From the NCBI GenBank assembly GCA_936920195.1, contig CAKZHE010000228.1:1-62041 (forward strand): 62,041 bases of DNA, in the 5' to 3' direction. Positions 1 to 62,041 of this stretch are shown in pieces (positions within the stretch are counted from its first letter, which is position 1; every line of letters starts with the position of its first letter). The notes under the pieces were generated by a model that saw only the letters and a program-made list of their open reading frames with translations, did no database searches and was not told the origin of the DNA. The translations under genes and the position numbers were made by a program. The stretch is from an uncultured cyanobacterium (GTDB taxonomy: Bacteria > Cyanobacteriota > Cyanobacteriia > Cyanobacteriales > FACHB-T130).

Positions 1-50
1 GAATTAATTAATTCAAAATTATTTCCATTCTTCATTTTGAATTTTGAATT

Positions 51-245
51 TTGCCTTTTGAATTCAAAAAAGGTCAATCAGCTAAAAGTGGATTAAACCG
101 TTCTATTGATGATGCTAATTTACAAGCTGCCAGAAACGTAAAAACTAAGGCAATAGAAACCTACTCTTTAAATATTGCCAAAATGATTAAGTCGAAAATG
201 GTACGGCGGGACTCGTCGGAACCAGTACAATGCGAGCCTCTTTGA
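51..245 (+). pseudogene. Decayed TnpB (IS200/IS605 OrfB) remnant
   Basis: A 64-codon open stretch beginning with TTG. It contains KSGLNRSI, which resembles the middle of cyanobacterial TnpB proteins, directly followed by NLQAARNVKTKAI, which resembles the last RuvC block (normally close to RDLNAAxNI). A full TnpB is about 400 residues, so the zinc-finger region and nearly everything else is gone. My reading is that an internal deletion fused two TnpB segments. The typical right end of such an element follows directly. It is not expected to encode an active nuclease. Confidence 0.5.
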
Positions 246-402
246 GGTCGAGTTGTGCGAACGCTTGCCAGTTAATACGTCGCCTTCAAAAGGCTCTCCG
301 GCGTGTGGGCGAGAACCCAGAATATACGCAATTGTATTTCTGGGATATTAAGAGGGAAATCTCTTAAGAATCCCATCCCCTTCAGGGGTGGGAGTGTCAA
401 AG
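246..402 (+). mobile_element. Right end of an IS200/IS605-type element, with omega-RNA-like sequence
   Basis: After the TnpB remnant comes a structured GC-rich stretch ending in a hairpin at about 372-392 (CCCATCCCC, loop TTCA, GGGGTGGG) and then AGTGTCAA. The same type of end is seen at the intact TnpB element (about 47404-47440 on the minus strand) and as a fragment near 11053-11088. In the IS200/IS605 family this region carries the terminal hairpin and the scaffold of the TnpB guide RNA. No transposase remains here, so this is a fossil end. Confidence 0.5.
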
Positions 403-494
403 TCAATTACAATTGGCACAAGACAATATTGCTAAATAATTTCTAAAATTCCCCAATTCCCAACTCCCTTTTAAAAACTCCCTGTTCCCTCACT

Positions 495-1247
495 ATGACT
501 CTCGCTCAAGATTTAGAAGTTGTGACAGAATCGCAGGCAGAAGATGTTATATTTCCTCCTAGCGATATCTATAGTGACGAACCTCCCTTGGAAAGCGATT
601 TACATTTGCGGCAAATCATGCTGTTAATTCAATGCCTGGAATGGTATTGGCGCGATCGCCAGGATTTTTATGCCTGTGGAAATTTGACTGTTTATTATAG
701 CCCCAATCAGCGCAAATCAGAATTTTTCCGAGGACCAGATTTTTTTGCAGTTTTAGGAACAGAACGCAAACCCCGCAAAAGTTGGGTGGTTTGGGCAGAA
801 GATGGGAAATATCCTAATATTATTATCGAAATTCTCTCTTCTGGCACAGCCGCAACTGACCGAAACTTAAAAAAGCAAATTTATCAAGATACTTTTCGCA
901 CTCCGGATTATTTCTGGTTCCATCCAAATACACTAGAATTTCAAGGTTTTCATTTGGTAGATGGGATTTACCAAGAAATCCCCTTGAATGAACAGGGTTG
1001 GCGGTGGAGCCAGCAGTTGGAATTATATTTGGGGGTGCATGACTCTCAGTTGCGTTACTTTACCCCCGAAGGAGATTTAATTTCCACTCCAGAGGAATTG
1101 GCTTTACAAGCACAACAGCAGCGAGAGCAGACAGAACAACAAATATTAATTGAACGCCAGCAGCGGGAACAGGCACAGCAACAAAACTCGGAAATGGAGG
1201 CATTACTGAGACGTTATCGAGAACGGTTTGGAGAATTGCCAGACTGA
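495..1247 (+). CDS. Uma2 family (DUF820) PD-(D/E)XK nuclease-fold protein
   Basis: 250 residues. The nuclease-like core holds GPDFFAVLG (acidic residue after the proline, about residues 80-90) and IIIEILSSGT (the E-x-L half of the PD-(D/E)XK motif, about 111-120), then KKQIYQDTFRTPDYFWF. This is the usual Uma2 order. The C-terminal 45 residues are a Gln/Glu/Arg-rich coiled coil ending in YRERFGELPD, a common tail in cyanobacterial members. Uma2 proteins occur in tens of copies in cyanobacterial genomes. Their role is not established, although a nuclease or transposase-related function is often assumed. It stands alone and converges with the Bax-inhibitor gene. Confidence 0.85.
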   Translation: MTLAQDLEVVTESQAEDVIFPPSDIYSDEPPLESDLHLRQIMLLIQCLEWYWRDRQDFYACGNLTVYYSPNQRKSEFFRGPDFFAVLGTERKPRKSWVVWAEDGKYPNIIIEILSSGTAATDRNLKKQIYQDTFRTPDYFWFHPNTLEFQGFHLVDGIYQEIPLNEQGWRWSQQLELYLGVHDSQLRYFTPEGDLISTPEELALQAQQQREQTEQQILIERQQREQAQQQNSEMEALLRRYRERFGELPD

Positions 1248-1303
1248 TTTGGAACTTCTGATTTCAATTTGAGCGCATCTGAATCATTTGTCCAAATATG
1301 TAG

Positions 1304-1327
1304 GGGGTAGAACTTCGTGCCTACCCC
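1304..1327. terminator. Short inverted repeat between convergent genes
   Basis: GGGGTAG (1304-1310) and CTACCCC (1321-1327) form a 7-bp stem with a 10-base loop, between the Uma2 gene and the convergent Bax-inhibitor gene. There is no clear T-run, so it may be a repeat fragment rather than a true terminator. Confidence 0.3.
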
Positions 1328-1355
1328 AATTTAACTGGTTCTAAACTATCAATCT

Positions 1356-2084
1356 TTAATCGCGGCTATTGAGAGCAATTATTAACCGCAGAATAAAGAC
1401 AAACAAATTGATGTAAGTCAAATACATCGACAGAGCCGCAGGCAGATACTGGTCATCGCGGTACGAACGGGGCAGAATGTAGAAATCAACTACCGCGCAA
1501 CCAGCAAACAGGAATACCCCCACCCCAGAAATGCCAATTTCTAGCCAAGTTGGAGTATAAATTCCAAAGACAGAACAAAGGACTTGGACAACTAGCACCA
1601 CCAACAGGGCAATCAATCCTAACTGGACAGTTTTGCCTAGCGCCATTCCATCCTGCTCGGAAAGATTGGAACCAATTTGGCGGGCGGCAATAAAGGTAAT
1701 GCCACAACTGAGCGCCGCAATCCCAATGCCATACAAACCCACCCCTGGAGTTCTGAGGGCGACAAAAATTAATCCGCTCAGAGTATAGCCAGTCAGCAAA
1801 CTATAGGTTGCCAGCAGTGGCAGGGCTAAACCTTTATTTCCGCTTTCGGCAATATTACTGGCAACAAAAAAGAGAATAAAAGCAGCAATCAAGGCTATCC
1901 AAAAGGAAGTCATGAATAGTCCTGGATTGGAGCGGAGGACACCTAAACCCCCATAAGCGCCCACCGCAGTTAAAACTAGCCCTCCGCCCACATAGGGCAG
2001 GGCATTGCTAATCACATTCGGCCCAACTAGCGAGTGTCCTTGGGCTTCGCGAATTGCTTCCCGAAAATTGCTACTATTGCTCAT
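1356..2084 (-). CDS. Bax inhibitor-1/YccA family membrane protein
   Basis: 242 residues with about seven hydrophobic segments spread from residue 28 to the end. The closing part VVDFYILPRSYRDDQYLPAA followed by YLTYINLFVFILRLI matches the signature end of the BI-1/YccA family (D-T/D-x-x-I then LYLDxxNLFxxLLRL). Bacterial members are inner-membrane proteins that interact with FtsH or act as pH-sensitive calcium leak channels. No role has been fixed in cyanobacteria. The N-terminal 25 residues are soluble. It is transcribed away from sigF and not in an operon. Confidence 0.85.
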   Translation of the reverse strand: MSNSSNFREAIREAQGHSLVGPNVISNALPYVGGGLVLTAVGAYGGLGVLRSNPGLFMTSFWIALIAAFILFFVASNIAESGNKGLALPLLATYSLLTGYTLSGLIFVALRTPGVGLYGIGIAALSCGITFIAARQIGSNLSEQDGMALGKTVQLGLIALLVVLVVQVLCSVFGIYTPTWLEIGISGVGVFLFAGCAVVDFYILPRSYRDDQYLPAALSMYLTYINLFVFILRLIIALNSRD

Positions 2085-2161
2085 GACAATCCTCTCGGCA
2101 TTGAGTTAACGTTATTCCTGAATTCAATTTTGACTGATAAATTGCGATCGCGCTGTACAAA

Positions 2162-2219
2162 CCCATCACCCCATCACCCCATCACCCCATCACCCCGCCT
2201 CCCCATCACCCCACCTCCC
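2162..2219. repeat. Octamer array (CCCATCAC)n
   Basis: About seven partly degenerate units of CCCATCAC sit between the divergent Bax-inhibitor gene and sigF. The complementary unit (GATGGGGT) forms another array at 51597-51650, at the stop codon of tatD. The rest of the 2085-2377 gap shows no gene. Confidence 0.8.
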
Positions 2220-2377
2220 ATGAGTTAAAATATGCCAATTAATTAAGTATTTACTCGCAGACAAGCAGCGATCGCAACAGCTATTTCCGTAAAACGACTA
2301 TGGCTTGTTCCGTTGGCACTCAAGACAATGGACTTATCTTGAAAAGATTTGGGTTCTGCTACTGAGACTTTTCTACG

Positions 2378-3160
2378 ATGGCAACTTCTTTTGTGTGTTC
2401 TAGAGTAATCGAACTGCTGACTGCATATTCCAAAAATCCCAGCGTGAAAATTCGCAATCAGCTAGTGCAATTAAATATTGGGTTGGTACGCAAAATTGCC
2501 TATAGAGTTAGCCAACAGTGCGCCGAACCCTACGAGGATTTGGAGCAGATTGGCTATCTTGGTCTAATCCATGCCATTGAAAGATTTAAGCTCAATCAGG
2601 GCTGTGCTTTCAGTTCCTTTGCCGTACCTTACATTCGCGGCGAAATGTTGCATTTTTTGCGAGATAAAGGCAGCACGATCAAAATTCCCCGCCGCTGGCA
2701 AGAACTGCAAAAAGAAGGTCAAAGAGTCCGCAAGGAATTAGCAGAAACCTTGGGAAGGTTGCCGAAGGATGCGGAAATGGCGGCGGCGCTGCAAGTCTCG
2801 GTGCAAGAATGGCGGGAAAGTAAGATGGCGGTGCAAAATCGCTTGCCCTTGAGTTTGGATGCTACGGTTGGTCAAATGCTTGATTATCCAGTAACTTTAG
2901 GTGAAACGCTGCCAGATTCTCGCTACTACGCCCAGCAAAATCTTGAGGAAGACCGTCAGCAGTTGCAGGGAGCTTTGGGACAATTGGAAGAGAAAACCCA
3001 AGCTGCGATTGAGTTTGTTTATCTGCGAGAGTTGCCGCGCAAGGAAGCGGCTCATCGGATTGGGGTTAGTCCAATGACAGTGACTCGGCGCTTGCAAAGG
3101 GGGATTGAGCAGTTGGTGTCAATTTTGCAAGCTCAGAATCCGGAGCCTGTGGCAAGTTGA
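2378..3160 (+). CDS. sigF: RNA polymerase sigma factor SigF, group 3 (SigB/SigF type)
   Basis: 260 residues. Region 2 is seen in EPYEDLEQIGYLGLIHAIERF followed by FSSFAVPYIRGEMLHFLRDKG (about residues 50-100). Region 3 follows with RRWQELQKEGQRVRKEL, and region 4 has the helix-turn-helix RKEAAHRIGVSPMTVTRRLQRG (about 217-240). Length and sequence fit cyanobacterial SigF, which in Synechocystis drives pilus and motility genes and in other species responds to light or stress. Unlike sigB of Bacillus, no anti-sigma (RsbW) gene lies beside it. The start gives MATSFVCSRVIELL, a normal N-terminus. A heptamer array begins five bases after the stop codon. Confidence 0.9.
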   Translation: MATSFVCSRVIELLTAYSKNPSVKIRNQLVQLNIGLVRKIAYRVSQQCAEPYEDLEQIGYLGLIHAIERFKLNQGCAFSSFAVPYIRGEMLHFLRDKGSTIKIPRRWQELQKEGQRVRKELAETLGRLPKDAEMAAALQVSVQEWRESKMAVQNRLPLSLDATVGQMLDYPVTLGETLPDSRYYAQQNLEEDRQQLQGALGQLEEKTQAAIEFVYLRELPRKEAAHRIGVSPMTVTRRLQRGIEQLVSILQAQNPEPVAS

Positions 3161-3165
3161 TCAAA

Positions 3166-3288
3166 TAGGGAACAGGGAACAGGGAACAGGGAACAGGGAA
3201 CAGAGGGAATAAGGGAACAGGGAACAGGGAACAGAGGGAATAAGGGAATAAGGGAATGGGGAATAGGTAATAGGGAATGAAAGGGAAT
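3166..3288. repeat. Heptamer array (AGGGAAC/AGGGAAT)n
   Basis: About 15 units of a 7-base motif fill the space between sigF and the convergent DUF4335 gene. Similar arrays lie at 5384-5458, 38935-39068 and 51676-51770. Heptamer arrays of this kind are known in filamentous cyanobacteria as STRR sequences. Short open frames across them are artefacts. Confidence 0.85.
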
Positions 3289-3291
3289 TGA

Positions 3292-4662
3292 CTATTTGGA
3301 ATAGGGACCAACCTCCAACACGCCACTGGGTTTAAACACAACTTTAAATTGCGCTAAAGGCTCCTTGGGAACCTCTGTATCATTGGATTCCACAGGTTGA
3401 GATAAAGTGTGTAAAGGAGTTTCCTTGACATAATCAAACGCCGCTTGATTAAATGCTTCGTAATCAGCGATCGCGCCCTCTTTATTTACAGCTACCCGAT
3501 AAACCAAATTTTCTCGATAAGTTGGCACTCCTGACCAATTTTTTCGCAGTTGACGATAGAGTTTCCGACTTAAATCCCTCACCTCATCGTCATCCTTAAT
3601 TTCTGGTCCCAAACTGGGTTGGCGAGAAAAACCCCGCCAAGGACTAATTTGCAAAATTCCCCGTTCAGTAAAAACAATCTTAAACAGGGCAATTGGTTCT
3701 TGACGAGGCACGCTACCAGTCGTGGGAAGATAGAGTAATTCTGGTAAAGGGGTTTTATCGGCGAGGGAATTAGCCACATTATTTACTGCCTTGTAACCAA
3801 TAATTTCCCCATCTTTGCCTACTGCCACTCGATAAACTAAAGCTTCATTAAACGTTTTGAGGTTTGGTTCCCATTTCGAGAAAATTTTGTCATAAACTTT
3901 CCGCTGTAAAAACCGCAACTGTGTAGGATCGGTAATTTCTGGGACTGAACCTAACAGGGTTTCTAAATCTGTAGGAGAAGGACTGGCTTCTGGGGAATTG
4001 GCAGATACTGGACTAGGACTTTCGCTAGAATTGGTTGTGGCAGTTGGATCTTGGGGTTTGTCAACTTGGGGAATTGGTAATAGGAAAGAAAGTGCGGCTG
4101 CCGCTGCTAACCCCCCTACTCCCACTGCCACCGGAGTTGCCCGTTTGATCAACGGCTCGCGAGCCGCCGCATACTGTCGCGAAACTGGTTGGAGTTTCAG
4201 TCCTAATTCGGGCATGGTGCTGGTATCAGCTAAAAACTGATCGATAGCATCTACCAAATCGAACAACTGTACTGTATTCAAGTCAATTTGATTGACAATG
4301 GAAGACTCGGCGGATTGATGACCGTCCCCTAATGGCGCTAGCGCGATCGCAGAGTTTCGCACTGTCAACCGATGCAGGTGATTAAATTTCTGCAACTTGA
4401 CTTCGACAGATTGATTTTGGTGACTTTCTGGCTGGGGTATGCCGCTGAGATATTCCTGGGCATAATGGCTAACCGCAATCACTAAACTTTCAAATAAATC
4501 CTTGCCCCCACTTAGCTGTTGATTTTGGGTGACAAAATAACACTCAGCAGCAGTGAGAATAGTCATTAAGGGGCGGCTATCACCCTGGGTAGAAATAGCG
4601 CTGCTATAGCCTTCTAGCTTAATGGTGCAGTTGGGCAAGTTGTACTGACGGTTAATATTCAT
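3292..4662 (-). CDS. DUF4335 protein with transmembrane segment and a duplicated C-terminal domain
   Basis: 456 residues. Residues 1-150 form the DUF4335 domain. A basic stretch and one membrane helix (GVGGLAAAAALSFLLPIP, about 178-195) follow, then a Ser/Pro/Thr-rich linker. The remainder is two similar modules of about 85-95 residues: one with RKVYDKIFSKW, ALVYRVAVGKDGEIIGYKAVN and ALFKIVFTERGILQISPW, the second with RKLYRQLRKNW, NLVYRVAVNKEGAIADYEAFN and AQFKVVFKPSGVLEVGPY. The pattern recalls TonB C-terminal-like domains, so the modules may lie outside the cytoplasmic membrane (inference). Its start ATGA overlaps the stop of the DUF3038 gene by 4 bases, so the two are translationally coupled. 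Function unknown. Confidence 0.8.
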   Translation of the reverse strand: MNINRQYNLPNCTIKLEGYSSAISTQGDSRPLMTILTAAECYFVTQNQQLSGGKDLFESLVIAVSHYAQEYLSGIPQPESHQNQSVEVKLQKFNHLHRLTVRNSAIALAPLGDGHQSAESSIVNQIDLNTVQLFDLVDAIDQFLADTSTMPELGLKLQPVSRQYAAAREPLIKRATPVAVGVGGLAAAAALSFLLPIPQVDKPQDPTATTNSSESPSPVSANSPEASPSPTDLETLLGSVPEITDPTQLRFLQRKVYDKIFSKWEPNLKTFNEALVYRVAVGKDGEIIGYKAVNNVANSLADKTPLPELLYLPTTGSVPRQEPIALFKIVFTERGILQISPWRGFSRQPSLGPEIKDDDEVRDLSRKLYRQLRKNWSGVPTYRENLVYRVAVNKEGAIADYEAFNQAAFDYVKETPLHTLSQPVESNDTEVPKEPLAQFKVVFKPSGVLEVGPYSK

Positions 4663-5273
4663 GAGATCTCTCCATCAAACAAACTTGTCCAAAACCTTTG
4701 CATTCCTGCCGTCCCAGTACAGAATAGTAGCTGGCACAACAGGGAGAGGGCTAGCTCATTTAACTTTTCATCGGATTTGTAGGCAATTACCCCAGAACGA
4801 CGGGGATTCATCCGGCTGCGGAAATGAGCGCGAAATCGTTCTAGGTAATTAGACAAAAGCAGGTGATTTTCTAAGGGCATCTGCTTCTCGCTAAATTGAT
4901 CGTAAGCTAAAACTAATTGCCGAATGTTGGCTGTTAACCGTCGGGCTAAAGAACAAGCGATCGCCACCAGTGCCTTAGCTTCTAGCAGTGTCAAAGGACG
5001 GCGGGTGTGGGCGCGGCGCAAAGGATTGGTACTCCTCATCCGCCAAAGCACTACCCGATTTTTAATAATCCCCTGCAATTCCAAGTCCTTTGCTACTGAC
5101 AGCATCAATTCCGCGCCCCCTAGTTCCAGGGCTTCTACTGCCAGCAAAATCAAGTCAATCTGCACCCTAGAGCGGCGCGGAGACAAACCTGATGAAAGGG
5201 GCGGATCAGGCAGACTGTCCAAAATCAGGGGTGTTGACTGGGCAGGATGACTGTTTAATTCCATTACGCTCAC
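4659..5273 (-). CDS. DUF3038 domain protein
   Basis: 204 residues, soluble, with a Pro/Ser-rich first 30 residues. The conserved part begins at VQIDLILLAVEALELGGAELML and continues through LWRMRSTNPLRRAHTRRPLTLLEAKALVAI. This is the cyanobacterium-specific DUF3038 family, which usually sits directly before a DUF4335 gene, as it does here with a 4-base overlap. The persistent pairing suggests a shared role at the membrane, but none has been assigned. Transcribed leftwards, away from apt. Confidence 0.8.
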   Translation of the reverse strand: MSVMELNSHPAQSTPLILDSLPDPPLSSGLSPRRSRVQIDLILLAVEALELGGAELMLSVAKDLELQGIIKNRVVLWRMRSTNPLRRAHTRRPLTLLEAKALVAIACSLARRLTANIRQLVLAYDQFSEKQMPLENHLLLSNYLERFRAHFRSRMNPRRSGVIAYKSDEKLNELALSLLCQLLFCTGTAGMQRFWTSLFDGEIS

Positions 5274-5383
5274 AGACCGATCTCTTCCTACTAGCTGTGT
5301 GGATTGGTTGATTTAGGCAAACTGTGTAAAACAGCCTGCAAACTTAAGGATACCTGAATTCGTATAGCTTGGGTTTGTCCATA

Positions 5384-5458
5384 TAGGGAATAGGGAACAG
5401 GGAACAGGGAACAGGGAACAGGGAACAGGGAATTGGGAATTGATAGGGAATTGGGGAT
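5384..5458. repeat. Heptamer array (AGGGAAC)n upstream of apt
   Basis: About nine units, mostly AGGGAAC, in the divergent 314-base space between the DUF3038 gene and apt. Nothing else recognisable is in this gap. The array ends about 130 bases before the apt start codon. Confidence 0.8.
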
Positions 5459-5587
5459 AGAATTTTATCTGGGATTTTCTTGCCGACTTGCGATATAGTT
5501 TTTGGTGCAGAGCAGGCAAATACTGGCATTCCTGATGGCAGCACCAACCCCAAGTCGCTCTTAAAAAAAAGGCTCACCCTCAAGACT

Positions 5588-6100
5588 ATGGATATTTCAT
5601 CTCTAATTAGGGAAATTCCGGATTTTCCCAAACCGGGAATTTTATTTCGGGATATCACTACCCTACTGCGCGATCGCGATGGCTGGCGCTATACCATCGA
5701 TACGTTTGCCGAGAAGTGTCAGCACCTCTCCCCTGATTATGTGGTGGGGATGGAATCCCGGGGCTTTATTTTTGGCGCACCCCTGGCGTATAAGCTGGGA
5801 GCGGGTTTTATTCCCGTCCGCAAGCCGGGGAAATTGCCTGCTGCCGTTTATACTGCCGAATATGAGCTAGAGTATGGGACTGACAAGCTCGAAATCCATC
5901 AAGATGCCATTGAACCAGGCAGTCGCGTTCTGATTGTAGACGATTTGATTGCTACTGGGGGAACCGCGATCGCCACTGCCAATCTATTGCAGCAAATTGG
6001 CGGCGAATTAGTTGGATTTGGTTTTATCATCGAACTGCGGGATTTGGGTGGACGGCAGAAGCTCCCCGATGTACCAATTGTCACCTTGGTGGAGTATTAA
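5588..6100 (+). CDS. apt: Adenine phosphoribosyltransferase
   Basis: Salvages adenine with PRPP to AMP and pyrophosphate in the cytosol. The PRPP-binding motif is [14 protein letters not shown] (about residues 116-129), and the N-terminal family block is [18 protein letters not shown]. The ATG at 5588 ([10 protein letters not shown]) gives 170 residues, the normal length. The frame stays open upstream to 5480, but those 36 codons do not resemble the family and overlap repeat-rich DNA, so the inner ATG is preferred. A perfect 58-base palindrome lies 24 bases after the stop. Confidence 0.93.
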
Positions 6101-6124
6101 GTAAACAAAAGGCTATAAGAATAA

Positions 6125-6182
6125 AGTTTGTAGTTGGGCTTTAGCCCTAATCCGGATTAGGGCTAAAGCCCAACTACAAACT
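6125..6182. repeat. Perfect 58-bp palindrome between apt and the permease gene
   Basis: Two 29-base arms (6125-6153 and 6154-6182) are exact reverse complements with no spacer. The arm includes GTAGTTGGGCTTTAGCCCTA. It could end apt transcription as a long hairpin, but there is no T-run and the sequence looks like a dispersed cyanobacterial repeat. Confidence 0.85.
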
Positions 6183-6207
6183 CACTTCTAGGGAATGGGG
6201 GAATTTT

Positions 6208-7269
6208 ATGGCAGCAAATCATCATTCTGGGATCGGCGATCGCTTGGTAGCAACAGTAAAGTGGTTATATGGACTAATTACTAGCGAAACTTCCCTCTAC
6301 ATTCTCAAACGGTTATGGCAAGCGGTTCTCACTTTGCTGTTGGCTTCAGCTTTGAGTTTTGCGATTATTAAATTTGCGCCGGGAAATTATTTGGATACCC
6401 TGAAGCAAAATCCCAAGATTTCCCCAGAACGGATTGATGAACTGCGAAAACAATTTGGTTTAGATCAGCCTGGATTAGTCCAGTATTGGCGCTGGTTGGT
6501 GCAAGTAGTTACTCATGGCGATTTTGGCATGAGTTTTGCTTATTTTCGTCCGGTGGCAGATTTGTTGCGCGAACGGATTCCGGCAACTTTGCTGATGGCA
6601 GGATCTTCGATTTTTATCACTTGGACAGTGGCAATCCCGTTAGGAATTGTAGCGGCGGTGAATCAAAATCGCTGGAGCGATCGCCTCCTCCAAGTCTTCA
6701 GTTATGCTGGGCAAGGATTTCCCAGTTTCATCACCGCCCTATTACTGTTAATTATTGCTCAATCAACTTCTCCTTTATTTCCGGTTGGTGGGATGACTAG
6801 CATTAATCATGCCGAACTTTCCCCCATTGGAAAAATGCTCGATATTGGTTGGCACATGATTTTACCAACCATCGCCTTAACCGTTACCAGTTTTGCTGGA
6901 TTGCAGCGAGTGACTAGGGGGCAATTATTAGATGTGCTGCGGCAAGATTATATCCAAACGGCTCGCGCCAAGGGATTGCCAGAAAATCGAGTCATCTATG
7001 TTCACGCTTTGCGAAATGCCATTAATCCCTTAATTACGCTCTTAGGTTTTGAATTTGCCAGTTTACTCAGCGGGGCTTTTATTGCTGAGTATTTCTTCAA
7101 TTGGCCTGGATTAGGGCGATTAATATTGGATGCGGTGAATAGGAAGGATGTTTATTTAGTGACGGCGAGCCTGATGATGGGAGGTATCATGTTAATTATT
7201 GGCAACTTGCTGGCAGATTTATTGCTGAAAGCGGTCGATCCTCGCATCAAGCTAGATGACTTGAAATAA
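6208..7269 (+). CDS. ABC transporter permease, DppB/OppB family
   Basis: 353 residues with six membrane helices after a cytoplasmic N-terminus of about 35 residues. The coupling-helix (EAA-type) motif is RAKGLPENRVIYVHALRNAINP (about residues 250-272), and the end PGLGRLILDAVNRKDVYLV is typical of the DppB family. Such proteins form half of the channel for peptide or nickel import, energised by DppD/DppF-like ATPases and fed by a binding protein. None of these partners is beside it, so the substrate cannot be deduced. In cyanobacteria the components are often scattered. Confidence 0.88.
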   Translation: MAANHHSGIGDRLVATVKWLYGLITSETSLYILKRLWQAVLTLLLASALSFAIIKFAPGNYLDTLKQNPKISPERIDELRKQFGLDQPGLVQYWRWLVQVVTHGDFGMSFAYFRPVADLLRERIPATLLMAGSSIFITWTVAIPLGIVAAVNQNRWSDRLLQVFSYAGQGFPSFITALLLLIIAQSTSPLFPVGGMTSINHAELSPIGKMLDIGWHMILPTIALTVTSFAGLQRVTRGQLLDVLRQDYIQTARAKGLPENRVIYVHALRNAINPLITLLGFEFASLLSGAFIAEYFFNWPGLGRLILDAVNRKDVYLVTASLMMGGIMLIIGNLLADLLLKAVDPRIKLDDLK

Positions 7270-7278
7270 TTGCTTCCC

Positions 7279-7410
7279 CTATATAGCGCGTCTCAATGAG
7301 TTGTGCAATTCCGTAGGGGCAATCCCCCCGTGGTTGCCCCGATGTGTAGGGGTAGGCACGGGGGCGCTACCCCTACAGATTTACATAAATGATTCAGACG
7401 CGCTATATAG
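7279..7410. mobile_element. MITE-like element with 15-bp terminal inverted repeats
   Basis: CTATATAGCGCGTCT (7279-7293) is exactly inverted at 7396-7410, bounding 132 bases without an ORF. Inside is a second inverted block of the type GTAGGGGCAATCCCCC / GGGGGCGCTACCCCTAC. A partial relative of the end (CCATATATAGTGTGTCT) is seen at 22540. It is non-autonomous, with no transposase in the window matching these ends. Confidence 0.65.
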
Positions 7411-7490
7411 CGGTTCTCAATTTGGTGCAGTACGCTTTTACTCTTGAAACCCTTTCCCTGCATACAGTTAGATGTACTTCATCTATTTGA

Positions 7491-7605
7491 ACTGGTTCCT
7501 AGGCAGAGCCTAGGAACCGATATCGAGAGGCTCTGCCTCGCTTGGTTATCATCCGAGGCAGAGCCTCTCAATCGGCATTCCCAGGCAGAGCCTGGGAACG
7601 AGTAA
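7491..7605. repeat. Triple-hairpin dispersed repeat, copy 1
   Basis: Three palindromes in a row: GGTTCCTAGGC with GCCTAGGAACC, GAGAGGCTCTGCCTCG with CGAGGCAGAGCCTCTC, and TTCCCAGGC with GCCTGGGAA. The same set recurs at 40182-40305 and 46686-46834. A short (AATTTTG) array follows at 7609-7624. Confidence 0.85.
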
Positions 7606-7640
7606 CAATTTTGAATTTTGAATTGGAGCAAAGCGACTTG

Positions 7641-7934
7641 ATGTTTTCCGAAACCTACTATTTAATTCGTTCTAAAATGGATGGTCGCTATCTAGTTGCC
7701 CATCCTCGCCCTGATTCCACTTCAGATGAAACTGGTTATTTATTACTTTTTCGCGAAAACTATGACGCTTTAAGTTATCTCAATACCCACGGCGCTGATG
7801 TTGCCGATCGTTTTGGCGTTGAGTCTATTTCTGGCTCCCAAATCAAAAATATGTTGCAGCGGTGGGGATTTAAAGGCATAGGTATTGTCCAAGATCCATT
7901 GATTCCCCGAATCGAATTTCTATCTCCTAATTAA
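7641..7934 (+). CDS. Conserved-looking hypothetical protein, 97 residues
   Basis: Begins MFSETYYLIRSKMDGRYLVA and ends LIPRIEFLSPN. It has no membrane segment or signal peptide, and I do not recognise a named domain. The frame is open from 7542, but the upstream codons are translated repeat DNA, so the ATG at 7641 is chosen. The composition (GRYLVAHP, YLLLFRENYDALSYLNTHG) looks like a folded small cyanobacterial protein. It converges with gmk across a 154-base gap. Confidence 0.6.
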   Translation: MFSETYYLIRSKMDGRYLVAHPRPDSTSDETGYLLLFRENYDALSYLNTHGADVADRFGVESISGSQIKNMLQRWGFKGIGIVQDPLIPRIEFLSPN

Positions 7935-8088
7935 ATCGGGGGAACTGCCCCGAAAAAGATTGTTCGATTCATTTGACTGGGCTATATGGGCGCAGCTTCT
8001 CCATTATGAGGACAATATCAGAAAAGCTGTGAGAAGTCAAGGGAAAAATCAAAAAATATTTATTCCCACAAAAATTGATGGTAAAAAC

Positions 8089-8700
8089 CTATTTTTGACC
8101 TTTTTTGAATTTTGAATTTTGAATTTTGAATTGGAGCGAAGCGACTTGACTGGAAAAGATTGCCGCCTCCAGATCTAATAACGCCTGCTCAAAGTCATCA
8201 TTAACAACTTGCACATCAAATTCTGAGGCAGCTTGAATTTCCACTTCTGCTTGCTGGAGCCGCCGCGCGATCGCTTCTGCCGAATCTTGCCCCCGTTCCC
8301 GAATTCTCCGTTCCAATTCTGCCAGGGAAGGTGGTAAAATAAATACTCGCCAAGCCGAGGGAAAAGTCTGCTGAACTTGTCTTGCCCCCTGCAATTCAAT
8401 TTCTAAAACCACCCATTCCCCTCGTTGAATCCGTTCTTCTACTGGTGGGCGAGGCGTGCCATAGTAATTGCCCGCATATTCCGCCCATTCCAACAGTTCT
8501 CCCGCCGAGATCATGGATTCAAACTGCTGACGATCGACAAAATAGTAGTGTTTGCCTGCAACTTCCCCTGGACGGGGCGATCGCGTGGTCGCCGAAACAG
8601 AGAGGTATAATTCGGGATGGCGCTCCCAGAGCGATCGCCATAAAGTCCCTTTGCCCACACCACTTGGTCCCGTCAACACAATCAATTTGCCAATTTCCAT
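8089..8700 (-). CDS. gmk: Guanylate kinase
   Basis: Phosphorylates GMP to GDP with ATP. The P-loop is [10 protein letters not shown] (about residues 9-18 from the chosen start). The GMP-binding part has [11 protein letters not shown] and the lid region [10 protein letters not shown]. The ATG at 8700 ([14 protein letters not shown]) is chosen over one eight codons upstream because the family starts close to the P-loop; this gives 203 residues. The last 15 or so residues ([15 protein letters not shown]) are translated from a (AATTTTG) repeat array and replace the normal C-terminus. remA lies 26 bases upstream on the same strand, so the two probably form an operon. Confidence 0.93.
8098..8146. 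repeat. (AATTTTG)n array overlapping the 3' end of gmk
   Basis: Four to five heptamer units and a tail (TTGGAGCGAAGCGACTTGA) that also occurs at 7622-7641. The array lies inside the gmk frame and supplies its last codons. Confidence 0.75.
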
Positions 8701-8726
8701 AGTTCCCTTGCCAACAACCACCACTG

Positions 8727-8990
8727 CTAATTAGCAGCTTGCTCATCTTTACCGATAACGAACCGATGAGCAACCGTTTCCGGTTGAATTGCCGATAAAA
8801 TTATATGACTAGAATCAGTCACAATGACAGATCTAGTCCGCCGTCCGTAGGTAGCATCAATCAACTGTCCGCGCTCCTTGGCATCGCTAATGATCCGCTT
8901 AATCGGCGCGGATTCTGGACTAACGATGGCAACCACTCGGTTCGCAGACACGATGTTACCAAAACCGATGTTGATCAGTTGAATGTCCAT
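8727..8990 (-). CDS. remA: DUF370/RemA family DNA-binding regulator
   Basis: 87 residues: [22 protein letters not shown] followed by [37 protein letters not shown], the full DUF370 signature. In Bacillus, RemA activates matrix and osmoprotection operons by wrapping DNA, and remA also sits just upstream of gmk there. The same order here, with a 26-base gap, implies co-transcription. The cyanobacterial regulon is not known to me. The 87-residue length is normal. Confidence 0.88.
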
Positions 8991-9157
8991 AACAAACTAG
9001 CGGCAGAAAGGTGGTTAATTTCAATGTTATCTGCAAAAAATTGGACTTACAAGCCCAGAACCGCCGCTAACTAGAGTTTTTAGCTTTTTACGACTGATAT
9101 CTCTATCAATCTTCTCCTGTCATCCTCCCAAAGCAATAAAAATTGCGGAAAACTTAA

Positions 9158-10906
9158 GTGCAACTTGTTGACTACACCACTTTTACTGCCCTAGGGCGCG
9201 AACTGCGAACTGAATGGCTACCAGCCCGTGCCGAACAGGTTTATCAGCGCGATCGCTATACCATTGCCCTAGGACTTCGCACCCTGGAAAAACGGGGTTG
9301 GCTGACTATTTCCTGGCATCCCCAAGCGGCGCGGCTGTGCCTGGGAGATGCGCCGCCTCGAATTCCCGATACTTTCACCTTTAGCGATCAATTGCGCCAC
9401 CAATTAGGGGGTTTAGCCCTAGTGGAAATGATGGCGATCGCACCTTGGGAAAGAGTGCTGGATTTACAATTTGCCCGTCGTCCGGGAGATCCTATTTTGT
9501 GGCATTTGTATGTGGAAATTATGGGTAAATATAGTAATTTGATTTTGGCTGATGCTCAAAATCAAATTGTCACCGCCGCCCATCAAGTTAGTTCCCAACA
9601 ATCTAGCGTTAGACCAATTCAAACTGGACAGCCTTATGAATTACCTCCCGCCCTCAACGATCCCATTCCTAACTTAAGCGAATTGCGGCAGCGGTGGCAA
9701 GAACGGATTAGTTTAATTCCCGGACGTTTAGGCAAACAACTACTCAGAAACTATCGCGGATTAAGTTCTTCTTTAGTTAATGCTATGATCCTAGCTGCTT
9801 GCCTCGATCCCAACCAATCCACTGATAGTTTAAATGATCAAGATTGGCAGCAGTTATTTGAGCATTGGCAAGCATGGTTAAAGGTTTTAGCTGGGGAAAA
9901 AGAATGGCAGCCTGCGGAAACAGAGACGGGTTACACCGTCCTTGGTTGGGGAGCAATTCAAACCAAAACCACAATTTCTGACTTAGTTAATACTTATTAT
10001 AATGCGGAACTTGACCGCCAAGACTTCGCCCAGTTGCGCCACCAATTAAGCCAGAAATTAAATAATATCTTGCAGAAATTGCGCCTCAAAGCCCAAACCT
10101 TTGCCACCCGCTTACAACAATCCGATGGAGCAGATGAATATCGCCAACAGGCCGATTTATTAATGGCACATTTACAAGATTATCAACCGGGGATGAAAGC
10201 GATCGCCCTGACCGATTTTCACACCAATAATTTAGTGACCATTCCCCTAGAACCGGAAAAAAACGCCATTCAAAACGCCCAAGCCCTCTACAAACGGCAT
10301 CAAAAATTAAAGCGATCGCGGGCTGCCGTCGAACCTTTATGGCAACAAGTCCAAGCCGAAATTGAGTATTTAGAACAAGTAGAACTCACCCTAGCCCAAA
10401 TTGATACCTATCGCACCGCCCAAGACTTGCAAGCCTTGATCGAAATTCGCGAAGAGTTAATTCAACAGCAATATCTTGATGCTCCTGCCCAACGCCATCA
10501 TCCCACCGTCGATACTTCTACCCCCCATCGCTACCGCACTCCCAGCGGCTTTGAATTACTGATTGGACGGAACAACCGTCAAAATGACCAATTAGCCTTC
10601 CGCACCGCCGGGGATTACGATTTGTGGTTCCATGCCCAAGAAATTCCCGGCGGTCATGGTTTGCTGCGCTTGCCTCCCGGTGCAGTTGCCGAAACTGCCG
10701 ACTTGCAATTTACGGCGGATTTGATGGCCTTTTATAGTCGCGCTCGCCAAAGTGACAGCGTACCCGTGGTATATACTGAACCTAAGCACGTCTATAAACC
10801 CAAGGGCGCAAAGCCCGGAATTGCGGTTTACAAGCACGAACGGATTCTTTGGGGACGGCCTCAGCAAGCAGAAACAACCATTGGGAAAATTTTAAACTTA
10901 AATTAA
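9158..10906 (+). CDS. NFACT family protein (Rqc2/RqcH-like)
   Basis: 582 residues. The N-terminal NFACT-N domain (about 1-170) contains IMGKYSNLILAD. A long coiled-coil region lies at about 290-440, and the C-terminal NFACT-R domain has DYDLWFHAQEIPGGHGLLR and YTEPKHVYKPKGAKPGIAVYKHERILWG. Bacterial RqcH proteins bind stalled 50S-peptidyl-tRNA complexes and add alanine tails that mark nascent chains for degradation. Older annotations call them fibronectin-binding proteins. The GTG at 9158 is used because MQLVDYTTFTALGRELR is the expected family start. Divergent from remA across 167 bases. Confidence 0.88.
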   Translation: MQLVDYTTFTALGRELRTEWLPARAEQVYQRDRYTIALGLRTLEKRGWLTISWHPQAARLCLGDAPPRIPDTFTFSDQLRHQLGGLALVEMMAIAPWERVLDLQFARRPGDPILWHLYVEIMGKYSNLILADAQNQIVTAAHQVSSQQSSVRPIQTGQPYELPPALNDPIPNLSELRQRWQERISLIPGRLGKQLLRNYRGLSSSLVNAMILAACLDPNQSTDSLNDQDWQQLFEHWQAWLKVLAGEKEWQPAETETGYTVLGWGAIQTKTTISDLVNTYYNAELDRQDFAQLRHQLSQKLNNILQKLRLKAQTFATRLQQSDGADEYRQQADLLMAHLQDYQPGMKAIALTDFHTNNLVTIPLEPEKNAIQNAQALYKRHQKLKRSRAAVEPLWQQVQAEIEYLEQVELTLAQIDTYRTAQDLQALIEIREELIQQQYLDAPAQRHHPTVDTSTPHRYRTPSGFELLIGRNNRQNDQLAFRTAGDYDLWFHAQEIPGGHGLLRLPPGAVAETADLQFTADLMAFYSRARQSDSVPVVYTEPKHVYKPKGAKPGIAVYKHERILWGRPQQAETTIGKILNLN

Positions 10907-11052
10907 GATTTCCCGGAGAAATATCTGTATTTGCTGTTACTCTATTAAATGGGCGGGATGAAAATGCCGCTAAAAATTTGTCCGGTTGGGGCATCAACCG
11001 CTAAGTTAGGCAATGTCAGACGGGCTGATGCCTGCAATTGCTGTTCGAGCTT

Positions 11053-11088
11053 AGAATCCCCGTGCCTTTAGGCAGGGGAGTATGTCAA
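11053..11088 (+). mobile_element. Fragment of an IS200/IS605 right end
   Basis: AGAATCCCCGTGCC, a small GCCTTTAGGC hairpin, then AGGGGAGTATGTCAA. This matches the style of the right ends at about 368-400 and 47404-47440. No TnpB or TnpA coding remains near it. The rest of 10907-11357 holds a possible terminator but no convincing gene. Confidence 0.5.
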
Positions 11089-11183
11089 AATGCTTGTGAA
11101 GAAAATTTACCGCACTGTCCGCCTGGGAACGAGCAGATCGGGTTTCCCTAGAGGGAAAAGACAACGAAATTGAATTTTTTTAG

Positions 11184-11237
11184 ACCAGATGCGATCGCCT
11201 TTAGCACTAGGCAAAGCCGAATCGCACCTGGTTTTTG
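11184..11237 (+). terminator. Possible hairpin terminator upstream of the potC-like gene
   Basis: ACCAGATGCGAT (11184-11195) pairs with ATCGCACCTGGT (11221-11232) with one mismatch across a 25-base loop and is followed by TTTTTG. The loop is long, so the call is weak. Confidence 0.35.
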
Positions 11238-11357
11238 TTACTGGTAAATTGTCTCCCTGAGTAGATTTGATCTAAAGTGAAAGCTAGCAATCCACAGATG
11301 CCATTCGTTTTTATGACTGATACGCTCTCGCACCAGCAGGAGGAGATCCCAGTAGAT

Positions 11358-12164
11358 ATGTTATTGCAGTCGAGGAGAAAGCCCCGGATATCTTGGCAGG
11401 TGGTTTTTTCCCTGCTGATGTTCTTGTATATGTACCTGCCCATCTTGGTACTAACATTCTATAGCTTCAACCAATCCACCTACAGCGCTAGTTGGACGGG
11501 ATTCACTTTCGATTGGTATCTGAAATTACTAAAAGACGAACGCATCCAAACTGCGCTCCGGAATAGTTTAACTGTTGCCTTTGCTGCTGTGGCGATCGCT
11601 GCCCTCCTCGGCACGTTGATGGCAGTAGGATTAGCTCGCTATCGTTTCCCTGGGAAAGGCTTATATCGGGGTGTTTCCTACTTACCCCTAATTATTCCTG
11701 ACATTGCGATCGCCGTTGCTACCCTGGTATTTTTGGCAGTTATTGGCATTCGTCTTAGTCTGTGGACAATTGTCGCCGCCCACGTCGTCTTTTGTATATC
11801 CTACGTCGCCCTCGCCGTCTCCGCTCGCCTTAATGGTTTAGATCCTCACCTAGAAGAAGCAGCCCTGGATTTAGGTGCTAGCCCTCTACAAGCCTTTATC
11901 CAAGTTCTATTACCCGAACTGCTGCCAGGGATTATCTCCGGTTGCTTAATTTCCTTTGTTCTGAGCATGGATGACTTTTTGATTGCCAGCTTCACCGCTG
12001 GTACTGGCGCTACCACCTTGCCCATGGAAATCTTTAGCCGCATCCGCACCGGAGTTAAACCCGATATCAACGCCCTCAGCGTTATCCTAATGATTTTATC
12101 GGCCTTGGTAGTGCTTTTAGCTGAATATGTCCGTTTCCAGGGCGAGCAGCAGCGGTTAAAATAA
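11358..12164 (+). CDS. ABC transporter permease, PotC type (polyamine class)
   Basis: Six-helix permease with the coupling motif EEAALDLGASPLQAFIQVLLPELLPGI (about residues 160-186 from the chosen start) and the PotC-like end FSRIRTGVKPDINALS. PotB/PotC proteins form the channel for spermidine/putrescine uptake with PotA ATPase and PotD binding protein. None of these partners is adjacent. The start is uncertain: the frame is open from GTG 11277 and has ATGs at 11298 and 11313. ATG 11358 (MLLQSRRKPRISW) is chosen for the strong AGGAGGAG at 11338-11345, though the 12-base spacing is long. 268 residues. Confidence 0.83.
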   Translation: MLLQSRRKPRISWQVVFSLLMFLYMYLPILVLTFYSFNQSTYSASWTGFTFDWYLKLLKDERIQTALRNSLTVAFAAVAIAALLGTLMAVGLARYRFPGKGLYRGVSYLPLIIPDIAIAVATLVFLAVIGIRLSLWTIVAAHVVFCISYVALAVSARLNGLDPHLEEAALDLGASPLQAFIQVLLPELLPGIISGCLISFVLSMDDFLIASFTAGTGATTLPMEIFSRIRTGVKPDINALSVILMILSALVVLLAEYVRFQGEQQRLK

Positions 12165-12174
12165 ATCTGAGCGA

Positions 12175-12762
12175 CTAACCAGGGTTTTTAATCCTGTTGA
12201 TGAATCCTAAAAACCTGCGCCAATTGGCTCTGATCACTTTCCATTGAGCGATCGCATGGAGAATAATAAATGCTAAAAATGTGTAGGCAAACCAGAAATG
12301 CAAGTTTCTGCCCAATTCTAACATGGCTTTATTCTCAGGAAAAAAGTCAGGCAGTCCAATCCCAAACAGACTGACATTATGACTCTGATAGGAATTGGAT
12401 AAAAACACCCCAGAGACGGGAACCACCCACATAAAAATATATAAACTGAAATGCAGGGCAAAAGTCCTAAACCAAGAAGGCGTAAACTTAGGCAAGCGTT
12501 TAGTGTACTTCCGCCACCAAACTCGCAACAGTACCAGAATTCTCCAAGTCAGCAATCCGATAACCAGCACGCCCAAGGATTTATGAAAATCATACATTGT
12601 CCCCCGAAAGGAAACTTCTTCAGGTAATTCTGTCATTAATTTACCATTCATAAATAGCACCAAGTAACCAGCTGCCATCCACCAATGGACAAGCATTAGG
12701 TGCTTAAATGCGGAATTTACCCTGGGTTTTGTTTGACTAACTTCAGGTTGAAGCGAACTCAT
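12175..12762 (-). CDS. Cytochrome b561 (CybB-type) di-heme membrane protein
   Basis: 195 residues with four membrane helices. Candidate heme ligands are histidines in VHWWMAAGYLVLF (helix 1), DFHKSLGVLVIGLLTWRILVLL (helix 2) and LHFWFAYTFLAFIILHAIAQW (helix 4). This is the YodB/CybB layout, in which two b hemes move electrons between quinol and a periplasmic acceptor, often superoxide or a partner enzyme. No partner gene is beside it. It converges with the potC-like gene across 10 bases. Confidence 0.8.
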   Translation of the reverse strand: MSSLQPEVSQTKPRVNSAFKHLMLVHWWMAAGYLVLFMNGKLMTELPEEVSFRGTMYDFHKSLGVLVIGLLTWRILVLLRVWWRKYTKRLPKFTPSWFRTFALHFSLYIFMWVVPVSGVFLSNSYQSHNVSLFGIGLPDFFPENKAMLELGRNLHFWFAYTFLAFIILHAIAQWKVIRANWRRFLGFINRIKNPG

Positions 12763-12841
12763 AACTTACTCCCTCCCTTTCAAATTAATATATTCTACTA
12801 TGTTAAAATTCTGATTTGGCATCTTTGCCCCTGCGAACCCG

Positions 12842-15391
12842 ATGAACTCTGCCCCACAACAAGCCCCTAAACCAACTTTACCGAAAACTCAACTCCCAGA
12901 GTTGCTCGCTCCGGCGGGAAATTGGGAGTGCGCTAAGGCAGCGGTGGAAAATGGGGCAGATGCAATTTATTTTGGCTTGGCGCGGTTTAATGCCAGGATG
13001 AGGTCAGATAATTTTACGACGGCGGATTTGCCGAAGTTGATGGCGTTTCTGCACCGTCGCGGGGTGAAAGGTTATGTCACTCTCAATACGCTGATTTTTA
13101 CCCAGGAACTCCCGGAAGTAGAAGCTGATATTCGGGCAATTATTCGCGCTGGGGTAGATGCAATTATTGTCCAAGATGTGGGTATCTGTCGGTTAATTCG
13201 TCACCTTTCGCCAGATTTTCCCATCCATGCTTCTACGCAAATGACTGTCACCAGTGCGGCGGGGGTAGAATTTGCTAAATCCCTCGGCTGTCAGTTGGTG
13301 GTATTGGCGCGGGAATGCTCGCTGAAGGAAATTAATCAAATTCGGCAAGGAATAAATCAAAGTGATGCAAACCTACCTTTAGAAGTTTTTGTTCACGGGG
13401 CGTTGTGTGTAGCTTATTCTGGACAGTGTTTAACCAGTGAAGCTTTGGGAGGACGCTCGGCGAATCGAGGGGAATGCGCTCAAGCTTGTCGAATGACGTA
13501 TGATTTAATTGCGGATGGCAAAGTGGTAGATTTGGGGCATCGGAAATATTTACTTAGTCCGCAAGATTTGGCAGGTTTGGAAGTTTTGCCAGAGTTGGTG
13601 CAAGCGGGAGTTAGTAGTTTAAAAATTGAAGGGCGATTGAAAGCAGCGGAATATGTGGCGAATGTAACGCGGGTTTATCGACAGGCTTTAGATCGATTGG
13701 TAACTAATTCTGATTCTGCCCTGAAATTGGGAAATCAGCAAGCGGTTTTTAAAAAGTCCCTTTCTATGGCTGAAGAAAGTTACCATCTGGAAATGGCTTT
13801 TTCGCGAGGACTTTATCCGGGTTGGTTTCAGGGGATTAATAATCAAGAATTGGTTCATGCTCGCTTTGGCAAGAAGCGGGGAGTTTATCTAGGGAAAGTT
13901 ATCCGCATCCGCAATGAACAAATTACGATTGAGTTGGTTTCATGGGTGAAACCTGGGGATGGCGTAGTATTTGATGGCGACAAACCAGGGGAAAGGGAAG
14001 AAGGCGGAAGAGTTTATACGGTTGAACAGCGGGGAAAGGAAGCAATTTTGACTTTTGGCAAGCGGGATATTAATTTGCCAAAAATCCATGTTGGTGATAA
14101 GGTTTGGAAAACTAGCGATCCGGAATTAGAAAGGCAAGTTCGTCAAAGTTTTGCGGGAGATACGCCCCAATTCCAACGTCCGCTACAAATCGATGTTTAT
14201 GGGGAAGTGGGACAACCTTTGACGGCGATCGCTCGCGATCAATTTGGTAATATGGTACAGGTTGATTCTAATATTGATTTGGCGATCGCTCATACCAAAC
14301 CCCTCACTACCGAACGTCTGCAAGAACAATTGGGCAGGTTAGGAAATACCCCTTTCTATTTAGAACAGCTTAATAATCATCTTACCGAGGCAGTGATGAT
14401 TCCCGTGAGCGAATTAAACCGTCTGCGGCGAGAAATCGTAGTACAGTTAGAAGCAGTGCGATCGCAAGTATCTTATCGACCTTTATCTGCCGCTTCTTTC
14501 CGAGATTTATTGCCAAGTCTAACTTCTCCCATCACCACCGCGCCGCAATTAATTGTTTTAGTTCGCAACTTGCCCCAATTACAAGCCGCATTAGCATCGG
14601 ATCTAAAAACGATCTATTGTGAATTTGAAGATCCTCGTCACTATCGCCAAGCCGTGCCAATCTTTCGGGAAAGGCAAAATAATCCCAAGGCGACAATTTG
14701 GGTAGCGCCTCCCCGAATTACCAAACCAGGGGAAAATTGGATTTTAGAGCAAGTGCGTTCGGCTCAAGCCGATGGCTATTTGATTCGGAACTACGATCAG
14801 TTACAATTTTTTCAAGGCGATCGCTGTATTGGTGACTTCTCTCTGAATATTGCCAATCCCTTAACCGCCAATTACTTTAAACAGCAATTCCCCCTAGAAA
14901 GATTAACCGCTTCCTACGATCTCAATCTCAACCAACTAGAAGACTTATTAAAAAACGCCCCGCCAGACTGGTTTGAAATTACCATTCATCAACATATTCC
15001 CATGTTCCACATGGAGCATTGTGTTTTTTGCACCTTCCTCTCCACTGGAACCGATTATACTAATTGCGGTCGGCCTTGCGATCGCTATCAAGTCAAACTC
15101 CGAGATCGAGTTGGCACAGAACACATTTTGCAAGCCGATGCCGGGTGTCGCAATACAGTTTTTAATGGCACAGCCCAAACTGGAGCCGAAGGTGTGGAGC
15201 GGCTCTTACAATTAGGGGCGCGATATTTTCGTTTGGAATTTGTCAGCGAAACCCCATCCCAAGTAGATACCACAATTAAGCGTTATTGTCAATTATTGCA
15301 AGGGGAAATTTCTGGTTCCCAGTTGTGGAAAGAATTAAAGTTGCAAAGTCAACTAGGTGTAACTCGCGGCTCGTTGGAAAAAAGAAATTAA
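12842..15391 (+). CDS. rlhA: U32 family protein, RlhA-like (23S rRNA hydroxylation)
   Basis: 849 residues. The U32 signature is EVFVHGALCVAYSGQCLTS from about residue 181, followed by the cysteine-containing NRGECAQACR. The C-terminal half holds a DUF3656-type region and a final cysteine cluster HMEHCVFCTFLSTGTDYTNCGRPC. Together these features match RlhA (YdcP) of E. coli, which is needed for hydroxylation of a 23S rRNA cytidine near the peptidyl transferase centre; the cysteines likely bind an Fe-S cluster. Databases often still call it a collagenase or peptidase. It is longer than the E. coli protein. The gene symbol is by similarity only. Confidence 0.85.
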   Translation: MNSAPQQAPKPTLPKTQLPELLAPAGNWECAKAAVENGADAIYFGLARFNARMRSDNFTTADLPKLMAFLHRRGVKGYVTLNTLIFTQELPEVEADIRAIIRAGVDAIIVQDVGICRLIRHLSPDFPIHASTQMTVTSAAGVEFAKSLGCQLVVLARECSLKEINQIRQGINQSDANLPLEVFVHGALCVAYSGQCLTSEALGGRSANRGECAQACRMTYDLIADGKVVDLGHRKYLLSPQDLAGLEVLPELVQAGVSSLKIEGRLKAAEYVANVTRVYRQALDRLVTNSDSALKLGNQQAVFKKSLSMAEESYHLEMAFSRGLYPGWFQGINNQELVHARFGKKRGVYLGKVIRIRNEQITIELVSWVKPGDGVVFDGDKPGEREEGGRVYTVEQRGKEAILTFGKRDINLPKIHVGDKVWKTSDPELERQVRQSFAGDTPQFQRPLQIDVYGEVGQPLTAIARDQFGNMVQVDSNIDLAIAHTKPLTTERLQEQLGRLGNTPFYLEQLNNHLTEAVMIPVSELNRLRREIVVQLEAVRSQVSYRPLSAASFRDLLPSLTSPITTAPQLIVLVRNLPQLQAALASDLKTIYCEFEDPRHYRQAVPIFRERQNNPKATIWVAPPRITKPGENWILEQVRSAQADGYLIRNYDQLQFFQGDRCIGDFSLNIANPLTANYFKQQFPLERLTASYDLNLNQLEDLLKNAPPDWFEITIHQHIPMFHMEHCVFCTFLSTGTDYTNCGRPCDRYQVKLRDRVGTEHILQADAGCRNTVFNGTAQTGAEGVERLLQLGARYFRLEFVSETPSQVDTTIKRYCQLLQGEISGSQLWKELKLQSQLGVTRGSLEKRN

Positions 15392-15393
15392 GG

Positions 15394-15426
15394 AAATGCC
15401 AGCAGTAATCTCAACTGCTGGCATTT
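15394..15426. terminator. Intrinsic bidirectional terminator
   Basis: AAATGCCAGCAGT (15394-15406) and ACTGCTGGCATTT (15414-15426) form a perfect 13-bp stem with a 7-base loop and T-rich flanks. It lies just after the U32 gene and just before the end of the convergent repeat-protein gene, so it can serve both. Confidence 0.75.
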
Positions 15427-15430
15427 TCTG

Positions 15431-16693
15431 TTAGCGCCTACCCGGAGAGTGACTGCCACCACCATTATTATTATTAGCCGAGGGTTGATTTCCGCCGCCA
15501 TTGTTCATCTGAGGGCGATTTCCTCCCCCACCAGAATTGTTACCGCCACCGTTATTCATCGGAGGGCGATTGCCACCGCCATTATTCATCGGTGGTTGGT
15601 TGCCACCATTGGGATTGTAACCACCGCCATTATTCATCGGTGGTTGATTGCCGCCACCGGAATTGTAACCGCCGCCATTATTCATCGGTGGTTGTTTTCC
15701 CCCATTGGGATTGTAACCACCGCCATTATTCATCGGTGGTTGGTTGCCACCATTGGGATTGTAACCACCGCCATTATTCATCGGTGGTTGGTTGCCGCCA
15801 TTGGAATTGTAGCCGCCGCCATTGGGATTGTAACCACCGCCACTATTCATCGACGGTTGGTTGCCACCATAGTTGGGGGTATATCCACCTGAATTATTAT
15901 TAGTTCCCAGAAACCTTTCTCCAAAGCCAGAGTCAGGATTTTGCCTGCCACCATTATTCACCGGAGGCTGATTTCCACCACCGGAATTGTAACTGCCGCC
16001 ATTATTCGTTGGAGGTTGGTTGCCTCCATTAGGATTTTGTCTACCAGAATTATTGACTGAAGGTTGATTTCCTCCACCGTTGGGATTTTGTCTACCGGAA
16101 TTATTGATTGAAGGTTGATTTCCTCCAGAGCCAGAATTATTATTTCTGCCAGAATTGGGAGGATTGGCTGGACCAGCACTTCCCGGAGTAGCAGTTGGAG
16201 CGGTTGTGGCTGGAGCGGTTGTTGCCGGAGCAGTTGCGGCTGGAGTAGTTGTGGCTGGAGTGGTTGTTGCCGGAGCAGTTGCAGCTGGCGCAGTTGTTGC
16301 CGGAGTGCTTTCAGATGGAGTGGTTGTTGCCGGAGTCGTTGTAGTGGGTTGCTCGAATTCTTCCCGCACGCTGACTTTGAATGGGGTAGTGGCGAGATTT
16401 GAATGTAGCGAATTAATTGATGCGCGATCGCCAGACTTACTGAGAGCGGGTAAGGTATTCTGGGAAGTGGTATCTTGCAGAATATAAGCTTGGACAAGTT
16501 TGGGCGCTATTACCTCTTGTCCCAAACAACAAATCCCCATCAATCCTAGCGTGGGCAATAAACTCAGATGGTTGGACTGTCTTTTTACTAAGGATTTTTT
16601 GGGAGCCGTAGCTGAATTTTTACCAGAATTTCCAACTTCAGACCAAAAAGATGCCAGAAAGTTTAATTTGATGCGCTTAGAATTGCTTTTCAT
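15431..16693 (-). CDS. Asn/Gly/Pro-rich repeat protein with Thr/Ala/Pro linker
   Basis: About 420 residues from the ATG at 16693 (MKSNSKRIKLNFLASFW). The frame is open to 16765, but the extra codons look non-coding. A hydrophobic stretch HLSLLPTLGLMGICCLG (about residues 40-60) may be an internal signal or anchor. Residues about 115-180 are TTP/APATT repeats, and from about 190 to the end the protein is built of units like NGGNQPPMNNGGGYNP, roughly 15 degenerate copies. Such low-complexity chains suggest an exported, flexible surface or matrix protein. The lack of other domains leaves the function open. The DNA repeats make copy number prone to slippage. Confidence 0.6.
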   Translation of the reverse strand: MKSNSKRIKLNFLASFWSEVGNSGKNSATAPKKSLVKRQSNHLSLLPTLGLMGICCLGQEVIAPKLVQAYILQDTTSQNTLPALSKSGDRASINSLHSNLATTPFKVSVREEFEQPTTTTPATTTPSESTPATTAPAATAPATTTPATTTPAATAPATTAPATTAPTATPGSAGPANPPNSGRNNNSGSGGNQPSINNSGRQNPNGGGNQPSVNNSGRQNPNGGNQPPTNNGGSYNSGGGNQPPVNNGGRQNPDSGFGERFLGTNNNSGGYTPNYGGNQPSMNSGGGYNPNGGGYNSNGGNQPPMNNGGGYNPNGGNQPPMNNGGGYNPNGGKQPPMNNGGGYNSGGGNQPPMNNGGGYNPNGGNQPPMNNGGGNRPPMNNGGGNNSGGGGNRPQMNNGGGNQPSANNNNGGGSHSPGRR

Positions 16694-16851
16694 TGGCTGT
16701 TCGGTTCTAAGGTGGCAGGCGATGCAGTTTTTTCCATGATAGAGCAAAATATCTGGCGGTGTCATCAGGGCAATTCCGCCTAGTTGCTCAAGCTAGATTA
16801 AACCCAGACCCTAAAAGTATAATTAAGTTACTTGGTACTTCACCCCCCATC

Positions 16852-17211
16852 ATGGCTATTCCAGAACTTGAACGACAGACAACAGACAAAAAAAATATCA
16901 TCAAAGAAACCTGGTGGCTCATGTATTGCAGTTTTCCTGATTTAAATTGGGCAAAATTGCAAGTTTATGCTGATGGCTCTGCACAAACTTTTGATTGTGA
17001 CGGGGTTAAGCATAACTTTGAAAATGAAGAAGAAGCTGGGTATTTTCTAGCCGAGGATGAATATATTGAACTAGATAAGCTTGATACAGAGGATGAACAA
17101 GAAATAGGTATTCCTTTATCATCTATAGAGATACCGCAAGGAGACACAGAAGAAGACTTGGCTAAAAGTATGTATGTCAGTAGTAGGGTGGGCAATGCCC
17201 TCCAAGCCTAA
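16852..17211 (+). CDS. Small acidic hypothetical protein
   Basis: 119 residues from the ATG at 16852 (MAIPELERQTTDKK); codons upstream to 16759 are unlike the rest. The middle is strongly acidic and ends its core with GYFLAEDEYIELDKLDTEDEQE. This resembles WLLEDEYEPIEGRL of the small protein at 23026-23295, so the two may be distant paralogues. The last ten or so residues (SSRVGNALQA) come from an inverted repeat at 17186-17248, so the natural C-terminus was probably changed by that repeat. Function unknown. Confidence 0.55.
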   Translation: MAIPELERQTTDKKNIIKETWWLMYCSFPDLNWAKLQVYADGSAQTFDCDGVKHNFENEEEAGYFLAEDEYIELDKLDTEDEQEIGIPLSSIEIPQGDTEEDLAKSMYVSSRVGNALQA

Positions 17212-17248
17212 CATTACCTTCCCAGATGGTGATGGGCATTGCCCACCC
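17186..17248. repeat. Inverted repeat GGGTGGGCAATGCCC
   Basis: Arms at 17186-17200 and 17234-17248 are exact reverse complements around a 33-base spacer. The left arm is inside the 3' end of the preceding gene and supplies its stop region. Confidence 0.75.
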
Positions 17249-17299
17249 AGGGCTATCTATACTAAAATAGGCTTTATTCTCGATATTGAGAGGAGTTTC

Positions 17300-17548
17300 A
17301 TGCCAGAAGTTACACGATTTTACGGAATAGTCATTAAAATCTTCTTTGGAGATCACCCACCACCGCACTTTCACGCAATTTATGGTGAATATAATGCTTT
17401 ATTTAGCATTGAATCTTTAGAAATTATTGAAGGAGATTTACCAAATCGAGCCGAAAAGCTGGTAGTAGAATGGGCTACGTTGTACCAGAAAGAACTACTA
17501 CATATTTGGAATAGCCAAGAATTTAATAAGCTTCCCCCTTTAAAGTAA
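17300..17548 (+). CDS. DUF4160 domain protein
   Basis: 82 residues, MPEVTRFYGIVIKIFF followed by GDHPPPHFHAIYGEYNALFSIE, the hallmark DUF4160 motif with its PPHFH. An AGGAG lies six bases before the ATG at 17300; the frame is open upstream only across repeat DNA. The family is small, widespread and usually paired with a DUF2442 gene, as here (13-base gap). The pairing and mobility suggest a toxin-antitoxin-like module, but I know of no proven activity. Confidence 0.85.
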   Translation: MPEVTRFYGIVIKIFFGDHPPPHFHAIYGEYNALFSIESLEIIEGDLPNRAEKLVVEWATLYQKELLHIWNSQEFNKLPPLK

Positions 17549-17561
17549 TTGAGGTTTTTTT

Positions 17562-17858
17562 ATGAACCCTGCTCGAATTGTTTTCGCTCAAGTCATTGAT
17601 GATTGTACTTTAATCGTTAAATTCACCAACGATGAAATTAGGAAATATGATATTTCTCAATTGTTAGGCAATCCAATGTTTGCTCCGTTAAGGAATCCTG
17701 GGTTTTTCAGAAACTTCCGAGTTGAATCAGGTGGTTATGGACTGGTTTGGAATGACGATATTGATATCAGCGAGTATGAACTTTGGCAGAATGGCATCAG
17801 GGTTTCAGATGGCGATCAAGTTCGTCATCTTGAATCCACCCATCATCATCTAAATTAA
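17562..17858 (+). CDS. DUF2442 domain protein
   Basis: 98 residues. The family core runs from VIDDCTLIVKFTNDEIRKYDISQLL to WNDDIDISEYELWQNG. It follows the DUF4160 gene by 13 bases and is presumably its partner. The last 15-20 residues (VSDGDQVRHLESTHHHLN) go beyond the usual family end and overlap an antisense antitoxin fragment, so the 3' end was probably remade by a rearrangement. Confidence 0.82.
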   Translation: MNPARIVFAQVIDDCTLIVKFTNDEIRKYDISQLLGNPMFAPLRNPGFFRNFRVESGGYGLVWNDDIDISEYELWQNGIRVSDGDQVRHLESTHHHLN

Positions 17859-17973
17859 CTGTTACGCTAGGTTGAACATTTTTGCGGACAAAACGATTAG
17901 GACGAGCTTGACGATAATCAAAGTTGTATTCTGGTAACAAGTCATCTGAAGATGACTTTTGAGAGTTATCATT
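17842..17973 (-). pseudogene. Truncated antitoxin-like gene (both ends lost)
   Basis: On the minus strand the frame reads NDNSQKSSSDDLLPEYNFDY then RQARPNRFV and VTVNLDDD. I recognise this as the N-terminal half of a common cyanobacterial antitoxin-like protein whose second half normally continues past LDxDV. Here it runs instead into the antisense of the DUF2442 gene. At the other end the start codon is missing and the frame enters the MITE at 17977. So a once complete gene was cut at both sides. The recognition is from memory of the family and is not tested. Confidence 0.5.
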
Positions 17974-17976
17974 TAC

Positions 17977-18064
17977 AGGACTTACGCATTTGCTCCGCAT
18001 ATAGCGTTTATGGTGCGTTACGCTGCGCTAACACACCCTACTAAAGAGGTGTTGCGTAAGTCCT
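17977..18064. mobile_element. AGGACTTACGCA MITE, copy 1
   Basis: 88 bases bounded by AGGACTTACGCA and its near inverse TGCGTAAGTCCT. Inside are ATATAGCG, GGTGCGTTACGC and GCTAACACACCCTACT. Other copies lie at 43865-43954 (same direction) and 61666-61754 (reversed), with a broken copy at 43813-43864. There is no ORF, so it is non-autonomous. Confidence 0.75.
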
Positions 18065-18294
18065 AATTTAGATCGTTGCTCATCATCTCTATGTTTGGTA
18101 ATTATGAAAAGCGATGCACTGAGTCTATCAAAGGACGAATGTCATTCTTTGTGTCTTTGTGCCTTGGTGGTGTCAGAATATTTTCATAATAGCGCTAGCG
18201 CGTATGCCCTTGGGATGCTCCGCGATCGCAGAGCTTCGCTTGATATTCAAGACAGCCGCTACAAATAGAGACTCAAAGCCTTAAAATTCAGTAC
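18065..18294. other. Gap without a gene, upstream of the GH116 gene
   Basis: Contains only a repeat-like stretch around 18190-18240 (GCGCTAGCGCGTATGCCC and CGCGATCGCAGAGCTTCGCTTG), related to the repeat units at 24109 and 24918. No ORF, tRNA or clear promoter was seen. Confidence 0.5.
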
Positions 18295-20751
18295 ATGATC
18301 TATCAACGCCCCCGCCCCGTAATTCCGGCTTGCACTTGGAATCGTCCCATTGGTCTTGGTTGGGACAAACCCTACACTGTCCGCTATGCTAGTAACTTGG
18401 ATGATGGCCCTTGGCATGGAATGCCCCTAGGGGGTTTTGGTGCTGGTTGTATTGGGCGCTCTCCGAGAGGAGATTTTAATCTCTGGCACTTGGATGGTGG
18501 CGAACACTTTTTTCGCAGCTTGCCTGCCTGTCAATTCAGCGTTTTTGAGTACCCGGAAGGGGGAGAGGCTCAAGCCTACGCCCTGGCTACGGAAGCGCCT
18601 GCGGATGGTTCGCTGGGACGGTGGTCGTGGTATCCTCCCAGTACGGCGGAACATTCTACGGGTAGTTACCGCGCTCTCTATCCTCGCAGTTGGTACTCCT
18701 ACCGCAACGTCTTTCAAACTGAAATTAGTTTTGAGCAGTTTTCGCCGATTTGGGCAGGGAATTATCAAGAAAGCAGTTATCCCCTGGCGGTGTTTCACGC
18801 CTACGCCTATAATCCTACCGATGTACCAGTGACAGTTAGTATTATGCTGACTTGGCAAAATATTGTCGGCTGGTTTACTAATACCATTGAAAATCCCCAA
18901 GTCCGCGTGCGGGATGATGGCAGTCCAGTTTATGATTATCAACCCCGTTGGGGCGAGAGTACGGGCAATTACAATCAATTAATTGTGGATTTTTATCGAG
19001 TTGGTTGTTTGCTGGATCGGGTACGCTTAGGAGAGGCTGGGGCTGACGATCGCGTGCCAGTCAGAGAAGGGGAAGGACAATGGGCGATCGCGACTATAAC
19101 TAATCCAGCTTTAGAAGTCTTTCATCATTGTCGCTGGAATCCGGCAGGAGATGGGGGAGATATTTGGGATAGTTTTGCCGGGAATGGTTCTTTACCGGAT
19201 TGCCAAAACGAAACTGCCGCCGATCCGGGGGAACAAATTGGGGCAGCGATCGCCATTCGGTTTACACTTAAACCAGGTAAAAGTCGCAAAATCCCCTTTA
19301 TCGTCTCTTGGGATTTTCCGGTGCTGAAGTTTGGTGCCGATGTGCAGTATTATCGTCGCTATACGGACTTTTTTGGCTTTAGCGGTAATAATGCCTGGTC
19401 GATGGTTCGCACTGCCTTGAAACATGATGAAATGTGGCAGGAAGAAATTCAAAATTGGCAGGAACCAATTTTGAGCCGGGAAGATTTGCCTAACTGGTTC
19501 AAAATGGCTTTGTTTAATGAATTATACGACCTGACGAGCGGTGGCACAATTTGGTCTTCGGCTTCGGAAACCGATCCCATTGGACAGTTTGCGGTTTTAG
19601 AATGTTTGGACTATCGTTGGTACGAAAGTTTAGATGTCCGCTTATATGGAGCCTTTGGTTTAGTCCTCTTATGGCCTAAGTTAGAAAAAGCCATTTTAGA
19701 AGCCTATGTCCGGGCAATTCCCGCCAGCGATGATACGCCCCGAATTATTGGTTATAATCAAGCCGCTGCCATTCGCAAAGCGGCTAATGCTACTCCCCAC
19801 GATCTCGGCGCACCTAATGAGCATCCCTGGGAAAAAACCAATTACACCAGTTATCAAGATTGTAATTTGTGGAAGGATTTAGCCTCGGATTTGGTCTTGC
19901 AAATCTATCGCTATTTTATCTTTTCGGAGGGGAAGGATCTCCAGTTTATCACCGATGCTTGGCCTGCCATTGTCAAAGCCCTAGGTTATTTGAAAGAATT
20001 TGATCGAGATGGGGATGGTATTCCCGAAAACTCTGGCGCACCAGATCAAACTTTTGATGATTGGAAATTGCAGGGAGTTAGCGCCTATTGTGGGGGTTTG
20101 TGGCTAGCAGCTTTGGAAGCGGCGATCGCCATTGGCGAAATTATCCAAGAACAAGTACAATCAACCCCAGAACTTGCCGATACCATTGCCACCTATCGCG
20201 GTTGGTTAGCCCAATCTCAACCAATATATCAACAACTTTGGAATGGCAAATATTATCAACTAGATAGCCAAAGTGGTTCTGATGTAGTCATGGCAGATCA
20301 ATTGTGCGGTCAATTCTGCGCTCAACTCTTGAATTTACCAGATATTGTGCCGAGCGATCGCGCTCAAGTGGCATTGCAAACCATCTTTGATAGTTGTTTT
20401 GTCAAATTCAATCAACACCTCGCCCAAAAGGGGGAATTTCCTCATCCCATAGGAGCAGCCAATGGTGTTAAACCAGATGGCTCTCCCGAAAATCCCCAAG
20501 CCACCCATCCCCTAGAAGTTTGGACAGGAATTAACTTTGGTTTAGCAGCTTTTTTAGTCCAAATGGGAATGAAAGCAGAAGCGATGCAAATTACCGAAGC
20601 CGTAGTGCGACAAATCTATGAAGGAGGTTTGCAATTCCGCACTCCCGAAGCCATTACCGCTGCCAAAACTTTTCGCGCCAGTCACTATCTGCGAGCGATG
20701 GCAATTTGGGGGATTTATCATGTATTGCCTAAACCTCCAGAAGAGATTTAA
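18295..20751 (+). CDS. GH116 family glycosyl hydrolase (GBA2-like beta-glucosidase)
   Basis: 818 residues. The N-terminal domain (GIGxSP-type) has GMPLGGFGAGCIGRSPRGDF and DGGEHFF. The C-terminal (alpha/alpha)6 catalytic domain contains FAVLECLDYRWYESLDVRLYG, with likely nucleophile Glu436, and GAPDQTFDDW, with the likely acid/base Asp near 588. These correspond to Glu441 and Asp593 of the characterised bacterial TxGH116. The family cleaves beta-glucosides and glucosylceramide; the natural cyanobacterial substrate is unknown. There is no signal peptide, so it acts in the cytoplasm. It stands alone between repeats. Confidence 0.88.
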   Translation: MIYQRPRPVIPACTWNRPIGLGWDKPYTVRYASNLDDGPWHGMPLGGFGAGCIGRSPRGDFNLWHLDGGEHFFRSLPACQFSVFEYPEGGEAQAYALATEAPADGSLGRWSWYPPSTAEHSTGSYRALYPRSWYSYRNVFQTEISFEQFSPIWAGNYQESSYPLAVFHAYAYNPTDVPVTVSIMLTWQNIVGWFTNTIENPQVRVRDDGSPVYDYQPRWGESTGNYNQLIVDFYRVGCLLDRVRLGEAGADDRVPVREGEGQWAIATITNPALEVFHHCRWNPAGDGGDIWDSFAGNGSLPDCQNETAADPGEQIGAAIAIRFTLKPGKSRKIPFIVSWDFPVLKFGADVQYYRRYTDFFGFSGNNAWSMVRTALKHDEMWQEEIQNWQEPILSREDLPNWFKMALFNELYDLTSGGTIWSSASETDPIGQFAVLECLDYRWYESLDVRLYGAFGLVLLWPKLEKAILEAYVRAIPASDDTPRIIGYNQAAAIRKAANATPHDLGAPNEHPWEKTNYTSYQDCNLWKDLASDLVLQIYRYFIFSEGKDLQFITDAWPAIVKALGYLKEFDRDGDGIPENSGAPDQTFDDWKLQGVSAYCGGLWLAALEAAIAIGEIIQEQVQSTPELADTIATYRGWLAQSQPIYQQLWNGKYYQLDSQSGSDVVMADQLCGQFCAQLLNLPDIVPSDRAQVALQTIFDSCFVKFNQHLAQKGEFPHPIGAANGVKPDGSPENPQATHPLEVWTGINFGLAAFLVQMGMKAEAMQITEAVVRQIYEGGLQFRTPEAITAAKTFRASHYLRAMAIWGIYHVLPKPPEEI

Positions 20752-20827
20752 ACCGATTCGCCTTGATTTGATATTTATCATCAAAGATTCCTGATTGTAA
20801 CTTGCCCTCAAGGATATTTTATGGTAA

Positions 20828-20926
20828 CTTAGAATCGTAGGATCGTAGGTTGGGTTGCGCGACAGCAAAACCCAACAAAATACTGGTAAATGTTGGGTTG
20901 ACACGATCGTTACAACCCAACCTAAG
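20828..20926. repeat. Dispersed inverted repeat TAGGTTGGGTT
   Basis: TAGGTTGGGTT (20846-20856) is inverted at 20914-20924, with further AACCCAAC/GTTGGGTT copies between them and CTTAG/CTAAG at the outer edges. It is ORF-free and directly precedes the J-domain gene. Confidence 0.7.
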
Positions 20927-20963
20927 TTCATAAGCTGTAAAATAAGCTACTAAATTTTTGATA

Positions 20964-21542
20964 ATGGCTAAAACAGCACTGAATAACTTCTTACAAAAGG
21001 AAATTTCTCGCCTTGCCGAGACGCATCAACTAGATGCCGAAGTTTTGGCTAAGTTTGCCCATTTTGTCATTGAGAACCATAAGAAAAAAGATAAAGTTCC
21101 ACCCAAACCTGTTGTTAAACTAGAAAAAGTTAAGCCACTTAGTCTGCCTAAACTGAAAGAAGCAATTTACACATACTTCAAAGTTCGCGATACCACTGCA
21201 CTTAAAAAATCCGGTTCCTTCAAAATGGCAACCGACGGCATGGAGCCAGTCAAACTATCAACTAAAGCAGATTGGGAAAAATTGTATCGCAAATTTATTG
21301 GTATTCTTCCCGGCGAAGAAAATCAGCAGGGTTATGGATGTATTAACGGCATCAACATTTTTAACTATTTTAGACCTTGGCAAGTTTTTGGCTTAAATTC
21401 TCAAACTGCCACGCTAGAAGACATTAAAAAAGCCTACTACGACCTCAGCAAAGTTTATCATCCTGACGTACCCGAAACTGGAGATGGAAGGATATTTGAA
21501 CAGATTCACATCATGTATAAGAGTATTACTGCTGGAAGTTAA
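20964..21542 (+). CDS. Protein with C-terminal J domain, unknown N-terminal domain
   Basis: 192 residues from the ATG at 20964. Residues 1-55 are helical and lysine-rich. A middle block (LKEAIYTYFKVRDTTALKKS, then WEKLYRKFIGILPGE) is unknown to me. Residues about 138-190 look like a J domain: WQVFGLNSQTATLEDIKKAYY, the HPD tripeptide at 166-168, and FEQIHIMYKSI. J domains recruit and stimulate Hsp70 (DnaK). The HNH gene starts four bases after the stop, so the two are very probably co-transcribed. The pairing suggests a chaperone-linked nuclease or a client-delivery role (inference only). Confidence 0.7.
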   Translation: MAKTALNNFLQKEISRLAETHQLDAEVLAKFAHFVIENHKKKDKVPPKPVVKLEKVKPLSLPKLKEAIYTYFKVRDTTALKKSGSFKMATDGMEPVKLSTKADWEKLYRKFIGILPGEENQQGYGCINGINIFNYFRPWQVFGLNSQTATLEDIKKAYYDLSKVYHPDVPETGDGRIFEQIHIMYKSITAGS

Positions 21543-21546
21543 ATCT

Positions 21547-22530
21547 ATGGCAAAAGCTGCAAAAGCATTTACAATTAAGGAAAAAGATCTCGCCGCTGCA
21601 CTTGAGATCTCTCCTGAGAAATTGCAGGAAATCATTAATTTCTTTGATTCAGATCCCAATGATAAATGGGAATTAAAGGAAAATGACCATTTTATCTTCA
21701 TCCATAAAAAGTGGAACGAGCGAATTTTTTCTCATCAGGGAGCTTTTGCCATTGCTAAGTACATGGATGAGAAGGAGAAAAAGAATCTTTGGGATATCTT
21801 CAAGGAATTTATTACTAGGCACAAAGAAAAAATTCGTCATGCCTTCGTTCGCCAAAAAGTCCAGGATAATTGTACCTCTTTAACTACCAGAAATAATCGA
21901 CATTTTCTATCTAAAAAAGATATCGTCGCGATTTTATCTACTAGCTATCCTCGATTCAAGCAGGTGGTGGACGAAATTCAAAAATCTAATGAACCCCTCA
22001 AGATTGGAGAAGATTTTGATGATATTGATGGGGTGCGTTATTACTCCTTGTCTGGATTAGATAGACTAAGTAGAAAGTTATCTGCTGATTTAAAAGATAT
22101 CGCTAGACGCGAATGGTGTTCGGCGGTAGAAGTTGTGGGTAGCAAGACTTTAAAAATGTTAGTTGCAGCTAGGGATAAAGACATACAAGAAAGAGAAAAA
22201 AGAATTAAGGCAGCTATGGAAGCTGCCAAAAGAAGAGATAAAAGTTGTTGTCAAATCACTGGCGAAAAACCAACTAAATCTAGCAAGATTAATATGGTAG
22301 CTCATCATATATTTTCTCAAAAAGAATATCCTCATTTGGCAACTATCCCAGACAATTTAATTACTCTGACAGAAGCAGTTCACAAGGATTTTCATGCGTG
22401 GAATGGCGGAACGCAAAAACCTTGTACAATTGATAACTTGATCCAGTTTGCTAATGAATTATATCCCGATCGAGAAGAAGCTAATATCAAGTTAAACCAA
22501 ATCAAGAAAATTTTAAGCAAGCTCACCTAA
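21547..22530 (+). CDS. HNH-type nuclease-like protein
   Basis: 327 residues from the ATG at 21547 (MAKAAKAFTIKEKDLAAALE); earlier in-frame codons overlap the J-domain gene. Residues 1-100 are charged and helical, perhaps DNA-binding, and a second wHTH-like block at about 115-180 has FLSKKDIVAILSTSYPRF. A coiled coil (KDIQEREKRIKAAMEAAKRRD) leads to a C-terminal His-Me finger: CQITG, then MVAHHIF with His253-His254, PDNLITLTEAVHKDFHAWNGG. The H-H / N / H spacing fits an HNH active site. No family name can be given. The closest guess is a toxin-like or defence-linked endonuclease. Confidence 0.65.
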   Translation: MAKAAKAFTIKEKDLAAALEISPEKLQEIINFFDSDPNDKWELKENDHFIFIHKKWNERIFSHQGAFAIAKYMDEKEKKNLWDIFKEFITRHKEKIRHAFVRQKVQDNCTSLTTRNNRHFLSKKDIVAILSTSYPRFKQVVDEIQKSNEPLKIGEDFDDIDGVRYYSLSGLDRLSRKLSADLKDIARREWCSAVEVVGSKTLKMLVAARDKDIQEREKRIKAAMEAAKRRDKSCCQITGEKPTKSSKINMVAHHIFSQKEYPHLATIPDNLITLTEAVHKDFHAWNGGTQKPCTIDNLIQFANELYPDREEANIKLNQIKKILSKLT

Positions 22531-22551
22531 AATTCAGAAGCCATATATAGT

Positions 22552-23019
22552 GTGTCTAAATCATTCAGTCTCGCATCGCCCCTATCAGTAGGGTGTGTTA
22601 GCGCCAGCGTAAAAGCCAAAGCAGCAACGGATAAGGCGAAAGAACTAGCGCAGAAAGCCAAAGCCGCATATCAAGCAGCAACAGCTACCGTCCAGCAGGC
22701 AAAAGCTGCATATCAAACGTTCAAGACAGAAGTTCAGAAAGTTACTACCCAAATTGTCCAACAGTCTCAGCAGAAGATAAAAGAAGAGGCGCAAAAAATA
22801 TACAACAAAGTTATCCAAAGTCCTGTTGTTCAAACAGCCTCTAAAGTTGTCAAGTATGTTGCTAACTATGCCAATAAAGCAGCTAAAGTAGTTGGCAATA
22901 TTATCAACGGAGCCAAGCAGTTCGTTAGCAATGTTATCGATTCTGGAAAGCAGTTTGTCAGCTTGGTTATAGAATTAGTCCTGATGGTGTTAGGCTTCCA
23001 CTTAACTATGGTGAAGTAA
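22552..23019 (+). CDS. Lys/Ala/Val-rich helical protein, probably 5'-truncated
   Basis: Up to 155 residues from a GTG, but the first 20 codons are repeat DNA (the CCATATATAGTGTGTCT and TCAGTAGGGTGTGTTAGCG units), so the native start is lost or unknown. The rest is a long amphipathic helix series (KAKELAQKAKAAYQAATATVQQ and so on), then KYVANYANKAAKVVGNIING and a hydrophobic end FVSLVIELVLMVLGFHL. This resembles the helical stalk regions of large secreted or polymorphic toxins, or LEA-like proteins. A small acidic gene follows after six bases, like a toxin-immunity order. Function unknown. Confidence 0.45.
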   Translation: MSKSFSLASPLSVGCVSASVKAKAATDKAKELAQKAKAAYQAATATVQQAKAAYQTFKTEVQKVTTQIVQQSQQKIKEEAQKIYNKVIQSPVVQTASKVVKYVANYANKAAKVVGNIINGAKQFVSNVIDSGKQFVSLVIELVLMVLGFHLTMVK

Positions 23020-23025
23020 AAATTG

Positions 23026-23295
23026 ATGAATACGATCGATACCATGTTATCCCTAGAACCAGACCTAGTACAGAGTAACTGGGAATTTACAGAAGTATGG
23101 ATAGATCCAACTCTATCTCCCCCTTATCTGCTGCTGTTACTTAGCGATCGTGATGGAAAGTGTCGAATATACGATCCAAGTAAAAATTATCAGATTGTAT
23201 TTTCTAGTAATGCTTATCAAGACGCTGAGTTTTGGCTATTGGAGGATGAGTATGAACCAATAGAAGGTCGGCTTAATAGCTCAAGTTTAACCTGA
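23026..23295 (+). CDS. Small acidic, immunity-like hypothetical protein
   Basis: 89 residues from the ATG at 23026. The fold pattern (YLLLLLSDRDGKCRIYDPSK, then WLLEDEYEPIEGRLN) suggests beta strands with a conserved ending. It shares the A-x-W/Y-FLL-EDEYE style motif with the protein at 16852-17211. Lying six bases behind the helical protein, it could be its partner or immunity protein (inference). Not recognised as a named family. Confidence 0.5.
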   Translation: MNTIDTMLSLEPDLVQSNWEFTEVWIDPTLSPPYLLLLLSDRDGKCRIYDPSKNYQIVFSSNAYQDAEFWLLEDEYEPIEGRLNSSSLT

Positions 23296-23448
23296 ATAGT
23301 GCGAAGCTCTGCGTTGTCGTAGCGATGCCCAAGGCAATAGCGCGATCGCTTTTCTGTTGTCTGGAATAGCAGAGAGCGATCGCTTTTGGTGATGTAATGA
23401 AAAGAGCGATCGCTTCTTTGTAAAAGTGAAACCTTGGCAATATATTGT

Positions 23449-23790
23449 TCATTCACCAATAATTTCTAACAAAGCATTCTTCACAGCTTGACGGTCCACT
23501 TCTTTAAGTTCTCCCAGTTTCCTAATTACAAGCACTTTCTCAACAGTAGCAAGAATCGGCTTGATAATTGACGGCTTAATTAAACCTGCTTCTCTCCACT
23601 CATTAATTATTACCTCACCTAGCACCAGCACAACTTGAATTTGACTGGTTATAGCCATAATAATAATGTCATAATGTTGGCGATTATAGCCATCAGAGCT
23701 AACCACTACTGCTGGACGCTTCTTACTGGTTGTTTGGTCAGTAAAAGGGAATGGAACGAGGACAACATCAGCAAATTTATAGCTGGTCAT
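23449..23790 (-). CDS. MazF/PemK-family toxin
   Basis: 113 residues from the ATG at 23790 (MTSYKFADVVLVPFPFTD). The family core is VPFPFTDQTTSKKRPAVVVS, followed by YDIIIMAITSQ and GLIKPSIIKP. MazF-like toxins are endoribonucleases that cut mRNA at short sites. The frame is open to 23877, but this overlaps the antitoxin. With the chosen start the overlap with the antitoxin gene is 14 bases, normal for such pairs. Expressed with the antitoxin from a leftward promoter. Confidence 0.85.
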   Translation of the reverse strand: MTSYKFADVVLVPFPFTDQTTSKKRPAVVVSSDGYNRQHYDIIIMAITSQIQVVLVLGEVIINEWREAGLIKPSIIKPILATVEKVLVIRKLGELKEVDRQAVKNALLEIIGE

Positions 23791-23995
23791 ATTCAGCATC
23801 TTCAGGGTTATCCCAGATTGTTTGAAAAGCGTTTGCAGAAAGCTTGAGAGATGCTTGAGCGAGGCGAATATTTTCATCTCGCTGGTACAGAAAATCTACA
23901 AAATTTACTACCTCTGCTACCTTTTCTGGAGGTAAGCTGCGGATCTTCTCAATTAATATGCGTTCCAGAGATCCATAAGTATTTGTACTTTCCAT
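23777..23995 (-). CDS. Antitoxin (DUF2281-like) of the MazF-type toxin
   Basis: 72 residues from the ATG at 23995 (MESTNTYGSLERILIEKIRS). LPPEKVAEVVNFVDFLYQRD is the typical core of DUF2281/VapB-like cyanobacterial antitoxins, and the tail is acidic and aromatic (FQTIWDNPEDAEYDQL), suited to fill the toxin groove. It precedes and overlaps the toxin gene and would repress the shared promoter. Confidence 0.75.
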   Translation of the reverse strand: MESTNTYGSLERILIEKIRSLPPEKVAEVVNFVDFLYQRDENIRLAQASLKLSANAFQTIWDNPEDAEYDQL

Positions 23996-24108
23996 TGCCA
24001 ATGAAGTGTAAGGTGATTGGACTTCCCAGATTCTACTCTATTCTCTTCCAAAAACCTATGCTAGCCTAAACTCAAGTAGCGATTATCAAGTGCTAGTACG
24101 ATTGGTTG

Positions 24109-24180
24109 TCTGGAATAGTGGATGGCGAAGCTCTGCGAGCGCGCTAGCGCTATCGCTGTAGAATGGGAGAAAGCGATCGC
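24109..24180. repeat. Direct repeat, copy 1 (left of vapBC)
   Basis: 72 bases repeated at 24918-24989 with a single mismatch. It begins TCTGGAATAGTGGATGGCG and ends in the HIP1-like AGCGATCGC, with an inner palindromic GAGCGCGCTAGCGCT. Weaker relatives occur at 23297-23425 and near 18190-18240. The two good copies bracket the VapBC module. Confidence 0.85.
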
Positions 24181-24218
24181 TTTTCTGTTATCTGGAATGG
24201 TGGAGAGCGATTGCGCTT

Positions 24219-24614
24219 TTACCAAATAGTCTGAACGTGGGGATAATCCAAAATTTTCTCATCACAGGTGACAAGAGAAATACCATACCGTCGGGCGATC
24301 GCTACTAAAATTCGATCTGCTGGATCTTTATGAAAATCTCCTGGAAGTTGCGTACTGGCAATCGCATCTAGCGGATTTAAAGGCTCAATCACTGTTCCTG
24401 AATGTTGTTTAGCTTGGTTATACCAGTCTTCAATTGATAAGGGTAAAGTCAGTTTCCCAATATTTGCCTTAACTGCCACTTCCCAAACTGAAATAGCAGA
24501 AATTAACAAACCATTCTGTTCTGACTCAAATTCAATAACGCGATTGGCAGCATCAGACAACTGATTGGGATTGTGCAGCAACCATAGCCAAATATGTGTA
24601 TCCAGTAAAATCAT
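24219..24614 (-). CDS. PIN-domain toxin, VapC type
   Basis: 131 residues from the ATG at 24614 (MILLDTHIWLWLL), six codons inside the longest frame. PIN acidic residues are seen in LLDTHIW, SVWEVAVK and DPADRILVA. VapC toxins are Mg-dependent ribonucleases, often of tRNA or rRNA. The ATGA overlap (24611-24614) with the antitoxin stop fixes the start and shows translational coupling. Confidence 0.9.
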   Translation of the reverse strand: MILLDTHIWLWLLHNPNQLSDAANRVIEFESEQNGLLISAISVWEVAVKANIGKLTLPLSIEDWYNQAKQHSGTVIEPLNPLDAIASTQLPGDFHKDPADRILVAIARRYGISLVTCDEKILDYPHVQTIW

Positions 24615-24844
24615 GAACCCAACGCATCCCAAAGATCTGCCATTGGCGCATCAAAATCTTCGGCAATTATGATTGGTAAATCTCTGAGAGGATAATGCTT
24701 CTGGGATACTGAATCAACATTTGACGACAAACCAATTGGTATAGATCGATTCGCCTGCGTTAAACGCAAAATACTCAACAAAACTTCTAGCACTTCATCA
24801 GATGCCTGCTCAATTTCCTGAATCAATTTTTCACGAACAGTCAT
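24611..24844 (-). CDS. VapC-associated antitoxin
   Basis: 77 residues: MTVREKLIQEIEQASDEVLEV followed by LLSILRLTQAN, a DUF2281-like helical start, then a flexible linker and an acidic end (EDFDAPMADLWDALGS). It precedes the PIN gene with a 4-base overlap, the classic antitoxin position. No HTH is obvious; DNA binding would reside in the N-terminal half. Confidence 0.75.
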   Translation of the reverse strand: MTVREKLIQEIEQASDEVLEVLLSILRLTQANRSIPIGLSSNVDSVSQKHYPLRDLPIIIAEDFDAPMADLWDALGS

Positions 24845-24917
24845 TTTCTAGAACCTCTTAGCTGAGACAACAGGAGCCTCTATCAATTTTAACCTAAAGG
24901 CGATCGCCTTTAGGTTA

Positions 24918-24989
24918 TCTGGAATAGTGGATGGCGAAGCTCTGCGAGCGCGCTAGCGCTATCGCTGTAGAATGGGAGAGAGCGATCGC
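24918..24989. repeat. Direct repeat, copy 2 (right of vapBC)
   Basis: Matches 24109-24180 with one mismatch (position 24980, G for A). It lies between the antitoxin gene and the rightward RelE-type pair. Confidence 0.85.
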
Positions 24990-25034
24990 CAACAGCAGCG
25001 ATTATGATTAAAGTAGCCTCCCCCATCGCTAAAC

Positions 25035-25259
25035 ATGACTGACACAATGCCAATCTCTCAATTTCAACAAGCTATTGACGTTATAGAAGCCTTATCTCTA
25101 GAAGAACAGCAACAGTTGTTAGAACTACTATCCCAACGACTCCGACAACAGCGCCGCCGTCAAATGGTTCAGGAAATTCAGGAAGTTCATCACGAGATCG
25201 CCCAAGGAAATATCCAATACGGTTCCGTGAAAGATTTTCTAGCGGAGTTAGACGCTTGA
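25035..25259 (+). CDS. Antitoxin of the RelE/YafQ-type pair
   Basis: 74 residues, MTDTMPISQFQQAIDVIEAL. The pattern SLEEQQQLLELLSQRLRQQRR then EIAQGNIQYGSVKDFLAELDA is common in small cyanobacterial antitoxins preceding RelE-like toxins. An alternative start is the ATG at 25047. Its stop codon overlaps the TTG start of the toxin, so the genes are coupled. Confidence 0.75.
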   Translation: MTDTMPISQFQQAIDVIEALSLEEQQQLLELLSQRLRQQRRRQMVQEIQEVHHEIAQGNIQYGSVKDFLAELDA

Positions 25260-25543
25260 GACAAATTGCTTGGAGTCCAAAATCATTGCGTGCTTTTAAA
25301 CGCATGGTGCGTCAAAATCCTCAACTGCGCTCCTTAATTGAGGCAACCCTAAATCAACTTGCAGCAGATCCATTTCACCCCACCTTAAAAACCCATAAGC
25401 TATCAGGCGAACTAGCCGGGATTTGGGCTTGCTCTATTGACTACAATTATCGAATTTTGTTTGAGTTTATTATTAGCCCAAATGAGGCAGAAGAAGATGC
25501 TATTCTCCTTTTAAATATGGGTAGCCATGATGATGTTTACTAA
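25256..25543 (+). CDS. RelE/YafQ-type mRNA interferase toxin
   Basis: 95 residues starting at TTG 25256 (MRQIAWSPKSLRAFKRMVRQN). Family blocks are HPTLKTHKLSGELAGIWACSI, DYNYRILFEF and the end MGSHDDVY, the usual YafQ/StbE tail. Such toxins bind ribosomes and cleave mRNA in the A site. The TTGA overlap with the antitoxin decides the unusual TTG start. Confidence 0.85.
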   Translation: MRQIAWSPKSLRAFKRMVRQNPQLRSLIEATLNQLAADPFHPTLKTHKLSGELAGIWACSIDYNYRILFEFIISPNEAEEDAILLLNMGSHDDVY

Positions 25544-25579
25544 TTCTATTTTCTAGAAATGGTAGGTCAAAATCTGGCT

Positions 25580-27130
25580 TTAGTTTGCTCCACTGCCCAA
25601 AAGAAATAAACTCAATAGAGTACCGCTATTCCAAAGGCAGTGCAGAAACATCGGGGCTAAGAGATTGCGCGATCGCGTATAGATAAATCCCATTACTGCC
25701 CCCAATGTTGCTAGGGGTAAAACTTCGGAAATGTTCAAATGAGCGATCGCAAACAGTAAACTACTAGCAGCGATCGCTCCCCAAACTGGTAAATATTTGG
25801 TTAAAGAAGGTAATAAAAATCCCCTAAATATTACCTCTTCAAATATTGGGGCAGCAATCGAAGCTGTCAAAAAGAAGATTGCCATCGCCCAACCATCCCG
25901 ATTTTCTAAAGCGATTGGTAAAATTGGGTTGCTGCCTCCCTGCCCTTGCCACAATCCTTGATTAATAACCGATACGATAATTACCAAGGGTAAAGCCACA
26001 AAATAACCACCTAAACCCCAAACAAACCAGTTATCTACTAATTTGAATTTAAACCAATTAGCAGGTAAGGGGAAAAACGGTTTGAGAGACAAATAAAGTA
26101 CCGAAAACCCACCCACTGCTACCAAAGAATAACTAGACAGGGCATAAGTTGCTCGCATTCGACTATCAAAACTGGTTGGGTGTAAATCCAAACTGTTAAA
26201 TACGATCGGTAACAAAATTGAACCGACAAAGAAGAAAATAAAGAAAAATCCCACCACAATTACTTGGACAATGGTTTCCCCATCCCAAGGCGTTTCCCAG
26301 GGGATACCCGCATTTTGGAATAAAGGCGATAAATTAGCACTTTCGGGATGGCGAAACCGCTGCCAGAGCCACTGCACAACTAAGACTAAGATTATCCCCA
26401 CACCAATCAACAATCCTAGGGCGGGAATTCCCCCGACTAGGGCTAATTTCCAAACTGATTGAAAAGCAATTTCCTGCTCTTGGGCTTGCAAAGCTAATAA
26501 CTGTTCTCGATCTTTCGCGCCGGAATAGAACTTACTTAAAGCTTGATAGCGAAACCAACCATCTAAATTGGTTTGCAATTGTTTGGGAATTTCTGTCGAT
26601 AACTCTAGCTGTTGATTCCACAAATCGGAAAGTAGGGCTGCCAGTTGGGAAAGCTGGCTTAATTGTGGTTGCGATGCAGTCCGAGCAATTAAATCTTGCC
26701 AAGTTTTCAGCCCAGTATCTTTTTGTCCCTGCTGAATTTGTAAAATTCCTAACCGGAGGTCAAGTTCAGTAATGAGCCGATCTAGCTGGACAATTGTCGC
26801 CTGCAATTCTTTTCCTTCTGAGCGTTGCCCCTGGGGAATTACTGATATTGCCGCTAACTCCGACTGTAATTTTTGCTGAGTTTTTTCCGCAGTTTGGCGA
26901 ACTTCTGTGTATTGCTTTTCTGCGGCTTCCAGGGGTTGCTTGCCAATCAAGGCATGGCTCAAAGGGCGATCGCTGTCTTGCCATTCTGCCGCGTGGAGCA
27001 GCAAATTCGTTTGATATAGTTCCAGGCGGCTTTGAATCTGGGGTTGATTCCAGCTTTCCAACAACGAAAGACTCATTTGCACCACCGCCAACACTGTCAG
27101 TAAAGCTAGAATTAACCGCTTAACAGTCAT
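25580..27130 (-). CDS. CPBP family intramembrane glutamic protease
   Basis: 516 residues from the ATG at 27130 (MTVKRLILALLTV); the frame is open to 27175. Order: one N-terminal helix, a soluble coiled-coil part (about 30-215), two or three helices, and the C-terminal CPBP domain with FEEVIFRGFLLPSL and the later IAHLNISEVLPLATLGAVMGF. CPBP (Abi) proteins include the CAAX prenyl protease Rce1 and bacteriocin-immunity proteins; the double Glu and the later His are the catalytic residues. The long N-terminal extension is a form common in cyanobacteria. Substrate unknown. Confidence 0.85.
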   Translation of the reverse strand: MTVKRLILALLTVLAVVQMSLSLLESWNQPQIQSRLELYQTNLLLHAAEWQDSDRPLSHALIGKQPLEAAEKQYTEVRQTAEKTQQKLQSELAAISVIPQGQRSEGKELQATIVQLDRLITELDLRLGILQIQQGQKDTGLKTWQDLIARTASQPQLSQLSQLAALLSDLWNQQLELSTEIPKQLQTNLDGWFRYQALSKFYSGAKDREQLLALQAQEQEIAFQSVWKLALVGGIPALGLLIGVGIILVLVVQWLWQRFRHPESANLSPLFQNAGIPWETPWDGETIVQVIVVGFFFIFFFVGSILLPIVFNSLDLHPTSFDSRMRATYALSSYSLVAVGGFSVLYLSLKPFFPLPANWFKFKLVDNWFVWGLGGYFVALPLVIIVSVINQGLWQGQGGSNPILPIALENRDGWAMAIFFLTASIAAPIFEEVIFRGFLLPSLTKYLPVWGAIAASSLLFAIAHLNISEVLPLATLGAVMGFIYTRSRNLLAPMFLHCLWNSGTLLSLFLLGSGAN

Positions 27131-27354
27131 AAATAAAAGTCCAATGCCAAAATTAGGATCGTCTAATGTCAGCATAGTACGATCTGGGCAGAGGCTGTTA
27201 ATCTGTTCGCTTTAGTTGTACCTCAGCATATTTAGGGTAGCTTAGTAGTAATAGCATTATTTATAATTATCCGCAGTGTTTTTTATCACTGCTTAAATTT
27301 TAGCAACTTGTATACTGGCAACGGTCAGCAGAAAGCATAACTCCCTACAGACCC

Positions 27355-30300
27355 ATGTCCACTCTTTCCACGTCTCTCACCCCATTGGAATTGAAGTCTG
27401 CCATCGTCCGCAATCCCCTGATAGTTAAACCAGAGACGACGGTGATGGAAGCGATCGCTCTTATGAGCGGGATGCGGGTGATTTGTGCGACTGCCACAAC
27501 GATTGATGGGCGACTGGATGAACTCCATCTAGAGGCGCGATCGAGTTGTGTATTTGTGGTGGAAGATGAGCAGTTGCAGGGGATTTTCACCGAGCGGGAT
27601 GTAGTACGCCTGAGCGCCCAACAGCAACCTCTAGATAGTTTGACCCTCGGAGAGGTGATGGTACATCCAGTTATCGTCTTGCACGAGGAGGATTTTACTG
27701 ATTTATTGTCGGCAATTAATCTGCTCCAGCAGTATCGCATTCGCCATATTCCCATCCTAGACCCCCAGGATCGCCTGGTGGGTCTGGTGACGAATGAAAC
27801 TTTGCGGCAAACGTCTCGTCCGGCGGATCTTTTACGCTTGCGGCTGGTGTCGGAGGTGATGACCAGTCAGGTGATTTGCGCGCTGTCAAATAGTTCTATG
27901 CTGGCGATCGCCCAACTGATGGCGGAACACTGCATTAGTTCAGTGATGATTGTCCAAACCCGCGATCGCCAAACTGAACTGCTGCAAATTCCCATGGGGA
28001 TTATCACTGAGCGGGATATTGTCCAGTTTCAGGCGCTGGGATTGAACCTAGCTACCTGTCTGGCAGAGGCAGTGATGAGTAAACCAATTTTCGCGGTGAA
28101 ACCTGATGATTCCCTGTGGTTGGTGCAGCAAATCATGGAACAACGCTTGATTCGCAGGTTGGCAGTCACCGGAACCCAGGGCGAACTATTGGGAATTGTC
28201 ACCCAAACCAGTCTGCTGCAAGCCCTGAACCCCTTGGAGATCTACAAGCTGGCGGAGGTGTTGGAAGAAAAGGTAGTGCAGTTAGAAGCCGAGAAAATTG
28301 CCCTACTGGAAAACCGGAATGTTGATCTAGAGCAGCAAGTTGCCACCCGGACGCTCGCTCTCAATACCAAGGCCGAACGGGAAAAATTGGTGACAGCGAT
28401 CGCCTCCCAAATCCGCTCTTCTTTGAGTTTGCAAACCATTCTAGAAACCACTGCCACCCAAGTACGGCAATTGTTGGAATGCGATCGCGTCAATATTTGG
28501 GGCTTTGAAGCCGATGGGCGGGCAGTCGTAGTTGCCGAGTCTACAGAATCGCCCATATCGCTGCTAGGAGAGCAAATCAACGATACCTGCTTTCAACAAG
28601 ACAAGGCCGAGAGTTATCGTCAAGGCGGGATTCGCGTCGTCCCCGATATCTACACCAGCCAAATGTCAGCCTGTCATCGGGAGATGTTGCTCCGCCTCCA
28701 AACCAGAGCCAAGATGATTGTACCATTGCTCTGCGGCGATCGCTTGTGGGGTTTGCTCAATGCCAGCGAAAGCCAGCACCCCCGTCAGTGGCAACCAGAA
28801 GAGGCGGAACTGCTGCAAACCTTGTCAGTACATCTGGCGATCGCCATTCAACAAGCCACCACCCACCAAAAATTGCAGGAAGAACTGATTGAGCGCCAGC
28901 AAATCGAAGCTCGGCTGCGGGAGAGCGAGCAACGCTACATGACTCTGGCGGCGGCGGCTCCAGTGGGGATTTTCCGCACCGATGCCAAAGGTAACTGCAT
29001 CTATGCCAACGATCGCTGGTGTCAAATTGCGGGACTGACTCCAGAAGCCGCGATGGGAGGGGGTTGGCGAGAAGGACTGCACCCAGAAGATCGGCAGGCG
29101 ATCGCCACTGAATGGTATCAATCTACCCAAGAAAACCGCCCGTTTAGCCTAGAGTACCGCTTTCAACGCCCTGATGGGACGGTGACCTGGGTTTATGGGC
29201 AATCGGTGGCAGAGCAGAATAGCCAGGGGCAAGTAATTGGCTATGTAGGAACAATTACCGACATCAGCGAACAGCAAGCTGCGCTTCGCGATCGCAAACA
29301 AGCGGAAGCAGCACTGCAACAACTCAACCAAGACTTAGAAGCCCAAGTAGCCCAGCGGACTAAAGACCTACAAGCTAGCGAAGCCACCAATCGCGCTACC
29401 CTGGAGACAATTCCCGATTTGTTGCTGCGCCTCAGTCGCGATGGCACTTGCCTAGATTACATTAAATCAGAAGTGGGAGCCGAGAATTTTCTGCCTGTTA
29501 TCAATCATATTGCCGAAATTCTGCCCCCAGACTTGCTCAAAAAACAGTTGGAAACCATCGAGCAAGCGATCGCCACCAGAAAATTGCAAGTTTACGAACA
29601 TCAATTCCTCAAACATGATCGCAGAATCTATGAAGAAGTCAGGATATTAGCCATTAATGACGATCAGGTTCTGGCAATTATCCGGGATATTAGCGAACGC
29701 AAATTAGCCGAAACTCAACTCCAGAAAATATCGGAACGCCTCGCCTTAGCCCTCAGATCTGGAGCTATCGGTTGTTGGGAATGGGATATTGTCCAAAATA
29801 CCATCCTGTGGGATGAACGGATGTACGAACTCTATGGAGTGACGAAACAATCCGATCCTCGCGTAGTTTACGATATTTGGGTAAAGGGATTGCATCCCGA
29901 CGACCGCCTCCCCACAGAAACATTGCTCCAGCAAGCAGTTTTAGGACAGGCAGAATACGATACAGAGTTTCGAGTTATTCATCCCGATGGCAGCATCCAT
30001 TTTATTAAAGCCTATGGAATGGTGGTGCGAGACGAGCAGGGCAATCCCCAGAGTGTAATTGGAGTCAATTTTGATATTACCGAACAGCAGGCTGCGCTTC
30101 GCGAACGCAAACAAGCCGAACTCGCCCTCCAAAGCAGCGAAATTCGCTTTCGGCGGGTTTTTGATTCCAGCATCGTCGGGATGATTTTTGCCGATTTTCA
30201 GGGACGAATTAATGATGCCAACGATCGCTTCTTAGAGATGGTGGGCTACACCAGAGAAGATCTAGATAGCGGAGCAATTCATTGGGATGCAATGACACCC

Positions 30301-32892
30301 CCAGAATATATCCCGGCAGATTTGGCAGCAATGGAGTATTTGATGGAAAATGGGGCGATCGCTCCCTGGGAAAAGGAATACTACCGGAAAGATGGCAGCC
30401 GGATTCCGATCCTGATTGGAGCCGCTATTCTTCCTGGTTCAGAGGATCAAACTATTTGCGTATTAGTAGATATTAGCAAACAGCAAGCTGCTCTGCGAGA
30501 ACGCCAACGAGCCGAAGAAATCATTCGCCAACAGGCAGAACGAGAGAAACTGTTGCGCGAAATCACCCAGCGAATTCACCAATCCCTGGACTTGCAAACT
30601 ATTTTTGATACTGCTTGTCAGGAAATTCGCCAAGTCATTCAGTCCGACCGGGTGGGAATCTTCAAATTCTATCCCGAATCTAATTTTGATGATGGGGAAT
30701 TTGTGGCTGAATCCGTTGTAGCAGGATTTCCCTCAGTAGTGGCGATTCGAGTTCACGATCGCTGCTTTGGCGAAAATTATTCGTCCCTCTATGCTCAGGG
30801 TCGGTCTTTTGTGGCGGATGATATTTATAACAGTGGCATGACTGCTTGCCACAGTAACATCCTGGCGCAGTTTCATATTCAAGCTAATCTGATTATGCCC
30901 TTGCTCTGCGGCGATCGGTTGTGGGGTTTGCTTTGTGTCCATCAATGCGCCACCACCCGCCACTGGCAGCAGTTTGAAATTGACTTTATCCAGCAACTGG
31001 CTAACCAATTAGCGATCGCCATTCAACAAGCCAATCTCTACGAGCAAATCCAGTCGGAACTATTGGTGCGACAGCAAGCGGAAACTAAAATTGCCCTGCA
31101 ACTGCGGCGGCAGCAAACCCTAGGGGCGATTGTCCAACAAATTCGAGATTCTTTGGATATTAACCAAATCCTGACCACAGTAACTCAACAAGTCAAAGAG
31201 GTATTGAACAGCGATCGCGTCATTGTTTTCCGCCTCTTTCCCGACGGCAAAAGTCGCATTGTGGAAGAAGCCGTATCTGAGGAATTCCCCATCCTCAAAA
31301 ACCTTCATTGGGATGACGAAGTATGGTCGCCAGAAATCCTCAATTGCTACTGGGAAGGCCAGCCTCGGATTGTCCCCGATGTGATGAATGATATCTGGAC
31401 AGATTGCCTAATAGAATACTCCTTAGAAGGGGAAATTCGTTCCAAAATCATCGCCCCAATTCTGCAAGAGGTACGAAGGGACGAACACCATCGCTGGGTG
31501 GCTCCCTCGGAAAACAACCAGCTCTGGGGGGTATTGGTTGTCCATGCCTGCGGGGAAAAACGAGTTTGGAAAGACTCCGAAGCCCAACTTTTGCAACAAA
31601 TTGCTAACCAGTTGGCGATCGCCATTCAGCAAGCCAGTCTGTTTGAACAATTACAAGAAGAACTCACCGAACGACACCAAGCAGAAGTCAATCTCACCGC
31701 CAGCAATCAACAACTAGCCATTTCTAACCAAGAACTCGCCCGTGCCACCCGCCTCAAAGATGAATTTCTAGCCAATATGAGTCACGAACTCCGCACCCCC
31801 CTCAACGCCATTTTGGGTATGACTGAAGGGCTGCAAGAGGAAGTTTTTGGCATCATCAACGAGAGACAAATCAAAGCTTTGCAAACCATTCAGCGCAGTG
31901 GCTCTCATTTGCTGGCATTGATCAACGATATCCTGGATTTGGCAAAAATTGAATCTGGGGAAGTCAAACTAGACTTTACCTCAATTGCAGTGGTTCATCT
32001 CTGTCAATCTAGTTTGACATTTATTAACCAGCAGGCTTTACAAAAACAGATTCAGATTCATACCAATTTTCCGCCCCATCTACCTAGCCTGTTGGTGGAT
32101 GAAAGACGCATTCGCCAGGTATTAATTAACCTGCTCAACAATGCTGTCAAATTCACCCCAGAGGGGGGAAAAATTACCCTGGAAGTTACTCAACTTTCCC
32201 CTCCCCAAAACTTCCTACGTTTTGCCGTCATCGACACAGGTATCGGCATTTCCCCAGAGAATATTCAGAAACTATTTCAGCCCTTCATCCAAATTGATAG
32301 TGCCTTAAATCGACAATATGCGGGGACAGGTTTGGGACTAGCATTGGTAAAACGAATTGTCGAACTTCACGGCGGCAAAGTGGGATTGAGTAGCGAATTG
32401 GGTGTGGGCAGTTGCTTCACGATCGAGTTACCCTATACTTCTAGTTCTTCCCTCTCGCCGCCTATTCCAGGGGAAGAAATTGATTCCCCCAGCACCGAGG
32501 CAGCCGCCAACCAATCCCCGCTGATTTTGCTAGCAGAAGATAACGAAGCCAATATCAGTATGCTGGTGAGCTATCTGGAAGCCAAAGGCTATCGGATGTT
32601 GTTGGCAAATAATGGTCGAGAAGCCATTGATTTGGCCAAAATTCACCTACCTGATTTGATTTTGATGGATATCCAAATGCCAGTTATGGATGGGTTAGAG
32701 GCCATGCAACAGATTCGCCTCGATCCTAACTTAGTAAATATTCCGATAGTAGCGCTGACGGCGATCGCGATGATCGGCGATCGCGAAAAATGCCTTGCCG
32801 CCGGAGCTAATGATTACCTGAGCAAACCGATCAAACTGAAGCAATTAACCACCACTATTCAACAGCTTTTAACCCAAAAACCATCCTCATAG
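27355..32892 (+). CDS. Hybrid sensor histidine kinase: CBS-GAF-PAS-GAF-HisKA-HATPase-REC
   Basis: 1845 residues, soluble. Four CBS motifs (from about residues 20, 100, 166 and 235), a coiled coil (295-335), GAF1 (about 345-500), four PAS domains (starting near 526, 678, 795 and 931), GAF2 (about 1070-1230), GAF3 (about 1255-1430), HisKA with phospho-acceptor His1477 in NMSHELRTPLN, an HATPase with NLLNNAVKF and GTGLGLAL, and a REC domain with Asp1772 in LILMDIQMPVMDG. CBS pairs usually bind adenine nucleotides, and GAF domains in cyanobacteria may bind bilins or cyclic nucleotides; the GAFs lack an evident bilin CxxH-type cysteine. It is an orphan kinase; the response partner is unknown. Confidence 0.9.
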   Translation: MSTLSTSLTPLELKSAIVRNPLIVKPETTVMEAIALMSGMRVICATATTIDGRLDELHLEARSSCVFVVEDEQLQGIFTERDVVRLSAQQQPLDSLTLGEVMVHPVIVLHEEDFTDLLSAINLLQQYRIRHIPILDPQDRLVGLVTNETLRQTSRPADLLRLRLVSEVMTSQVICALSNSSMLAIAQLMAEHCISSVMIVQTRDRQTELLQIPMGIITERDIVQFQALGLNLATCLAEAVMSKPIFAVKPDDSLWLVQQIMEQRLIRRLAVTGTQGELLGIVTQTSLLQALNPLEIYKLAEVLEEKVVQLEAEKIALLENRNVDLEQQVATRTLALNTKAEREKLVTAIASQIRSSLSLQTILETTATQVRQLLECDRVNIWGFEADGRAVVVAESTESPISLLGEQINDTCFQQDKAESYRQGGIRVVPDIYTSQMSACHREMLLRLQTRAKMIVPLLCGDRLWGLLNASESQHPRQWQPEEAELLQTLSVHLAIAIQQATTHQKLQEELIERQQIEARLRESEQRYMTLAAAAPVGIFRTDAKGNCIYANDRWCQIAGLTPEAAMGGGWREGLHPEDRQAIATEWYQSTQENRPFSLEYRFQRPDGTVTWVYGQSVAEQNSQGQVIGYVGTITDISEQQAALRDRKQAEAALQQLNQDLEAQVAQRTKDLQASEATNRATLETIPDLLLRLSRDGTCLDYIKSEVGAENFLPVINHIAEILPPDLLKKQLETIEQAIATRKLQVYEHQFLKHDRRIYEEVRILAINDDQVLAIIRDISERKLAETQLQKISERLALALRSGAIGCWEWDIVQNTILWDERMYELYGVTKQSDPRVVYDIWVKGLHPDDRLPTETLLQQAVLGQAEYDTEFRVIHPDGSIHFIKAYGMVVRDEQGNPQSVIGVNFDITEQQAALRERKQAELALQSSEIRFRRVFDSSIVGMIFADFQGRINDANDRFLEMVGYTREDLDSGAIHWDAMTPPEYIPADLAAMEYLMENGAIAPWEKEYYRKDGSRIPILIGAAILPGSEDQTICVLVDISKQQAALRERQRAEEIIRQQAEREKLLREITQRIHQSLDLQTIFDTACQEIRQVIQSDRVGIFKFYPESNFDDGEFVAESVVAGFPSVVAIRVHDRCFGENYSSLYAQGRSFVADDIYNSGMTACHSNILAQFHIQANLIMPLLCGDRLWGLLCVHQCATTRHWQQFEIDFIQQLANQLAIAIQQANLYEQIQSELLVRQQAETKIALQLRRQQTLGAIVQQIRDSLDINQILTTVTQQVKEVLNSDRVIVFRLFPDGKSRIVEEAVSEEFPILKNLHWDDEVWSPEILNCYWEGQPRIVPDVMNDIWTDCLIEYSLEGEIRSKIIAPILQEVRRDEHHRWVAPSENNQLWGVLVVHACGEKRVWKDSEAQLLQQIANQLAIAIQQASLFEQLQEELTERHQAEVNLTASNQQLAISNQELARATRLKDEFLANMSHELRTPLNAILGMTEGLQEEVFGIINERQIKALQTIQRSGSHLLALINDILDLAKIESGEVKLDFTSIAVVHLCQSSLTFINQQALQKQIQIHTNFPPHLPSLLVDERRIRQVLINLLNNAVKFTPEGGKITLEVTQLSPPQNFLRFAVIDTGIGISPENIQKLFQPFIQIDSALNRQYAGTGLGLALVKRIVELHGGKVGLSSELGVGSCFTIELPYTSSSSLSPPIPGEEIDSPSTEAAANQSPLILLAEDNEANISMLVSYLEAKGYRMLLANNGREAIDLAKIHLPDLILMDIQMPVMDGLEAMQQIRLDPNLVNIPIVALTAIAMIGDREKCLAAGANDYLSKPIKLKQLTTTIQQLLTQKPSS

Positions 32893-32934
32893 TAGCTTTT
32901 ATCAGGAATTATTAGTTTATTATCCGAGTTCGTA

Positions 32935-33035
32935 GAGACGTTCCGGCGGAACGTCTCCGATAGATCTTGCAACCCAGCAAATTAAACTAGATGCCCGACA
33001 GCTTAGGCGGTGCGTTACGCTATCGCTAACGCACC
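32935..33035. repeat. Two dispersed hairpin repeats downstream of the hybrid kinase
   Basis: GAGACGTTCC (32935-32944) pairs with GGAACGTCTC (32948-32957) across GGC, and GGTGCGTTACGC-type arms form 33009-33035. The first could act as a terminator for the kinase gene, but both look like interspersed repeats. An (AATTTTG)n array follows at 33050-33089, flush with the end of the next gene. Confidence 0.65.
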
Positions 33036-33090
33036 CTACTACTGGGATTCAATTCAAAATTTTGAATTTTGAATTTTGAATTTTGAATTG

Positions 33091-34323
33091 TTACTTAGCT
33101 ACACCAACAGCCGCGATCGCTGCTTCTAGGGCAATTGCTACATGGGTCCAATGAGTACCCCCTTGGCAAAAAACCGTGTAAGGTTCCCGTAATGGTCCAT
33201 CAGCCGATAATTCTAAGGTGCTGCCCTCAATGAATGTCCCCCCAGCCATGACTACCTGGCTCTCGTAACCGGGCATATCGCCGGGGATGGGTTCCAGATA
33301 AGATCCGATGGGGGAATGCTGTTGGATGGCACGACAGAAGGCAATGAGCTTTTCGGCAGAACCAAGTTTAATGGCTTGAATGACATCCCGACGGGGAACT
33401 AGGGGCAAGGGATTGACGGGATAGCCTAATTGGTCAAAAATGTAAGCGGTTAAATGATTGCCCTTCATGGCTTCTCCCACCATTTGCGGGGCTAAAAACA
33501 GTCCTTGAAAGAGCAATCGATGTTGATCGAAGGTTGCACCGCCAGCCGTACCAATACCCGGAGCCGTGAGACGACAGGCAGCCGCTTCTACTAAATCTTC
33601 CCGTCCCGCGACATAACCGCCAGCGGTGACAATAGTACCACCGGGATTTTTAATTAAGGAACCAGCAATCAAGTCTGCACCTACATCTGGGGGTTCCCGA
33701 TCTTCAATGAATTCACCATAGCAATTATCGACAAAGCAAACAGTTTGGGGATTTTGCTGCTTGACGAGGTGAATAATTTTACCAATATCTGCTATAGATA
33801 AACTAGGTCGCCAGGAATAACCGCAGGAACGCTGAATTAAGACTAACCGAGTGCGATCGCCTATGGCTGTCTCTAAACCTAACCAATCTACCATCCCTTC
33901 ATTAGTCAGAGGCAACTGCCGATAACTGACCCCAAACTCCTTTAAAGAGCCTTGACCTTGACCCCGCAACCCAATCACTTCTTCTAGGGTATCGTAGGGC
34001 GCACCCACCACCGAGAGCATTTCATCCCCAGGACGCAACACTCCAAATAAGGCACAGGCGATCGCATGGGTTCCCGAAACAAATTGTACCCGGACGGCGG
34101 CGGCTTCTGCTCCCATCACTTCAGCAAAAACTTTATCGAGGGTTTCTCGTCCAAGATCGTCATGTCCATAACCGCTCACCCCAGCAAAATGGTGCGCTCC
34201 TACCCGCTGACGGTGAAAAGCCGTTAATACTTTTTGAATATTTTGCTTGACCTGTGCGTCAATTCCAGAAAAAATCGGAAGCAGTGCCTCTTCTGCTGCC
34301 CTCAACTGCTCGGAACTATTCAT
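33091..34323 (-). CDS. Methionine gamma-lyase-like PLP enzyme (aluminium-resistance family)
   Basis: 410 residues. Fold-type I PLP enzyme with FVSGTHAIACALFGVLRPGDE, VCFVDNCYGEFIEDREP and the lysine-bearing ADLIAGSLIKNPGGTIVTAGGY. It matches the COG4100 family, annotated as methionine gamma-lyase or aluminium-resistance protein. The exact substrate of cyanobacterial members is not proven. It is divergently oriented from the desaturase with only 16 bases between start codons, so their promoters must lie within each other's coding or leader sequences. Confidence 0.87.
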   Translation of the reverse strand: MNSSEQLRAAEEALLPIFSGIDAQVKQNIQKVLTAFHRQRVGAHHFAGVSGYGHDDLGRETLDKVFAEVMGAEAAAVRVQFVSGTHAIACALFGVLRPGDEMLSVVGAPYDTLEEVIGLRGQGQGSLKEFGVSYRQLPLTNEGMVDWLGLETAIGDRTRLVLIQRSCGYSWRPSLSIADIGKIIHLVKQQNPQTVCFVDNCYGEFIEDREPPDVGADLIAGSLIKNPGGTIVTAGGYVAGREDLVEAAACRLTAPGIGTAGGATFDQHRLLFQGLFLAPQMVGEAMKGNHLTAYIFDQLGYPVNPLPLVPRRDVIQAIKLGSAEKLIAFCRAIQQHSPIGSYLEPIPGDMPGYESQVVMAGGTFIEGSTLELSADGPLREPYTVFCQGGTHWTHVAIALEAAIAAVGVAK

Positions 34324-34339
34324 TAATCATCCCTTACTT

Positions 34340-35176
34340 ATGACTGTTGCCATCGAAAATCAAGACCAGACTAAAAAAGCCCCTCCCCTAAAACCTGATT
34401 GGATCACGATTGTTTTTATTGCGTCCTTACATCTAGCCGCTTTGCTGGCATTTATCCCCAGTAACTTTAGCTGGGCAGCGGTAGGCGTGGCAATATTTCT
34501 GCATTGGGTGACAGGCTGTTTGGGCATCACCCTGGGATTTCACCGTTTGATTGCCCATCGCAGTTTCCAAACTCCCAAATTAGTCGAATACTTCTTGGCT
34601 TTTTGTGGCACTCTCGCTTGTCAAGGGGGAGTAATGGATTGGGTAGGTTTGCATCGCATCCATCACCAACATTCTGACACCCCTGCCGATCCCCACGACT
34701 CCCATTTGGGTTTTTGGTGGAGTCATATTGGTTGGTTAATGTACCACAATCATGCCGATCCTGATATTCCTCGCTACACCAAAGATTTAGCCGAAGACCC
34801 AGTTTATCAGTTTTTGCAAAATTACTTTGTCCCGCTCCAGATTGCCCTAGGATTAGGGCTGTACTTTTTGGGGGGTTGGCCTTTCGTGGTTTGGGGAGTT
34901 TTTGTTCGCATCGTGGTAGTTTTCCACTGTACTTGGTTTGTGAACAGTGCTACCCATCAGTTTGGCTATCGTACCTATGATACAGGCGATCGCTCTACTA
35001 ATTGTTGGTGGGTTGCCGTAGTTACCTACGGCGAAGGTTGGCACAACAATCACCACGCTTTTCAATATTCTGCCCGTCATGGATTGAAATGGTGGGAAAT
35101 TGATATTACTTGGATGACAATTCAATTCTTGCAGTTGTTGGGATTGGCAACTAAGGTTAAATTACCAGCAGAATAG
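34340..35176 (+). CDS. desC: Acyl-lipid/acyl-CoA delta-9-type desaturase
   Basis: 278 residues from the ATG at 34340 (MTVAIENQDQ); the longer frame overlaps the divergent gene and is rejected. Three histidine boxes are clear: HRLIAHRS, HRIHHQH and HNNHHAF, on a four-helix membrane scaffold. Such enzymes put the first double bond into stearoyl/palmitoyl lipids using ferredoxin and are cold-induced in cyanobacteria. The length fits DesC. Δ9 specificity is by similarity. Confidence 0.88.
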   Translation: MTVAIENQDQTKKAPPLKPDWITIVFIASLHLAALLAFIPSNFSWAAVGVAIFLHWVTGCLGITLGFHRLIAHRSFQTPKLVEYFLAFCGTLACQGGVMDWVGLHRIHHQHSDTPADPHDSHLGFWWSHIGWLMYHNHADPDIPRYTKDLAEDPVYQFLQNYFVPLQIALGLGLYFLGGWPFVVWGVFVRIVVVFHCTWFVNSATHQFGYRTYDTGDRSTNCWWVAVVTYGEGWHNNHHAFQYSARHGLKWWEIDITWMTIQFLQLLGLATKVKLPAE

Positions 35177-35214
35177 CGATGAAGTACACCTGTAATGGCA
35201 AACCATTGATTTAT

Positions 35215-35280
35215 GTAGGGGCGGGTTTGAGCAGGAATTTTAATCCTTGCCAATCACCTGAATAAACCCGCCCCGACCAA
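35215..35280. repeat. Dispersed inverted repeat GGGGCGGGTTT, copy 1
   Basis: GTAGGGGCGGGTTT at the left and AAACCCGCCCC at the right enclose AGGAATTTTAATCCTTGCC. The same sequence, reversed, occurs at 61579-61640. It is ORF-free. Confidence 0.75.
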
Positions 35281-35346
35281 GGTTTAAAGTCAATTGAGCC
35301 TAGATTAAAGTCAACAGCCTAGACCAGACCTGCAACAGTTTAATTA

Positions 35347-35386
35347 GGGAATAGGTAAAGAAAAAGTTTGATTATTACCTATTCCC
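35347..35386 (-). terminator. Hairpin downstream of recA
   Basis: GGGAATAGGTAA (35347-35358) is inverted at 35375-35386, a 12-bp stem with 16-base loop, 12 bases beyond the recA stop. Between recA and the convergent desC it could end transcription. The sequence also resembles half of a heptamer repeat, so the role is uncertain. Confidence 0.4.
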
Positions 35387-35398
35387 CATGACCAGATG

Positions 35399-36466
35399 TT
35401 ATTCGTCCTCAGCAAACTCGTCTTCAGCTTCGGAAACACTGACAGAATTAGCCGGGACAAGCGCCCCCATGTCTAATTGTTCGCGGACTCTCTTCTCGAT
35501 TTCTTCAGCGATCGCTGGTTTTTCTTCGAGATATTTCATGGTATTATCGCGACCTTGGGCAATATTATTCCCTTCGTAACTGTACCAAGCCCCTTTGCGG
35601 ATAATTACGTTAGTTTGTTCGGCAAGATCAACTAAACAGCCAATAGTAGAAATACCTTTACCAAAAATGATGTCAAATTCTGCTACTCGGAAGGGAGGAG
35701 CAACTTTGTTTTTAGCAACTTTAACTTTAGTGCGGTTGCCGTATTCTTCGTTAGCTTTCTTTAGGGTTTGAGTGCGACGAATATCTAATCGAACTGAAGC
35801 GTAGAATTTCAGGGCATTACCGCCAGTAGTAGTTTCTGGATTGCCGTAACTAATCCCAATTTTTTGGCGCAACTGGTTGAGGAAAATCACGGTGCAACCA
35901 GATTTGCCAATGTTCCCAGCTACTTTCCGCAGCGCGTGGCTCATTAACCGCGCGTGCAAGCCAACTTGAGTTTCCCCCATTTCCCCTTCAATTTCTGCTC
36001 TGGGAGTAAGGGCGGCTACTGAGTCAATCACCACTATATCAACAGCGGCAGAACGTACCAACTGATCGACGATTTCTAGGGCAGCTTCGCCGTTATCTGG
36101 TTGGGAAACCAGCAGATTGTCAATGTCCACACCGAGAGCTTTAGAATAACTGGGATCGAGGGCGTGTTCGGCATCAACGAAGGCGGCGATTCCTCCCGAT
36201 TTTTGGACGGCGGCGATCGCGTGTAATGCTAAAGTAGTTTTCCCGGAGCTTTCCGGGCCATAAATCTCAATAATCCGTCCCTTGGGCAACCCCCCACCGA
36301 GGGCTAAATCCAGTGTCATCGCCCCGCTGGAGATAGTTTCTACCTTCATCCGGGTGGCATCCCCCAAGCGCATAATGGCTCCCTTGCCAAAGCTGCGCTC
36401 AATTTGGGTAAACACCAAATCTAGGGCTTTTTGCTTTTCGACGTTGCTTGTAATTTGAATACCCAT
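35399..36466 (-). CDS. recA: RecA recombinase
   Basis: 355 residues. Binds single-stranded DNA, carries out strand exchange and promotes LexA-type self-cleavage. Walker [10 protein letters not shown] (about residues 70-78), Walker [12 protein letters not shown], the DNA-binding loops with [21 protein letters not shown] and [18 protein letters not shown]. The acidic tail [10 protein letters not shown] is usual. The ATG gives [18 protein letters not shown], the common cyanobacterial start region. No clear LexA box was seen upstream. Confidence 0.95.
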
Positions 36467-36741
36467 TAGTGCAGTGCCTCAACAATAGTTTGGGGAATTT
36501 TAGGAGTCAGGAGTCGGAACTAATTCGCCACTTATCCCCCACCAACCGCTGCATCAGGTCTGGCAGAGGTTCAAATTTCAGTACCGACGGCATTATTCCT
36601 GGCTCCATTTTAGAGCAGTCTTCAGCTACCAGACTGGATTTGCCCCTGACTGTTCAGCGGTGGCGGTAGAACATCTGTTCTATGATACCATTCTAGGGCA
36701 GTGGATGGCTGGTGAATTTGGCGAGGATAATTTGCGCCAGA
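36467..36741. other. Intergenic region upstream of recA
   Basis: 275 bases between recA and the Rpn-type gene. A 66-codon frame on the plus strand (36469-36669) has no resemblance to known proteins and is not called. No repeat or tRNA was seen. The recA promoter must lie here. Confidence 0.4.
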
Positions 36742-37605
36742 CTAATTGCCTGAATTATGCTGCTGCAACCAAGCGACTAAATCAGTAACTTCAGCGAAAT
36801 CGAGCAGTGCTTCTCCCAAGTCATCTAACTGGACAATTGACAATGCCTGAATTTGCTGTTTGAGGTTAGGCGCGATTTCCCCTAGGCGACGGGTTAGCTG
36901 ACGCAGCAACAAGGTTAATTCTCCTTCGTAACGACCTTCTTGGCGACCTTCTTGGCGACCTTGTTGCACTCCTTTTTGGAGAATGTCTTGATAAGTTACA
37001 GATTCGCGCATGATGTCCTCTCTGAATAACTGACGAATTAAGCTTTTGTCAAATCTCAACCCCGCCAAAATATCCGCACAGGCATACAGATTCTGCCTTT
37101 GGGTATCATCTGCGATCCTAGCGACTTCTTGGGCAACTTGCCTTAATAAGTTTTCGGGAGAGTTGCTGGCGGCGAGAGTGGCGAGGGGCAATAATGCCGG
37201 GGTAGCGAGTAAAGAACTGGGATCTTGCTCCCACATCCGAATTACTCGGTAGCTATGGACGGTATGACTATCGCGGTATTCTTGTTGAAAGGCTAATCGA
37301 GAGGTTGTAGATTTGAGAAAAATCACCACCTGTTCAATCTCACAGTTGTATTGTCTCGTTAATCTCACTTTGTAGTCCAGCATCCGCAAGGGCATGGGTG
37401 GCTCGGCGTAGGGGAGAGTTTGAAATTCCAGGTGGATGATTCGATTGTCAGTTTGCAGCAGAACTAGGGCATCAGCCTGAATTGGTTCTTGGTTGATTTC
37501 AGTATTCAGGATCTTGATGTTTTTTAGCTGGCGGTTGAACACCCAGCGCAGCAAGTCCTCTGGATAGTTTTCTGCCAGGTATTTACAAGTGTTGTCGTAA
37601 CTCAA
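36742..37605 (-). CDS. Rpn/PD-(D/E)XK transposase-like protein with DUF4351 tail
   Basis: 287 residues. The N-terminal nuclease-like part has ADALVLLQTDNRIIHLEFQTLP (about residues 45-67), where Asp and the E-F-Q give the PD-(D/E)XK pattern, then MPLRMLDYKVRLTRQY. After a helical middle come Gln/Gly/Glu/Arg repeats (QQGRQEGRQEGRYEGE, about 215-232) and a DUF4351 end (LTRRLGEIAPNLKQQIQALS). This is the large cyanobacterial family annotated Rpn nuclease or putative transposase. Activity not shown. The G/R/E repeat codons look slippage-prone. Confidence 0.85.
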   Translation of the reverse strand: MSYDNTCKYLAENYPEDLLRWVFNRQLKNIKILNTEINQEPIQADALVLLQTDNRIIHLEFQTLPYAEPPMPLRMLDYKVRLTRQYNCEIEQVVIFLKSTTSRLAFQQEYRDSHTVHSYRVIRMWEQDPSSLLATPALLPLATLAASNSPENLLRQVAQEVARIADDTQRQNLYACADILAGLRFDKSLIRQLFREDIMRESVTYQDILQKGVQQGRQEGRQEGRYEGELTLLLRQLTRRLGEIAPNLKQQIQALSIVQLDDLGEALLDFAEVTDLVAWLQQHNSGN

Positions 37606-37690
37606 GGAAAATTATGGTTAAGGGTTGACTGAGTAAATATTTTATCAAATTTTTTTCACAACTATAATTCAGTCAAAATTTGCGGAAAAA

Positions 37691-38929
37691 ATGACCAACT
37701 CCCATCAACTAATACCCGATACCGCCCTGTCAGTAGCCGGATTAACTAGCTATATTCAGGATTTGCTGGAGTTAGACGAACAATTGCGGCAAGTATGGGC
37801 GATTGGGGAAGTTTCCAGCGCTAACCAACACCGGAGCGGACTATTTTTTACCCTCCAAGATCCCGAAACTAAAGCCACAATCAGTTGCGTAGTTTGGACT
37901 AGCCAACTTAGTAAATTGATGCAATTGCCCAAGTCGGGGGAACAACTATTGGTAATGGGCAGCATTCGCCTTTATCCCCAACGGGGGCAGTATCAATTGA
38001 GTGTTTGGCAGGCATTGGCGGCGGGGGAAGGCATTCAGGCTTGGCGCGATCGCCAATTGCGCGATCGCTTGGCAGCGGAAGGATTGTTTGATGCTGCCCG
38101 AAAACGCCGCCTACCCATCCATCCCCAAACGATTGCGGTGGTGACTTCCCCCCAGGCAGCGGCTTGGGGGGATATTCAGAAAACTTTGAAACAGCGCTAT
38201 CCTGGTTTGCGGGTGCTGTTATCTCCGGCGACGGTGCAGGGAGAACAAGCTCCCGATTCCATTGTGGCGGCGATAGAAATGGTGGCAAGGGATGGCAGAG
38301 CCGAGGTATTGATTCTGTCTAGGGGTGGCGGTGCAGTGGAGGAGTTGGCTTGTTTTAATGATGAACGAGTGGTGAGAGCGATCGCCCAATGTCCTATTCC
38401 CGTAATTACGGGGATTGGGCATCAACGGGATGAATCTTTAGCAGATTTAGTGGCTGATGTTTGCGCTCATACACCGACGGCGGCAGCGGAGCTAGCAGTA
38501 CCCGCTTGGGCAGAACTGTATATCCAGCATCAACAGCGTTTAGAGTTGTTAGTAGATGCAGTCACGCAGCAAATAACCGCCAAACAAGGGGAATTACAGC
38601 GCCTGCGCCGTCGCTTGCAGCGGTTGCAAGTAGATCGGGCGATCGCGCAACAAAAGGATGATATTCTGCGTCATCGTCAGCATTTAGAGCGATTATTGGC
38701 ACAAAAGCTACAGGGGGCAACTCAACACTGTCAGCTATTGCGGCAAAAGCTCGCCGCCCTCGATCCCCAGGCGGTGTTACAACGAGGTTATGCAGTAGTG
38801 CGGGAAAAAAATGGCGCGATCGCTCGTTCTACAGCTAATCTGAAAGTTGGACAAGAACTACATTTGCAACTAGGTCAAGGCCAAATCAAAGTTAAAATAA
38901 TTAACTTCCTTCAAGAGAGCAAACAATAA
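37691..38929 (+). CDS. xseA: Exodeoxyribonuclease VII large subunit
   Basis: 412 residues. The N-terminal OB fold has [21 protein letters not shown]; the catalytic domain contains [32 protein letters not shown], and [30 protein letters not shown]; the C-terminal part is a long coiled coil. With XseB it degrades single-stranded DNA from both ends. The stop is followed almost at once by a 135-base heptamer array and then xseB, so the subunit genes are still in one transcription direction. Confidence 0.94.
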
Positions 38930-38934
38930 CAATC

Positions 38935-39068
38935 CCTCATTCCCTATTCCCTCATTCCCTCATTCCCTCATTCCCTCATTCCCTCATCCCTCATCCCTCA
39001 TCCCTATTTCCTATTTCCTATTCCCTATTCCCTATTCCCTATTCCCTGTTCCCTGTTCCCTGTTCCCT
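38935..39068. repeat. Heptamer array (CATTCCCT/ATTCCCT)n between xseA and xseB
   Basis: About 19 units of ATTCCCT, CATCCCT and GTTCCCT fill the whole intergenic space. It is the reverse complement of the AGGGAAT/AGGGAAC arrays at 3166 and 5384. Confidence 0.85.
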
Positions 39069-39069
39069 T

Positions 39070-39312
39070 ATGAGCATCAATCAATCTAGTCCTAATTTAA
39101 CTGAAGCCAAAATTTCTCCAGATTGGAATTATGAAGCAACTGTTGCTCAAGTAGAGGAAATTTTATCTCAAATTGAATCGGGCGAATTGGAATTAGCCGA
39201 GGTTTTTGAGCAGTTTGTTACGGCAGTAAAATATTTAGATCAATGCGAAACTTTTTTGGAGGAGCGCCGACAAAATATAGAACTAATTGTGGAACAGTTA
39301 GCTGATAATTAA
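39070..39312 (+). CDS. xseB: Exodeoxyribonuclease VII small subunit
   Basis: 80 residues. The family core is [20 protein letters not shown] then [21 protein letters not shown], two helices that bind the XseA coiled coil in several copies. It starts (ATG 39070) at the end of the heptamer array, so its ribosome-binding region is repeat sequence (CCCTTATG). Length is normal. Confidence 0.92.
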
Positions 39313-39334
39313 AAAAATAGGTTTTTGGGGAAAA

Positions 39335-39364
39335 TAGAGATGCTGGTTGTAACATCCCTATTCT
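39335..39364. terminator. Possible terminator between convergent xseB and the next gene
   Basis: AATAGAGATG and CATCCCTATT pair imperfectly (one mismatch/bulge) around CTGGTTGTAA. No strong T-run. Confidence 0.3.
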
Positions 39365-39380
39365 CAAATTCGATTAATCC

Positions 39381-39806
39381 CTAATTCCAGCGAGTTACTG
39401 CTTGATTAACTATGGTTCTTCTACCTTGCTTAACTACCAGACGAGAACGAGTTAGGCGGTAACTAACATCGCCATTGACAGCAATAAATTCTTCGCTGCT
39501 GTATTTTTGGAGGGGTAATCTGATTGAATTACCATTCCTTTTAGATACGCCAACGTAAGTATAGGGGTTATCTCCACCACAAATATTAACCCAAAAACCG
39601 CTGGTTTCGGCAGAAATAAACATACTTTCCCCATCTTGGCAGTAGTTACGATCATCTCCGGCTAAAAGTGTCGGGCGATCGCTGCTCTGGGAACTGCTAT
39701 TATTGGCTTGGACTACTCCCACTGCCGAAGTTAGGAAAACCGATATCCCCACTCCTAGCAATAACTTGTTCAATGTGGGTTTTAAGTTAATGGGGAATTT
39801 CTTCAT
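39381..39806 (-). CDS. Secreted hypothetical protein
   Basis: 141 residues. Signal peptide: MKKFPINLKPTLNKLLLGVG then ISVFLTSAVGVVQA, cleavage expected after VQA near residue 34. The mature part has two cysteines (NYCQDG and NICGGD, about 55 and 76) that may form a disulfide, and a beta-rich end (YRLTRSRLVVKQGRRTIVNQAV). Likely periplasmic or exported. I do not recognise the family. Confidence 0.65.
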   Translation of the reverse strand: MKKFPINLKPTLNKLLLGVGISVFLTSAVGVVQANNSSSQSSDRPTLLAGDDRNYCQDGESMFISAETSGFWVNICGGDNPYTYVGVSKRNGNSIRLPLQKYSSEEFIAVNGDVSYRLTRSRLVVKQGRRTIVNQAVTRWN

Positions 39807-40459
39807 TTGATAACTCCTAAAAAATAAAAAACCAGTGAAATTAATTGCCGTTGTGTGGCTGTTCAGTCTAACCTACATTAATTAAATTGACAATCTCAAT
39901 TTAATTAATGAATATTAATCTTTTGGCGGATACAGTAGGAGCGAATGGCATTCGCCCACTATATAAATGTTGGGTTTTCTAAAAGTCCACGCTTAGTAGA
40001 CTAAAATCTTTTCCTAGTCCTCTTTAGAGGACTTTGACTATTAGCCGGAGGTTTAAACCTCCGAGCGGGTAAACGGGAAGGCAGTTCGCTTGGTTATCAT
40101 CCGAGGCAAAGCCTAGGCTGTTGACTTTGCGAGTTTTTGAACAATTTTACTCATGCAATAACTGTGTCTGATTTTCCCTGGCTGGTTCCTAGGCTCTGCC
40201 TGGGAACCGATATCGAGAGGCTCTGCCTCGCTTGGCTATTATTCGAGGCAGAGCCTCTCAATGAGCATTCCCAGGCAGAGCCTGGGAACGAGTAAACGAG
40301 TAGATTAGGCGCTATATGACAAATTTCAGCCTTTGGCACTTGGACGCAATTTCTCCGTCACCATATTTATGCTTAGAAAGCGGCACACTATCCCACCAGC
40401 CGCTCTGTCCAAATGTTAAAGTTTAGTAAAGAAGCTCACTGAGTTCAGGTAAAAAGCCT
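39807..40459. other. 653-base gene-free region holding repeats
   Basis: Contains a pair of palindromes (40016-40033, AGTCCTCTTTAGAGGACT, and 40046-40063, CGGAGGTTTAAACCTCCG), then the triple-hairpin repeat copy 2 (about 40182-40305). No gene is supported. The promoter of the DUF2808 gene is presumably in the last 100 bases. Confidence 0.6.
40182..40305. repeat. Triple-hairpin dispersed repeat, copy 2
   Basis: Same order of three palindromes as at 7491-7605: GGTTCC-AGGC type, GAGAGGCTCTGCCTCG with its inverse, and TTCCCAGGC with GCCTGGGAA. A degenerate piece (CGAGGCAAAGCCTAGG) lies at 40100-40116. Confidence 0.8.
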
Positions 40460-40993
40460 ATGTTTGCTCCCAAATCTGCTATTCGACTGGTTGGTGCTAT
40501 CGTTGCCGTGACTGGCTGCTGGCTTGCCGCTGCTCCTACCATCACTTTTGCCCAGAGCAATCCCGGATTCACCTTGATTGGTGGCGCTGGCAAAGACACT
40601 CTGGACTATTATCTAGATTTTGGTGGACAGCGGGATAACTGGGACCGCTATCGGCTGCGGATTCCTGCCAAAAAGATGGACTTAGGTGCAGATAAATTTA
40701 CGATCAATTATCCTGATTACTACGAAGGAACATTTGATAAAGACCAGGTAGAGGTGGTTGTCCAAGACCAAACTATCAAACCGAAAGAAGTAACCTGGGA
40801 TAAAGAAAACCACCGCCTGCAAATCTTCCTAGAAAAAACCATTGAATCTGGCAAAGACATCGAAATTGTCCTTTCCAACGTCAAAAATCCCTCCTTTGGC
40901 GGCATTTTCAATTTTAACTGCATGGCAGAAAACTATACGGATAGCGTTCCCCTGCCTCGTTACGTCGGTACTTGGGTCTTAAGTATTAGTTAA
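40460..40993 (+). CDS. DUF2808 domain protein, secreted
   Basis: 177 residues. Signal peptide MFAPKSAIRLVGAIVAVTGC followed by WLAAAPTITFA. The family core is DYYLDFGGQRDNWDRYRLRIP, KFTINYPDYYEGTFD and the end LPRYVGTWVLSIS. DUF2808 is a cyanobacterial envelope family without known function. It precedes rpmH by 62 bases on the same strand. Confidence 0.85.
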   Translation: MFAPKSAIRLVGAIVAVTGCWLAAAPTITFAQSNPGFTLIGGAGKDTLDYYLDFGGQRDNWDRYRLRIPAKKMDLGADKFTINYPDYYEGTFDKDQVEVVVQDQTIKPKEVTWDKENHRLQIFLEKTIESGKDIEIVLSNVKNPSFGGIFNFNCMAENYTDSVPLPRYVGTWVLSIS

Positions 40994-41055
40994 TCCCCTA
41001 GTATCTAGAGACGCACTTTGGTACAATAAGAAATTGTCAAAATTTTTCAAGGCTT

Positions 41056-41193
41056 ATGACCAAGCGTACTCTCCACGGCACCAGCCGCAAGCGAAAAAGA
41101 ACTTCCGGATTTCGAGCCAGAATGCAGACCAAGAATGGTCAGCGGGTAATTAAAGCCCGTCGCGCCAGAGGACGGCATAGATTAGCAGTTTAA
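41056..41193 (+). CDS. rpmH: 50S ribosomal protein L34
   Basis: 45 residues, [20 protein letters not shown] then [25 protein letters not shown]. This is the complete, highly basic L34 sequence. It heads the conserved rpmH-rnpA-yidC cluster. rnpA begins 26 bases later. Confidence 0.96.
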
Positions 41194-41219
41194 TCCCCAA
41201 CTATTGATGGCAGCGATTC

Positions 41220-41612
41220 GTGGCGCTACCTAAAGCTCATCGGCTCCGCCGTAGGCAAGATTTTCAGGATGTTTACCAAGCTGGCAAGCGGCGTTCGGGG
41301 CAGTATTTAACTGTCCGATTTTTGCTCAGAAAAAATCACCAGCAACAACTAACCGCTGAAACACTAGATCAACCCCTACCCACCCAAATCGGTGTTTCCA
41401 TCAGCCAAAAAGTCAGCAAGCGGGCGGTAATTCGCAATCGGATGAAACGTCAAATTCACGGTGCTTTCCGCCAGCTGCTGCCCCGAATGGCTCCTGGTTG
41501 GCGGATAGTAGTGGTGGTACGACCCGTACTATCATCCAAGTGCGATTATGCGGAATTTCTGCGAGAATTAGAGCAGTTGTTGACCGAAGCTGAGGTAATA
41601 CATGGGAATTAA
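41220..41612 (+). CDS. rnpA: Ribonuclease P protein component
   Basis: 130 residues. The basic N-terminus is HRLRRRQDFQDVYQAGKRR, and the RNR motif is KRAVIRNRMKRQIHGAFR. It helps the catalytic RNA process pre-tRNA 5' ends. The GTG at 41220 is used; it gives MALPKAHRLRRRQDF, the family start. It overlaps the PH-domain gene by 11 bases. Confidence 0.94.
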   Translation: MALPKAHRLRRRQDFQDVYQAGKRRSGQYLTVRFLLRKNHQQQLTAETLDQPLPTQIGVSISQKVSKRAVIRNRMKRQIHGAFRQLLPRMAPGWRIVVVVRPVLSSKCDYAEFLRELEQLLTEAEVIHGN

Positions 41613-41994
41613 AGAAGATACCTTCTTTGAAGGCAGTCCTCATATTGGCGATCTGATCCTGAATGTCTTGCTAGGATTTACAGTGATTTGCCTGCCCTTA
41701 ACTGTCGGGGCAATTGTGCGGGCATTGTGGCTGCGCTACAAGATTACTAATCGGCGCATTTCTGTGACTAGCGGTTGGCAAGGGCGCGATCGCACTGACA
41801 TCATTTATTCAGAAATTGTCAAAGCCGTCAAAATGCCTAGAGGACTAGGATTTTGGGGAGATATTGTCCTCACTCTCCGGGATGGCACTCGGTTGGAAAT
41901 GCGCTCTGTGCCAAAATTCCGGGAAGTTTACGATTACATCAATGAAAATGTGGTGGCGAAAACGGGTAAATCTGTCGCTCCCACCTTAAACTAA
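41602..41994 (+). CDS. PH domain (bPH2) membrane protein
   Basis: 130 residues. One or two hydrophobic segments (LILNVLLGFTVICLPLTVGAIVRALWL, about 18-45), then the bacterial PH-like core YKITNRRISVTSGWQGRDRTDI followed by VKAVKMPRGLGFWGDIVLTLRDG. In cyanobacteria this gene regularly lies between rnpA and yidC. It is probably co-transcribed and co-translated with rnpA. No function established. Confidence 0.85.
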   Translation: MGIKEDTFFEGSPHIGDLILNVLLGFTVICLPLTVGAIVRALWLRYKITNRRISVTSGWQGRDRTDIIYSEIVKAVKMPRGLGFWGDIVLTLRDGTRLEMRSVPKFREVYDYINENVVAKTGKSVAPTLN

Positions 41995-42040
41995 TAGATT
42001 GGATTAAGAAAACTTTACAGCGCCTGGTGACTAGGAACGA

Positions 42041-43186
42041 ATGGATTTTGGTATCGGGTTTCTCTCTAACAATGTAATGCTGCCGATCCTAGATTTTTTC
42101 TATGGGATCGTGCCGAGCTATGGTTTAGCAATTGTGGCGCTCACGCTAGTAGTTCGCTTTGCCCTATATCCCCTGAGTGCTGGCTCCATTCGCAGTATGC
42201 GGCGGATGCGGATTGCCCAACCAGTCATGCAGAAGCGGGTGAAAGAAGTTCAAGAGCGCTACAAAGACAATCCTGCTAAACAGCAGGAAGAAATGAGCAA
42301 CGTCTACAAAGAATTTGGCAATCCTTTATCAGGTTGCTTGCCTGTGCTGGTACAGATGCCAGTGCTGTTTGCCTTATTTGCCACTTTGCGGGGTTCGCCC
42401 TTTTCGGATGTCAATTATTCGATCAATTTGCAAATCTTTCCCCAAGAGCAAATTGAACAAATTCAGCCCCAAGCCTTCGTGACTCCCCCGCAAAATATTT
42501 ACATTTCTGATGGGGTACACGCACCAGTCGCGGCGCTGGTGGCAGGTGGCAACCGCTTGGTAGTGGGGGAAAAAAGCAAGCTGGAATTCCAAACCGTGGA
42601 AGGCAAACCGCTAAAAGCACTAGCAGCGGAATATCCCACCACTAAAATCGATCCCCACTGGAAAATTACCAAGGGGGAAGAAAGAGCCAAATTAAATGCC
42701 AGTGGCGAAATTGAAGCTCTGGAGCCGGGAGAAATCACCTTACAAGGAACAATTCCCGGATTAGCTGCTGATAAAGGCTTCCTGTTCATTGATGCCTTGG
42801 GGAGAGTTGGAGCCATCGATCCCGATGGGACAATCCACTGGGATATTGTGGGGATGATCGTATTTTTTGGTTTGAGCTTGTATGTCAACCAAATGCTTTC
42901 TGGACCCAGTGGCAGTGCCACCGACCAACAAGCGACAATTAACAAACTCACCCCAGTAATTTTTTCTGGGATGTTTTTGTTTTTCCCACTGCCTGCGGGG
43001 GTGCTAATGTATATGGCGATCGCCAACGTTTTCCAAACCTTGCAAACGTTTATTCTGTTGCGCGAACCTCTGCCAGAAAACCTCCAGAAGATTGTGGAAG
43101 AACAAGCCAAAGAAGAAGAAAAAGCAGATTCAGCGGTACTGCCCTTTGAAGGACGTTCTAAGAAAAAGGCCAAAGAGGAATCATGA
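42041..43186 (+). CDS. yidC: YidC/Oxa1/Alb3 membrane protein insertase
   Basis: 381 residues. Inserts thylakoid and plasma membrane proteins with or without Sec. First helix [29 protein letters not shown] carries the conserved groove arginine (VRF). The cytosolic loop [21 protein letters not shown] and [20 protein letters not shown] follow. Residues about 125-260 are an inserted soluble domain with an Ig-like (Big2-type) pattern, then two more helices and a charged tail KKKAKEES. The last 4 bases overlap the jag start. Confidence 0.93.
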
Positions 43187-43725
43187 ACGATAGCGCTAGC
43201 GTACCCGCAGGGCTTCGCCCAGCGCAACGGGGAAAACAGTGGCTAGAAGAACTGCTGAGACTAGCCAAATTTACGGCACAAGTCCACCCCGAAGTGCGAG
43301 CAACAGTGGCGGTTCAAGAAATAGATGAAGATGAAGAACAAGAACCAGCTAACTATTGGTTAAATATTGATGGAGCCAATCTCACCCCAGCCCAAATTGA
43401 AATTTTAATTGGCAGTAATGGGGGAACGCTGGATGCTATTCAATATTTAGCCAATGCTACCTTGAATTTGGGACAAGAAAAAGACGATCAAGGTTTCTAT
43501 ACTATTGAACTGCAAGGTTATCGCCAGCGCCGCCAAGCGGAATTACAAGCTCTGGCTGAAAGTGCCGCCCAGCAAGTGCGAGAAACAGGTCAAGAATTTG
43601 AAATGAAGTCTCTTTCGGCGGCAGAAAGGCGACAAATTCACAACTTTTTGCAGGACTGTGAGGATTTAGAAACTTACAGTCGAGGGCAAGAACCAGATCG
43701 ACGTTTAATTGTAAAAAGGCGTTAA
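43183..43725 (+). CDS. Jag/KhpB-type R3H-domain RNA-binding protein
   Basis: 180 residues. A KH-like part ([21 protein letters not shown] then [17 protein letters not shown]) and an R3H domain ([19 protein letters not shown], with a terminal [11 protein letters not shown]). It binds RNA and in other bacteria influences cell envelope genes and FtsZ or division. It starts with a 4-base ATGA overlap to yidC. Residues 4-16 ([13 protein letters not shown]) are encoded by a dispersed repeat inserted just after the start codon. Confidence 0.87.
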
Positions 43726-43737
43726 GAGCTTTTGTAG

Positions 43738-43764
43738 GGTGCGTTAGCGACAGCGTAACGCACC
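43738..43764. repeat. Palindromic repeat GGTGCGTTAGCG
   Basis: GGTGCGTTAGC and its inverse GCGTAACGCACC form a hairpin 12 bases after jag. It is the inner part of the MITE family and of the repeat at 33009-33035. Confidence 0.65.
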
Positions 43765-43812
43765 GCTGTAATTTGATTCAAAAAATCTCGATTTCTCTCG
43801 TTTGGAAAAAAC

Positions 43813-43864
43813 AGGACTTACCCAATTAATCTATATATATTGTTGATGGTGCGTTACGCTAACC
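43813..43864. mobile_element. Truncated AGGACTTAC MITE, cut by another copy
   Basis: Left half of the MITE: AGGACTTACCC, then TATATTGTTGATGGTGCGTT and ACGCTAACC. It stops where the complete copy at 43865 starts. Confidence 0.65.
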
Positions 43865-43954
43865 AGAACTTACGCAGCTGCTCCGCATATAGCGTTGATG
43901 GTGCGTTACGCTGGCGCTAACACACCCTACTAATGGAGGTGTTGCATAAGTCCT
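43865..43954. mobile_element. AGGACTTACGCA MITE, copy 2
   Basis: 90 bases, AGAACTTACGCA to TGCATAAGTCCT, with the same centre as copy 1. The gap between jag and DUF177 (272 bases) is made up mostly of these elements. Confidence 0.75.
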
Positions 43955-43997
43955 GAAGGGTGATTTAGAGATTGGTAGTTTTTCAATTTTTTTCAAG

Positions 43998-44513
43998 ATG
44001 GAAGCAATTTATATTCCTCGGATAGCCAAAGCTCCCAATCGGACAGAGGAAGTTCAAATTCAGGAATTTCTGGCGGGATTGGAAACTTTGATGCCAGTCC
44101 GAGCTAACCTGAAAGTTGTTCACCAAGGTAATTATTTAGAAGTTGCTGCCCAAGGGGAAGCAATTGTGACTTTAACTTGCCATCGCTGTCTGAAACAATA
44201 CAATCATCGCCTCACTATTGATACTTCCGAAATGATTTGGTTGAGCGAGACGGGAGAACAACCTAGTATGGAAGAGATCGCCGCAGAAATGGCGGTTGAT
44301 GATTTGATTGAAACTCTGCCCATTCGAGGTTATTTTCAACCGAATGTTTGGGTGTACGAACAGATGTGTCTGGCTCTGCCTGTGCGCCAATTGTGCGATA
44401 ATAAATGTCCCGGCATCCCCCTGAGCGATCGCTCTGCCAATGACCTCTCGGATCGACGCTGGTCAGCCTTAGAAGCGTTAAAACAACAGTTGCCCAGCAT
44501 AGATTTGAATTAA
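43998..44513 (+). CDS. YceD/DUF177 family protein
   Basis: 171 residues. Four-cysteine pattern: CHRCLKQY (about residue 57) and CDNKCPG (about 133), with EEIAAEMAVDDLIETLPI between. In most bacteria and plants the family is linked to 23S rRNA accumulation and precedes rpmF (L32). Here rpmF is absent and a Ycf46-type ATPase follows after 7 bases. Probably binds zinc. Confidence 0.85.
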   Translation: MEAIYIPRIAKAPNRTEEVQIQEFLAGLETLMPVRANLKVVHQGNYLEVAAQGEAIVTLTCHRCLKQYNHRLTIDTSEMIWLSETGEQPSMEEIAAEMAVDDLIETLPIRGYFQPNVWVYEQMCLALPVRQLCDNKCPGIPLSDRSANDLSDRRWSALEALKQQLPSIDLN

Positions 44514-44520
44514 GGAAGTT

Positions 44521-46035
44521 ATGGCCTTCAGCGAAGAATTTGAACTGCTCCTCCGTGCTCGCTATCCCCTAATTTATATTCCCACGGCTGAAGAAGAACG
44601 AGTAGAAGCGGCGATCGCGCAGTCAGCCAAAAAGCAGGGGAATCGAGCGGTTTATATCTGGGATTTTGTGGATGGCTACCAAGGTAATCCTAATGATACG
44701 GGGGTAGGCAAACGCAATCCGCTGCAAGCTTTGGAATTTTTAGATAAACTGCCTGCTTCCTCCCCAGCAGTGATAATTTTACGGGATTTTCATCGCTTTC
44801 TAGAAGATATTTCCGTGGCGCGGAAACTTCGCAATTTGGGGCGGCTGCTGAAAGCTCAACCGAAAAATATTGTCATTATTTCCCCCCAGTTAACCATTCC
44901 CTCCGATTTGAGCGAAGTGCTAACGGTGTTAGAATTCCCGCTGCCCAATTTTGGGGAAATTAAAGTTGAAATTGAGCGGTTACTAGGAGCGACAGGACAA
45001 AGTTTAAATGTCAAAATTTTAGATGAGTTGGCACGTTCTTGTCAGGGACTTTCTTTAGAAAGAATTCGCCGAGTGTTGGCAAAGGCGATCGCCACTCGCG
45101 GCGAACTGCAACCCGATGATGTAGAATTGGTTTTGGAAGAAAAGCGGCAAACCATTCGCCAAACCCAAATCCTCGACTTTTATCCCACCAGCGCCCAAAT
45201 TTCTGATATTGGCGGGTTAGATAATCTCAAAGACTGGTTATTGCGGCGGGGAGGAGCCTTTTCTGAGCGTGCTAGACAGTACGGCTTGCCCCATCCCAGG
45301 GGATTATTACTGGTTGGTATCCAAGGTACAGGAAAATCGTTAACGGCGAAAGCGATCGCCCATCATTGGCATTTACCTTTATTGCGGTTGGATGTGGGCA
45401 GATTATTTGCCGGATTGGTAGGAGAATCGGAATCCCGCACTCGGCAAATGATTCAACTGGCAGAAGCCTTGGCTCCCTGCGTCTTGTGGATTGATGAAAT
45501 TGATAAAGCCTTTGCCGGAGCCGATGGCAAAGGGGATGCTGGCACAACTAGCCGGGTTTTTGGTACATTTATTAGTTGGTTGGCAGAAAAGCGATCGCCT
45601 GTATTTGTGGTAGCAACTGCGAATAATATTCAAGCATTACCACCAGAAATGTTGCGAAAAGGCAGATTTGACGAAATCTTTTTTGTCGGTTTACCCAGTC
45701 AAGAAGAACGCCGCGCCATTTTTGCCGTCCATTTATCCCGGTTGCGCCCTCACAATTTAAGCAGTTATGATTTAGATCGGCTCGCCTACGAAACCCCAGA
45801 TTTCTCTGGAGCCGAAATTGAACAAACTTTAATTGAAGCCATGCACATCGGCTTTAGTCAAAATCGCGACTTTACTACTGATGATATCTTGGAATCCGCT
45901 AGTCAGATTGTCCCTTTAGCCAGAACCGCCCAAGAACAAATTCAATTTTTACAGAATTGGGCAGCGGCGGGGAAGGCGAGATTAGCTTCTCGGCAGGGGA
46001 GTTTAAGCGATCGCATTCAGCGACAATTTCAGTAG
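44521..46035 (+). CDS. ycf46: Ycf46-type AAA+ ATPase
   Basis: 504 residues. N-terminal half is a non-catalytic AAA-like domain starting MAFSEEFELLLRARYPLIYI. The active AAA module has Walker A GIQGTGKS (about residue 263-270), Walker B CVLWIDEIDKAFAG, a sensor ATANNIQALPPEMLRKGRFDE with arginine finger. Ycf46 is conserved in cyanobacteria and some algal plastids and has been linked to CO2 use and photosynthesis regulation in Synechocystis. It follows the DUF177 gene by 7 bases, likely one operon. Confidence 0.9.
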   Translation: MAFSEEFELLLRARYPLIYIPTAEEERVEAAIAQSAKKQGNRAVYIWDFVDGYQGNPNDTGVGKRNPLQALEFLDKLPASSPAVIILRDFHRFLEDISVARKLRNLGRLLKAQPKNIVIISPQLTIPSDLSEVLTVLEFPLPNFGEIKVEIERLLGATGQSLNVKILDELARSCQGLSLERIRRVLAKAIATRGELQPDDVELVLEEKRQTIRQTQILDFYPTSAQISDIGGLDNLKDWLLRRGGAFSERARQYGLPHPRGLLLVGIQGTGKSLTAKAIAHHWHLPLLRLDVGRLFAGLVGESESRTRQMIQLAEALAPCVLWIDEIDKAFAGADGKGDAGTTSRVFGTFISWLAEKRSPVFVVATANNIQALPPEMLRKGRFDEIFFVGLPSQEERRAIFAVHLSRLRPHNLSSYDLDRLAYETPDFSGAEIEQTLIEAMHIGFSQNRDFTTDDILESASQIVPLARTAQEQIQFLQNWAAAGKARLASRQGSLSDRIQRQFQ

Positions 46036-46105
46036 TAAGAATATCTAAATCAGGTTTTTAAAAACCTTTTGCAACACCAAGAGACTAAGGCACAAAGTAA
46101 TTTTT

Positions 46106-46582
46106 ATGAGTTGTTCTGGTTTAGCCAAACTGTTAATCGGAGTATTTTTGGGAGTTGCCATTCTCGCGTCGGCAGGGGTAGGTGCTGGTTATTATTTCTT
46201 TACCCAAATGTCAATCATTCCTTCCCCGCCAGTATTTTCTGAAGAACGCCCGAAAAAGCCAACTTCTCCAGCCAAAAGCTCTCCTACTGCCACTAAAAAA
46301 GCCCCTGCACCGCTAGTTTCTCCCAAAACTGAACCGATACCAAAAGAATCTGCCCCCCCAAAGTTGGAACCTGGAGCTTACCAGGCTCGCATTACTTGGC
46401 GGGAAGGGTTAATTCTTCGAGAAAAACCCAGTTCTGATGCCAATGCAATTACTTCCATCCCCTACAATCAAAAAATAGCTGTAATTAAAGAAAGTGATGA
46501 TAAACTTTGGCAGCAGGTGCGGATAGAAGAAACTAATCAGGAGGGTTGGATTAGAGCGGGGAATATTGAAAAAACTGATTAG
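46106..46582 (+). CDS. Membrane-anchored SH3-domain protein
   Basis: 158 residues. One N-terminal helix (LLIGVFLGVAILASAGVGAGYYFF, about 8-31), a Pro/Lys/Ser-rich linker (35-85), and an SH3b domain: AYQARITWREGLILREKPSSD, then IAVIKESDDKLWQQVRIE and EGWIRAGNIEK. Bacterial SH3 domains often bind peptidoglycan or metal; the topology puts the domain in the periplasm. Function unspecified. Confidence 0.8.
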   Translation: MSCSGLAKLLIGVFLGVAILASAGVGAGYYFFTQMSIIPSPPVFSEERPKKPTSPAKSSPTATKKAPAPLVSPKTEPIPKESAPPKLEPGAYQARITWREGLILREKPSSDANAITSIPYNQKIAVIKESDDKLWQQVRIEETNQEGWIRAGNIEKTD

Positions 46583-46602
46583 GGCTGGGGTAATTTGGGT
46601 TC

Positions 46603-46836
46603 ACTGGTTTCCAGGCAGAGCTTGGGTAGGCTGTTGACTTTGTGCCTTTTTAGGAGTTTTCTGTTCATGCAGTTTCTTGTCTGTCTACTCGTTCCCAGGC
46701 TCTGCCTGGGAATGCCCATCTACTCGTTCCCAGGCTCTGCCTGGGAATGCCCATTGAGAGGCTCTGCCTCGCTTGGCGGTCATCCGAGGCAGAGCCTCTG
46801 GATATCGGTTCCCAGGCCGAGCCTGGGAACCAGTTA
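46603..46836. repeat. Triple-hairpin dispersed repeat, copy 3 with duplication
   Basis: From 46686 the TCGTTCCCAGGCTCTGCC hairpin is present twice in tandem, then GAGAGGCTCTGCCTCG with inverse CGAGGCAGAGCCTCTG, and GGTTCCCAGGCCGAGCC. A degraded piece lies at 46603-46630. It fills the 46583-46940 gap, and apparent ORFs in it are translated repeats. Confidence 0.8.
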
Positions 46837-46940
46837 GGGGATGTCATACACGGTTATTGCATGAATAAAATTGCATAAGTCCTGGTTCAGATATGATATC
46901 AATCCTAATAATATTATTCCCCAACTAAAGTTCCAGAAAA

Positions 46941-47360
46941 TTATTTGTATTTCACTACCAATACCGAACAAGGAGCATCTTCAAGCACTTGACTGCTAAC
47001 TGAACCCTGCAAAATGCGCTTCATTCCCGTCAATCCCCGACTGCCAAGTACAATTAAATCACAGGAATGAATATGTGCCAGACGAACAATTTCCGTGGCT
47101 GGATCTCCAGTGACAATTTCTAATTCGCTGGGACAAGGTAAAGCCGCTTGGTAAGGTTGCAACTCTTTTTCAATTTGACGATAGAGCAACTCTTCGGAAT
47201 TAGACTGAGGACGATCGACTGGTTCTTCTGATTCTGTGGCAGGCACGACCCGAACTAAAATAGTCTTTGTAGTTGGTTGTAGTTGCAGTTCCGTTAACGC
47301 CTGCATGACCCGCGCTGTAAACTCTGAGCCGTCAACTGCCACCAAAATATTTTTTAGCAT
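46941..47360 (-). CDS. Universal stress protein (UspA family)
   Basis: 139 residues. The ATP-binding type motif is GSRGLTGMKRILQGSVSSQV (G-x2-G-x9-G-S), and the start MLKNILVAVDGSEFTARVM is typical. Cytosolic and probably dimeric. Such proteins bind ATP and help survival under starvation or stress. Single gene next to an IS element. Confidence 0.9.
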   Translation of the reverse strand: MLKNILVAVDGSEFTARVMQALTELQLQPTTKTILVRVVPATESEEPVDRPQSNSEELLYRQIEKELQPYQAALPCPSELEIVTGDPATEIVRLAHIHSCDLIVLGSRGLTGMKRILQGSVSSQVLEDAPCSVLVVKYK

Positions 47361-47403
47361 AGCTAAGTCTCCTTTTATTTAGTTTCGACTGGTAAATGCT
47401 AGG

Positions 47404-47560
47404 AGTATTGCTTGACACTCCCCTGAGAAAAGGCACGGGGATTCCTGATTCACCGAGACAACTTACCAGACAGATTTGCATCTAACTGGCAGAGGTCGAA
47501 CTCTCCACAGGCGTTAATTTGGGTATGCCCTACCCTATTTAGTCCCATTGCCAAGATATT
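47404..47560 (-). ncRNA. Candidate TnpB guide RNA (omega RNA) at the element's right end
   Basis: In characterised IS200/IS605 elements the guide RNA overlaps the 3' end of tnpB and runs into the terminal hairpin, its guide being the flanking DNA. The same layout is seen here: the tnpB end, then GAATCCCCGTGCC... hairpin and AGTGTCAA. Predicted from position only. Confidence 0.4.
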
Positions 47561-48625
47561 TAAAGCCGCATTGTGGTCGCGGTCTAACACCGTGCCGCAA
47601 GCCCTACATCGGTGAGTTCTTTCGCTCAGAGATTTCTGAACTACTGTTCCACAAGTTGAGCAATTCTGGCTGGTATATTGTGGCGGCACGGCGACTGTTA
47701 CCTTACCAAATACCTTACCAAAATACTCAATCCAGTCTCGAAACATAGACCAACTCGCATCACTAATAGACTTAGCTAATTTATGATTCTTGACCATGTT
47801 CCGCACTTGCAGATCTTCGTAGGCAATCAGATCGTTAGACCGAACTACGCACCTGGCTGTCTTTACAGCAAAGTCTTTACGCTGCCTGCTTACTTGCAAA
47901 TGCTTCCTGGCTAACCGTTTAATTGCTTTTCGACGATTAGCTGAACCTTTTTTACACTTAGAAACTTGACGTTGCAACTTTTTTAGTTGCCGCTCGGATT
48001 TTCTCAGGAATCTAGGATTTTCGACCACTTTGCCATTGGAGTCAGTGTAGAAATGGTTTAATCCCAGATCTAAGCCAATTGTAGTTTGAGATGGTTTAAC
48101 CTCTTCTTTCCGGTCAATATCAATACAGAACTGAGCATAGTAACCATCAGCTCTTTTGACCAGACGAACCCTTTTAATCTGCTCAATCTGGTAGAAGTTC
48201 AGATCTCGCGAACCGACCAACTTTAACTTGCCAATTTTGAAGCCATCGGTTAAAGTTAGATATTTCCGATCTTGAGAAAGCTTCCACCCAGAGGTTTTAT
48301 ATTCAACTGAATGGCCGCGTTTCTTAAATTTCGGATATCCTTTCTTTCCCGGCTTGTTCTTTTGGCAATTGTCAAAGAATTTGGCAATGCCCGACCATGC
48401 TCTTTCAGCGCTAGATTGCCTTGCTTGGGAGTTTAATTTATTGGCAAAATCAAAATCCTTTGCCAGCACCGCCATGTACTTATTCAGGTCGTACTTGCCT
48501 GCACCGCGATTATCCATCCAGTATCTCAGCGCCTTATTCTGACAGAACAGCGCAGTACGAATCGCTTCATCTATGAGTCCGTACTGCTCTGTTTTACCTT
48601 TGAGTTTGGCTTCGAGAACTAACAT
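47450..48625 (-). CDS. tnpB: RNA-guided nuclease TnpB
   Basis: 391 residues from the ATG at 48625 (MLVLEAKLKGKTEQYGLID), chosen over the upstream ATG because family members start here. RuvC residues: Asp in TTIGLDLGLNHF, Glu in LIAYEDLQVRNM, Asp in LDRDHNAALNIL. The zinc finger is CSTCGTVVQ...HRCRACGTV (four cysteines). All catalytic motifs are intact, so it should be an active guided DNA nuclease. After the last RuvC motif about 40 residues remain, overlapping the presumed guide RNA gene. Confidence 0.9.
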   Translation of the reverse strand: MLVLEAKLKGKTEQYGLIDEAIRTALFCQNKALRYWMDNRGAGKYDLNKYMAVLAKDFDFANKLNSQARQSSAERAWSGIAKFFDNCQKNKPGKKGYPKFKKRGHSVEYKTSGWKLSQDRKYLTLTDGFKIGKLKLVGSRDLNFYQIEQIKRVRLVKRADGYYAQFCIDIDRKEEVKPSQTTIGLDLGLNHFYTDSNGKVVENPRFLRKSERQLKKLQRQVSKCKKGSANRRKAIKRLARKHLQVSRQRKDFAVKTARCVVRSNDLIAYEDLQVRNMVKNHKLAKSISDASWSMFRDWIEYFGKVFGKVTVAVPPQYTSQNCSTCGTVVQKSLSERTHRCRACGTVLDRDHNAALNILAMGLNRVGHTQINACGEFDLCQLDANLSGKLSR

Positions 48626-48799
48626 GGTTGGGCTAAATTTTATCCCGACTATTTTAGCATAGAATTGGGGCAAAAAATCAAGAAATATCAAGCCCTCCTA
48701 GATGGTTACTGAGCGTTCGACTGATCTCACGCCGAAGTCTTGTCGAAGTAAGGACGGGGTTTTAAACCCATTTCTCTGATAAATTTTGGAGAAAAACTA

Positions 48800-50110
48800 T
48801 CAACTGTCAACATTTTCATTTTTCAGCCGCTGGCGGACTGATTCCCCATGAGAAGGCAATCCCTCCACTTGAGCCAGAATTTCAATGGCACTAGCGACCT
48901 TCTGGAGGGCTACAGGCGAATATTGAATTAAACTGGAATATTTCAAAAAAGTCTCTACTCCCAAAGTAGAGGAATAGCGTGCTGCCCCACCAGTAGGTAA
49001 CGTATGGTTTGGTCCAGCCACATAGTCCCCAACTGCTTCTGGGGTAGAATGCCCTAAAAAAATCGCCCCGGCATGACGAATGCGCTCCAAGAGTTCCCAA
49101 GGTTCGGCAACTTGCAATTCTAGGTGTTCTGGGGCAAAATCATTAGCAAGTTCAGCAGCAACTTCTAGGGAACTCACGATCGCGATCAAACCATAATGGG
49201 CGATCGCTTTTTCAGTCAGCAGCAACCGGGAGTGGTTTCGCAATTGCCAGTCTACTTCCGCTTGGACTTGTTTGGCAACCAATTCGTCCGTGGAAATCAG
49301 AATTGCCGCTGCCATCGCATCTTGCTCTGCCTGCGCCAGCATATCGGCGGCAATATGAATTGGGTTAGCGGTTTTATCGGCAATAATGACGATTTCTGAT
49401 GGACCTCTGAGGGCATCAATGCCCACCGTGCCGTAAACTAATTTTTTGGCGAGGGTGACATAAACATTGCCAAAGCCAGTAATTATGTCCACTTTAGGAA
49501 TAGTTTCCGTCCCAAAAGCCAAAGCTGCGATCGCCTGCGCTCCCCCCACCCGATAAATTTCGTGGACTCCCGCCTCCTGCGCCGCCACCAAAACCGCTGG
49601 ATGGATAGTTTTTTCTAAACCTGGAGGTGTTACCATGACAATTCTTGGTACACCCGCCACCTTTGCCGGAATCGCATTCATCAATACCGTACTCGGATAG
49701 GCCGCTGTCCCTCCGGGAATATACACCCCCGCTCGGTCTATAGGGGTATAGCGCTTGCCTAACACCACATCATCATCCTTAAATTGCACCCAACTTTTGG
49801 GTACGCGCTGGCGATGAAATTCCTCTATCTGCTCCTTTGCCAGTAGGATAGCATTGAGTAATTCTTTTGAGATCTGTTGATAGGCAGCATCCAATTCTGA
49901 ACCGCTAGCCCGCAATTCTTCTGAGGCCAGAGTTTGGCAGTCAAACTCTTCGGTATAGTGCAGCAGAGCTTTATCACCTTGCCGCTGCACCGCTTGCAAA
50001 ATTTCCCGAACGGTGGCCTCTTTGTGAACCATCTGGTCGTCATGAGTGCGATCGCCGATTCGCCGCAGTTCAGTTCGTGCCTCAGCTAACTGAGTAATAA
50101 TTCGCAGCAT
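48800..50110 (-). CDS. hisD: Histidinol dehydrogenase
   Basis: 436 residues from the ATG at 50110 (MLRIITQLAEARTELRRIG); the open frame goes on to 50182 without family similarity. Oxidises histidinol to histidine in two NAD steps. Visible blocks are IPGGTAAYPSTVLMNAIPAKVAGV, the RVGGAQAIAALAFGT region, ILAQAEQDAMAAAILIS-like zinc region, and the end GPNHTLPTGGAARYSS. Stand-alone his gene, as is usual in cyanobacteria. Divergent from rpsT. Confidence 0.93.
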   Translation of the reverse strand: MLRIITQLAEARTELRRIGDRTHDDQMVHKEATVREILQAVQRQGDKALLHYTEEFDCQTLASEELRASGSELDAAYQQISKELLNAILLAKEQIEEFHRQRVPKSWVQFKDDDVVLGKRYTPIDRAGVYIPGGTAAYPSTVLMNAIPAKVAGVPRIVMVTPPGLEKTIHPAVLVAAQEAGVHEIYRVGGAQAIAALAFGTETIPKVDIITGFGNVYVTLAKKLVYGTVGIDALRGPSEIVIIADKTANPIHIAADMLAQAEQDAMAAAILISTDELVAKQVQAEVDWQLRNHSRLLLTEKAIAHYGLIAIVSSLEVAAELANDFAPEHLELQVAEPWELLERIRHAGAIFLGHSTPEAVGDYVAGPNHTLPTGGAARYSSTLGVETFLKYSSLIQYSPVALQKVASAIEILAQVEGLPSHGESVRQRLKNENVDS

Positions 50111-50447
50111 GGAGTTCACAAAAACCTCATGGGAGCGTGGAAACAAGCGTATCTTTAGACCTAGCCTGGAAACGGGACTCAAACGACAAACAGGGTTAAC
50201 AATACTTAATTATTCCCTGCCCTCGCTGGTTAGACATTCTCTTCACCAGAAAATATGGTTGGTTCATGGTGCTAGCTCGATCTTAACCTGCCCAAGCGGT
50301 TTCCGGGTACTCTCAGACCAGCAATCTTGTCCCTAGTGAATAATATTTTTGCGAAGATTGCGCTTTTGACGAAAATGATGCTATGGTAGACAATCTAGGA
50401 TATCTAGGATTCTGTCAGTTACCAGCTTTTTCTTGTAGTACCGAATC
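50111..50447. other. Divergent intergenic region hisD-rpsT
   Basis: 337 bases with promoters in both directions presumably; a 75-codon frame at 50109-50336 has no support. No repeat or structured RNA was recognised. Confidence 0.4.
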
Positions 50448-50747
50448 GTGGCGAATATTAAGTCTGCTATTAAAAGAGTCGAGGTTGCCGAACGCAACCG
50501 CCTGCGGAACAAGTCTTACAAGTCAGCCGTGAAAACGCTGATTAAGAAGTACTTTGCTGCTGTCGAGCAGCATATCGCTAAACCAAGTCCCGAAACCGAA
50601 CAAGCTGTCCAAGTCCAGATGGCTGAAGCTTACAGCAAAATTGACAAGGCTATTAAGCGAGGAGTACTACATCCCAATAATGGCGCACGCAAAAAATCCC
50701 GATTGGCAAGAGCGATCAAAGCTGTCGCCCCAGTTGCTCAGGGGTAA
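50448..50747 (+). CDS. rpsT: 30S ribosomal protein S20
   Basis: 99 residues from a GTG ([20 protein letters not shown]). The typical helical body includes [16 protein letters not shown] and [14 protein letters not shown]20 binds 16S rRNA early in assembly. It precedes tatD by 62 bases on the same strand, the usual cyanobacterial order rpsT-tatD-rpoB. Confidence 0.95.
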
Positions 50748-50809
50748 AGGGGAAGTAAGAGGTAAGTAGCTAAAACCTGCATTCCGCTATCGCCAGCCAA
50801 TTGCCCTCC

Positions 50810-51607
50810 ATGCAGCTAATTGACACCCACGTACATATTAATTTCAAAAACTTTGATGCCGATCGGCAGGCTGTAAGTCAGCGCTGGCGCGAAGCAGGCG
50901 TAGTTGGTTTGGTGCATTCTTGCGTAGAACCATCTGAATTTGCCCAGATGCAGGCGTTGGCTGACCAGTTTCCGGAGCTATACTTATCGGTAGGCTTGCA
51001 TCCCCTGGATGCCGATAAATGGACGCAGCAAACCGAGGCCGAAGTATTCTCTTCCGCTCAAAACGAGCGGCGGGTTGTTGCCATTGGAGAAATGGGATTG
51101 GATTTTTATAAAGCTGAAAATCAACAACAGCAGAAAATGGTCTTTGCCGCGCAACTGGCGATCGCCCATCAACTCAACAAAAGTATCATTATCCACTGCC
51201 GAGATGCAGCAGCGGCAATGCGGGAGCAATTGCAGGATTTTTGGCAGCAGGTAGGGGCGGTGAAAGGGGTGATGCACTGCTGGAGCGGAAATCCGGAGGA
51301 GATGAAATGGTTTTTGGATCTAGGTTTCTATATCAGTTTTAGCGGCATCGTCACCTTTAAAAAAGCGGCAGATGTCCAAGAATCAGCGCGGCTAGTCCCC
51401 AGCGATCGCTTGTTAGTAGAAACTGATTGTCCGTTCCTGGCTCCAGTTCCCCTCCGAGGTCAACGTAATGAACCAGCCTTTGTCCGGCAAGTTGCTGAAT
51501 GCGTCGCGCAACTGCGAGGGGTTTCCCTGGAAGCGATCGCCACTCAAACTACCTACAACGCCTGTAACCTATTTAACCTTGACATTTCTCCACCTGTGAT
51601 GGGGTGA
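50810..51607 (+). CDS. tatD: TatD family metal-dependent DNase
   Basis: 265 residues from the ATG at 50810 ([12 protein letters not shown]), preferred over the TTG three codons upstream. Metal ligands are seen in [29 protein letters not shown] and [13 protein letters not shown]-barrel hydrolase linked to DNA repair. The stop codon lies inside the GATGGGGT octamer array that follows, so the last residues (PPVMG) are repeat-encoded. Confidence 0.92.
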
Positions 51608-51650
51608 TGGGGTGATGGGGTGATGGGGTGATGAGGAGATGGGGTGATTG
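51597..51650. repeat. Octamer array (GATGGGGT)n at the tatD stop
   Basis: About six units of GATGGGGT, one degenerate (GATGAGGA), starting within the last tatD codons. It complements the array at 2162-2219. Confidence 0.8.
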
Positions 51651-51675
51651 AGAATTACCAATAACTTCTATTATT

Positions 51676-51840
51676 ACCTATTACCTATTCCCCGTTCCCT
51701 ATTCCCTATTCCCTATTCCCTAATCCCTATTCCCTATTCCCTATTCCCTATTCCCTAATCCCTATTCCCAATTCACAATTCACTAAAGAAAAAAAAAATA
51801 CCATATTACCTTTTCCCTATTCCCCGTTCCCTGTTCCCTC
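51676..51840. repeat. Heptamer arrays (TATTCCC)n upstream of rpoB
   Basis: About 13 units at 51676-51770 and a second short block at 51812-51840, separated by AATTCACAATTCAC and an A-rich stretch. Same family as 38935-39068. Confidence 0.85.
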
Positions 51841-51925
51841 AATTTTAGATTTAAAAGAGCTTTGGCAATAAAAGTCTGGTTTAAAAAACAGGAGATTTCC
51901 CCTGAGAAACATCAAGGAAGTAACA

Positions 51926-52024
51926 ATGCCTTTGGCTTTAGAACATCGTGCCTGCTGTTATCTATGCAGTGAAACTAAGAATAATCAGGACTTACTCCCC
52001 ACAGAAGTAAAAAGGCAAAAGTAA
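51926..52024 (+). CDS. Candidate leader ORF upstream of rpoB
   Basis: 32 codons: MPLALEHRACCYLCSETKNN then QDLLPTEVKRQK, preceded by AAGGAAG six bases before the ATG. It overlaps a strong inverted repeat (GTAAAAAGGCAAAA at 52007-52020 with its match at 52032-52045), which sits 57 bases before rpoB. It could be a regulatory leader peptide or chance. Confidence 0.25.
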   Translation: MPLALEHRACCYLCSETKNNQDLLPTEVKRQK

Positions 52025-52045
52025 CTTTCTTTTTTGCCTTTTTAC
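52007..52045 (+). promoter_or_regulatory. Hairpin in the rpoB leader
   Basis: GTAAAAAGGCAAAA pairs with TTTTGCCTTTTTAC across an 11-base loop containing TAACTTTC. It is AT-rich. It may be a repeat (AAAAGGCAAAAG is repeated nearby) or an attenuation-like element. Confidence 0.4.
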
Positions 52046-52102
52046 TTTTGCCTTTTGCCCTTTACTACAACGATTAACAGCATACTGCCCGGAGGAAAGA
52101 TC

Positions 52103-55100
52103 GTGACTAATCAGACTGCAATTGCTACTGCTTATATGCTGCCTGACTTGGTGGAAATTCAGCGCTCTAGTTTCCGCTGGTTTCTCGAAGAAGGTCTTAT
52201 TGAAGAACTCAACAGCTTTTCCCCCATCTCCGATTATACGGGCAAGCTAGAACTCCACTTCCTCGGCAAAGACTATAAACTTAAGCAACCTAAATACGAC
52301 GTAGACGAAGCCAAACGCCGCGATAGCAGCTACGCCGTCCAGATGTATGTTCCGACTCGCCTGCTCAACAAAGAAACTGGCGAAATCAAGGAACAGGAAG
52401 TATTTATTGGCGACTTGCCTTTGATGACTGACCGGGGAACCTTTATTATCAACGGTGCAGAACGAGTGATCGTCAATCAAATTGTGCGATCGCCCGGAGT
52501 TTACTACAAATCAGAAACTGACAAAAATGGTCGCCGCACCTATTCCGCCAGCCTAATTCCCAACCGAGGCGCATGGCTGAAATTTGAAACCGATAAAAAT
52601 GACTTAGTGTGGGTAAGAATTGACAAAACCCGCAAATTGTCCGCTCAGGTACTATTGAAAGCCCTAGGATTGGGAGATAGTGAAATCTTCGATGCCCTGC
52701 GCCACCCCGAATACTTCCAAAAAACCTTAGACAAAGAAGGCAACCCCACCGAAGAAGAAGCGCTGATGGAACTCTACCGCAAATTGCGACCGGGCGAACC
52801 CCCCACCGTCACAGGCGGACAGCAATTGCTAGACTCGCGCTTTTTTGACCCCAAACGCTACGACTTGGGACGAGTAGGCCGCTACAAACTAAACAAAAAG
52901 CTCCGCCTGAGCGTACCAGATACAGTGCGAATTCTCTCGCCCCAGGACATTTTGTCAGCCATTGACTACCTAATTAACCTGGAATTCGACATCGGCAGCA
53001 CTGACGACATCGACCACTTAGGCAACCGCCGCGTTCGCTCCGTCGGGGAACTGCTGCAAAACCAGGTGCGGGTGGGTTTGAACCGTTTGGAACGGATTAT
53101 CCGGGAGCGGATGACAGTTTCCGATGCCGAAACCCTAACCCCAGCATCGTTAGTCAATCCCAAACCTTTGGTGGCAGCGATTAAGGAGTTTTTTGGCTCA
53201 TCCCAACTGTCCCAGTTCATGGACCAAACCAATCCTCTAGCAGAACTAACTCACAAGCGACGGTTGTCGGCATTAGGACCAGGAGGCTTAACCAGGGAAA
53301 GAGCCGGATTTGCCGTGCGAGATATCCACCCCTCCCACTACGGACGGATTTGCCCCATTGAAACCCCAGAAGGTCCCAACGCCGGGTTGATTGGCAGCTT
53401 GGCAACCCACGCCAGAGTCAATCAGTACGGCTTCATCGAAACCCCCTTCTGGCCGGCAGAAAATCGCCGCGTCTTCAAAGACCGCGCTCCTGTGTATATG
53501 ACTGCCGATGAAGAAGATGATAAACGGGTGGCTCCAGGAGACGTACCAACCGATGAAAATGGTTATATCAAAGGGGATATCATCCCAGTGCGATATCGCC
53601 AGGATTTCACCACCACCACCCCCGACCAAGTGGATTTTGTCGCCGTCTCTCCGGTGCAAATCATTTCCGTCGCCACCAGTTTAATTCCCTTCCTAGAACA
53701 CGACGATGCTAACCGCGCCCTGATGGGTTCCAATATGCAGCGGCAGGCAGTGCCGTTGTTGAAGCCAGAACGTCCTCTAGTGGGGACAGGACTGGAAGCC
53801 CAAGCCGCCAGGGATTCCGGGATGGTGATTGTCTCCAAAAGCGATGGGGAAGTAGTTTATGTAGATGCTACTAAAATCCGGGTGCGAAGTTTTGATAAAG
53901 ACAGCGGTGAAGTCTCCTCAGACCGGAAACAAGAAATTGAATATCAGCTACATAAATACCAGCGCTCCAACCAAGATACTTGTTTAACCCAGCGGCCTTT
54001 GGTACGGATGGGCGATCGCGTAGTTACAGGCGAAGTCCTCGCTGATGGTTCTGCCACAGAAGGCGGCGAACTAGCCCTAGGTCAAAATATCCTCGTCGCT
54101 TATATGCCCTGGGAAGGCTACAACTACGAAGATGCCATCCTAATCAGCGAACGTCTCGTTTATGACGATGTATATACCAGTATCCACATCGAAAAATACG
54201 AGATTGAAGCTCGCCAAACCAAATTAGGACCCGAAGAAATCACCAGAGAAATTCCCAACGTCGGGGAAGACTCATTGCGGCAATTAGATGAAACTGGCAT
54301 CATCCGTATCGGTGCTTGGGTAGAATCCAGTGACATCCTAGTAGGCAAAGTCACCCCCAAGGGCGAATCTGACCAACCCCCCGAAGAAAAACTCCTCCGC
54401 GCCATCTTTGGCGAAAAAGCCAGAGACGTGCGCGACAACTCCCTCCGCGTCCCCAACGGCGAAAAAGGCCGCGTCGTCGATGTCCGCGTCTTCACCCGCG
54501 AACAGGGAGATGAGTTGCCTCCCGGAGCCAATATGGTTGTTCGAGTCTATGTCGCCCAAAAGCGGAAAATCCAAGTTGGGGACAAAATGGCAGGACGACA
54601 TGGCAACAAGGGCATCATTTCCCGGATTCTGCCCATTGAAGATATGCCCTACCTCCCCGACGGCACGCCCCTGGATATTGTCCTCAATCCCCTGGGCGTA
54701 CCGTCCCGGATGAACGTTGGACAGGTGTTTGAATGTCTGTTGGGTTGGGCTGGGGAACAGCTAGATGTCCGATTCAAGATGGTTCCCTTTGACGAAATGT
54801 ATGGGGAGGAGGCATCGCGGCTGACCGTCCATGCCAAATTGCAAGAAGCCAAAGAAGTGACGGGCAGCGATTGGCTGTTTGATCCCCCTAATGCTGGCAA
54901 GGTGACAGTATTCGATGGACGTACTGGGGAAGCTTTTGACCGTCCGATTACCGTTGGCATGGCCTATATGTTGAAACTGGTGCATTTAGTCGATGACAAA
55001 ATCCACGCCCGTTCCACTGGCCCCTATTCCCTCGTTACCCAGCAACCCCTCGGCGGCAAAGCCCAGCAAGGCGGACAGCGCTTCGGAGAAATGGAAGTTT

Positions 55101-55432
55101 GGGCGCTGGAAGCTTTTGGAGCAGCCTATACTTTGCAGGAATTGCTAACAGTCAAATCGGACGATATGCAGGGACGAAATGAAGCCTTGAATGCGATTGT
55201 CAAGGGCAAAGCCATTCCCCGTCCAGGAACGCCGGAGTCTTTCAAAGTATTGATGCGAGAGTTGCAATCTTTGGGACTAGATATTGCCGTTCACAAAGTA
55301 GAAACCAGAGAGGATGGGACGAGTCGCGATGTGGAGGTGGATTTGATGGCAGATTTGTCGCCTCGACGCACCCCCACCAGACCCACATACGAATCCTTGA
55401 GTAGGGAGGAGTTGGAGGAGGAAGAGGTTTAG
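52103..55432 (+). CDS. rpoB: RNA polymerase beta subunit
   Basis: 1109 residues from the GTG at 52103 ([20 protein letters not shown]), chosen for GGAGGAAAGA just upstream and for family agreement; the frame is open 23 codons further. Visible landmarks include the rifampicin region [21 protein letters not shown], the [19 protein letters not shown] block, and the C-terminal [21 protein letters not shown]. Part of the conserved rpsT-tatD-rpoB-rpoC1-rpoC2 order. Confidence 0.95.
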
Positions 55433-55536
55433 GATCAATTCAAAATTATCAATTCAAAATTCAAAATTTAAGAAACAATTTTGAATTTTGAACTTTGAAT
55501 TTTGAACTTTGAATTTTGAATTTTGAATTATTAAAT
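55433..55536. repeat. (GAATTTT)n array between rpoB and rpoC1
   Basis: Units in both directions (AATTCAAAATT and GAATTTTGAA), making a large potential stem. A similar array lies in the rpoC1-rpoC2 gap and after rpoC2. Confidence 0.85.
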
Positions 55537-57417
55537 ATGGTAATGAGACATCAGCTAGAACAGCGCTTCGACTACGTAAAAATCGGTATCGCCTCCCCAG
55601 AAAGAATCCGGCAATGGGGCGAACGCACTCTGCCCAATGGTCAAGTAGTGGGCGAAGTCACCAAACCAGAAACCATCAACTATCGCACCCTGAAGCCAGA
55701 AATGGATGGCCTCTTCTGCGAACGCATCTTTGGCCCCGCCAAGGACTGGGAATGCCACTGCGGAAAATATAAGCGGGTGCGCCATCGGGGAATAGTCTGC
55801 GAACGCTGCGGGGTAGAAGTCACCGAATCCCGCGTCCGTCGTCACCGCATGGGCTATATCAAGCTCGCCGCCCCCGTCGCCCATGTGTGGTATCTGAAGG
55901 GCATCCCCAGCTACCTGAGCATCCTGCTGGATATGCCCCTGCGCGATGTGGAACAAATTGTCTATTTCAATGCCTATGTTGTCCTCAGTCCCGGCAGCGC
56001 CGACAACCTAACCTATAAGCAGTTGCTGACGGAAGATCAATGGCTGGAGATTGAGGAACAACTCTACAGCGAGGACTCCCAACTAACGGGGGTGGAAGTG
56101 GGCATCGGGGCAGAGGCGCTGCAACGACTGCTGCAAGATGTGGATTTGGAATCGGAGGCGGAGAAACTGCGGGAAGAAATTGCTTCTGCCAAGGGACAGA
56201 AACGGGCAAAGCTGATTAAACGGCTGCGGGTAATCGATAACTTCATTGCCACTGGCTCGCGTCCAGACTGGATGGTGCTGACGGTGATTCCGGTGATTCC
56301 GCCAGATTTGCGCCCGATGGTGCAGTTGGATGGGGGCAGGTTCGCAACTTCGGATTTAAACGATTTGTATCGCCGGGTAATCAATCGGAACAATCGGTTG
56401 GCTCGCCTGCAAGAAATCCTGGCTCCCGAAATCATTGTCCGCAACGAGAAACGGATGCTGCAAGAAGCGGTGGATGCCCTGATTGACAATGGTCGGCGGG
56501 GACGGACGGTGGTGGGCGCGAACAACCGCCCGCTGAAGTCGCTGTCGGATATTATTGAGGGCAAACAGGGACGGTTCCGGCAGAACCTGTTGGGCAAGCG
56601 GGTGGACTATTCCGGTCGGTCGGTGATTGTGGTGGGACCGAAGCTAAAGATCCATCAGTGCGGGTTGCCGAGGGAGATGGCGATTGAATTGTTCCAACCC
56701 TTTGTGATCCATCGGTTGATTCGGCAGGGCTTGGTGAATAACATCAAAGCGGCGAAGAAACTGATTCAGCGGGGGGATGCTACCGTGTGGGATGTGTTGG
56801 AGGAAGTGATTGCGGGGCATCCGGTGATGCTGAACCGCGCCCCGACGCTGCACCGTTTGGGCATCCAGGCGTTTGAACCGATTTTGGTGGAGGGGCGAGC
56901 GATTCAACTGCATCCTTTGGTTTGTCCGGCCTTCAATGCGGACTTCGACGGCGACCAAATGGCCGTTCACGTGCCGCTGTCGTTGGAATCGCAGGCGGAG
57001 GCGCGGTTGCTGATGCTGGCTTCTAATAATATTTTGTCTCCGGCGACGGGTCGGCCAATTGTTACTCCTAGTCAGGATATGGTGCTGGGCTGCTATTACC
57101 TGACTGCCGAGAATCTGGCCCAACAGAAGGGGGCGGGACGGTATTTTGCCGGGTTGGATGATGCCCTGCGAGCCTTTGAACAGGGGGAGATAGATTTGCA
57201 CGCCTATATCTGGGTGCGGTTCGATGGGCCGATGGAGACGCAGGAACCGGATACGGAGGTAGTCAGCGAGGAGACGGCGGCGGATGGGTCGGTGACAAAG
57301 GTGTATAAGTTCCGTCGCCTGCGCTTTGATAGGTCGGGGGAATTGTTGCAGCAATATATTCGGACTACGCCGGGACGAATTATTTATAACAAGACGGTGC
57401 GGGAGACTTTGATTTGA
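55537..57417 (+). CDS. rpoC1: RNA polymerase gamma subunit (RpoC1)
   Basis: 626 residues from the ATG at 55537 ([20 protein letters not shown]). The frame is open from 55516 through repeat DNA, and ATG 55543 is also possible. N-terminal half of beta': the zinc motif [20 protein letters not shown], and the catalytic [12 protein letters not shown] with the three Mg-binding aspartates. The split into RpoC1/RpoC2 is specific to cyanobacteria and plastids. The TGA stop is embedded in the next repeat array. Confidence 0.94.
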
Positions 57418-57512
57418 ATTCAAAATTATCAATTCAAAATTCAAAATTAAGAGTGGAATCAATTCAAAATTCAAAGTTCAAAATTATCAATTCAATTTTG
57501 AATTTTGAATTC
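57415..57512. repeat. (GAATTTT)n array between rpoC1 and rpoC2
   Basis: AATTCAAAATTATCAATTC units first, then the opposite strand version, similar in layout to 55433-55536. It starts at the rpoC1 stop and ends 16 bases before the rpoC2 start, where an AGGGGG ribosome site remains. Confidence 0.85.
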
Positions 57513-57527
57513 TAAATAGGGGGAATT

Positions 57528-60500
57528 ATGAGCGAAAAGATTGTTTTTCATAACCGGATTGTGGATAAGGGTCAGATCAAGAAATTGATCTACTGGTCTT
57601 TCACTAACTATGGCAGCGCTCGCACGGCACAGATGGCGGACAGGCTGAAGGATTTGGGTTTCCGCTTTGCGACTAGGGCGGGGGTGTCTATCAGTGTGGA
57701 CGATTTGCAGGTTCCCCCCATCAAGCGCCAGTTGATTGCGGCGGCAGAGTCAGAAATTCGGGATACCGAGACTCGCTATTCCCGGGGAGAAATCACTGAG
57801 GTGGAACGGTTCCAAAAGGTGATTGATACCTGGAACAGTACCAGCGAAGCCCTCAAGGATGAGGTGGTGCTGCACTTCCGCCGCACGGACCCGCTGAATT
57901 CGGTCTATATGATGGCTTTCTCTGGGGCGCGGGGCAATCTCTCCCAGGTGCGGCAGTTGGTGGGGATGCGGGGGCTGATGGCTGACCCCCAGGGGGAAAT
58001 CATTGACTTGCCCATCAAGACCAATTTCCGGGAAGGTCTGACGGTGACGGAATATATCATTTCTAGTTATGGGGCGCGGAAAGGGCTAGTGGATACGGCG
58101 CTGCGGACGGCGGATTCCGGCTATCTGACGCGGCGGTTGGTGGATGTGTCCCAGGATGTGATTATTCGGGAAAATGACTGCGGCACGACCCGGGGGATTC
58201 CGGTGCGAGCCATGAAGGACAACGATCGCACTCTCATTCCCCTGAGCGATCGCCTGCTGGGTCGCATCCTCGCCGAAGATGCGGTCAATCCGGTGACGGG
58301 AGAGATTGTGGCTCGCCGCAACCAAGATATTTCTGACCCCCTGGCCCGGGAAATTGAACGCAGTGGGGTGGAACAGGTGATGGTGCGATCGCCCCTGACT
58401 TGCAGTCTGAATCGGTCGGTGTGCCAGCAGTGCTATGGCTGGAGTCTCGCCCACGGCAAGGGCGTAGATTTGGGCGAAGCGGTGGGGATCATTGCGGCGC
58501 AGTCCATTGGGGAGCCGGGAACCCAGTTGACGATGCGGACTTTCCACACCGGAGGGGTATTTACCGGGGAAGTGGCGCGAGCGGTGAAGGCTCCCTTTGA
58601 GGGCATTGTTCGGTTGCAGGGACTGCGGACTAGGGCGGTGCGGACGCGGCATGGGGAAGACCGGGAGCAGGTGGAGGTGAATGGCGACCTGATGTTGGAA
58701 TCCCTGGGCAAGGACAAGGCGCGGACTAGCTTCTTTCTGACGGCGGGTTCCCTGGTGATGGTGAAGGATGGCGATCGCGTGCAACCAGAGCAACTGATGG
58801 CAGAGGTGGCCATTGGCACGCGCCGCCATACCACGGAGAAGGCGGTGAAGGACGTGGCCTCGGACTTGGCGGGGGAAGTGTTCTTTGCCGACCTGCTCTC
58901 GGAAGAAAAAACCGACCGTCAGGGCAATACCACCCGGATTGCGGTGCGGGGGGGACTGCTGTGGATACTTTCTGGGGAGGTCTATAACCTGCCACCGGGA
59001 GCCGAGCCGATTGTGAAAAATGGCGATCGCGTTCAGGTGGGCAGCGTGATGGCGGAAACCAAACTCGTCTCGGTCAATGGCGGTTTGGTGCGGCTCACCG
59101 GAGGTCGAGAAATCGAAATCATCACGGCTTCGGTGCTGTTGGATCAAGCTCAAGTTCGCAGCGAAAGCAGTAGCGGACGCGAGCATTATGTCATTTCCAC
59201 GGCAGAGAACCAACGTTTCTCGCTCAAAACCACTCCGGGAACCAAGGTGCAGAACCACCAAGTAGTGGCGGAACTGATTGACGACCGCTACCGCACCCAA
59301 ACAGGCGGGATCATCAAATATTCCGGTGTGGAAGTTACCCGGCGCGGCAAGGCCAAACAGGGTTACGAAGTGGTCAAGGGCGGGACGCTGCTGTGGATAC
59401 CGGAGGAGTCCCACGAAGTCAACAAGGATATCTCCCTGCTGAATGTGGAGGACGGGCAGTATGTGGAAGCTGGCACCGAAGTCGTCAAAGACATCTTCTG
59501 CCAAAGCAGCGGCATCGTGGAAGTGGTGCAGAAAAACGACATTCTCCGGGAAATCATCATCAAACCCGGAGAACTGCACCTGATTGATGACCCCATTGAA
59601 CCCGGCACTGAAGGCGTAATTGTCTATCCCGGACAAGAAATCCGGGGCATTGTCGTCAGCCAATTGCAGTATGCCGACTATGTGGAAACTCCCGAAGGTC
59701 CGGCAATGCTGTTGCGTCCGGTGGTGGAATTTGCGGTGCCAGATGAACCGGGCGTACCTTCCCAAGCTTCCATCAATGAGGCCGGACGACCGAAGATTGA
59801 ACTGCGAGCGGTGCAGCGGTTGCCCTACAAAGATGGCGAGCGGGTGAAGTCTGTGGAAGGTTTGGAACTGCTCCGCACCCAACTGGTGTTGGAAATTGGC
59901 TTTGAGCATTCCCATTTGCCCCTGGCGGCGGACATTGAGTTGGTTCCCCAGGATGAAGAAGTGAGTCGGCTGCAACTGGTGATCTTGGAATCCCTGACTC
60001 TGCGCCGGGACGATTTGGCAGATCCTCTGGGGGGCAGCACTCAAACTAAGTTGCTGGTCAAAGATGGCGACCAAATCCCCCCCGGTGCGGTGGTGGCGCG
60101 GACGGAAATCCAGTGCAAAGAAGCGGGAGAAGTGCGGGGCATCAAAGAAGGAGTCGAAGCCGTGCGCCGCATCCTGATGGTGCGGGAGGCAGACCGGGAA
60201 ACCATCACCATTGCGGGTACGCCGCTGGTGCGACCGGGCGACCTGTTGGTAGCCGGAACGGAGATTGCCACGGGAATCAAATTGCAGGAGTCGGGACAGG
60301 TGCTGGCAGTGGAGGGACCCACCATTACCCTGCGGGTTGCCCGTCCCTACCGAGTTTCGGCTGGGGCGGTGCTGCACATCGACGATGGCGACCTGGTGCA
60401 GCGGGGGGACAACCTGGTGTTGCTGGTCTTTGAACGGGCTAAAACCGGGGACATCATCCAGGGTTTGCCCCGGATTGAAGAGTTGTTGGAAGGGCGCAAA

Positions 60501-61523
60501 CCCAAGGAAGCCTGCGTATTGGCGCGGCGACCGGGGACAGCCTCGGTAATCTATGCCGATGACGAAACCATTGAAATCAAGGTGATTGAGGCCGGGGGTG
60601 CGGTGGCGGAGTATCCCATTGGGCCGGGACAGAGCGCGATTGTTTCCGATGGGCAGGAAGTGGGACCCGCCGAACCGCTGACCGATGGACCCGCCAATCC
60701 CCACGAAATCTTGGAAATCTTCTTTGAACTGCATCGGGAGGACTTGGGAGTTTATGAGGGGGCGTTGCTGGGGTTGCAGAAAGCCCAGGCATTCCTAGTC
60801 AACGAAGTGCAGTCGGTGTATCAGTCCCAGGGCATCGACATTGCGGACAAGCACATCGAAGTGATTGTGCGGCAGATGACTTCCAAAGTCCGGGTGGATG
60901 ATGGGGGCGACACGACGATGCTGCCGGGGGAACTGGTGGAGTTGCGGCAGATAGAGCAAGTCAACGAAGCGATGGCGATTACTGGGGGTGCGCCAGCCCA
61001 ATATACTCCGGTGTTGTTGGGGATTACCAAGGCATCGCTGAATACGGACAGCTTCATTTCGGCGGCGAGCTTCCAGGAGACGACCAGAGTGCTGACGGAG
61101 GCGGCGATTGAGGGGAAATCTGATTGGTTGCGGGGGTTGAAGGAAAACGTGATCATTGGGCGGTTGATTCCTGCTGGCACGGGGTTCAATGCCTACGAAG
61201 ATCCCCTGCTGGCAGGGTCGCCCGAACTAGAGGGCGACATCCATTCCGCTGCCTTCATCCTGGGGCCAGAAGACCGCGCCCAGTTGCTGCCCCCGGAGGT
61301 TGACCCCTTGGATGTGGTTTTGGATGACCACACGGCTCGCAGTTATGGACTGGAGGAGCGGCGACCGGGGGAAGCGCTGCGGGAGAGCTATGGCTATGGG
61401 GCGCGGAAGGAGCCGTTCCGGGATTTGTTTGCGAGCAAGGGAGATGATTTTCTAGGGGAAGAGGAAGAGGAAGATGATGATTTTGAAGATGAGGAGGATG
61501 ATGACTTTGAAGATGATGACTAA
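57528..61523 (+). CDS. rpoC2: RNA polymerase beta' subunit (RpoC2)
   Basis: 1331 residues. Start [22 protein letters not shown] with AGGGGG upstream. Trigger-loop and bridge-helix region: [21 protein letters not shown] and [28 protein letters not shown]. Contains the large cyanobacterial insertion in the trigger loop (about residues 350-970, built of barrel-sandwich-type repeats) and a C-terminal polyacidic tail [21 protein letters not shown]-like. It ends in an array of GAATTTT units. Confidence 0.95.
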
Positions 61524-61555
61524 CAATTCAAAATTCAAAATTGAATTTTGAATTT
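61523..61555. repeat. Short AATTCAAAATT/GAATTTT array after rpoC2
   Basis: Reverse-paired units right after the stop codon; could also end transcription as a hairpin. Confidence 0.65.
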
Positions 61556-61578
61556 CACTCGTTTTCACTGGTTCCTCG

Positions 61579-61640
61579 TCGGGGCGGGTTTATTCAGGTT
61601 ATTGGCAAGGATTAAAATTCCTGCCTAAACCCGCCCCTAC
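61579..61640. repeat. Dispersed inverted repeat GGGGCGGGTTT, copy 2
   Basis: Inverted relative to copy 1 at 35215-35280; both contain CAGGAATTTTAATCCTTGCC-like or its complement. Confidence 0.75.
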
Positions 61641-61665
61641 ATAAATCATGATTAATAACTGAATC

Positions 61666-61754
61666 AGGACTTACGCAATACCTCTATCAGTAGGGTGTGT
61701 TAGCGCAGCGTAACGCACCATCAACGCTATATGGGGAGTAAATGCGTAAGTCCT
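61666..61754. mobile_element. AGGACTTACGCA MITE, copy 3 (reverse)
   Basis: 89 bases with AGGACTTACGCA at the left and TGCGTAAGTCCT at the right. The middle is the reverse complement of copies 1 and 2. Its right border coincides with the break in a tnpB gene. Confidence 0.75.
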
Positions 61755-62041
61755 GTAAATGCCGACTTCGTAAATTCGGCGCTACCGCCATTTCTTTTCT
61801 TCTTGAAGTTGGGGTATTTTGCCCTTCCTGCAAAAAAGTTAGTAAAGGCTGTCTGAAGATGTCTCAACCCTTGTTGTAGTGGTACGCAACTAACTTCATT
61901 AAGAAAATCTAAGTCTTCTTGTTTTTTCCATGCGGTTAGCATAGAAGAGGTTTGTTCGTAACCAATTCGCTCTTGTCTTTCGTACCATCCTTGAGTCCTT
62001 TCATGGAGCGCTTTATTGTAAACTAATCTTACACAGCCCAA
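61755..62041 (-). pseudogene. TnpB N-terminal fragment, cut by MITE and window edge
   Basis: Minus-strand frame MGCVRLVYNKALHERTQGWY, ending FKKKRNGGSAEFTKSAF, typical of TnpB N-terminal domains. The match ends at about 61757, where the MITE starts, and the remaining 300 residues are not found on the other side. The 5' part continues beyond the window. Confidence 0.7.

Follow-up and report, generated by a model that had tools for sequence, protein, structure and literature searches.

The 72-bp direct repeats that bracket a vapBC module in the DNA of an uncultured cyanobacterium are probably ordinary copies of a composite dispersed repeat, which bracket the module through the intergenic placement of their outer element, a hairpin repeat that we call R1. 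The window, by which we mean the whole stretch of DNA analyzed, is 62,041 nucleotides long, and the features discussed here are collected in Table 1. The locus adds a new example to kinds already known, with an SDR-type element inserted into a hairpin repeat that has HIP1 ends, and with this combination flanking a toxin-antitoxin (TA) module on either side. The original prediction read this structure correctly and over-read it as a TA-specific device. The locus bears on the question of how TA modules of two genes can be mobile when they encode no recombinase, and its geometry is concrete and testable; the sequence evidence favors an ordinary dispersed repeat. Judged by title, the leading literature matches included nothing on repeat-bracketed TA modules in cyanobacteria.

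Table 1. Coordinates of genes and repeats in and around the vapBC module (positions in the window)
Feature	Position	Strand	Basis
vapC, PIN-domain toxin	24219..24632	-	Pfam PF01850, 8.4e-15
vapB, predicted antitoxin	24611..24844	-	No Pfam match; called from position and from homologues adjoining vapC elsewhere
PemK/MazF-like toxin, neighboring module	23449..23877	-	PF02452, 5.1e-14
DUF2281 protein, the PemK module's predicted antitoxin	23777..24001	-	PF10047 above cut-off; VapB-like NCBIfam match below cut-off
relB-relE module to the right of vapBC	25035..25543	+	25256-25543 above cut-off of TIGR02385 RelE/StbE; without R1 bracket
Left composite repeat copy (R1 dimer with 24-nt insert in central HIP1)	24104..24180	+	75/77 identical to 24913-24989; alignment of eight R1 copies; originally given as 24109-24180
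Right composite repeat copy, including HIP1-containing left end	24900..24989	+	Repeat comparison, R1 alignment; originally given as 24918-24989
24-nt insert splitting HIP1 (GCG / ATCGC), left copy	24128..24151	+	Conservation edges in 28 distinct genomic copies
24-nt insert splitting HIP1, right copy	24937..24960	+	Same conservation edges
R1 monomer bracketing PemK-DUF2281 together with the 24173 copy	23342..23383	+	Repeat comparison, R1 alignment
R1 monomer between left composite copy and vapC, overlapping the left copy's end	24173..24214	+	Repeat comparison, R1 alignment

Comparison of positions 24109–24180 with 24918–24989 bore out the predicted pair of 72-bp repeats. The two copies are equal at 71 of 72 bases, the sole difference being an A at 24171 and a G at 24980, and extending the match in the 5′ direction to 24104 and 24913 adds one further mismatch, giving 75 of 77. 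Chance similarity is ruled out by this length and by the 71/72 identity. The near-perfect homology, 72–77 bp long, recurs at a distance of 809 bp and ends abruptly on either side of both copies. It had also been claimed that the repeats bracket the vapBC pair, and nothing else, exactly. Both genes are indeed enclosed, but "exactly" was slightly generous, as the left copy ends 38 nt short of the vapC stop codon and vapB lies 73 nt from the right copy, and a shorter, additional copy of R1 (24173–24214), which makes up most of the 38 nt, had been missed.

The enclosed pair is a member of a real TA family, type II VapBC, with a predicted toxin and a predicted antitoxin. As in other type II VapBC modules, the PIN-domain toxin carries the conserved acidic motifs, present when it is aligned with homologues, and is preceded by an overlapping small gene; the flanking repeats are the sole unusual feature seen. 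In a 20-row alignment of VapC (18 rows from other genomes and two from the window itself, with one row containing a stop shown as X), residue 7 is M or V in every row, with ILLDTH coming next, and the true start of vapC is likely the ATG at 24614, which is residue 7 of the ORF and overlaps the vapB stop codon as ATGA. Of 29 homologous loci, 28 have a match to vapB, in some cases partial, next to that to vapC; L118 is the exception. The three TA modules of the array are oriented minus, minus, plus. R1 is present in each of the array's gaps of 153, 217 and 190 nt and is missing from a gap of 36 nt. Since R1 sits in intergenic gaps and the array has three gaps longer than 100 nt, each with R1, bracketing of vapBC would follow from placement of this kind.

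R1 is a 42-nt hairpin repeat with HIP1-type ends, of which pattern and BLAST searches of the same genome located at least eight copies, distributed over four places: four in the TA array, two on contig C8, one on contig C182 (~160 nt from the contig end, adjoining a protein-kinase gene) and one on contig C86. Eight is a lower bound, as BLAST scored 40 of 106 candidates, surroundings were read for 30 of the 72 places of a 14-base pattern, and the search patterns miss copies more degenerate than their mismatch limits, which may exist. When aligned, the eight copies fall into three forms: monomers (at 23342, at 24173 and on C182), dimers (both on C8) and filled dimers (at 24104, at 24900 and on C86). 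Monomers end in HIP1 or near-HIP1 sequences, and one dimer on C8 (C8a) has the central HIP1 intact at the point of insertion and represents the natural unfilled form. The filled dimer on C86 is the third full-length copy of the 72-mer in the genome (C86:38110-38181, 92% identity) and has the same insert at the same place. From this alignment of monomers, dimers and filled dimers, the 72-mer is a nested repeat whose copies go back to a common ancestor that already contained the insert. With REP/REPIN and other palindromic intergenic repeats, R1 has in common a short hairpin unit, single or dimeric, that lies between genes; it differs from REP/REPIN in its HIP1-type ends and in its low copy number as far as found (eight), and the likeness is one of form.

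The insert that fills the dimers has a wider distribution than R1. Its borders, GCG and ATCGC, are the HIP1 palindrome GCGATCGC opened by 24 nt after the third base. A search of the genome with the 72-mer gave at least 40 matches (40 of 102 candidates were scored), three of full length and 37 partial; among the matches listed, 36 of the 37 partial ones span all or most of a central 32-nt core. This core occurs at more than 30 further places, with unrelated flanks and in many cases inside long open frames. In 28 distinct copies (loci L003–L030, which were picked by similarity to the block, leaving the edges alone informative), the conserved block opens with GCG and closes with ATCGC, and none of the 20 columns beyond it on either side exceeds 54% agreement. 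For one copy within a gene (L025), the 24-nt insert was tested as an 8-residue gap, and its location is a variable linker. On contig C121, a 487-codon open frame contains two core repeats in opposite orientations, 186 nt apart (L009:1501-1719).

SDR5 is a small dispersed repeat of cyanobacteria, reported by Elhai and colleagues in 2008. According to a further paper, SDR5 inserts precisely between nucleotides 3 and 4 of HIP1 (PMC4390886). The insert described here is likewise a short module between nucleotides 3 and 4 of HIP1, with many copies within and between open frames, and by its insertion site it can be classed as a putative SDR5-like, or SDR-type, element; the likeness is one of insertion position and dispersal. 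Unlike SDR5, one copy here is nested in another repeat and has been duplicated along with it. Nested copies, a dispersed core and R1 as monomer, dimer and filled dimer are all found in one genome, in which a small dispersed repeat can be seen within a hairpin repeat whose unfilled and filled forms coexist.

How could such a pair have come to flank vapBC? If the repeats are ordinary composite copies, a 42-nt R1 hairpin with HIP1-type ends would have given rise to a head-to-tail dimer sharing one HIP1, and an SDR5-like 24-nt element would then have entered the central HIP1 of this dimer. Copying of the filled composite, through ectopic conversion or transposition, may subsequently have seeded a small number of intergenic sites, among them the two gaps beside vapBC. 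With both copies in place, RecA recombination or slippage between them could remove vapBC.

The expectation that recombination between the repeats would remove the module and leave a single repeat follows from the geometry, although the analysis turned up neither a deletion nor an empty site. In a study of small variable segments, the RecA threshold for E. coli is quoted as 30 bp (PMC2884548), which the 72–77 bp of homology in the pair exceeds. The same study states that 10–18% of small variable segments in three species have flanking direct repeats and that recombination between these repeats may account for part of such variation (PMC2884548). The vapBC segment is like the segments described there in consisting of ~0.8 kb between direct repeats and in being losable by recombination; it differs in that it comes from one genome, with no variation seen, and in that most repeats in that study are shorter than 30 bp (PMC2884548). 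Deletion of vapBC by repeat recombination is plausible as an ordinary route, and the toxin might impose selection against such loss.

The position of the R1 monomers, just downstream of pemK (23342) and of vapC (24173), and their plus-strand folds, with raw values of −24.3 and −17.7 kcal/mol, raise the question of whether the hairpins are kept between operons for a role in RNA, as 3′ stabilizers, processing sites or weak terminators that insulate the TA operons. We find this improbable, as the transcribed (minus) strand folds more weakly (−16.8 and −6.4) and the right composite copy is upstream of vapB, not downstream. For a terminator role in particular, a pattern scan gave no support: none was detected at R1, and the region contained one site elsewhere compared with 1.9 expected from shuffles.

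A further possibility, raised by the original prediction, is that TA cassettes are gained by way of the repeat. On this reading, vapBC would have arrived on a circle or fragment together with one R1, which recombined with a resident R1 and so left a direct repeat on either side, the repeat providing the homology of entry; the reverse event would delete the module, and small TA cassettes would use R1 copies as landing pads. We consider such an entry unlikely, although several observations are in its favor. Of the eight R1 copies, six are confined to two loci and flank segments of small genes there. R1 brackets the PemK-DUF2281 module as well as vapBC, and on contig C8 two unfilled R1 dimers bracket ~1 kb (L160:6154-7308) that contains a HicB-like antitoxin gene, above the Pfam cut-off, and three small ORFs without a family above any cut-off. 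The abrupt ends of homology at the repeat edges are also as expected for entry by recombination. This association of R1 with cassettes exceeds the expectation for a random repeat, R1 being of low copy number as far as found, and counts against the reading of the pair as ordinary dispersed copies.

Other features of the same genome argue against entry through the repeat. The RelBE module of the array is not bracketed; its flank repeat score is 13, compared with 71 for vapBC and 27 for PemK-DUF2281, both bracketed by R1. No recognized TA gene adjoins the 72-mer copy on C86, whose neighbors are a 108-codon ORF without a Pfam family, with an ABC-transporter ATPase beyond, and on the other side a penicillin-binding transpeptidase. 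The suggested search for the repeat beside other TA genes gave a mixed picture, with R1 bracketing PemK-DUF2281 and the HicB-like segment, and not RelBE. In a genome-wide comparison that covered the PIN and PemK families, one of the 38 listed 72-mer matches outside the window falls within 1.5 kb of any of 25 hits (21 PIN and 4 PemK, compared by eye); it is a core repeat ~100 nt upstream of another PemK-type module (C273:13786-13823, near L182:2142-2179). For the 32-nt core and the C86 copy, the scattering of the core, its unrelated flanks and the lack of a recognized TA gene at C86 rule out a TA-specific repeat. Random occurrence without association with cassettes had been named as the outcome that would refute the proposal; the core is widely scattered, and R1 is associated with cassettes more than expected for a random repeat. 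Bracketing by repeats of any kind is rare in this genome, as a bracketing repeat with a score of at least 24 within 500-nt flanks was found for 1 of 20 PIN modules, namely the vapBC module described here (a PIN hit on contig C211 was left out), and for 1 of 79 gene controls; the next-best PIN modules score 21 and 19.

If R1 served as a point of entry, it might be expected near vapBC elsewhere. The module has a patchy distribution, which is consistent with entry: with two candidates scored per genome, DNA matches at E ≤ 0.001, a large share of which are short, were obtained from 92 of 387 other genomes in the order and from none of five in the same family, and one of 72,556 plasmid records gave a match (66.9%). 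Yet R1 (≤4 mismatches of 23) and the core (≤5 of 32) were absent within 1.5 kb of all 29 vapBC homologues in other genomes, so that travel of R1 or the core with vapBC was seen at 0 of the 29 loci; among 30 longer stretches around vapBC loci, a single R1-like place was seen (L235). A search with the 77-mer, two candidates being scored per genome, gave matches from 10 of 387 other genomes, all confined to the core region. With up to three mismatches, the 23-base R1 pattern occurs at seven places in its own genome, three of them without mismatch, and at 97 places in 74 other genomes, all with 2–3 mismatches, compared with 17 for a reversed control (counted by eye). As HIP1 is missing from both ends of all 29 inspected places in other genomes, 21 of which fall within open frames of at least 150 codons, the excess matches, as far as inspected, are not R1. 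A scan of genome_contigs, from which the genome's own records may be excluded, gave five matches to the R1 pattern in unrelated bacteria, taken as chance, and a composite R1-plus-core pattern gave none in viral_contigs.

In one distant genome (G092), close homologues of vapB (77%) and RelE (75%) lie within 1.7 kb without a match to R1 (L245:9948-11610, on contig C26), which also argues against R1 as a landing pad. At that locus, vapC is truncated at ~20 codons and continues as a HigB toxin domain (PF09907, 1.6e-30), and relE is split over two frames; TA modules there appear to have overwritten one another without R1. Among the 30 stretches around vapBC or an empty counterpart, RelE was present in this one, rearranged locus and a PemK match in two (L240 and L244).

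Direct repeats other than R1 do occur around vapBC. With a score of at least 24 and up to 500 nt on both sides, they bracket 6 of 28 vapBC homologues, some of which rest on partial matches with approximate edges, compared with 13 of 258 ORF or ORF-pair controls from the same stretches, called with a simple script (Fisher one-sided p = 0.006; treating the two same-genus loci as one gives 0.019). The 28 are the best loci from 28 of the 92 other genomes matching vapBC, with L239 (no vapBC) and L240 (two partial copies) excluded. These statistics, which fit entry by recombination, suggest that repeats around vapBC may be somewhat commoner than around other small genes, with no one repeat responsible. 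The remaining 22 homologues have no bracketing repeat above the cut-off, and the six that do differ in repeat sequence, two being the duplicated end of a neighboring gene and the rest HIP1-rich or other local repeats; both observations weigh against a shared landing pad. It is quite unlikely that R1 is a private landing pad of this genome, between whose copies TA modules (PemK, VapBC and HicB-like so far) are gained, lost and swapped singly, by recombination of resident copies with incoming or circularized modules that carry R1, without an integrase. In a single genome, capture through R1 would look identical to a pair capable of deletion. Given the C86 copy without a TA gene, the 1 of 38 listed matches near PIN or PemK genes and the 29 homologues without R1 or core, the proposal that the repeat is the means of gaining TA cassettes is unsupported; cassette capture via the repeat is possible but unsupported.

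An empty site with a single repeat, which the original prediction had suggested looking for in related genomes and which entry or deletion would leave, was not found in relatives with CPBP, RelE, vapBC or R1 searches. The 388 genomes compared include no genus-mate, no R1-bearing relative was found, and the locus is not syntenic in relatives. At 29 loci from other genomes that carry the neighboring CPBP gene, no other protein of the window's TA array was matched alongside. The neighboring RelE was matched in 236 of 387 other genomes, and none of the 29 RelE loci fetched has vapBC, PemK, DUF2281 or CPBP alongside. In genus g11, vapBC lies between direct repeats of 317 nt in G040 and ~256 nt in G080 (L220). 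The G040 repeats (L219:1916-2232 and 2884-3200) are 95% alike, and in both genomes the repeats consist of the 3′ end of a neighboring gene, which by eye we take to be an EAL-domain gene. Three further genomes, G289, G062 and G012, align on the left side up to or into the left copy, and G289, of the same genus, is without vapBC at the edge of the left copy and has a different right flank. Because the right flank is absent, these three are not clean empty sites.

TA cassettes are common in integrons, and several modules stand in a row here, so that the repeats could be imagined as attachment sites of a dedicated site-specific recombinase, either integron-like or belonging to a small integrative element. 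This is very improbable: the segment between the copies consists of vapBC and R1, without a recombinase, the orientation of the modules alternates, and the core is scattered at more than 30 places. The repeat sequence also does not resemble the attC core, and an attC-like site was rejected on the attC consensus together with module orientation.

The window contains repeats of other kinds. Heptamer arrays of the CCCTATT or GGGAACA type are present at 3157-3281, 5375-5450, 38946-39075 and 51648-51839 and look typical of cyanobacterial short tandem repeats. An element of ~115–153 nt with internal palindromes occurs in inverted and direct copies at 40142-40294 and 46721-46873, and also at 7490-7605.
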